Shown: positions 1 through 64,000 of the stretch, piece by piece
How the letters are laid out: each line of letters begins with the position of its first letter
How positions within the stretch are numbered: position 1 is the stretch's first letter
Origin: Bolinopsis microptera
Lineage: Eukaryota; Ctenophora; Tentaculata; Lobata; Bolinopsidae
Length of the DNA: 64,000 bases
Direction: 5' to 3'
Assembly (NCBI RefSeq): GCF_026151205.1
Contig: NC_087081.1
Coordinates: 17,213,058 to 17,277,057, forward strand
The notes under the pieces: generated by a model
The model's database searches: none
Told to the model about the DNA's origin: nothing
What the model saw: only the letters and a program-made list of their open reading frames with translations
Position numbers and translations under genes: made by a program

Positions 1-490
1 ACTTTGACTTGCAAAGAGGTACAGTATAGTACGGCACGTAACTTTAACTTGCAAAGAGGTGCCGTATAGTACGGCACGTAACTTTAATTTGCAAAGAAGT
101 ACAGTATAGTACGGCACGTAACTTTGACTTGCAAAGAGGTACAGTATAGTACGGCACGTAACTTTAACTTGCAAAGAGGTGCCGTATAGTGCGGCACGTA
201 ACTTTAACTTGCAAAGAGGTACAGTATAGTGCGGCACGTAACTTTAACTTGCAAAGAGGTACCGTATAGTACGGCACGTAACTTTAACTTACAAAGAGGT
301 ACAGTATAGTACGGCACGTAACTTTAACTTGCAAAGAGGTACAGTATAGTACGGCACGTAACTTTGACTTGCAAAGAGGTACAGTATAGTACGGCACGTA
401 ACTTTAACTTGCAAAGAGGTGCCGTATAGTACGGCACGTAACTTTAATTTGCAAAGAAGTACAGTATAGTACGGCACGTAACTGATGATG
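1..490. repeat. 40-bp minisatellite, about 12 copies
   Basis: A 40-bp unit (core ACTTTAACTTGCAAAGAGGT followed by a part with GTACGGCACGTA) repeats about 12 times with few substitutions and runs off the left edge. It lies in the intron directly downstream of the donor of the last visible kinase exon (504-645, minus strand). Confidence 0.95.
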
Positions 491-503
491 ACGTCACACC
501 AAC

Positions 504-25660
<25,157 letters not shown>

Positions 25661-26175
25661 TTAGCTTTTCGTGTTAAAAGCGATTTCTCAACGGGTATCA
25701 CCTCTCTAGATGATTCTTAAAACATTTGGACTTTATTGCATTTTTGAAATAAATGCAATAAGGGCGTTTTCGGTCACACCCTTTTTCAGGGTTTCGCGGT
25801 CACTCAAATTTTTGTATTTCAGTCCAGGAAGGTCTTAAAGACTATTCCGATACACCAAAATGTGCCTAATAGCCACATTTATATACAACTTATGAAGCAA
25901 CACATACCTTAAAATGCTTCGTTTCGGAAATATGGCCGAAAAACGGTTTTTGGCTTGACGCAGTTCATAATTTCCGTGATTTTTGGCATTTCCGCCTAGG
26001 AAGGTCGTAGAGACTATTCTGATACACTAAAATGTACATAATGGCCACATTTATTTACAACTTATGAAGCAACATATACCCTAAAAGGCTTATTTTCGGA
26101 AATGTGGCTGAAAAACGGATTTTTGCCGAGCAAACAATGACAATAATATTCACAAATGGGCTATTGGACTGTTAA

Positions 26176-26358
26176 CTAGAACGGTCTTAAAGACTCATGA
26201 GCAACATAGCATTTGTCACAAGATGTAAGATGAGTCACTTTGTGTCCAGAAACACCTACAAAAATTGGAGAATGATCTACTTTATTGGGCATCTCTCTTA
26301 ATGGGCCAGGCCAGCAGCATATTTGTGTCTTACGAAAGGGCGATTTTTCAAACTTACG
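26176..26358 (-). pseudogene. Open frame in left arm of the foldback element
   Basis: A frame ending FVGVSGHKVTHLTSC then CDKCYVAHESLRPF-stop is present here and, as an inverted copy, at 28404-28600, with the same residues in the shared stretch. His/Cys spacing (H-x3-H, C-x2-C, H) hints at metal binding. It may be the C-terminus of the element's original protein; no known transposase was recognised. Confidence 0.35.
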
Positions 26359-28403
26359 GTTTCTTAAGGTCAAAGGGTAGGCAGCTAACAGCGAATTGGT
26401 CGCAATTGGCGACTCATGCACATCATGTACTCAAAAACGCTCACTTTAGGAGTCATCAGTAAATAACTACTACATGATTTGTGAAAACTCCAACAATTTT
26501 TCCTTGGCACCAATTTAATTTTTAAATATACTAATATAATATGTGCCAGACCAAAATTCAACTTCAAACTTTTTATTTATTTATGCCATGAAACCATGAT
26601 ATATGTACCAATTAGAATTATACTATACCGGACCTAAAATAAATCGGCACTGGATCCGATCCAGATTGTTGCTTGACCGCTGACCAGTACCCCACTTTAA
26701 AATTATGATTGATTTCGCTGTCTCGACCAATATTGGTCTGTAATCCCTGGTTTGAGATCTGTTGGCCGCAGTTAATTTAACTAATTTACCATAATAGCAA
26801 TACCGCAGTGGTCTGGTTCGCATAGATTTTACCATCGTATGATAATGTGTGTCATTTCCTCGTTTTTAATCAAGTGGTTACTGGCTAGCTCTTTTGTTAT
26901 TACAGCTGCCTCGAGATCTTATCTAGGGCACTAATACATTAGTACTAGAACATTAGAACTATAATTCTAGAACTTCAGATTAAGATTACTTGACTGAATG
27001 GCAGGGTTCGAGATTCGACTCTAAAACGCTCAGTTTAGGAGTGATTAGTAGATAACTACTGCATGATATGCGAAAATTCCAACTAGACAAGGATCATGCT
27101 TAATCAAAGTTTTCCTCGACTTGAACTTAAGTCTTGTAACCTACTGGAGTTTGGGCCACTGAATCGAATACGACCTGATATTAATTTTAGGATGTCCGGA
27201 AATTCATTAAGATTTTTATTCTTTGGTTTTCAATTGTGCTACGAATCCGACTTTGAGTTGATAACACCGAATTTCCTGTTTGACTCTCAAAGAGAGGAAC
27301 CGAGGCTTAGGTTCCTCTTTTTGGCTCTGAGATTTAACTTTAAGATCGGAGTTCGGAGATCCTCGCGTCGGAGATCATGTAACATCAGTACCGGAGATCA
27401 GACTTTTTTGCTTGATATCGGACCTATAAATCTAATCATATATTCGAAACAGCACGGGATGTAACCAAGGTGAATTTAGATAAGATATACCAGCTTTCGG
27501 GGTTACAAGACCTTTTGAAAGGCAGGCAGAGCATCCTAAATCATCATACTATCCTCACGTTGACCATCTAGGTGCAGACTCCGGCTATTAGGCCCGAGAT
27601 CCGTCCCTTGTCCCGTAGTGTCCCGTAAGTAAGAGATCGTTCAGATTTTGGTCATTAAGACCCCCTCCCCGCTCTAAAATCCACTTTACAGTTTACCCAC
27701 AGCTGGACAAAATTTCACATGTGAAACCTAAATAGCTAAATCAGCATCTCGAGACCTTCTATTATATAAACCCCGTAATCCTACTATAAGCTTATAACTT
27801 ATAAGGCATTGCATGCCGAAATTAAGATTCACCTCAACTGGTGATATGAACCTGGTATGTTACCTGGATGCCCTCAGTCAAATCTCGAACCCTGCTAATG
27901 CTATTCTGCCAAGTAACCTTTATCTGAGGTTCTAGAATTACAGTTCTAATGTTCTAGTTCTTGTGCCCATGCCCCAGATAAGATATCGAGGCAGCTCACT
28001 GCTGTAATAACAGAAGAACTAGCCAGTCAATGACACGCATTATCATACGATGGAAAAATCTATGCGACTGAAAAAAAGGATATGGGGTCATTCTGAAGTA
28101 CTGGTCAGTACTGGTCAGTGGTCAAGCAACAATCTGGCCCAGAAACAGTGCCGAATTATTTTAGGTCCGGTATTCTTAGTACATATCATGGTTAAGTTTC
28201 ATGGTATGAATAAATAGAAAGTTGAATTTTGGTTATTAAATTTTGGCTAAATTGGTGCCAATAAAAAATTGTTGGAGTTTTCACAAATCATGCAGTAGTT
28301 AAACTTATTTACTAATCACTCCTAAAGTGAGCGTTTTTGAGTACATGATGTGTATGAGTCGGCAATTACAAACAATTTACTGTTAGCAACTGACTCATTG
28401 ACC

Positions 28404-28600
28404 TTCAATATAGAAACCGTAATTTTGAAAAATCGCCCTTTCGTAAGACACAAATATGCTGCTGGCCTGGCCCATTAAGAGAGATGCCCAATAAAGTAGA
28501 TCATTCTCCAATTTTTGTAGGTGTTTCTGGACACAAAGTGACTCATCTTACATCTTGTGACAAATGCTATGTTGCTCATGAGTCTTTAAGACCGTTCTAG
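28404..28600 (+). pseudogene. Open frame in right arm of the foldback element
   Basis: Inverted partner of the frame at 26176-26358: same residues from FEKSPFRKTQICCWPGP to the stop codon at 28598. Preserved frame in both arms suggests recent duplication or former selection. Confidence 0.35.
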
Positions 28601-29547
28601 TTAACAGTCCAATAGCCCACTTGTGAATATTGTCATTGTTCGCTCGGCAAAAATCCGTTTTTCAGCCACATTTCCGAAAATAAGCCTTTTAGGGTATATG
28701 TTGCTCCATAAGTTGTATATAAATGTGGCCATTATGTACATTTTAGTGTATCAGAATAGTCTCTACGACCTTCCTAGGCGGAAATGCCAGAAATCACGGA
28801 AATTATGAACTGCGTCAAGCCAAAAACCGTTTTTCGGCCATATTTCTGAAACGAAGCATTTTAAGGTATGTGTTGCTTCATAAGTTGTATATAAATGTGG
28901 CTATTAGGCACATTTTGGTGTATCGGAATAGTCTTTAAGACCTTCCTGGACTGAAATACAAAAATTTGAGTGACCGCGAAACCCTGAAAAAGGGTGTGAC
29001 CGAAAACGCCCTTATTGCATTTATTTCAAAAATGCAATAAAGTCCAAATGTTTTAAGAATCATCTAGAGAGGTGATAACCGTTGAGAAATCGCTTTTAAC
29101 ACGAAAAGCTAACGAGATTCCGTTTCGTCTCAGACTACAATGGATACATGCCCATGAGAAATTATCCCTTTACAATGTAGTATATTGTACTTTAAGAAAG
29201 GCAAGGCAGGTACTTTGAGATAACGCTTGGAGTGCCATATTTTGAACTTGAACTGATTTATGAAATAATAGAAGTCAAAACGAGATTTTGAAAATACGAT
29301 ATGTAATATATATAATCACTGATGATTGTTATTGTTTTATACACATCATGAAACGAATTGTTTGCCCGCCAATTTGATTTGTTTCAATTGTTCGAATAAT
29401 GCTCCTGCTTAACTGCAGTCGAGCACTCTCTTTGGGAAACCAAGCAACAACTATTTATTATATACATATATATTTAATTAATTGATATATCATGTGTAAT
29501 CGATTTTTGCAAGGAATTAATTATCCCGATTTATAAAGATGCATTTT

Positions 29548-29896
29548 ACGGCCAGGTAGCGCAGTTGGTTAGCCAGCTTTGCAATCGTGAGGTTGCGGGT
29601 TCAAATCCCACTGCCTGCCTGGTCGTGGGGTGAGTGTCGTTGACATTCAGCTAAGGATCGTGAGTGGTCTATGCAGCCCCCCGGTCTACTCAGCCGAATA
29701 CTCGAGAAATCGGGTGTGAGGGTTAAATGAGGAGCTGCACATTGCAGCAAAGTCTCGGGCGAAGAAAGTATGGTACACACTACCTTAACCGTCACTGGCT
29801 AAAAACAAATCCTTCGGCTTCCTGTAATTGGCTGGTTGCACTTGTGTAACAATATGGCTGTTGGAATACTCCGAAGTAAAATAAGTGTCTAGATTT
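29548..29896 (+). mobile_element. tRNA-derived SINE, copy 1
   Basis: The tRNA-like head has an A box (TAGCGCAGTTGGTTAGCCAG) and a B box (GGTTCAAATCC). A roughly 270-base body follows, ending at GTGTCTAGATTT. It matches 52732-53080 over 349 bases with only one difference noticed (CTCGGGCG against CTCGGACG). SINEs of this kind use RNA polymerase III and borrowed LINE machinery. Confidence 0.9.
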
Positions 29897-29899
29897 AAA

Positions 29900-30590
29900 A
29901 AAAATAGATTTGTCAAAATTTGTGACCTTAAGTCAACATTACTCCATCGAATGGCTCCTCAAAAATATATCAATTAGCTCTATTAATTGAATGACCTGAT
30001 CAATAACATTACTTAAGGCACAAGTACATTACTTTCTACTGGTATCATTGCTTGCATTTCATTAAGAGTGTTTCCACACCCTTGATCATATTGTAGATTT
30101 AGTTCTATGATGCAATGAAAATTATTAATTTTTACAAAATTGTTAAAAATAAGTGCCTGCAAAAATATCTTGCTTTAGGGGTCGTTCACATATTACATAG
30201 TCATTTTTTGGCTCATTTTTAACCCCACTCCGTAATCAGTTTTACACATGGCTATTGTGGTGAAATTACACTAGCGTAATCATTTGCAAACCCCCTCCCC
30301 CCTCGGCTGATAACGTAATATATGAATGAGCCCTTACCAAAACAACTTTACAGAAACAAAACAACAATAAACATGGAATTTTTTCGGGTTCTATTATTTC
30401 CAGAACGACAATTGGATGATCAGTGCCAGAGGGACAGCATTTTAATGGCTGCTCAAATATTACAATACGAATGACTTTTTGAATGGGGGAGATAACCCAG
30501 GGTTTAATGCCAGCTTGCTTCTAAAAAATTAATTTTTTCTGATTGATAAGATATATTTTAATTTAACAACACTTGCTTTTACATGTTCCA
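29900..30590. other. No feature seen
   Basis: AT-rich unique sequence between the SINE and the next inverted repeat; no gene, RNA or array recognised. Confidence 0.45.
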
Positions 30591-30597
30591 TTATCAA

Positions 30598-31418
30598 CTA
30601 TGTATTCTGGGTAAAATTATCTTTATCCCGGTTGTTGCGACAAGTAAAAATGCTCTTATTAGGGAAAGGAGATTACTCGACGTTTCAATGTAACTACATC
30701 GTATTCATGATCTAAAAACAAGTGTTAAAAATTCAAAACGTAAAAAACATATATCTGAGGCAAAATTTGTGTACATTAATTTATTTTTAATCAATCAACT
30801 TTATCCAAAAATTCGATACAAAAAAAAAGTCATAACAAAATTCATAACAAAACTAATTTATACGACGACAAACTTTTATAGTAAATACTGTACATTCCTA
30901 AAACTACTACTAAATATACTACACATGATACAGAAGCATGGAGTGCTACAACGGTGAACAGGTGCATGATGTGAAGTGTGTAGGTATGTATCTAGTGTGG
31001 AGTGAAAATGGCGGGAATCGTACTGACCAATGAGAAGTGTGAAACGTGGGAGCCTAACATGGTTTGATTGATGTTGTAAGGGTTAGTGTGTTGAATAGGA
31101 GGCGGAAGTGTGCGTGTGTGAGATGTGGTCCCTGTACTCAGAAAGTAAACAAAACCTATAAATATCACTAAAAATCACTACATATGTGTAGACAATCCCC
31201 TGTCTATAAAGTATAAAATATGTTACACCCTGTTTATTATGTACTTGTTACTAAAAAACGTTTGATTGTTTCTAACTCATCTCTCTTGTTAATGTTAGGT
31301 TTGAACTTCAAAATAAGCATTGCTTCTGCAATCTTTCTTCTAGCTGTGTTGCTTTCTGTTTTTAAAATCTCAAATTCTAAATTGGGTTCTGACCCCCTAT
31401 GTAAACTGTTATAAAAAT

Positions 31419-31472
<54 letters not shown>

Positions 31473-31692
31473 TATCGAATTTTTGGATAAAGTTGATTGA
31501 TTAAAAATAAATTAATGTACACAAATTTTGCCTCAGATATATGTTTTTTACGTTTTGAATTTTTAACACTTGTTTTTAGATCATGAATACGATGTAGTTA
31601 CATTGAAACGTCGAGTAATCTCCTTTCCCTAATAAGAGCATTTTTACTTGTCGCAACAACCGGGATAAAGATAATTTTACCCAGAATACATT
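30598..31692. repeat. Inverted repeat with arms of about 225 bases
   Basis: 30598-30825 is the reverse complement of about 31470-31692 with almost no change. The arms end at an A run (9 A) on the left and a T run of about 50 on the right. The 600-base spacer carries two short open frames without support. Confidence 0.88.
31421..31471. repeat. Poly-T run of about 50
   Basis: It corresponds to the 9-A run in the opposite arm of the inverted repeat, so it is an expanded homopolymer rather than a retrotransposition tail. Confidence 0.9.
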
Positions 31693-31699
31693 ACAACAA

Positions 31700-32290
31700 T
31701 GCGACTCATAAATAATACTCCAATCCGGATTTTACATTATCAACTATGATAGTGTACACCTTTACACCTTTTATTTATTGCTGACTGAAAATTTATGGTT
31801 TTGTAATCAAAATTCTAATGAACAATAAGTGGCCATAATTGTTTCAATTATGTAACTGTATAGAATTATTATTCTAATGAAACTAGGTTCTTAGGGGTAA
31901 TCGTTGATAAAGATACAAGGATACAAGGTTACAAAAGTGATAACTACTTGATTGATTACACAATAGTTGTAATTCTGTAATAATTTAAGTTACACTGCAA
32001 TTCTAATTATTTACAAATGTGTAGGGATAGTTTAGAAATGTTATATAGTATAGTGCTAGTTTAAAAAATAAATTGAGTTTGTATGGTTCAATTTTATTTT
32101 AAAGTCCTATAGCAAATTCTTTTATAATTTGTTGTAAATTGTTCGTTCACAGAGAGAATTAAATGGATTACTCTTGCTGTGGCAGTAAATTTGGTATGGT
32201 CTAGAGATTTGTTGGAGAGCAGACCGGCTAGGTCAGTAATGTTTTAAGAATGGAAGTTGAATGTTTCCCTAATATAACTGCCAGGAGTAA
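31700..32290. other. No feature seen
   Basis: AT-rich unique sequence up to the TTAA MITE. Confidence 0.4.
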
Positions 32291-32295
32291 ATTAA

Positions 32296-32600
32296 CGGGT
32301 GATACTCGTAAAATATTTGTTTCAAATATCCAACTCGGCGCGCGTCCTGGTAGGTTATAAACTTACAAGGAGTAAAACAAACAGTCAATTAATACGTGAC
32401 TTATAATAATAAGTTTAACTGGCACACTCTCATAAAAAACATGAAAAATGAAACAAATTATGCATGTGCCGCACCGCACTAAACAAAATTCGGACAGCAT
32501 ATTAATTATATTGTAGGTTTACAACCTATTAGGACGCGCACCGAGTTGGACTCGTCGACGGTCCTAAAATATGGAACAAATATTTTACGAGTATCACCCG
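32296..32600. mobile_element. TTAA-flanked MITE, copy A (305 bp)
   Basis: Terminal inverted repeats CGGGTGATACTCGTAAAATA... and ...TACGAGTATCACCCG are flanked on both sides by TTAA (32292-32295 and 32601-32604). TTAA duplication is the mark of piggyBac-type insertion, although the terminal CGGG is not the usual CCC. A further partial end (GTACTCGTAAAATATTTG) is at about 32640. Confidence 0.82.
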
Positions 32601-32604
32601 TTAA

Positions 32605-33405
32605 TAATTAAATTGTTGTTTGTATTGTTGTACATTGATCCGGTACTCGTAAAATATTTGTTCAAATACAAAACTGCATTGACAAGCTAAAAGTCCAAAA
32701 CAACATGCAGCTAAAACAAAAAATTTTCGTCATTGGTCATATCTTGGAGGATTTTGCCGCTTCGACGCGCCGCGCGAAATATCATTCTTTTTTTTTTTTT
32801 TTTTTTTAAACAAATTTAAAATTTTATCCTTTATTTTACAATCATAATATAATAATATTTATAAGCCTCCGTTTTGAAAGTTTTAAATTTTAATACATTC
32901 ACATTTCTATTTAAAATTCAATTTTATGTACAAGTCAATAACTGGCCGCCAAAGCCGCGCATTCTTGAAAACAGGATTAACTTGATTATACATTATAGTT
33001 ATACGATTATGTAAATTTAAAACTATCCGTGGTTTTTTCTTTTAAATAAATAAATTATAATTTTACCTAAGTCCAAAGCCAGCTTTGAAAAATTTACTAT
33101 TAAATCATAATATATCGTCAACTTTAAATATTTACAATGCAACAATTCATTAATCTGTAAACACGCGTACTCCAGCCCCTAAACGCATAAATTGTTATGC
33201 GGCGCGGCTCAAGCCGCGCACGCACGTATTATTGGGCGGCGCATTACTGGGCGGCGCTCAGCCTGTCACCCCGCCTAATCTCTATTATGAACATAAATAT
33301 AATTATAGCCTGATGTTCCCAAGTAAGCTTCGCAACGCAAATAGCAAAGCAACGATTTCAATGGCATGGGTTAAAATTGTCAATCAAGTTATATCATTAT
33401 TTATT
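32605..33405. other. Stretch between two MITEs
   Basis: AT-rich, with a poly-T run at about 32788-32806, a partial MITE end at about 32640 and GC-rich GGCGGCG words at 33200-33260. No gene seen. Confidence 0.4.
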
Positions 33406-33409
33406 TTAA

Positions 33410-33549
33410 CGGGTGATACTCGTAAAATATTTGTTCCGTATATTAGGACCGTCGACGAGTCCAACTCGGCGCGCGTCCTGGTAGGTTGTTAACCTACAAT
33501 ATATATATAGTTGGACTCGTTGAAACAAATATTTTACGAGTATCACCCG
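33410..33549. mobile_element. TTAA-flanked MITE, copy B (140 bp)
   Basis: Same terminal inverted repeats as copy A, TTAA at 33406-33409 and 33550-33553. It also shares the inner words GACCGTCGACGAGTCCAACT and GGCGCGCGTCCTGGTAGGTT. It is shorter, so one copy is an internal deletion form of the other. Confidence 0.82.
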
Positions 33550-33779
33550 TTAAGGCTTTAGTATTGATGATATATTTTCAAGCATAAGTTACCTTTCTTA
33601 TTTAAGTATTTGTGTTATATTCTGGGATGACTAGTTTAAGCACTGCTGAGTGTAAGTTTTATCTTAGAAGCGGTATTATTAAATTTCAATCTATTATTAT
33701 TAATTTTCTTTCATACAATTATATTACACTTCAAACAATCAGTTCATGTTTAAAACTTGTTTTCTCTTTAAAATCTGTC

Positions 33780-33870
33780 ATTGTATTTAACCAAGTCAAA
33801 AATCATATCAGAACACGATTCAGATTTGATCTGTTAAGAAGTACACTTAATTTATGTAGATATTTTACTG
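33780..33870 (+). pseudogene. Possible decayed second copy of the LINE C-terminus
   Basis: The translated stretch VKNHIRTRFRFDLLRSTLN resembles VRHVRTRIRFAMLRTTLI near the C-terminus of the element at 34505-35803. Short and AT-rich; only suggestive. Confidence 0.35.
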
Positions 33871-34499
33871 TACTATTTTATATTGTATACAATTTTACGG
33901 ACGAAATGATCACAGGGGGAGTCCCAACTCACCGCTTCGGCGGGTAGTTGATGCACTGATCACAAGCAAGAGCCATGTTGGTCTATTTGCTGTGAGGTGT
34001 CTCAGCTACATGGGTTGGGTGTCCCCCCATTTTTCTTTTCCTTTTTTTTGTATTTGGAATTGATGTTACTCTCAAATAAGGTGCACAAACCCTCCTAGCC
34101 CAAAGTTTCTCAACGATTTACCGAGTGCCGTAACGTTGCCTGTTGGTGCCCCCCTGCCGAAAAAAGCGCCCCCCTGTTGGCGCCCCCTCCCCTTTTGGTG
34201 CCCCTCCCTAAAATTGAACAAATTAGGTGATTTTAAAGAATACGCCGGTAAAATCTCTAAAAAAGTGTGTATCTAGAGCAAAACGCGCAGTTTTGCTAGT
34301 ACTTTAGTTAAGTTTTCGAAATTGTCCCACATTCAAACGACGATTTGGCGCCCCCCTAAGACGGTGCCCCCCTGCACAGCGGGGTCAGCAGGGCCTTTCG
34401 TTACGCCACTGGATTTACCACGGCCATTTCCTATCCTCTTAGAGGAGAAAGAGGGATGAAAAGTGGTAGTGCAGTTAAAATAGCAGATTAAGATATAAA

Positions 34500-36045
34500 T
34501 TTAGAGCCAGTGCATTAATTGTCATAAGGTCCAAGGGTGGTGCGAAGACATCAAGATGCTAGCTGATATTGCAGAATCTGAGCCTCAAGCAGCCTATTCA
34601 GCCTACATCTCTGGCATACAACACCGATGGAAGTTTGTTCAAAGGACTGTTCCTCATATCTCTGAAGCCATGGAGCCGCTAGAACATGAAATAAGACAAA
34701 AGCTTCTGCCAAAGATGCTGGGCAGGGAGATTTCAGACTTAGAGAGGGACGTGTTAAGTCTACCAATAAGATTGGGAGGATTGGGCATTGGTAAACCCCA
34801 CGAGGAATGCCAGTCTGAGTACACAGCTTCCAAGCTACTCACCACCGAGCTTACAAAGGCAATAGTGGACCAACAGGAAGTTTACACTGCATCCAGTAAC
34901 CTCACCAAATCAGGGAAAGAAATGATTAAAAATTTGAAGAATTCCGAGCTCCAAGCCAAGTTTAACGCTATAGCTGAAAGATGTGGCACCTCCTATAAGA
35001 GAGCACTACTAACAGCAAGAGAAAAGGGAGCGTCCAGTTGGCTTAACACATTGCCACTTCAGCAGTATGGCTACACTCTGAACAAAGAGGAGTTTCGAGA
35101 CAGTGTCTGCTTACGCTACAGTTGGTGGATACCTAACACTCCCATCACCTGTGGATGTGGGAAAACAAGTGATCTTGACCACCTTCTCACCTGTAAGCTA
35201 GGGGGCTACGTGATAATGACCCACAACAACATCAGAGACACAATGGCAAATCTACTTCGTGAGGTATGTCATGATGTAAAAGTTGAACCCCAGCTACAGA
35301 AGGTGAATGAGGGTGACTGCCTCAACCCCAAGACTATAACAGGTGACCAAGCTCGGCTTGATGTATCTGCTAGAGGAGTTTGGACTCCATTTGATAAGAC
35401 CTTTCTTGACATAAGGGTTTCACACCCCAATTGCTTATCAAACAGGACAAAAACTCTTCAAGAAGTATACGAAGAGAACGAGAAAGAGAAGAAGGACGAG
35501 TACTTGGAGAGAGTGTTGAATGTGGAGAAGGCTACCTTCACCCCGGCTGTATTCCTCACATCTGGAGGAATGTCTAAAGAGTGTAAGCAGTTTGTCAACA
35601 GAGTAGCAGACCTCATTGCAAGAAAAAGGAAGGAAAGGTACTGCGATGTAGTAAGACACGTGAGAACTAGGATAAGATTTGCAATGTTGAGAACAACTCT
35701 TATTGCTCTACGAGGGTACCGAGGAAAGAAGGTGGACACCAAACGTGAGATCCAGCTATCAGAAGTTTCATACAACCTCATCCCTGCCCCTATAATGGAG
35801 TAGATCATGTGTTTTGTTAAAATGTTTTTGAAAAAATTATTAGTAGCAATGAATTGTGCTCTGCCAATTGCAACACTTAAAATTTGATTGTGCTCTGCCA
35901 ATTGCATCACTTGATTTAATTGAATGTATATATATACTGTTTGACATATTTTTCATTAATTGTCATTTGGCTACTTTTACTGTAAAGGTTTTTTATAAAT
36001 GTTCCTCAGTTTTTAAGGGGCTTTTTGATTTGATTTGATTTTTCT
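34500..36045 (+). mobile_element. 5'-truncated LINE with (TTTGA)n tail
   Basis: Contains the CDS at 34505-35803 and about 240 bases of 3' UTR. The left boundary is where the open frame begins; a target-site duplication was not found by eye. Confidence 0.65.
34505..35803 (+). CDS. C-terminal part of a non-LTR retrotransposon protein (restriction-like endonuclease type)
   Basis: The open frame extends upstream of the first Met (34556) to about 34505, so the true protein is longer and the copy is 5'-truncated. It lacks the reverse transcriptase core. The middle carries a Cys-rich knuckle, CGCGKTSDLDHLLTC, followed by RLDVSARGVW and KTFLDIRV. This Cys-His motif plus spaced acidic residues fits the C-terminal restriction-like endonuclease of R2/R4/NeSL-type LINEs, which nicks the target DNA. 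The downstream sequence ends in a TTTGATTTGATT tail at about 36045, as LINEs with short-repeat ends do. The frame is intact for 430 codons, so the insertion is fairly young. The exact clade is an inference. Confidence 0.75.
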   Translation, partial: SQCINCHKVQGWCEDIKMLADIAESEPQAAYSAYISGIQHRWKFVQRTVPHISEAMEPLEHEIRQKLLPKMLGREISDLERDVLSLPIRLGGLGIGKPHEECQSEYTASKLLTTELTKAIVDQQEVYTASSNLTKSGKEMIKNLKNSELQAKFNAIAERCGTSYKRALLTAREKGASSWLNTLPLQQYGYTLNKEEFRDSVCLRYSWWIPNTPITCGCGKTSDLDHLLTCKLGGYVIMTHNNIRDTMANLLREVCHDVKVEPQLQKVNEGDCLNPKTITGDQARLDVSARGVWTPFDKTFLDIRVSHPNCLSNRTKTLQEVYEENEKEKKDEYLERVLNVEKATFTPAVFLTSGGMSKECKQFVNRVADLIARKRKERYCDVVRHVRTRIRFAMLRTTLIALRGYRGKKVDTKREIQLSEVSYNLIPAPIME

Positions 36046-36478
36046 CAGATTTTTACCGCAAAACCTAATTTACTGTGGCTGTTTCCTTTCCCCAAACTCT
36101 AAGGTAAATCAGGGTTTTACCGTATACTAAGACACAATGAAACTATCAGACCACGATGTATTGGGACTTGCCACCCCATGGCAACATTAAAATATATCGA
36201 CTCTGTTACATCGTTTCCTGTTAATAGAAAACTACATGAATATGAATGTTTTCATTTGTTTATCCAAGTAAACCTAACAAATCTTCTTTTTAGAGCTGAT
36301 ATAAATTTGTCATGGCTCAAACTGTGACTGATGATACCCAACTCTTCAAATCAAATCAATTCTTTTTACCAGGAATGTAAGTAAATTTACATTAGTTGCT
36401 TCAAGTTAGTTGCTTCAAGTTAAATATGTTTAGAGATCTTCCTATCTTCCAAATTTGTGTCGTTTGGATAAGATTAAA

Positions 36479-38920
36479 GGGGGGGGGGGGGGGTGTCACG
36501 TCCGTCTATGTCCGCTTGTCTCATAGAATCCAAAAAGGACAGGACATAGGCGGACATAGACGGACATAGGCGGACATAGGCGGACATAGACAGACATAGG
36601 CGGACATAGGCGGACATAGGCGGACATTAATGGAAACCTAAATTGCTAAATAAAATGTTCAATTTTTGCTGTTATAGGGGGATCATGTTTTTTGTCCGTT
36701 CGGTACCCTATATTTTCAAAACGGACAAAAAATAGAGCGGACAAAAATGGACAAAAACGGACAAAAATGGAAATAACATTTAGATGCTTCCTCCTCCTAC
36801 TCTTCCTCCTCCTCCTCCTGGGTCTTCCTGATCTTCCTCAGTCCTCTTCCTCCTCCCCTCCTCAGTCCTCCTCCTACTCCTCCTCCTCGTCCTCAGTCCT
36901 CCTCATCAGTCCTCAACAGTCCTCCTCCTCCCCAGTCCTCCTCCTCCTCCTGAGTCCTCCTCTTGGGTCCTCCTCCTGGGTCCTCCTCCTCCTCTTCCTC
37001 CTCAGTCCTCAGTCCTCCTCAGTCCTCCTCCTCATCCTTCTCCTCAGTCCTCCATTCTCCTCCTCAGTCCTCTCCCAGTCCCCATCCTCCTCCTGATCCT
37101 ATTCAGTCCTCCTCCTCCTCCTCCTCCTCAGTCCTCCTTCTTCTCAGTCCTCCTGAGTCCTCCTCCTCCTGAGTCCTCCTCCTCCTCTTCCCTCTCAGTC
37201 ATCCTCCTCAGCCATCCTCCTCAGTCCTCCTCAGTCCTCCTCCTCAATCCTCCTCCTCCTGGGTCCTCCTCCTCCTCTTCATCCTCCTCCTCTTCCTCCT
37301 CGGTCCTCAGTCCTCCTCCTCCTGGGTCCTCCTCTTCATCCTTCTCATCAGTCCTCCTCCCCAGTCCTCTCCCAGTCCCCCTCTTTCTCCTCCTCCTATT
37401 CAGTCCTCCTCCTCCTCCTCAGTTCTCCTCAGTCCTCCTTCTCATTTCTCCTAAGTCCTCCTCCTGAGTCCTCCTCCTCCTCTTCCTCCTGAGTCCTCCT
37501 CCTGAGTCCTCCTCCTCCCTCTCAGTCATCCTCCTCAGTCATCCTCCTCAGCCATCCTCCCCAGCCATCCTCCTCAGTCCTCCTCCTTCTCAGTCCTCCT
37601 CAGCCGTCCTCCTCAGTCCTCCTCCTCCTCCTCCTCCTGAGTCCTCCTCCTCCTCCTCCTCTTCCCTCTCAGTCATCCTCCTCAGCCATCCTCCTCAGTC
37701 CTCCTCAGTCCTCCTCTTCCTGGGTCCTCCTCCTCCTCGGTCCTCAGTCCTCCTCCTCTTGGGTCCTCCTCTTCATCCTTCTCATCAGTCCTCCTCCTCC
37801 CCAGTCCTCTCCCAGTCCCCCTCCTTCTCCTCCTCCTATTCAGTCCTCCTCCTCCTCCTCCTCCTCCTCCTCAGTTCTCCTCAGTCCTCCTTCTCATGTC
37901 TCCTAAGTCCTCCTCCTGAGTCCTCCTCCTCCTCTTCCTCCTGAGTCCTCCTCCTGAGTCCTCCTCCTCCTCCCTCTCAGTCATCCTCCTCAGTCATCCT
38001 CCTCAGCCATCCTCCCCAGCCATCCTCCTCATCCATCCTCCTCAGTCCTCCTCCTCCTCCTGGGTCCTCCTCCTCCTGGGTCCTCCTGGGTCTTCCTGAT
38101 CCTCCCCAGTCCTCTTCCTCCTCCCCTCCTCAGTCCTCCTCCTACTCCTCCTCCTCGTCCTCAGTCCTCTTCATCAGTCCTCAACAGTTCTCCTCCTCCC
38201 CAGTCCTCCTCCTCCTGGGGCCTTTTCCTGGGTCCTCCTCCTGGGTCCTCCTCCTCCTGGGTCCTCCTCCTCCTCAGTCCTTCTCCTCCTCAGTCCTTCT
38301 CCTCCTCCTCCTCAGTCCTCTTCCTCCTCTTCCTCCTCCTCCCTCTCTGTCATCCTCCTCAGCCATCCTCCTCAGCCATCCTCCTCAGTCCTCCTCCTTC
38401 TCAGTCCTCCTCAGTCCTCCTGAGTCCTCCTCCTCCTCAGTCATCCTCCTCAGTTATCCTCCTCCTCCTCCTAGGTCCTCCTTCTGGGTCCTCCTCCTCC
38501 TCCTCCTGGGTCTTCCTGATCCTTCTCCTCCCTCTCAGTCATCCTCCTCAGCCATCCTCCTCAGTCATCCTCCTCAGCCATCCTCCTCAGCCATCCTCCT
38601 CAGCCATCCTCCTCAGCCATCCTCCTCAGTACTCTTCGGTACTCTTCAGTACTCTTCAGTACTCTTCAGTCCTCAAAATGTTTGTCCGCTAATGTCCACC
38701 AATGTCCGCTAATGTCGACCAAAGTCCGTCCAAGTCCGCCAATGTCCGTCCGGGTCCGCCAATGTCCGTCCGAGTCCGCCAATGTCCGTCCGAGTCCGCC
38801 AATGTCCGTCCGTGTCCGCCAATGTCCCAAAAAACACGTCCGTTGTCTCATAGAATCCAAAAAGGACAGGACATAGGCGGACATAGACGGACATGACACC
38901 CCCCCCCCCCCCCCCCCCCC
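36479..38920. mobile_element. 2.44 kb element with poly-G/poly-C inverted ends and 6-bp target duplication
   Basis: The left end is 15 G then TGTCACGTCCGTCTATGTCC; the right end is the complement of TGTCATGTCCGTCTATGTCC followed by 22 C. ATTAAA stands directly outside both ends (36473-36478 and 38921-38926). A 50-base segment (TCTCATAGAATCCAAAAAGG onward) occurs in the same orientation near both ends (about 36510 and 38845). The interior is a roughly 1.9 kb CCTCCTCAGT minisatellite (36785-38680) plus GGACA and TCCGCCAATG repeats. No protein is encoded; Ser/Pro-rich frames are artefacts. It reads as a non-autonomous transposon of an unnamed family. Confidence 0.72.
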
Positions 38921-38999
38921 ATTAAACTACGTATCAATTCATTAATTAGTTATTTCATTTCATGTTATTCAAATTATTTCTATTGATAATTATTTTTCT

Positions 39000-39770
39000 T
39001 CAGGAAAACAAGGTCTGCTCCAGGTTTACTTTTGAGGTATTGTGATAACTATTTTATTATTCCTGCGTTGTTAGATCTTTTACATTAAAGCTTTTTAAAC
39101 GAGGTTTTCAATTTGGACAAAACTCTGACGAAGCCAAGTGATTAAGGTTTTTCAAATCGGTCGGTGGTAAGTGGTTTAATTAATGGTTTTGTACTGCAAA
39201 TGTGATATTAAAGTGACTCACTTTTTGTCCCTCTCTCACACTCTCTCTCTCACTTTCTCTCCCCATTTACATCTCCCTAATTACTGCTTTGTACATAATT
39301 AGGTAATTTGGCAGTGGAGCCTATTAAGTATTACTATTGGATACTTGTATTACGTGATGGGCGCTTAAAATTAAATTTACTCTAACTGAGCGAGTTTATA
39401 CTTTTGCACAATTTTAACTTTTGCACCGTTTATACTTTTGCAATTCAACTGCGATAGTAAAGTCCCGGCCGTAGCCACGGGTTACACTAGTTTCATCATA
39501 TTCACAAACATTACGATCAAAGTATAATACCCTTTCAGTCAAAACTCTGAGAATATTGGTTTCACAACACGGAATGAGTGAGTTAATTAAATTGGCTTGT
39601 TGCCATGTCCAGGTCCTGCTAGTTGACATCATGCTGGTTCATGTTAACAGATTATGGCGAGATTCTGGTGAGTGCTCTTCAAATAGACACATCTGCTAAA
39701 TCTCTATTCATACTCTTAAATTAATTCTGTGGCTTTTTTGTTTGATATTATATTATGTATATATACAGAT
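39000..39770. other. No gene recognised
   Basis: AT-rich sequence. A minus-strand open frame of 72 residues (39414-39632) has no recognised similarity. Confidence 0.4.
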
Positions 39771-39772
39771 TA

Positions 39773-40450
39773 CAGGGTGGCCCAGAAGTAACTGCCAACA
39801 TGCAATCCTTTAATAACTCATGTAATTCGTGTCAGAATTGCACAACAATTTCAGAGAATATAGATACCGTATAAGTCGAACTTAGATTTCCTAAAAGTCT
39901 CGTAAAATTTCATTGATTAGAGAGGGTGTGGCACGCCACCCCCTTTTTTTCACTATTGTTACCATAAAGTAAGAACGCTTTCAGCTAGAACGACACGAGC
40001 AGTGCCCAGGACTCGAATTGTGCGCCGGAGATTGGATATCAGCGTTGTGCGTCTTGGGTTAAGCCAGACTTATGGATTAATACATTCTATAGGATGCAGC
40101 GCCTTATTAACTCTAAAAACTAATCGGCACGGCTGTGAGCGATGATATAATTGGACGCAACATCAACCTCTCTCTGATCTATAGACCGGCGTTTTGGATG
40201 ATTTATCACAACTATTGAAAAAACAAAAACAGACGACCGTGGTTACTTCGAGATTCTATGAAGAAGTTTTGACTCATGAGTTGCACACACGCCGAATCAT
40301 GTGATTAGTGAACCCAGAAAATTCGCAATATTTAAACTATGCCAAACTGTGCACTCTCAGTTTGCCAGTATTACCGCAGTCGGCTGCTTCACGGTGGTTT
40401 TAGCGTAAGGGAAGCGAAGGGAAGGCACAGTAAGGAATGTGTGGAACTAA
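39773..40450 (+). mobile_element. Possible degenerate mariner-like element (5' part)
   Basis: TA followed by CAGGGTGGCCCAGAAGTA resembles the terminal inverted repeat of mariner-type elements. Downstream, at about 40003-40080, a frame with RRRLDISVVRLGLSQTYGL recalls a helix-turn-helix of such transposases, but stops follow. No matching right end was seen. Confidence 0.35.
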
Positions 40451-41800
40451 AAATAGTGCTGTTATGATAGTAATTTCGCTTTTAGATTATTGTAATAAAC
40501 TATTTATAACTTGTACATGATAATGATATTAATTTTAAAGATATTAATTATAAAAGACTATGAGTTTATGACTATGATTAAGTTTTTGGAAATAAACGAT
40601 CGTTATTTCAGAATCGTAATTTGAACTATTGGATTACAAACTTCGGCAGCAAAACAAAGGATCGTGGAGTGGCTTGCGTAGAGAATAATGCAAAAACTGC
40701 AAAATTTTCTGTGGTTAACGCCCCGACTGCGGCTCAGTGTTCATAAAAAAATTTAGACTAAAACACATGCGTTGTCCAACAGTGGGGTTTGATCAGTGCG
40801 TTGATTATAAATCTTGGCTTCGAGCGGCTGATTAATGAGTAAATACGATAATAGGAATTTTTGTATATTTTATATATTTTGTATATTATGTACGCGTCAA
40901 GCACAATTTAATCAATATGCTGATTTCCATGCCAGGTACATGTTTACCTTGGGTATATTAGCAATTTTAGACAACTGTGTAAACTCTCAATTTTAAATTG
41001 AGCACACCTTATATAATACCTGGAAGCTTTTCCATCACCGAGATAATCTTTTTACTGTAAGAAGGAGGAAGTTGGCAGCGTTCTTCTATGATTTGTCTTT
41101 ATCTCAGACAAGGGGCAAATTTCATAATGTAACTCAATTGAATCCGATTCTCTAAAGGCTCGTGAGTGAGTTTTTCTGCCTCCATAGCTACTGGAATGTA
41201 ATGTTCAAACGTTTATACAATGAAATCACAAAAAAGAATACCGGGGGTTTTTACCGTAAGAGGGAATTATACCCGTCGCCATTCCACGTTTTGTAAAGTT
41301 TCCAGGAGGAAGCGCAAGAACTCACCAAGGAGCGAATGGCGGGTCCATTTTTATTATAATGGAAAGGAATATTCAGGAAATTGCGAATACCAGTTATCCC
41401 AAAATCTTAGTTGCTTCGTGCGCACTTAAACGCACTTTTAAACCGACGCACTTTCGCACGAAAACTTTTTTACAAACGCACTTTTAAATCTGTTGCTAAC
41501 AAATCAGTGACCGTGGGACGGAAAAAGTGGAGAAAAACTTGTACTTACCACGGTAATCTTGCGGCAATATCGTGCATCTGAATAAGACTGGTTGCAGCTG
41601 CACGTGGTAGTTCTCTTTTACACCCCTTAGTAAGATGTAGGGAATGAAGAATTTTGACATTTTTTTATTCGTAAAACCTCGTATGTAAAGGCAGACACAC
41701 GTTACCGCACTTAAACGCACGAAAAAATTTCACGAACCAAACGCACTTTTTCTTGGAAAAGTAACGCACGAAACCAACATGTCCCAATTGAATATGTCTA
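40450..41800. other. No gene recognised
   Basis: AT-rich sequence with short unsupported open frames (41220-41429 plus, 41496-41720 minus) and repeated AACGCAC words at 41430-41770. Confidence 0.4.
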
Positions 41801-42020
41801 GAAGCCTCTCACTCCACCAGCTGGGTTCTGTGTCGCAAACAACATGAAATGAGGGTGGCTTTTACAGGTATCTGAGTTCTGCGATGAAAGCTCCTCTATT
41901 GTCTTCGGGTCTTGTCATCGATTCCAAGAACGTCAGTTGGTGCCAGGTTGCAACTCGTCAGGATCAACCAGTGTCCGGCTCTCATTGCTTCCACAGAGAC
42001 TGTCATGAGGAAAGAAATGT
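41800..42020 (-). pseudogene. Decayed midasin-like AAA ATPase fragment
   Basis: On the minus strand several frames read in turn: VEAMRAGHWLIL, NLAPTDVL, DNRGAFIAE and HPHFMLFATQNPAGG. This is the order of the Walker B and sensor region of a midasin (MDN1)-type AAA module (GHWxxLDELNLAPTDVLxALN...DNRELxIPETQ...HPxFxLFATQNP). At least one base is lost and one gained around the Walker B acidic pair, and more shifts and a stop follow, so it cannot be translated as one piece. RNF213 is a less likely source. Indels could in principle be sequencing errors. Confidence 0.55.
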
Positions 42021-42830
42021 CGGAAAATCTGTCCATAAAAGTATCTATTGTCGAAATAGCTTATTTATAATTTGGAAAAAAGTAATATGTAGAGCTTCCC
42101 AACTTCTTTAAAGAACGAAGTTTGTCGTTCTCCCGCACTGATAACTACCCACGTATCCTGTAGGTTCCGTGTGTTCGTGGTTTTATTAATCGGTAAACTG
42201 TTGTCCCAGCTATACCGGCCAGGTACTTACCAACAGACGTCTTCCTGTGATTTAGAGTTATGATATACTTCCTTTACAGTTCTACAACTAGGTGAGACCG
42301 CAAGATCAAAGATAAATTAATTGACGTCGGATATGAAACTGCAGTATTGAACTTATAAGGGTAAACTCGTAACTCTACTGAAGTGTACTGACCTGGCGCT
42401 GGTAGGACCCTGCAGTATACAGGGTACTCAGCGAGCTCTCAGCACGTGCTAGGTCGTGCAGGTTCTCCTTTACAGTTTGAGTAAGGATTTAACCTGGCGT
42501 TGTGTGACCGGTTCAGGTCCCCCCTCTCTCAATCCAGTACCCTTCTAACGCTAACACTTTGTTGAGGGTGAGGCTTGGTTCGTGGTTTCGAAATTTGTAT
42601 TAATCCTGGGAGTCATGGGCCAAGTTCATGAATATTGGTAAAAGAACGTAGAACTCTAAGTGAAGATATAAATTAAATCGATTTACCAGTACAAGTATGT
42701 AATTTTGTTTGTTTAACTAATTATATAAGCAGTGGCTCTATTGTTTATCTATTTATCAATAGAAATATTTCAAAGCATAAACCACGTTGGAATGTTAAAG
42801 AATGTTAAAAGCAGGGTGTTACCATGGTTA

Positions 42831-42911
42831 CCCCCCCCCCCCCCCCTTAAAGAATGTTACCATGGTTACGCGAGAAAGAATGTTAAAATCAGGGTGAACC
42901 CCCCCCCCCTT
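42831..42911. repeat. Two poly-C runs within a duplicated AAAGAATGTTA segment
   Basis: C runs at about 42831-42846 and 42900-42909, each near AAAGAATGTTA and ACGCGAGAAA words that also repeat, so the block is a diverged tandem duplication with C runs. Confidence 0.8.
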
Positions 42912-43010
42912 GAAGAATGATACGCGAGAAATTGTTTTTTAAATTATCAAGAAAACTTAACCTTTGATAACAATCTTATATACTGTACTAAACTCTCCAC
43001 AATATCTCAC

Positions 43011-46000
43011 CTAGGCTCAGGAAATTGTGGGAGTACTTCTCCGGGAGCAGCGGCTAAAACAAAGGCTCTGCGTCGAGTCTGTGCCACCCCGTAACATCCT
43101 GCCTGTAGCACGCCAAACGTGCACTGGTACCTGGTAACACGTGATCAGTAAACCAGTAACACGTGATCAGTAAACCAGTAACACGTGATCAGTAAACCAG
43201 TAACACGTGATCAGTAAACCAGTAACACGTGATCAGTAAACCAGTAACAAGTGATCAGTAAACCAGTAACACGTGATCAGTAAACCAGTAACACGTGATC
43301 AGTAAACCAGTAACACGTGATCAGTAAACCAGTAACACGTGATCAGTAAACCAGTAACACGTGATCAGTAAACCAGTAACACGTGATCAGTAAACTAGTA
43401 ACACGTGATCAGTAAACCAGTAACACGTGATCAGTAAACCAGTAACACGTGATCAGTAAACCAGTAACACGTGATCAGTAAACCAGTAACACGTGATCAG
43501 TAAACCAGTAACACGTGATCAGTAAACCAGTAACACGTGATCAGTAAACCAGTAACACGTGATCAGTAAACCAGTAACACGTGATCAGTAAACCAGTAAC
43601 ACGTGATCAGTAAACCAGTAACACGTGATCAGTAAACCAGTAACACGTGATCAGTAAACCAGTAACACGTGATCAGTAAACCAGTAACACGTGATCAGTA
43701 AACCAGTAACACGTGATCAGTAAACCAGTAACACGTGATCAGTAAACCAGTAACACGTGATCAGTAAACCAGTAACACGTGATCAGTAAACCAGTAACAC
43801 GTGATCAGTAAACCAGTAACACGTGATCAGTAAACCAGTAACACGTGATCAGTAAACCAGTAACACGTGATCAGTAAACCAGTAACACGTGATCAGTAAA
43901 CCAGTAACACGTGATCAGTAAACCAGTAACACGTGATCAGTAAACCAGTAACACGTGATCAGTAAACCAGTAACACGTGATCAGTAAACCAGTAACACGT
44001 GACCAGTAACACGTGATCAGTAAACCAGTAACACGTGATCAGTAAACCAGTAACACGTGATCAGTAAACCAGTAACACGTGATCAGTAAACCAGTAACAC
44101 GTGATCAGTAAACCAGTAACACGTGATCAGTAAAACAGTAACACGTGATCAGTAACACGTGTAACTCACCCCATATTTACGAGTGAAGATAGGCACAGTT
44201 TCAGCACCATGTTCTTCTTGTAAGATACGAAGTTGCGCACGTTTTCAAGCAGAAAGTAGCGTGGCCTGTAAAACTCGCCTGAAAATAAAGTTGTGTAGCG
44301 TGGCCTGTAAAACTCACCTGAAAATAAAGTTGTGTACAATGAGTTCAGGTTCACGTACCTTTGCGAACTTTCTATTTCTATTCGTTTGTAATGGTAGTAA
44401 ATTATGTTTAAAAACAGGCTAGAAAGCGCTTTTCCCTTTTTACCCGTGAAATTTCTCAACTAAATCTAGGCATTACCGGGAGGAACTTACAATAGCTGAG
44501 GTAGGAGGAACTTACAATAGCTGAGGTAGGAGGAAATAAGGCTGTTTTTAAACATGCTGTATTCCCGCGCGTTAAATCTGTTCATCCCACTGAAGCCCTG
44601 AAGAACAGAATTATATTATATAGTAGAATTATCAAAAACAATATTTTTATCTTATAATGCTGCGTTTTAGTGCAAAATTCAAAACATTTTTAGCAGGGTC
44701 GCTTTTTTCACTGTTATCTTTTACATTGAGTCAAGTGAACCGTCGAATCAAATTGTAATGATGTTTGTTTGGTTGTCCTCTATAATATATATATTCTATA
44801 TATATAGAGGGTTGTCCTCTTAAATAAACCTGACAGGGTGGACCCCCACATAAGAGTTCCACTTCACCCTTCTGTGGTATCTGCTGACCCAGTTTGTTAG
44901 TAGGGACCCCATCTATTGCCATCTTCAACACCGCGTTACAATCCTGTTAAACACGTGATATTAAACACGTGATATTAAACACGTGTGATATTAAACACGT
45001 GATATTAAACACGTGATATTAAACACGAGATATTAAACACGTGATATTAAACACGTGATATTAAACACGTGTGATATTAAACACGTGATATTAAACACGT
45101 GATATTAAACACGTGATATTAAACACGTGATATTAAACACGTGACAAGAGATTTTTATAATCTCAGGAAATAGTGATCGTGTAACTTATAACCTCTCCTA
45201 TTTCAATGACCATAGTACACCCTTTACGAGGTGCCACTATTAAGTACAGTAATCTGTTCTGGGTGATTCCAGTTTAAACAGATGAGGTGCAACAAAAAAC
45301 TATGGATCTAGACCAGTAAAGGTCGATAAATAACTACCAGGTTCGAGGGGCCAGCTACCCTTCAACCTTAAAATAGCTACTGAAACATCAATGAATAACC
45401 AAAAGTGGAGTGACTCTCGGAGTTCAAGGAGGGGTGTAGCCAGGATGAAGTGCTCTGGGCAAAGCCGCAAGGACCCCAGTGTGCAGATGAGAACAAAGAA
45501 GTCGCCTAATTTCAACAGTGTTATTAGTTCACAGCATATCACTCATGTGGACCCGGAGAAGGGGAGAGCACTCCCATGCAACTTTATCAAACACAGCATT
45601 AATGTGGGAACGTGGAATGTGTTATCATTGGAGAGCAGTTCCTCAAAGCTGTATGAATTGTCACAGAATATGTCAGCATATAAAATGGATGTCTTGGGGC
45701 TGACAGAGACGCACAGACCCGGCACTGGTGAGGTTACCTTGGATGATGGGTCCCTCTTTATTAACTCAGGAAGAAGTGATGGGTACAGACGACAAGGGGT
45801 TGGTTTAGTCCTCTCGAAGAAGACTAAAAATTCATTGATTTCATACAGTCCGATATCAGAACGTATTCTTGCAGCGAGGCTGCACAGTCGACATATCAAC
45901 ATTTCGATTGTGATAGCTTATGCTCCAACTGAGGATGCAGCAGTCGGAGTAAAGGATGACTTTTATCAGCAGCTATCTGGGGCATTTGATGAACTACCAG

Positions 46001-49000
46001 CTCATGACGTGAAGTTTTTACTTGGAGATCTAAATGCTCGCATTGGCCAAGATAACTCAGCTTGGTCCGGTGTGATTGGTAAGCATTCCCTTCACGTTTC
46101 ATCAAATGACAACGGCCTTCGACTATTAGATTTCTGTGCATTGCATCAACTGACAATCGGTGGGACGCTTTTCCAGCATCGTGATATTCATAAAGGAAGT
46201 TGGAAGTCTCCAGATGGCCGCACAGTAAATCAGATTGACCATGTCTGTATTTCTACCAAGTGGAGTCACTCTCTACTTGACGTAAGATCATGCAGGGGTG
46301 CAGACATTGGCTCCGATCATTATTTGGTTCGGGGTCAATTTAGAGTCAAACTTATGGCAGTTCAAAAAATGAACGCCTCTCGTAGGAAATCTCCAGCAAT
46401 TGAGAATCTTAGAGATCAGTCCAAGGTTGAAGAGTACTGCATTGCTCTTCAAAATCGTTTTAGCTGCCTACCAATGGAGGAGAATCTTGATGGAGAATGG
46501 ACATTAGTTAAGGATACTATTAAAGAAGTGTCTATGGAGGTACTGGGTGAGCGCCCCCGGCGCAGAAAGCAGCAGCATTTGTCTCAGGAGACAAAAAGCC
46601 TTATTGCAGAACGCAGTAAGATTAAACAGATGGCGCCTAGTGACAAAAACAATAGGAGCGAGTATTCTCGGGCCAACAAACTTGTCAAAAAGAGCTGCAG
46701 GAAAGACGACGAGAATTGGGCTCTTAGAGTTGCAGCAGATCTGGAAACAGCTGCTGTCCATGGCCGGCAAAGGGAAGTCTGGCAACGGATAAAAACACTG
46801 TCCGGTAAGAAGAATCGAAAATCAACTGCTGTAAGAGACAAATCCGGGAAGTTGATTGCTGATCCCTCTGCTCAGAGAGAGAGATGGGGAGAACATTTTT
46901 CGGAGCTATTAAACCCTCCTCCCACGAATGCGGATCTGTCTGACCTGGACCATCTTGAAGTGGTTCCATGCTTTCCGTATCTTGGTGATGGTGATGGTCC
47001 ACCCACTGGACTTGAGATTTTAAACTGTCTCAAAAAATTGAAGAACCACAAAAGTGCTGGGATTGACGAAATCTCTAATGAGCAGTTAAAGTATGGGGCA
47101 AGCGGTCTTGTGGATAGGATGGAGAAATTGTTCTCTAAAGTTTGGAATTCAGAAGCAGTGCCTGACGACTGGTTGAAAGGCATCGTGATAATTGTACCAA
47201 AGAAGGGTGATACCTCTCATTGCTCCAATAATAGGGGGATCACTTTAAGATCTACAGCATCGAAACTGTATCAAATCATCATTTTACAACGCATGAGTGA
47301 CGGTTTAGAAAGTTTGCTACGAGACAATCAGTGTGGGTTCAGAAAGAACAGATCATGCATTGATCAGATTTATTCACTCCGCACTATTATACATAACTGC
47401 ATTGAATATAATCTCCCCCTGTATGTTAATTTTGTGGACTTCAAGGCAGCTTTTGATTCTATCGACAGGAATTATATTTGGAAAGCTTTCAGTCATTATG
47501 GCCTGCCATGTAAATACATTCGAATAATACAGGCATTCTTTAATGGAACTGTCAGTGCTGTTAGACACAATGGTGAACTATCAGAATGGTTTGAAGTAAG
47601 TTCAGGCAGTGGCCAAGGAGACATTCAGGGTCCCCCACTTTTTAATGTCTGCCTCAATGTGGCTGCTGAGAGAACAGAAAGCAACAAAGTGGTGTCCCAC
47701 GGAGCGGTTCTTCAAAGATCTATCAGTCCGCTTGTTGATGATATCACTGTGTTAGATACAGACTATGCAGATGACATGGCTGTACTGGATAACAGCGAGG
47801 AAGGTCTTCAAGAAACAACTGACCTTTTGTGTATGTATGGTGCCCAGGGAGGTCTCAGAATCAATGGTAAAAAGACTGAGGCTATGGTCATTGGTAAAGC
47901 AACCTCTCAACGGCCATACACGAAAGAAGCCACAGTGAACATCACTGTTGAAGACACGCCAGTGCAGCAAGTTAGTGACTTTACGTACTTAGGTACAATT
48001 ATTTCCAGCGACGGTACTATCGACCGTGAGCTGTCAGCTAGGATTCAGAAAGCTTCCGGAGCCTTCAATCAACTGAGTAATATATGGAAAAACCGCAACA
48101 TCCAGTCTTATACAAAGATCAGGATTTATAAGGCAGCAGTTTTGACAATATTGTTATATGGTAGTGAGGTTTGGAACACAACCAAAAAGCAGCTACATCG
48201 CTTTGAGGTGTTCCATCAGCGTTGCTTGAGGAGAATACTTAGGATAAGATGGCTCGATCGGGTTAGAAACACTGAAGTGCTGGAGCGTGCAAAGATAAAT
48301 CCAGTAGAGACGTTCATAGGAGCAAACCGCCTGCGTTGGTTTGGCCATGTCACCAGAATGCCAGACACTAGGCTTCCTAAGTACCTGCTTAACTGGACCC
48401 CTGCGCATGGGAGAAGATCTAGGGGCCGTCCAAGAAAGAACTGGATGAAATGTTTGCTGGAAGATGCTGCAGCGTTTACAGGAAACACTGACATAGACCT
48501 AGAAGGAGCGAGCGAGATGGCTAGTGACCGAAAACTTTGGAGGGAGATGATACGTCACAAACGGGAGTTCATTGGTGCAGGCCACTCGAATGATTGAGGA
48601 GACCTAATCAAGTACAAGTAAGTAAGATATTAAACACGTGATATTAAACACGTGATATTAAACACGTGATATTAAACACGTGATATTAAACACGTGATAT
48701 TAAACACGTGATATTAAACACGTGATATTAAACACGTGATATTAAACACGTGATATTAATCAGAAACTTTAACATTTATAATATAACTCATCCAGGTATC
48801 GTTAATTAGGCTCACTAAACACCAACCTCATTGAAAACCTCAGCTTTAGGGTTGTTCAGCTTGTACGCCTGGGCAGCCTCGCTGAAGAACTCAATAGCCC
48901 AGCAAGATTCTGCTACCCCAGCCTGAAATAGAAAATTATCGCTGGAACCTTTTTTGCAGAAATTACACGCATCCAACTAAAATGAAGGTCATTACAGTGG

Positions 49001-52000
49001 ATCGTTTTATTTAGAAATATCGTTTAATCTTATTAATATTGCCCTTAAAAATCAATTTTAAAAACATGTTGAACATTGTGAGTAGTTGTAAGTAGTAGTG
49101 TTGCACTATTAGTAGTAAGTAGTAGTAACTAGTAACTAGTAGTGTTGTACTATTAGTAGTAAGCAGTAGTGTTGTAACTAGTAACTAGTAGTGTTGTACT
49201 ATTAGTAGTAAGCAGTAGTGTTGTAACTAGTAAGTAGTAGTGTTGTACTATTAGTAGTAAGCAGTAGTGTTGTAACTAGTAAGTAGTAGTGTTGTACTAT
49301 TAGTAGTAAGCAGTAGTGTTGTAACTAGTAAGTAGTAGTGTTGCACTATTAGTAGTAAGCAGTAGTGTTGTACTATTAGTAGTAAGTAGTAGTGTTGCAC
49401 TATTAGAAGTAACTAGTAGTGTTGCACTATTAGTAGTAAGTGTTGTAGCTACCTGATGGAACCCCTCTGATAAACCCCCGCACCCCGCAAACACGTCCAG
49501 AGTTCTCAGTTTCCTAAAGGAAGGTTCCTTCCTCTCCAGGTCTACACGCTTCTTTTTCCCTTTGTTACTACACCTGATGTTAGTAAATAGTACACTTACA
49601 GTAACACTGTTATTACCCACTATTATTACCCACTAGTATTACCCACTTGTATTACCCACTATTATTACTCACTATTATTACCCACTATTATTACCCACTA
49701 TTATTACCCACTAATATTACCCACTATTATTACCCACTATTATTACCCACTATTATTACCCACTAATATTACCCACTATTATTACCCACTTGTATTACCC
49801 ACTATTATTACCCACTATTATTACCCACTATTATTACCCACTATTATTACCCACTATTATTACCCACTATTATTACCCACTAATATTACCCACTATTATT
49901 ACCCACTATTATTACCCACTTGTATTACCCACTATTATTACCCACTATAATTACCCACTAATATTACCCACTATTATTACTCACTATTATTACCCACTAT
50001 TATTACCCACTATTATTACCCACTATTATTACCCACTAATATTACCCACTATTATTACCCACTATTATTACCCACTATAATTACCCACTAATATTACCCA
50101 CTATTATTACTCACTATTATTACCCACTATTATTACCCACTATTATTACCCACTATTATTACCCACTATTATTACCCACTATTATTACCCACTATTATTA
50201 CCCACTATTATTACCCACTATTATTACCCACTATTATTACCCACTATTATTACCCACTATTATTACCCACTATAATTATTACCCACTATTATTACCCACC
50301 TAGCCTCAGAGGGGATATCCTCCAGGCTTTTAGTATCTGAATCCCAGCACTCTGAGAAGTAGAAATGGTCGGGGAGAGTTGTGTACCTGCCCAGATCTTC
50401 AATAACCTCCCTGTGTCGCACTGTGCACTTACCTAATATCTTTTCAGCGCGTATTTTAACCTACAGAAAACTTAGATTAGATTTAGACACAATAAATTAA
50501 TATAGCGGTCTTACTATTGCAAGATTCACTGGGTTCCTACAAAAAGGGCTAGGTTATATAATATATATGTTATAATAGGTTATAATTGACTTTAGCTGGT
50601 GTCTACCTGATCTATACTGTAGAAGAGGAGGTTGATGTCGGCTGCCTCCGAACAGAAGTTCTCTATGTTACCATGGTTACCCACTAGGTTCTCTGCACGG
50701 TACATCTTCTTAACAGTCACCTGTAATAAATAGGCCCACTCATAACTTATAATTAATTAGTTGCTGGAGGAACATTCAGTAAAAACTGTGATAATATATC
50801 TCCTATCATTCAAAATGGGAAAAAAAGAGATAGTACTATGATTTTGACTTCTAGTACCTCAATTTGGGATCAAACCAAATTGAGTGACCAATTAGTCAGT
50901 TAACTGTGTCCCTATTTACCTTAACAGAAGATCAATTAGTCAATTAACTGTGTCCCTATTTACCTTAACAGAAGATCAATTAGTCAGTTAACTGAGTCCC
51001 TATTTACCTTAACAGAAGATCAATTAGTCAATTAACTGTGTCCCTATTTACCTTAACAGAAGATCAATTAGTCAATTAACTGTGTCCCTATTTACCTTAA
51101 CAGAAGATCAATTAGTCAGTTAACTGTGTCCCTATTTACCTTAACAGAAGATCAATTAGTCAGTTAACTGTGTCCCTATTTACCTTAACAGAAGATCAAT
51201 TAGTCAATTAACTGTGTCCCTATTTACCTTAACAGAAGATCAATTAGTCAGTTAACTGAGTCCCTATTTACCTTAACAGAAGATCAATTAGTCAATTAAC
51301 TGTGTCCCTATTTACCTTAACAGAAGATCAATTAGTCAATTAACTGTGTCCCTATTTACCTTAACAGAAGATCAATTAGTCAGTTAACTGAGTCCCTATT
51401 TACCTTAACAGAAGATCAATTAGTCAGTTAACTGTGTCCCTATTTACCTTAACAGAAGATCAATTAGTCAATTAACTGAGTCCCTATTTACCTTAACAGA
51501 AGATCAATTAGTCAATTAACTGAGTCCCTATTTACCTTAACAGAAGATCAATTAGTAAGTTAACTGAGTCCCTATTAACCTTAACAGAAGATCAATTATT
51601 CAGTTAACTGAGTCCCTATTTACCTTAACAGAAGATCAATTAGTCAATTAACTGTGTCCCTATTTACCTTAACAGAAGATCAATTAGTCAGTTAACTGTG
51701 TCCCTATTTACCTTAACAGAAGATCAATTAGTCAATTAACTGAATCCCTATTTACCTTAACAGAAGATCAATTAGTCAATTAACTGTGTCCCTATTTACC
51801 TTAACAGAAGATCAATTAGTAAGTTAACTGTGTCCCTATTTACCTTAACAGAAGATCAATTAGTCAATTAACTGTGTCCCTATTTACCTTAACAGAAGAT
51901 CAATTAGTCAGTTAACTGAGTCCCTATTTACCTTAACAGAAGATCAATTAGTCAATTAACTGTGTCCCTATTTACCTTAACAGAAGATCAATTAGTCAAT

Positions 52001-55000
52001 TAACTGTGTCCCTATTTACCTTAACAGAAGACCCATCCAGTCCCTCTTGTTTGGTTGAGAAACTGACGACGCGGCCTATTCTGAAGACTTCTGGAACCAG
52101 GTCGTTATTTCCCTTGATGTAGTCGGTCTTTCTGTAGTATTCTGTGAGATGTCAGATACGGTAGAATTAAACTATTTAAAATATGCAGAAATAGTTCCAG
52201 ACGTTGTAGAACAGTTTTAGAATCATAACTCCATCTTCTAATAGCTTAAGTAATCACGATTAACTTTTTATAACGTACTATCGAGTGTACAGTTTATTCA
52301 CCTGGAAACATTTCGTCATCAACTTTGTCTTTTCTTATTTTTGTGATATTGCTTTTTCCTCTGAAATAAAATGACTTATTTTATCCGTTACTTATCTGTT
52401 ATTCGTAAATTTAATCAGTCTCAGGTATTGTTCACAAACAACAAAATTGCGTAAAAACTACAGACAAATTATGAAAGCTGTTCAGCAGTTCAGGGACATA
52501 TTTTTAATATTCGACTAGATTATTAATTATTATTAATAATTGTAATTTATGATGACGTACCTGGATGGCATTGAGTAAGCGTCTGATCTTACGTAAACAT
52601 AGTCCCCCACATTGTACTCAATGTTCTTGTATTTTAGTACACCTTTCTCTTTTTCTGATAAACATTGTTGTTTTATGCCCAATCGGAGAAGTAGTACAAA
52701 TTCGGAAAATCAATTCCTTTCGAGACAAGTAACGGCCAGGTAGCGCAGTTGGTTAGCCAGCTTTGCAATCGTGAGGTTGCGGGTTCAAATCCCACTGCCT
52801 GCCTGGTCGTGGGGTGAGTGTCGTTGACATTCAGCTAAGGATCGTGAGTGGTCTATGCAGCCCCCCGGTCTACTCAGCCGAATACTCGAGAAATCGGGTG
52901 TGAGGGTTAAATGAGGAGCTGCACATTGCAGCAAAGTCTCGGACGAAGAAAGTATGGTACACACTACCTTAACCGTCACTGGCTAAAAACAAATCCTTCG
53001 GCTTCCTGTAATTGGCTGGTTGCACTTGTGTAACAATATGGCTGTTGGAATACTCCGAAGTAAAATAAGTGTCTAGATTTTTTAAAAAAGTGTGTGGTGC
53101 AAATAACTGGACTGGTTAAAATAAACTGAAGAACAAATTGCCCCCTAACTACTAACTAACTGCTAACCTAAGAAAGGAATATCCCCCCTAACTACTAACT
53201 AACTGCTAACCTAAGAAAGGAATATCCCCCCTAACTACTAACTAACTGCTAACCTAAGAAAGGAATATCCCCCCTAACTACTAACTAACTGCTAACCTAA
53301 GAAAGGAATATCCCCCCTAACTACTAACTAACTGCTAACCTAAGAAAGGAATATCCCCCCTAACTACTAACTAACTGCTAACCTAAGAAAGGAATATCCC
53401 CCCTAACTACTAACTAACTGCTAACCTAAGAAAGGAATATCCCCCCTAACTACTAACTAACTGCTAACCTAAGAAAGGAATATCCCCCCTAACTACTAAC
53501 TAACTGCTAACCTAAGAAAGGAATAGCCGCCCTTTCTCTCTCCCTCCTCCTAGTACAGGCAGGACAGCACCCCTCCTCCTCCTCCCACTCCAGATACTCC
53601 CTTAATGGACACTCAAACCTGACAAAGTTACAATTCTTTAGCTTCAAACCTGACAAAGTTACAATTCTTTAGCTTCAAACCTGACAAAGTTACAATTCTT
53701 TAGCTTCAAACCTGACAAAGTTACAATTCTTTAGCTTCAAACCTGACAAAGTTACAATTCTTTAGCTTCAAACTTTCCAAATATAAATGCAGCAGGAGTT
53801 CCACAAATTGTATCTCAAATATTGAAACATAACAAATGCAGACCAGGGTTGGTAAAACGCGTACCAGGGTTGGTAAAACGACCCTACCTTGCTTTGTCAC
53901 TGTCATACCAGAGCTTAAAGAATAAAGCTGTATCCTTCTTCTCAGGAACTGGCATGCCACCTGAACAGAGTGATTGTTTTATAAGTACTTATAGTAATGA
54001 ACACAGCAAACAACTGTATAATTAATTAAGTGAGAATATTACCTATCATGTTCCAGTTAGGAGGAGGAGGGCAGTAGTTTACAGTAACTTTAGTGAGGAC
54101 AGAGCCTAAAGGAGCGTCATCACACGAGTCCGAGAGAAACAGTTCGCGCTCGTCATGTGCTTCACCAAGTACTGTGTCTCCAGCACGACTAAGAGGGTTA
54201 CTATGGTTACATGTGCTTCACCAAGTACTGTGTCTCCAGCACGACTAAGAGGGTTACTATGGTTACATGTGCTTCACCAAGTACTGTGTCTCCAGCACGA
54301 CTAAGAGGGTTACTATGGTTACATGTGCTTCACCAAGTACTGTGTCTCCAGCACGACTAAGAGGGTTACTATGGTTACATGTGCTTCACCAAGTACTGTG
54401 TCTCCAGCACGACTAAGAGGGTTACTATGGTTACATGTGCTTCACCAAGTACTGTGTCTCCAGCACGACTAAGAGGGTTACTATGGTTACATGTGCTTCA
54501 CCAAGTACTGTGTCTCCAGCACGACTAAGAGGGTTACTATGGTTACATGTGCTTCACCAAGTACTGTGTCTCCAGCACGACTAAGAGGGTTACTATGGTT
54601 ACATGTGCTTCACCAAGTACTGTGTCTCCAGCACGACTAAGAGGGTTACTATGGTTACATGTGCTTCACCAAGTACTGTGTCTCCAGCACGACTAAGAGG
54701 GTTACTATGGTTACATGTGCTTCACCAAGTACTGTGTCTCCAGCACGACTAAGAGGGTTACTATGGTTACATGTGCTTCACCAAGTACTGTGTCTCCAGC
54801 ACGACTAAGAGGGTTACTATGGTTACATGTGCTTCACCAAGTACTGTGTCTCCAGCACGACTAAGAGGGTCACTATGGTTACATGTGCTTCACCAAGTAC
54901 TGTGTCTCCAGCACGACTAAGAGGGAGGGAGGAGGGGTATTTGATAGGGGTTGAGAGGGTGAGGGGTATTTGAGAAAGGAGAGGGAGGAGGGGTATTTGA

Positions 55001-56470
55001 GAGGGGGATGGAAGAAGAGGGGCATTTGAGAGGGATGTGAGGGAGGATGAGGGGTATTTGAGGGATGATGAGGAGTATTTGAGAGGGATGGAGGATGAAG
55101 AGGGGTACTTAGTACTTACTTTAACCAGTGAACGTGTAGAAGGTTTTCACCGCCCTTAGTAAACATAGTGGTGATCCTGCCAATATAAGATGGGATATCG
55201 GGGGTTTCTGGAGCTATTGAAACGTAGTCACCCAGGGATAATGCTTCATTTTCAACCACTGCTGACTTATAAAACACTTTCTTTCCTGATGAATATATTA
55301 AAAGTGGAATTTATGAATTTTTGTCAAATCAATCAATTTTAATAGCACTATTTTAATTTTCGGATCTAAAATAAAATTCATAAAAACCTTCTTTGCATAT
55401 AATGTTTCCAGTAAACTTTCCTTCGATGCTACTAGACACTTTCTTATCTGCCTTTAACTGGGCCACTTTGTTGCTCGGGTCTAAGTTATCCGTTTTATCC
55501 TCTGAGTTCTCCTCGGCCCTCATCACCGCAATGTTTGGACACCTAGCATTATTCATGTCTTAGTTACATTACTATTGATTCGAGACTAGGAGCAATATCT
55601 CTAGTTTTATAGACGGGAACGTTTTCAGATCCTTGACTGTTACGAGAATTTAGAAAACGCACATGCTCTATTGCGCGCGCAAAAGATTAATATATTCAAA
55701 AACCGCGAAAATCAATGCTAACATTACCATTTACATACAACTATGTTTTTTGGTTTTCGCGCGCAGGAGCTTCGGCAAAAGAGATGCTGAACTGAATCGT
55801 GAAGATTGTATTACTATCGCAAAAACTTACTTCCGTTCCATACAGGCTTGCCTCTTTTTGCCCGATCCTCCAAACTTTATCTTATCCTTGCACATGTTGC
55901 ATTCTCCACAATCAGGCATCTTGCATACCTCACATTCATTACACCGTGTCTGCCGTGACTGATGAAATTACGATGTGAGATTAATACTAAGCGGAGTGTT
56001 CCATACCACGCCTTTTTACTGTGTGTTACGCTTTGCTTTAAATGTCAGTTTTTACAAGTTGCATGTTTTTTAGTGGGCAGATTTACAACCAATTAAATTT
56101 CCTATCATTTTGCTAGGGCGCATGCCAAAATAGTCGTCGCCCAGGTAAGATGTGGCCTCTTCTATAAAAACTTAACCCTTATTGGAGGACATTGGTCAAT
56201 AAAATAATGATGTTAGGGCTTGGGGGCCACAAATCTTGTAAAACGTCTCCAATCTTTTGTCTGTAATCAACTCCCTGCCTAATTATTTCAACACCCTATA
56301 AAACTTGTTACCCCCCTTCATCTTCAGGTTCCTTTACTTTCGTTTGGATATATCGCAACGAAATTTGGATGCAGAGCTCGATATTATAGAGTTCAAGAGT
56401 TCACTAGTGTTACCTTCGGCAGGATATCACTGTCGCTAAAGTATAAACTCGATCCGTCCAAAACATCATA
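43011..56470 (-). CDS. DNMT1: DNA (cytosine-5)-methyltransferase 1, C-terminal end not found
   Basis: Maintenance methyltransferase that copies CpG methylation after replication. Eighteen exons, transcript order: 56414-56470, 55831-55958, 55388-55542, 55120-55285, 54043-54188, 53888-53960, 53512-53618, 52561-52654, 52302-52360, 52020-52141, 50607-50720, 50300-50460, 49453-49573, 48827-48922, 44830-44943, 44516-44597, 44170-44278, 43011-43130; all phases join without a stop. Seen in order: CXXC zinc finger ([33 protein letters not shown]); BAH1 ([20 protein letters not shown]); [17 protein letters not shown]2 ([41 protein letters not shown]); motif [36 protein letters not shown]; motif IV GGPPCQ with the catalytic Cys; [20 protein letters not shown]; motif [27 protein letters not shown]. 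The replication-foci domain upstream and the target recognition region with motifs IX-X (QGFPD, GNAVPP) downstream were not found. Several introns carry arrays that copy the exon junctions, and a LINE sits between exons 48827 and 44943. Confidence 0.95.
43131..44163. repeat. 22-bp minisatellite, about 46 copies, filling a DNMT1 intron
   Basis: Unit CAGTAAACCAGTAACACGTG plus AT, almost invariant. It spans the whole 1039-base intron from donor (ATGGG|GTGAGT) to acceptor (TTACCAG|GTACC). The acceptor ACGTGTTACCAGG resembles the unit read on the minus strand (ACGTGTTACTGG). Confidence 0.97.
44255..44333. repeat. 39-bp duplication of a DNMT1 3' splice site and exon start
   Basis: Two copies of a 39-bp unit that, on the minus strand, contains ACTTTATTTTCAG|G and the exon start coding EFYRPRY. 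The inner acceptor gives the exon 44170-44278 that matches the family; the outer acceptor (exon to 44317) would insert 13 in-frame residues. Confidence 0.93.
44481..44530. repeat. 25-bp duplication of a DNMT1 5' splice site
   Basis: Two copies of a 25-bp unit. On the minus strand each holds the exon end CCTCAGCTATT and the donor GTAAGTTCC. The first donor (exon end 44516) keeps the frame (LSYC-EFYRPR after splicing); the second would shift it by 25 bases. Confidence 0.93.
44944..45150. repeat. 14-bp CACGTG array, left half
   Basis: Unit ATTAAACACGTGAT, about 14 copies, beginning at the acceptor of DNMT1 exon 44830-44943. The acceptor ATCACGTGTTTAACAG contains the unit read backwards. The array continues at 48625-48765, split by the LINE. 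Confidence 0.95.
45142..48628 (+). mobile_element. Full-length RTE-like LINE inserted in a DNMT1 intron array
   Basis: Starts in the ATTAAACACGTGAT array, carries one intact ORF (45391-48597), and ends in AAGTACAAGTAAGTAA where the array resumes. It is antisense to DNMT1. A target duplication cannot be seen because both flanks are the same repeat. Confidence 0.9.
45391..48597 (+). CDS. LINE ORF2-like protein: AP endonuclease plus reverse transcriptase, 1068 aa
   Basis: Single intact ORF. Residues about 70-315 form an apurinic-type endonuclease: [42 protein letters not shown] and GSDHYLV are its usual motifs. Residues about 540-850 are the reverse transcriptase: [46 protein letters not shown] and the catalytic TDYADDMAV. 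The C-terminus has [21 protein letters not shown] and [13 protein letters not shown], common in RTE-like and related LINEs. It nicks target DNA and copies its RNA in place. No ORF1 was found, which with the short-repeat 3' end favours an RTE-type assignment; the exact clade is unproven. The lack of stops suggests a young, possibly active copy. The first Met is the assumed start. Confidence 0.94.
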   Translation: MNNQKWSDSRSSRRGVARMKCSGQSRKDPSVQMRTKKSPNFNSVISSQHITHVDPEKGRALPCNFIKHSINVGTWNVLSLESSSSKLYELSQNMSAYKMDVLGLTETHRPGTGEVTLDDGSLFINSGRSDGYRRQGVGLVLSKKTKNSLISYSPISERILAARLHSRHINISIVIAYAPTEDAAVGVKDDFYQQLSGAFDELPAHDVKFLLGDLNARIGQDNSAWSGVIGKHSLHVSSNDNGLRLLDFCALHQLTIGGTLFQHRDIHKGSWKSPDGRTVNQIDHVCISTKWSHSLLDVRSCRGADIGSDHYLVRGQFRVKLMAVQKMNASRRKSPAIENLRDQSKVEEYCIALQNRFSCLPMEENLDGEWTLVKDTIKEVSMEVLGERPRRRKQQHLSQETKSLIAERSKIKQMAPSDKNNRSEYSRANKLVKKSCRKDDENWALRVAADLETAAVHGRQREVWQRIKTLSGKKNRKSTAVRDKSGKLIADPSAQRERWGEHFSELLNPPPTNADLSDLDHLEVVPCFPYLGDGDGPPTGLEILNCLKKLKNHKSAGIDEISNEQLKYGASGLVDRMEKLFSKVWNSEAVPDDWLKGIVIIVPKKGDTSHCSNNRGITLRSTASKLYQIIILQRMSDGLESLLRDNQCGFRKNRSCIDQIYSLRTIIHNCIEYNLPLYVNFVDFKAAFDSIDRNYIWKAFSHYGLPCKYIRIIQAFFNGTVSAVRHNGELSEWFEVSSGSGQGDIQGPPLFNVCLNVAAERTESNKVVSHGAVLQRSISPLVDDITVLDTDYADDMAVLDNSEEGLQETTDLLCMYGAQGGLRINGKKTEAMVIGKATSQRPYTKEATVNITVEDTPVQQVSDFTYLGTIISSDGTIDRELSARIQKASGAFNQLSNIWKNRNIQSYTKIRIYKAAVLTILLYGSEVWNTTKKQLHRFEVFHQRCLRRILRIRWLDRVRNTEVLERAKINPVETFIGANRLRWFGHVTRMPDTRLPKYLLNWTPAHGRRSRGRPRKNWMKCLLEDAAAFTGNTDIDLEGASEMASDRKLWREMIRHKREFIGAGHSND
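48625..48765. repeat. 14-bp CACGTG array, right half
   Basis: About ten copies of ATTAAACACGTGAT following the 3' end of the LINE, same phase and unit as 44944-45150. Confidence 0.95.
49077..49443. repeat. GTAGTGTTGTAACTAGTAAG repeat
   Basis: Irregular array of about 50-base composite units next to the donor of DNMT1 exon 49453-49573. On the minus strand the intron begins GTAGCTACAACACT and the array carries AGTTACAACACT, so the donor-proximal intron sequence seems to be its seed. Confidence 0.9.
49618..50299. repeat. 13-bp array, about 52 copies, carrying a donor-like word
   Basis: Unit CCCACTATTATTA. On the minus strand the DNMT1 exon 50300-50460 ends GCTAG|GTGGGTAATAAT and the array reads AGTGGGTAATAAT over and over. 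It fills most of the intron to exon 49453-49573. Confidence 0.96.
50885..52031. repeat. 44-bp array, about 26 copies, each with a DNMT1 5' splice site
   Basis: On the minus strand each unit holds TCTTCTGTTAAG|GTAAATAG. The first 12 bases are the exact end of exon 52020-52141 and the rest is the start of its intron, followed by GGGACACAGTTAATTGACTA. About 26 identical donors follow the real one. Confidence 0.97.
52732..53080 (+). mobile_element. tRNA-derived SINE, copy 2, in a DNMT1 intron
   Basis: Near-identical to 29548-29896 with the same A and B boxes, antisense to DNMT1, between exons 52561-52654 and 53512-53618. Confidence 0.9.
53139..53525. repeat. 43-bp array, about 9 copies, each with a DNMT1 5' splice site
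   Basis: On the minus strand each unit reads TATTCCTTTCTTAG|GTTAGC. Fourteen bases equal the end of exon 53512-53618 and the rest is its intron start. Because CCTTTCTTAG is also a good 3' splice site, each copy could act in both roles. Confidence 0.96.
53613..53774. repeat. 31-bp array, about 5 copies, each with a DNMT1 3' splice site
   Basis: On the minus strand each unit reads ACTTTGTCAG|GTTTGA, matching the acceptor and first six bases of exon 53512-53618, then AGCTAAAGAATTGTA. Confidence 0.93.
54155..54925. repeat. 56-bp array, nearly 14 copies, each with a DNMT1 3' splice site and exon start
   Basis: On the minus strand each unit holds ACCCTCTTAG| followed by 33 bases of exon 54043-54188 (coding [11 protein letters not shown]), then ATGTAACCATAGTA. 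The last copy in transcript order runs into the true exon. Copies are nearly identical. Confidence 0.97.
54925..55105. repeat. Purine-rich GAGGGGTATTTGAGA repeat
   Basis: Imperfect 25-30-base repeats between the 56-bp array and the donor of exon 55120-55285. Confidence 0.85.
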
Positions 56471-56474
56471 CTGC

Positions 56475-57340
56475 AATGAAATTTTCAAATAAATGGCAAT
56501 CAAGCGACAGAAGAAGATTATGAAACATTACCACTTACCAGAGAATACACTTAAACTTAACTAACGTAATAAACTTAAACATATCGGAACGTAATGTTGT
56601 GCTCCAACTTCTTATAAAGCTCACTCCACAATTAGTAACAAGGGTGATGTCAGTATTTAGCAAATCCGTAGGGAATATAATATATAAATATCGTAGGGAA
56701 TAAGTAATCGGGTTTGGATATATGAGGTGGTCCGACGGCGCTACAATGATGACAAAAGTCTGCTCCTTCACAATATAGACCACTCCCCTATAATTATGTG
56801 TATAAAAGGAACCTATTTTGCGCGCGACGCCAGTTATGTTTTAATTAATTACAGGCCAGTTTTAGGTGCTTGACGACTGTTACACAGGTTTCCATCGGGT
56901 TACAATTTACTCTAATTCATTAATACAGCATATTAGTCATCTGAGCGGATCAATCATCAATATAAGTGTTATTTTGTTGAAACAAGCTTAATAAATTACC
57001 GAGTGATAAAATTCAGCAAGTCAAAACAAATTAAATTATTATATCAGCTGATAAACTCGTGGCCGATTATTTAACAGTTGATCGACACTGAATGGTAAAA
57101 AGCGATTACATATTTAAGAACAGATGTTACTTTACATGTTACTTTATTTCTGCACGCCTAATATTATGAAAACGATTATCACGTGCGCCAAACACCACTC
57201 TGGGATACAGTAAAGTAGAACAATTACATTGTAGGCAGTAGGGATTTTTGATCGTGCGTGGTGTTACCGCGGCGAAATTCTTGTTAAAAGCAGGCCACCA
57301 ATTGATCTACTTACTGTAGGTTCAAAAGACTTTGTTGGTC
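56475..57340. other. No gene recognised upstream of the first DNMT1 exon found
   Basis: Unique AT-rich sequence. Upstream DNMT1 exons (replication-foci domain) were looked for here and not recognised. An 82-residue minus-strand frame at 56535-56783 has no support. Confidence 0.4.
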
Positions 57341-57341
57341 C

Positions 57342-57342
<1 letters not shown>

Positions 57343-57392
<50 letters not shown>
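57343..57392. repeat. Poly-G run of about 48
   Basis: The longest homopolymer G run in the window, preceded by CCCC. Its true length may be collapsed or misread. Confidence 0.93.
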
Positions 57393-57647
57393 CTATACCG
57401 AAACAGCCAGCCCCATAACACAGGTTCAGGGCCAAAACCGCTATCATTCTGATTAGTTATTGTAATAATACAGGCCCCCCTGTATATAAGGTAAGGAGGG
57501 CCAGGGGTGACAGATCATGAATTTGGATAATTCAATTTGGATAATTTCATTTTACGTATAAATAATCTCCGAACGCTGAATGAATTACCAATGTGACCAG
57601 TTAGTAAGTTAGTAGAACAGGATGACTACAAACCATCCCCTGATATT

Positions 57648-57712
57648 AGCACGTGATATTAGCAGGTGATATAGCACGTGATATAGCATAATAGCACGTG
57701 ACTAATAGTCGC
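57648..57712. repeat. GCACGTGATAT repeat, 4-5 copies
   Basis: Short imperfect array with CACGTGATA words, about 300 bases upstream of the protease start codon. Confidence 0.8.
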
Positions 57713-58020
57713 TGACTAGTGATCAGGATATTAAAATATGATAATTCATTAGATTTCTCATTTCATTTAAAATCCTAGTGCCCGTTACACTTAACACTAG
57801 TGTAATTACATATCTTTCTGTTCGCTTTGGTTTAAGCTCTCTCTCTTTAGTTTAGTTTACTTAGTTAGATCAGTAAACTAATGTTCCTACCCAAATAATC
57901 GCTCTATACTATACTGTAGGCACATTTTCTACGAAGTTCCATTCTTTTTCTTGATAATTTAATTTTTCTACAAGTCAGGTTTAAGGTTTTTTGAACGACT
58001 AATTTCATCACAACTGAACA

Positions 58021-61000
58021 ATGCAAATGGTGAGTGAAAGGATAATTTATTGTTGATTTAGCAGCAATAGTACTATACAGACAGATCCGTCTGAAAAAAT
58101 CGATTTACCGGCACACGAAGCTGATTATCCGGCTTTCTAAGGATTTTTGACGTTTTTGAGTTCCATTCGATGTCCCAACCGGTTGACCAACGGCAACTTT
58201 TCCAAACTTTTCCACGTCTTACGGCCACTTTTTCCACTTTTGCCACTTTTTACCACCTTTCTTGTTTGTCGAATATCTTTAGGTGTGAACATCGTAGAAG
58301 GTTACAGATTAATCGAGATTCGAGGGTGTTTATCTTATCAACGAAAAAAACTTTTGTATGAAAAAATTTTCCACCTAATCGGGCAATCATATAATTGGAT
58401 AATTATTAATTAGCTAAATACTTAAAATCATAAAATGATTGGAATCGCTTGAAACACGGAGAAAAATTTCAACAATTTTTCACTTACATCTTTTTTTGAG
58501 ACTTGAAAAATTTCTAAAATTCGGAAAAAAAAGTTCGCCAAAAGTGATAAAATTGCATGAAACGTGCTTTTCAGGAACACTTTGAAAATTTTTCGTGTCG
58601 GGAATAATAAAATCGCAAATATTTATAGTTATTAGTTATTAGTTATTAGTTATGCTAATTCCAGGTTGTTACGCACCTGCTACTGGTTCTGATTGTCATC
58701 CAGTCCATCACTACTGAACAGCCAGGGAAAGCAACAGATGATTGGGGAGACAGTCCAGCGCAAACTTTAATTATTAACGGTGAAGATACTGAAAAGGGAG
58801 AGTACCCCTTTATGGTTAGTCTGTTTATTATTATCAAATATTTACTAGTTATTATTACAAACTGGGCACAAACTAACTATATTGCGTCAGGTACGTGTGA
58901 CGACACTAGAAGGAGACTAACTATAATGCGTCAGGTACATGTGACGACACTAGAAGGAGACTAACTATAATGTGTCAGGTACGTGTGACGACACTAGAAG
59001 GATACTAACTATAATGTGTCAGGTACGTGTGACGACACTAGAAGGAGAATAACTATAATGTGTCAGGTACGTGTGACGACACTAGAAGAAGACTAACTAT
59101 AATGTGTCAGGTACGTGTGACGACACTAGAAGGAGACTAACTATATTGCGTCAGGTACGTGTGACGACACTAGAAGGATACTAACTATAATGTGTCAGGT
59201 ACGTGTGACGACACTAGAAGGAGAATAACTATAATGTGTCAGGTACGTGTGACGACACTAGAAGAAGACTAACTATAATGTGTCAGGTACGTGTGACGAC
59301 ACTAGAAGGAGACTAACTATATTGTGTCAGGTACGTGTGACGACACTAGAAGGAGACTAACTATATTGTGTCAGGTACGTGTGACGACACTAGACGGAGA
59401 CTAACTATATTGTGTCAGGTACCTGTGACGACACTAGAAGAGACTAACTATAATGTGTCAGGTACGTGTGACGACACTAGAAGGAGACTAACTATAATGT
59501 GTCAGGTACGTGTGACGACACTAGAAGGAGACTAACTATAATGTGTCAGGTACGTGTGACGACACTAGAAGGAGACTAACTATAATGTGTCAGGTACGTG
59601 TGACGACACTAGAAGGAGACTAACTATATTGTGTCAGGTACGTGTGACGACACTAGAAGGATACTAACTATAATGTGTCAGGTACGTGTGACGACACTAG
59701 AAGGAGAATAACTATAATGTGTCAGGTACGTGTGACGACACTAGAAGAAGACTAACTATAATGTGTCAGGTACGTGTGACGACACTAGAAGGAGACTAAC
59801 TATATTGTGTCAGGTACGTGTGACGACACTAGAAGGAGACTAACTATATTGGTGTCAGGTACGGTGTGACGACACTAGACGGAGACTAACTATATTGTGT
59901 CAGGTACGTGTGACGACACTAGAAGGAGACTAACTATATTGTGTCAGGTACCTGTGACGACACTAGAAGGAGACTAACTATAATGTGTCAGGTACGTGTG
60001 ACGACACTAGAAGGAGACTAACTATAATGTGTCAGGTACGTGTGACGACACTAGAAGGAGACTAACTATAATGTGTCAGGTACGTGTGACGACACTAGAA
60101 GGAGACTAACTATAATGTGTCAGGTACGTGTGACGACACTAGACGGAGACTAACTATATTGTGTCAGGTACGTGTGACGACACTAGAGGAGACTAACTAT
60201 AATGTGTCAGGTACGTGTAACGACACTAGAAGGAGACTAACTATATTGTGTCAGGTACGTGTGACGACACTAGAAGGAGACTAACTATAATGTGTCAGGT
60301 ACGTGTGACGACACTAGAAGGAGACTAACTATAATGTGTCAGGTACGTGTGACGACACTAGAAGGAGACTAACTATATTGTGTCAGGTACGTGTGACGAC
60401 ACTAGAAGGAGACTAACTATAATGTGTCAGGTACGTGTGACGACACTAGAAGGAGACTAACTATAATGTGTCAGGTACGTGTGACGACACTAGAAGGAGA
60501 CCTAACTATAAGTGTCAGGTACGTGTGACGACACTAGAAGGAGACTAACTATATTGTGTCAGGTACGTGTGACGACACTAGAAGGAGACTAACTATAATG
60601 TGTCAGGTACGTGTGACGACACTAGAAGGAGACTAACTATAATGTGTCAGGTACGTGTGACGACACTAGAAGGAGACTAACTATATTGTGTCAGGTACGT
60701 GTGACGACACTAGAAGGAGACTAACTATATTGTGTCAGGTACGTGTGACGACACTAGAAGGAGACTAACTATATTGTGTCAGGTACGTGTGACGACACTA
60801 GAAGGAGACTAACTATAATGTGTCAGGTACTGTGACGACACTAGAAGGAGACTAACTATATTGTGTCAGGTACGTGTGACGACACTAGAAGGAGACTAAC
60901 TATATTGTGTCAGGTACGTGTGACGACACTAGAAGAAGACTAACTATAATGTGTTAGGTACGTGTGACGACACTAGAAGGAGACTAACTATAATGTGTCA

Positions 61001-63168
61001 GGTACGTGTGACGACACTAGAAGGAGACTAACTATATTGTGTCAGGTACGTGTGACGACACTAGAAGAAGACTAACTATATGTGTTAGGTACGTGTGACG
61101 ACACTAGAAGGAGACTAACTATAATGTGTCAGGTACGTGTGACGACACTAGAAGGAGACTAACTATATTGTGTCAGGTACGTGTGACGACACTAGAAGGA
61201 GACCACATGTGCGGAGGATCTCTAATAAGCCCTCGGATAGTTCTCACTGCTGCGCACTGTGTAGTGTTTGATGGTGTAAAGATAAGTGTAGAGTTGGAAC
61301 GTGTAGTGGTGGGGGACCACACCAGTGAAACTGAGGAAAGTGAGCAGATTGCGGAGGGTAGTCGTATTATTGTTCATGATAACTACCATCTCGACCAACT
61401 CGGAGGTGGGGGGTTAACCAAGTTAACAACTTTTTAAAGATTTAGGGACAAATAATTTCGAGTCTATCATTTTATTACTATATATAATATATACATAAAT
61501 ATTATATGTGATATAAATATAATAATAATAATTTTCACAATTTTTAAGAATACAATTATTAGTAGCAGACATGTAGGTCTAATATAATAATATATACATA
61601 AATATTATATGTGATATAAATATTATAATTTTCACAATTTTTAAGAATATAATTATTAGTTAGCACACATGCAGGTCTAATATAATAATGTTACAGTTCC
61701 TATGAACGACGTAGCGCTGATAGTACTGAAGGAAGAAGTAAGAGTAAAAGAGGGCGTGGTCGCCACCATTGCACTAGCAGAGGATAACAGTCATTACACA
61801 GAAGGAACCTCTGTTACAGTGATAGGATGGGGAGTGATTGGAGACGAGGGGGAGTATGAGGACCTTCCTATTGCAGACACCTTACAGGAACTAGTGTACC
61901 AGATAGCCAACAAGGAACAGTGTGAGCAGTACTGGGCAGATGATTATGAGAAATATGAAGATATGTACGGAGCTGTTGACTATGAGCTGGAAATCCCCGG
62001 TTCGATATTTCTTTGATTTCAAAACGCAGTAATTATATCTATATCTAATAAGTATAAAGTTGCAAAATAATTATCAGAGTAATTTGTGCACGTCTTCTAG
62101 CGTACCGTTAACAATCGCCGACACTATCGTACTGATCCATCTCCCGATCTTCTTAAACTATATATTTCCACAGAGAGTACCGTGTAACCATGGCAACCAT
62201 GATAGTAACTATATATTTCCACAGAGAGCACGATGTGCGTGGTTGATCCTGATCGGGAAGCTACTGCCTTTGCTGGGGACTCTGGAGGCCCACTTTTCGT
62301 GAAATCTGGAGAAAACTTCGCACAAATAGGCTTAGTGAGCTGGGGAGCAGGGGACGCGAAAGAGAAAGCGTACAATATGTTCCTTAACCTCCACCATTAC
62401 ACTGACTGGGTTAAAGCTGCCATTAAGCGTGCTGAAGCAGAGTCATGGTTGGAACTTCACACGGGCGCTAACCATGGGGTGGTGGTGATACACGATAACA
62501 CGGGTCACAAGTCCACTATTTGTAACGAAAATGTGGGTAAAGACGAGGTCAATGCTATTTGCAGAGAACAGGGCTACAAAATGGGAGTTCTGGCTGACGT
62601 TAGAGAGTACAGACCAGATAGGAAACGTAGAAACCAGGATACCACACCATTCGGGCAGACAAATCTGAAATGTAGTGCTGAGGCTAAAGATGTGATGTCA
62701 GAGTGTACAATGGATAAGTACGGCGAGTCTGAAGTGCCGTGTTTTAGCGGGGAGGAACTAGCTGTGAAGTGCTCTAACCAGGTGTGGCACTTCAAGGTAA
62801 CCCGCATTGTGCCCAAAACTAGGACCGTTAAAGGTACCAGCTTTGTAAAGGGTAAGGTAATGTGTGAGGTCACCGCTAGCAAATATGGTATGGACCTGGA
62901 TTTGAAATCTCACGTGAGAGTAGGCCTAGTAATGAGAGGAGTAGATGGTGTAGAGGAAGTAGATGCAGATATGAAATACAAGAGGCGGGTGAACGCTTAT
63001 ACGTCTAAAGTTAAATCTACAGACGAAATAAAAGAGGACGAATGTTTTGCTTGCATTGCTTACGTGGGCGGCACCACAATCTACACTGTAGCAACACATG
63101 GTCCTGAGGATTGTCCTGACATTGACCAACATTACCAGCAGTGGGTGGAGGAGCAACACCACGTGTAA
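58021..63168 (+). CDS. Secreted trypsin-fold protease with C-terminal SRCR domain, 544 aa
   Basis: Five exons: 58021-58029, 58665-58814, 61177-61405, 61697-61999, 62225-63168. All junctions are AG/GT and phases join. The product starts with a signal peptide (MQMVVTHLLLVLIVIQSI). The mature protease starts IINGEDTEKGEYPF. The catalytic triad is complete: His in LTAAHC, Asp in NDVALIVL, Ser in GDSGGP, with VSWG following. A 6-Cys SRCR domain (from about VVVIHDNTGHKSTIC to ELAVKCS) and a Cys-containing tail of about 120 residues follow. Odd points: activation would be after Leu, not Arg/Lys; the position equal to trypsin Asp189 is Thr; Cys191 and Cys220 are replaced (Phe, Asp), so that disulfide is lost as a pair. 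SRCR domains bind polyanions or microbes; an immune or matrix role is only inference. The stop lies in a duplicated 3' end. Confidence 0.93.
58885..61176. repeat. 44-bp array, about 52 copies, each with a protease 3' splice site
   Basis: Each unit reads ACTAACTATAATGTGTCAG|GTACGTGTG...GAAGGAG: branch-point-like ACTAAC, acceptor, and the first 27 bases of exon 61177-61405 (coding VRVTTLEGD). Only the last acceptor leads to full-length protein; every earlier one meets TAA 10 codons in. CAG|GTACGT is also a fair 5' splice site. The array fills almost the whole 2.36 kb intron. Confidence 0.98.
62156..62232. repeat. 51-bp duplication of a protease 3' splice site
   Basis: AACTATATATTTCCACAG|AGAG occurs at 62156 and again 51 bases later. 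The second acceptor (exon 62225) keeps the frame (IP-ESTMCVV); the first would reach a stop after three codons. Confidence 0.93.
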
Positions 63169-63313
63169 TGACGTCACACCACGTGTTATGACGTCACACC
63201 ACGTGTTATGACGTCACACCACGTGTTATGTAGCAACACACGGCCCTGATGATTGTCGTGACATTGACCAACATTACCAGCAGTGGGTGGAGAAGCAACA
63301 CCACCAGAATTAG
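63089..63313 (+). repeat. Duplicated last coding segment of the protease gene, split by a CACGTG array
   Basis: About 78 bases coding VATHG...HYQQWVE occur at 63089-63163 and again at 63231-63313 with about six changes. Between them are three copies of TGACGTCACACCACGTGT(TA). The first copy now ends at a stop made by the array (HHV-stop); the second keeps HHQN-stop, probably the older end. Confidence 0.9.
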
Positions 63314-63319
63314 TCGAAT

Positions 63320-63755
63320 TTTAGTGTATTGTAGTATTTGGTCTTACCAATGGTAAAGACTCACTGTTTATTGTTTAATAATGCTTTGACTCTTTTTAGT
63401 TGTTTTACAAGTTTACAATCACTCACATTACTTATTGATAAATTAAAAATGTTTTGTTTAAATTTCCCATCATTTATCTAATCCCAGGGCCAGGGTCACC
63501 ACCTACCCTGATCACAAAAATCCCTCCTTTTCACTATTATCCATTCGTAACCATCCTTTACTTTTTTTTAAGTGGTGGATGGAAAAAATTAAACATAAGT
63601 GATAAGATACTCGAAGAAGTTTAAATTAGATGATGATCGCTATTTATCAAAATTTAACAAGAATTATTAATTAAGCTTAAATAAATCATTTTGTTTTCAT
63701 TGTAGAAGCGTGTTAATTGATAATAATGAGCATGAAATGAGAACTAGCTTGAAAC
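63320..63755. other. Protease 3' flank, no feature seen
   Basis: AT-rich sequence. No clear AATAAA signal was seen near the stop. Confidence 0.4.
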
Positions 63756-63759
63756 TCAC

Positions 63760-63894
63760 AGTTGCTTGCATTTGATCCACGAAAATGGCCTCGAAGGAAG
63801 ATTGTACGAGGGGCGTGACAGTTGCGTGCGATATGTCCGTACTTTTAGTTTTACTAGCAACCTGGGGGTCGACAATTTTAAATAAACTATACAT
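63760..63894 (-). CDS. Possible first coding exon of an unidentified minus-strand gene
   Basis: Open frame from a Met (MYSLFKIVDPQVASKTK...) ending in QMQAT at a good donor (ACT|GTGAGT). Its codon content is less AT-biased than the flanks. An internal acceptor-like CCCCCAG could start the exon later instead. It is not a recognised DNMT1 N-terminal region, but an upstream DNMT1 exon with the protease nested in the intron cannot be excluded. Confidence 0.3.
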
Positions 63895-64000
63895 TTTCAG
63901 GTGCGCAATAGAATTACAAATATGCGCTAAAATGTACAGATCCAACAACCCGTTTTAGAGGTAACTTTTGAAAAGTTGAAGTAACAGGGTCAACAGTTGA

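Follow-up and report, generated by a model that had tools for sequence, protein, structure and literature searches.

Minisatellite-like tandem arrays span exon-intron junctions in two neighbouring genes and recur at other loci

Seven tandem arrays in a DNMT1 gene and a neighbouring trypsin-SRCR gene contain a used splice junction inside the repeat unit, together with 6-35 nt of exonic sequence according to TRF (Table 1). Tandem repeats here copy an exon/intron border up to dozens of times, and the gene is still readable. Both donors and acceptors are affected, and the units differ between the genes. Such arrays are not private to the window, the 64,000-nt stretch of DNA that we analysed. They are a known type of minisatellite, the "mirages" of amphioxus genes as described in PMC3087553, and here they occur in several independent genes. 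Probably each arose as an ordinary minisatellite when the first tandem duplication chanced to cover a splice junction, and is tolerated thanks to the copy next to the exon, perhaps with a modest bias towards junctions.

Results

Gene models and arrays in the window

The spliced DNMT1 model (56470..43011, minus strand) has 18 exons and forms a single open frame of 674 aa, with GT-AG borders in all introns and Pfam CXXC, BAH and DNA_methylase domains. Against human DNMT1 (3pta), phmmer gave 636.6 bits, and the alignment has no gaps at five of six junctions (e3/e4, e5/e6, e9/e10, e15/e16 and e16/e17); small gaps flank the e6/e7 junction. The open GT-AG frame and the human alignment rule out wrong gene models at the array junctions. 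In the trypsin-SRCR gene, the introns (58030/58665, 58815/61177, 61406/61697 and 62000/62225) were placed by eye from the reading frame and GT-AG borders.

Table 1. Gene models and tandem arrays in the window
Feature	Position	Strand	Exonic sequence	Basis
DNMT1 exon e0	56470-56414	-		
DNMT1 exon e1	55958-55831	-		
DNMT1 exon e2	55542-55388	-		
DNMT1 exon e3	55285-55120	-		
DNMT1 exon e4	54188-54043	-		
DNMT1 exon e5	53960-53888	-		
DNMT1 exon e6	53618-53512	-		
DNMT1 exon e7	52654-52561	-		
DNMT1 exon e8	52360-52302	-		
DNMT1 exon e9	52141-52020	-		
DNMT1 exon e10	50720-50607	-		
DNMT1 exon e11	50460-50300	-		
DNMT1 exon e12	49573-49453	-		
DNMT1 exon e13	48922-48827	-		
DNMT1 exon e14	44943-44830	-		
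DNMT1 exon e15	44597-44516	-		
DNMT1 exon e16	44278-44170	-		
DNMT1 exon e17	43130-43011	-		
Trypsin-SRCR gene	58022..63168	+		Pfam on two open frames
Trypsin-SRCR first exon	ends 58029	+		
Trypsin-SRCR exon p2	58665-58814	+		
Trypsin-SRCR exon p3	61177-61405	+		
Trypsin-SRCR exon p4	61697-61999	+		
Trypsin-SRCR exon p5	62225-63168	+		
56 bp x13.8 array, acceptor of e4 (54188)	54154..54925	-	35 nt per unit	TRF
31 bp x5.2 array, acceptor of e6 (53618)	53613..53773	-	6 nt	TRF
43 bp x9.1 array, donor of e6 (after 53512)	53141..53533	-	22 nt by TRF, 14 nt exact	TRF
44 bp x26 array, donor of e9 (after 52020)	50889..52031	-	12 nt	TRF
25 bp x2.3 array, donor of e15 (after 44516)	44479..44535	-	20 nt	TRF
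39 bp x2.1 array, acceptor of e16 (44278)	44256..44336	-	23 nt	TRF
44 bp x53 array, acceptor of trypsin-SRCR p3 (61177)	58872..61203	+	27 nt	TRF
Two-copy partial duplication, acceptor of p5 (62225)	62156..62260	+		Read from sequence
22 bp x40 array, e16-e17 intron	43134..44155	-	none	TRF
13 bp x53 array, directly at e11 donor (50300)	49605..50299	-	none	TRF
49-bp array, begins 5 nt past e12 donor	49088..49447	-		TRF
14-bp array, ends 3 nt short of e14 acceptor	44947..45144	-		TRF

The earlier note had listed eight repeats over junctions, at coordinates that correspond to array ends. Seven of them are tandem arrays on modelled junctions; the one at 62156 is only a partial duplication: its two copies, spaced about 51 bp, have about 25 nt in common, and TRF makes no call there at score 50. 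Splice sites stand in the extra copies of most arrays: the exon-start motif lies at 14 places in the e4 array, the donor motif at 9 places in the e6 donor array and the exact donor motif at 25 places in the e9 array. The exonic part of the e16 array has one mismatch, at its second base. The e15 array matches itself over 32 nt at period 25, leaving a 7-nt repeat at its edges; at low-copy arrays, microhomology thus amounts to 7 nt for e15 and is absent for a dynein array, L038. In most other two-copy arrays the copies have diverged too far for such a reading. In the gene models, the exon-proximal copy is the one that keeps the frame in the spanning arrays of the window, and it is presumably the copy that is spliced.

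Further arrays lie beside junctions. The 22-bp array fills the e16-e17 intron, from 14 nt past the donor to 3 nt short of the acceptor. An array without exon sequence, previously noted at 49618, indeed starts directly at the e11 donor. The 14-bp unit of the e14 array is found again at 48626-48759, with a LINE in between.

Recurrence at other loci

Twelve dynein loci were taken from 18 places with PF12774 matches, without use of repeat information; six places were left out, three on account of very long open frames and three because they had no more than two matches. Three of the twelve loci carried donor-spanning arrays. Two extensions of dynein loci (L041 and L042), in which no array of score 50 was found, stand outside these counts and would lower the dynein rate. 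Seventy dynein introns were called, five of which (27-54 nt, in-exon gaps) were dropped, and the remaining 65 have a median length of 216 nt. In L037 one donor was moved manually to a GC site, and two of six CDKL introns were dropped.

Among 20 random loci, spanning arrays were found at L013, L019 and L027, and the spanning places number six if the doubtful L015 and the likewise doubtful twofold L020 are included. The counts exclude arrays of period below 7, as well as random-locus exons in which repeats made up more than half of the length. The random-locus expectation is based on predicted exons, for which the caller found 93% of junctions with 67% of predictions right; one set of genes served both for tuning and for scoring.

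In some cases the host intron appears to predate its array. The L027 array is at the intron after Pfam homeodomain position 45, an intron place that we take to be old, and the intron position of L032 is present without an array in its paralogue L039.

Spanning arrays and random seeding

The earlier note held chance overlap of repeats with junctions to be unlikely, a judgement that overlooks short introns and dense repeats. Tandem repeats occupy 16% of the 20 random 10-kb loci, 30% of the window and 40% of positions 43000-63400. Random seeding, with exonic seeds purged, predicts 3.8-6.9 junction-spanning arrays where we counted 10 of 42, and for dynein alone it predicts 1.7-1.8 where we counted 3 of 25 (P 0.19-0.27). 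Over the unbiased loci, all arrays together gave nine spanning against 5.3 expected (P 0.09), or eight if the L020 duplication is counted once (P 0.17). Cleaner arrays, a class set after seeing the data (unit of 18-160 bp and TRF score of at least 100), gave seven spanning against 2.2 at random intron points (P 0.008), and six against 2.2 after removal of the doubtful L015 (P 0.026). Measured against random intron positions, the surplus ranges from slight to roughly threefold according to which arrays are included.

These counts bear on a rival explanation, in which junctions are hot spots of minisatellite birth owing to transcription- or splicing-linked damage such as might come from R-loops or from a polymerase that pauses at exon ends. 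We regard it as less likely than not. The roughly threefold excess of cleaner arrays favours it and speaks against mere tolerance. The same holds for arrays that stop short of a junction by no more than 10 nt, which number 9 of 42 against 2.2-3.7 expected (P 0.0003-0.005); dynein alone gave three against 1.1-1.2 (P 0.08-0.12). Hot spots are also consistent with coverage by clean arrays, which is 1.4-2.1% at 0-30 nt, 0.4-0.7% at 40-125 nt and 0-1.5% beyond. When every array of the unbiased set is counted, coverage is 2.4% at junctions and 1.5-5.1% at 14 other intron offsets, which favours ordinary minisatellites. Both coverage counts leave out L038 and L027, two spanning arrays that fall below a 4-nt intronic rule. 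Against hot spots stand the small numbers (4-7 arrays), the post hoc classes and the modest excess for all arrays. There may be a modest, roughly threefold tendency of cleaner arrays to arise at junctions.

In the random loci, 8 of 38 units held strong splice-like sites against 1.6 in random segments and 2.0 in shuffles, and the units exceeded both controls at all ten thresholds, which supports hot spots; pure survival would not predict such an excess. For dynein, 4 of 8 compares with 0.9 and 3 of 8 with 0.3; for the window, 3 of 32 compares with 1.6 (P 0.19) and 0.8. Genome-wide, a contrast of 783 tandem CAGGTRAGT triples with 7 for the reversed motif was discarded as evidence, as it shrank to 783 versus 402 matches with a dinucleotide-matched shuffle. 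Distinct triple arrays showed no excess, with eight against nine for the shuffle, counted by eye among the matches listed, to C5:13.82 Mb. This result speaks against hot spots, but the test has little power because the motif itself is no commoner than its shuffle (4370 versus 4742 single sites). The proposal that duplication starts at junctions gains from the cleaner arrays and loses from the motif test.

Variation between copies

We also considered that the extra junction copies might be functional, acting as alternative splice sites or as ratchet points for recursive splicing. The copies scanned, at most eight per array, retain in 9 of 14 arrays a site that scores no more than about 2 bits away from the one in use, and some AG|GT units have good sites on both sides, such as the protease unit CAG|GTACGT and the upstream e16 copy TTTTCAG|GTGAGT; both observations would suit such a role. 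However, in seven arrays the splice core varied between copies at 5 of 48 positions, as compared with 33 of 284 others (P=1), and varying positions were similarly divided between the exonic (22 of 187) and intronic (16 of 145) parts. The constraint on the splice core of intronic copies that ratchet points would lead one to expect was not found in these seven arrays. In 11 of 14 arrays the unit length is not divisible by three, so that use of a neighbouring copy would shift the frame. Moreover, AG|GT occurs at background frequency: 62 of 90 donors and 32 of 90 acceptors carry it, and the centring of most repeats on AG|GT is nothing special but reflects normal junction composition. With the splice core as variable as the rest, we judged functional extra copies very improbable.

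The absence of detectable constraint on the splice core, together with the off-frame units, fits the earlier suggestion that only duplications keeping a good splice site survive near exons.

Discussion

The most plausible origin, in our view, is the chance inclusion of a junction in an ordinary minisatellite. In a genome dense in minisatellites and with short introns, founding duplications would often reach an exon end. Duplications lying wholly within an exon would presumably be purged by selection, and those that include a junction would survive, as splicing could still use the exon-proximal copy while the remaining copies turn into intron. The array could then grow without constraint, probably through slippage or unequal exchange. 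Tolerance of this kind agrees with amphioxus, where such repeats left normal splicing undisturbed (PMC3087553).

A broader version of the hot-spot explanation would make junctions birth hot spots genome-wide, via transcription- or splicing-linked breaks, with intron ends continually rebuilt from amplified junctions; we consider this rather unlikely. If a junction bias is real, exon-intron borders could shift or be created in this way. The arrays also lend themselves to testing how the spliceosome selects one of up to 53 near-identical sites and whether exon ends are fragile.

Comparison with known systems

Hellsten and co-workers reportedly described intron gain by tandem duplication of AGGT. 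This process, cited as Rogers-type gain in PMC3087553, shares with the present arrays the tandem duplication of a splice-like AG|GT, and the arrays might mark introns gained by duplication of AGGT-containing exon sequence. The dynein L038 intron after DRQIIIR would suit such an origin: its donor is part of a perfect 55-bp duplication whose first copy scores higher as a donor (9.6 versus 5.8), and the intron is absent from the similar paralogue L037. In the protein alignment, however, two further dyneins, L032 and L039, each show an intron at most about 1 nt away from the L038 position. Furthermore, Rogers-type gain needs both splice sites in the copies, whereas each spanning array examined takes in one junction only, and among them no intron was found in which copies of a single repeat supply the donor as well as the acceptor. 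The duplication involves a junction that already existed, at one intron end, and intron gain is very improbable as an explanation.

With ordinary intronic minisatellites, the arrays share unit lengths, copy similarity and free variation between copies; they differ in that the founding unit takes in exonic sequence.

A close likeness is to the amphioxus mirages, and the view that no such system had been described does not stand. PMC3087553 describes mirages in Branchiostoma Adh3 and the globins BflGb6 and BflGb9, and PMC3902484 adds PGBD5, plus Adh and troponin C as cited there. Amphioxus mirages are also marked by polymorphism in length and by somatic instability. Both groups have minisatellite-like units across the exon-intron boundary, 5' or 3', with AG/GT signals in many copies and gene-specific units. 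A unit that contains an exon-intron boundary with exonic sequence was found in seven arrays of the window, three dyneins and six random-locus places (L015 and L020 doubtful). Relative to the mirages described there, the present arrays come from one assembled sequence, reach up to 53 copies and number seven in two neighbouring genes. The host is probably not an amphioxus. The nuclear-receptor DNA-binding domain (PF00105), which amphioxus possesses, gave no match here, but neither did it in the control genomes. What was a curiosity of a few amphioxus genes is recurrent across the genome of probably another kind of animal.

Host genes and arrays of the window

The window (C10:17213058-17277057 of the 264.65-Mb assembly of 232 contigs) carries a DNMT1 model on its minus strand, with 18 exons (e0-e17), GT-AG introns and a single 674-aa frame, the alignment of which with human DNMT1 begins at its CXXC domain, and a trypsin-SRCR gene on its plus strand, identified by Pfam. 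The C-terminal part of DNMT1 has only five matches in the whole genome, all in the distant exons listed in the Table; a CDKL-type kinase gene lies on the same strand between these and e17. A LINE with one 1087-aa open frame (endonuclease and reverse transcriptase by Pfam) sits inside a DNMT1 intron, flanked on both sides by a stretch of one and the same 14-bp minisatellite unit. Another open frame, of 431 aa, has no Pfam match. A search of the assembly for the nuclear-receptor DNA-binding domain gave no match, a weak negative since the control genomes gave none either; taken with the assembly size, it would hint at a ctenophore.

The earlier note had named eight, of at least eight, repeats containing a splice junction together with exon sequence. 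Seven proved to be tandem arrays with the modelled junction in the unit, hereafter spanning arrays, in which the exonic part of the unit is 6-35 nt as delimited by TRF; the eighth amounts to a partial duplication in two copies. Four more DNMT1 arrays, none with exonic sequence, have an end no more than 5 nt from a junction; one of them fills the e16-e17 intron almost completely. CACGTG is present in 11 of 61 window arrays (0.7-1.7 expected), whereas random loci have it in only 1 of 108 arrays and dynein loci in 0 of 29; the CACGTG arrays of the window are a local cluster with a common E-box-like core.

Coordinates and properties of arrays and neighbouring features (plain numbers are window positions; L-numbers are fetched loci)
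Feature	Location	Unit	Remark
Dynein donor array	L030	18 bp	exonic nt: 12 (TRF), 5 exact
Dynein donor array	L032:1939-2706 (oriented)	62-65 bp x12	~53 exonic nt
Dynein donor array	L038:4271-4380 (oriented)	55 bp x2	53 exonic nt
Non-spanning near-junction arrays, DNMT1	introns after e11, e12, e13; e16-e17 intron
Duplication over predicted acceptor	L020:1566-2201; 7242-7877	319 bp x2	same duplication twice, 5.7 kb apart
CACGTG-bearing arrays, e.g.	725, 955, 3749, 8600, 12878, 23059, 43134, 44947, 48626, 57641, 63156
DNMT1 C-terminal exons found	C10:17136132-17143824, minus strand		~112 kb beyond e17 (43011)
CDKL-type kinase gene	25489..1873
LINE	45334-48597
Flanking minisatellites	44947-45144; 48626-48759	14 bp
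Open frame, 431 aa	34505-35797
Long-frame dynein heavy-chain genes	C3:8954112; C1:6100405; C4:10070153		3357, 3703, 2539 aa

Recurrence elsewhere in the genome

Junction-spanning arrays are not confined to the window but are recurrent. Twelve dynein loci, selected solely by a conserved domain, contained 25 arrays (period at least 7, score at least 50) in 65 introns, three of which span a donor. In 20 random loci of 10 kb, an exon caller, for which the other genes had served as training set, called 83 strong exons with 156 junctions; three junctions had an array within 10 nt and six more were array-covered, namely clear donor cases in L013, L019 and L027 and doubtful ones in L015, possibly without a real exon, and L020, whose two are one 319-bp duplication present twice. 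The twofold occurrence of the latter points to a larger local duplication. In L027, a 35-bp unit in about 21 copies accompanies a homeodomain exon interrupted after Pfam position 45, a well-known intron place.

The duplicated units of L032 and L038 share the codon border NLK|, starting exactly there in L038 and 1 nt later in L032, and this border is an intron position in the paralogues L031 and L035. Both units extend to just beyond the next donor, and thus correspond approximately to one exon of L031/L035. The agreement of the unit starts with that intron position may be chance. Three long-frame dyneins coexist with a dozen intron-rich paralogues.

Comparison with chance

With seeds placed randomly and exonic seeds purged (all 42 arrays, 90 introns), 10 arrays spanned a junction; the expectation was 6.9 for seeds kept to the host intron (P 0.09) and 3.8 for gene-wide placement (P 0.002). 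Nine non-spanning arrays lay within 10 nt of a junction, against 2.2-3.7 (P 0.0003-0.005). Because the window was chosen for its arrays, a fair comparison is limited to the dynein and random sets. Dynein alone gave three spanning arrays against 1.7-1.8 (P 0.19-0.27) and three non-spanning ones within 10 nt against 1.1-1.2 (P 0.08-0.12).

Compared with random intron points, seeds covered 3 of 130 dynein junctions (1.4% at random points), 6 of 156 predicted by the caller in random loci (2.3%) and 7 of 50 in the window (4.8%, P 0.009). Dynein and random loci pooled gave nine covered junctions against 5.3 (P 0.09), or eight with L020 counted once (P 0.17). For clean arrays (units 18-160 bp, score at least 100), a class set after the data were seen, seven were covered against 2.2 (P 0.008), or six without L015 (P 0.026). 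By distance from the junction, arrays of any kind showed no higher coverage at junctions (2.4%) than elsewhere in the intron (1.5-5.1%); for clean arrays, coverage was 1.4-2.1% from 0 to 30 nt, 0.4-0.7% from 40 to 125 nt and 0-1.5% farther away.

Independently of gene models, 8 of 38 random-locus units (18-160 bp, score at least 80) contained a strong donor or acceptor, where random segments gave 1.6 and dinucleotide shuffles 2.0, an excess seen at all thresholds tried. Corresponding counts were 4/8 against 0.9 and 3/8 against 0.3 for dynein units, and 3/32 against 1.6 (not significant) and 0.8 in the window. Against this, a genome-wide pattern count of tandem triples gave 783 matches in all for the donor word CAGGTRAGT and 402 for a dinucleotide-matched shuffle, but no excess of distinct arrays, with 8 for the donor word and 9 for the shuffle up to C5:13.82 Mb. 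The test is weak because even single sites of the donor word (4370) are not more frequent than those of its shuffle (4742). We conclude that spanning arrays are recurrent and largely expected; a two- to threefold excess of arrays at junctions is possible.

Splice sites and origin of the copies

Splice-site strength was roughly maintained across the scanned copies (at most eight each) of 9 of 14 spanning arrays. The next-copy site was weaker in L038 and L013 and stronger in L030; for L032 and the 44-bp protease array the scan went out of register. Between the copies of seven arrays, 5 of 48 splice-core positions varied against 33 of 284 others, and the extra copies therefore look unconstrained. 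Unit length is not divisible by three in 11 of 14 arrays, and splicing at an adjacent copy would therefore in most cases break the frame. In the simplest mechanism, the copy adjoining the exon body would be spliced, by exon definition, and the remaining copies would be intron. A 7-nt repeat borders the e15 array, which could have started by slippage; inspection of the edges of the L038 duplication found no repeat.

Relation to amphioxus mirages

A study of the amphioxus Adh3 and globin genes describes minisatellite-like duplications of intron-exon boundaries, named mirages, which occur at both kinds of boundary and left splicing undisturbed in the authors' RT-PCR (PMC3087553); similar repeats are described for PGBD5 and others (PMC3902484). 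The arrays of the window, dynein and random loci match the structural definition of mirages, and hence are a new occurrence of an already known phenomenon, in a genome where it recurs.
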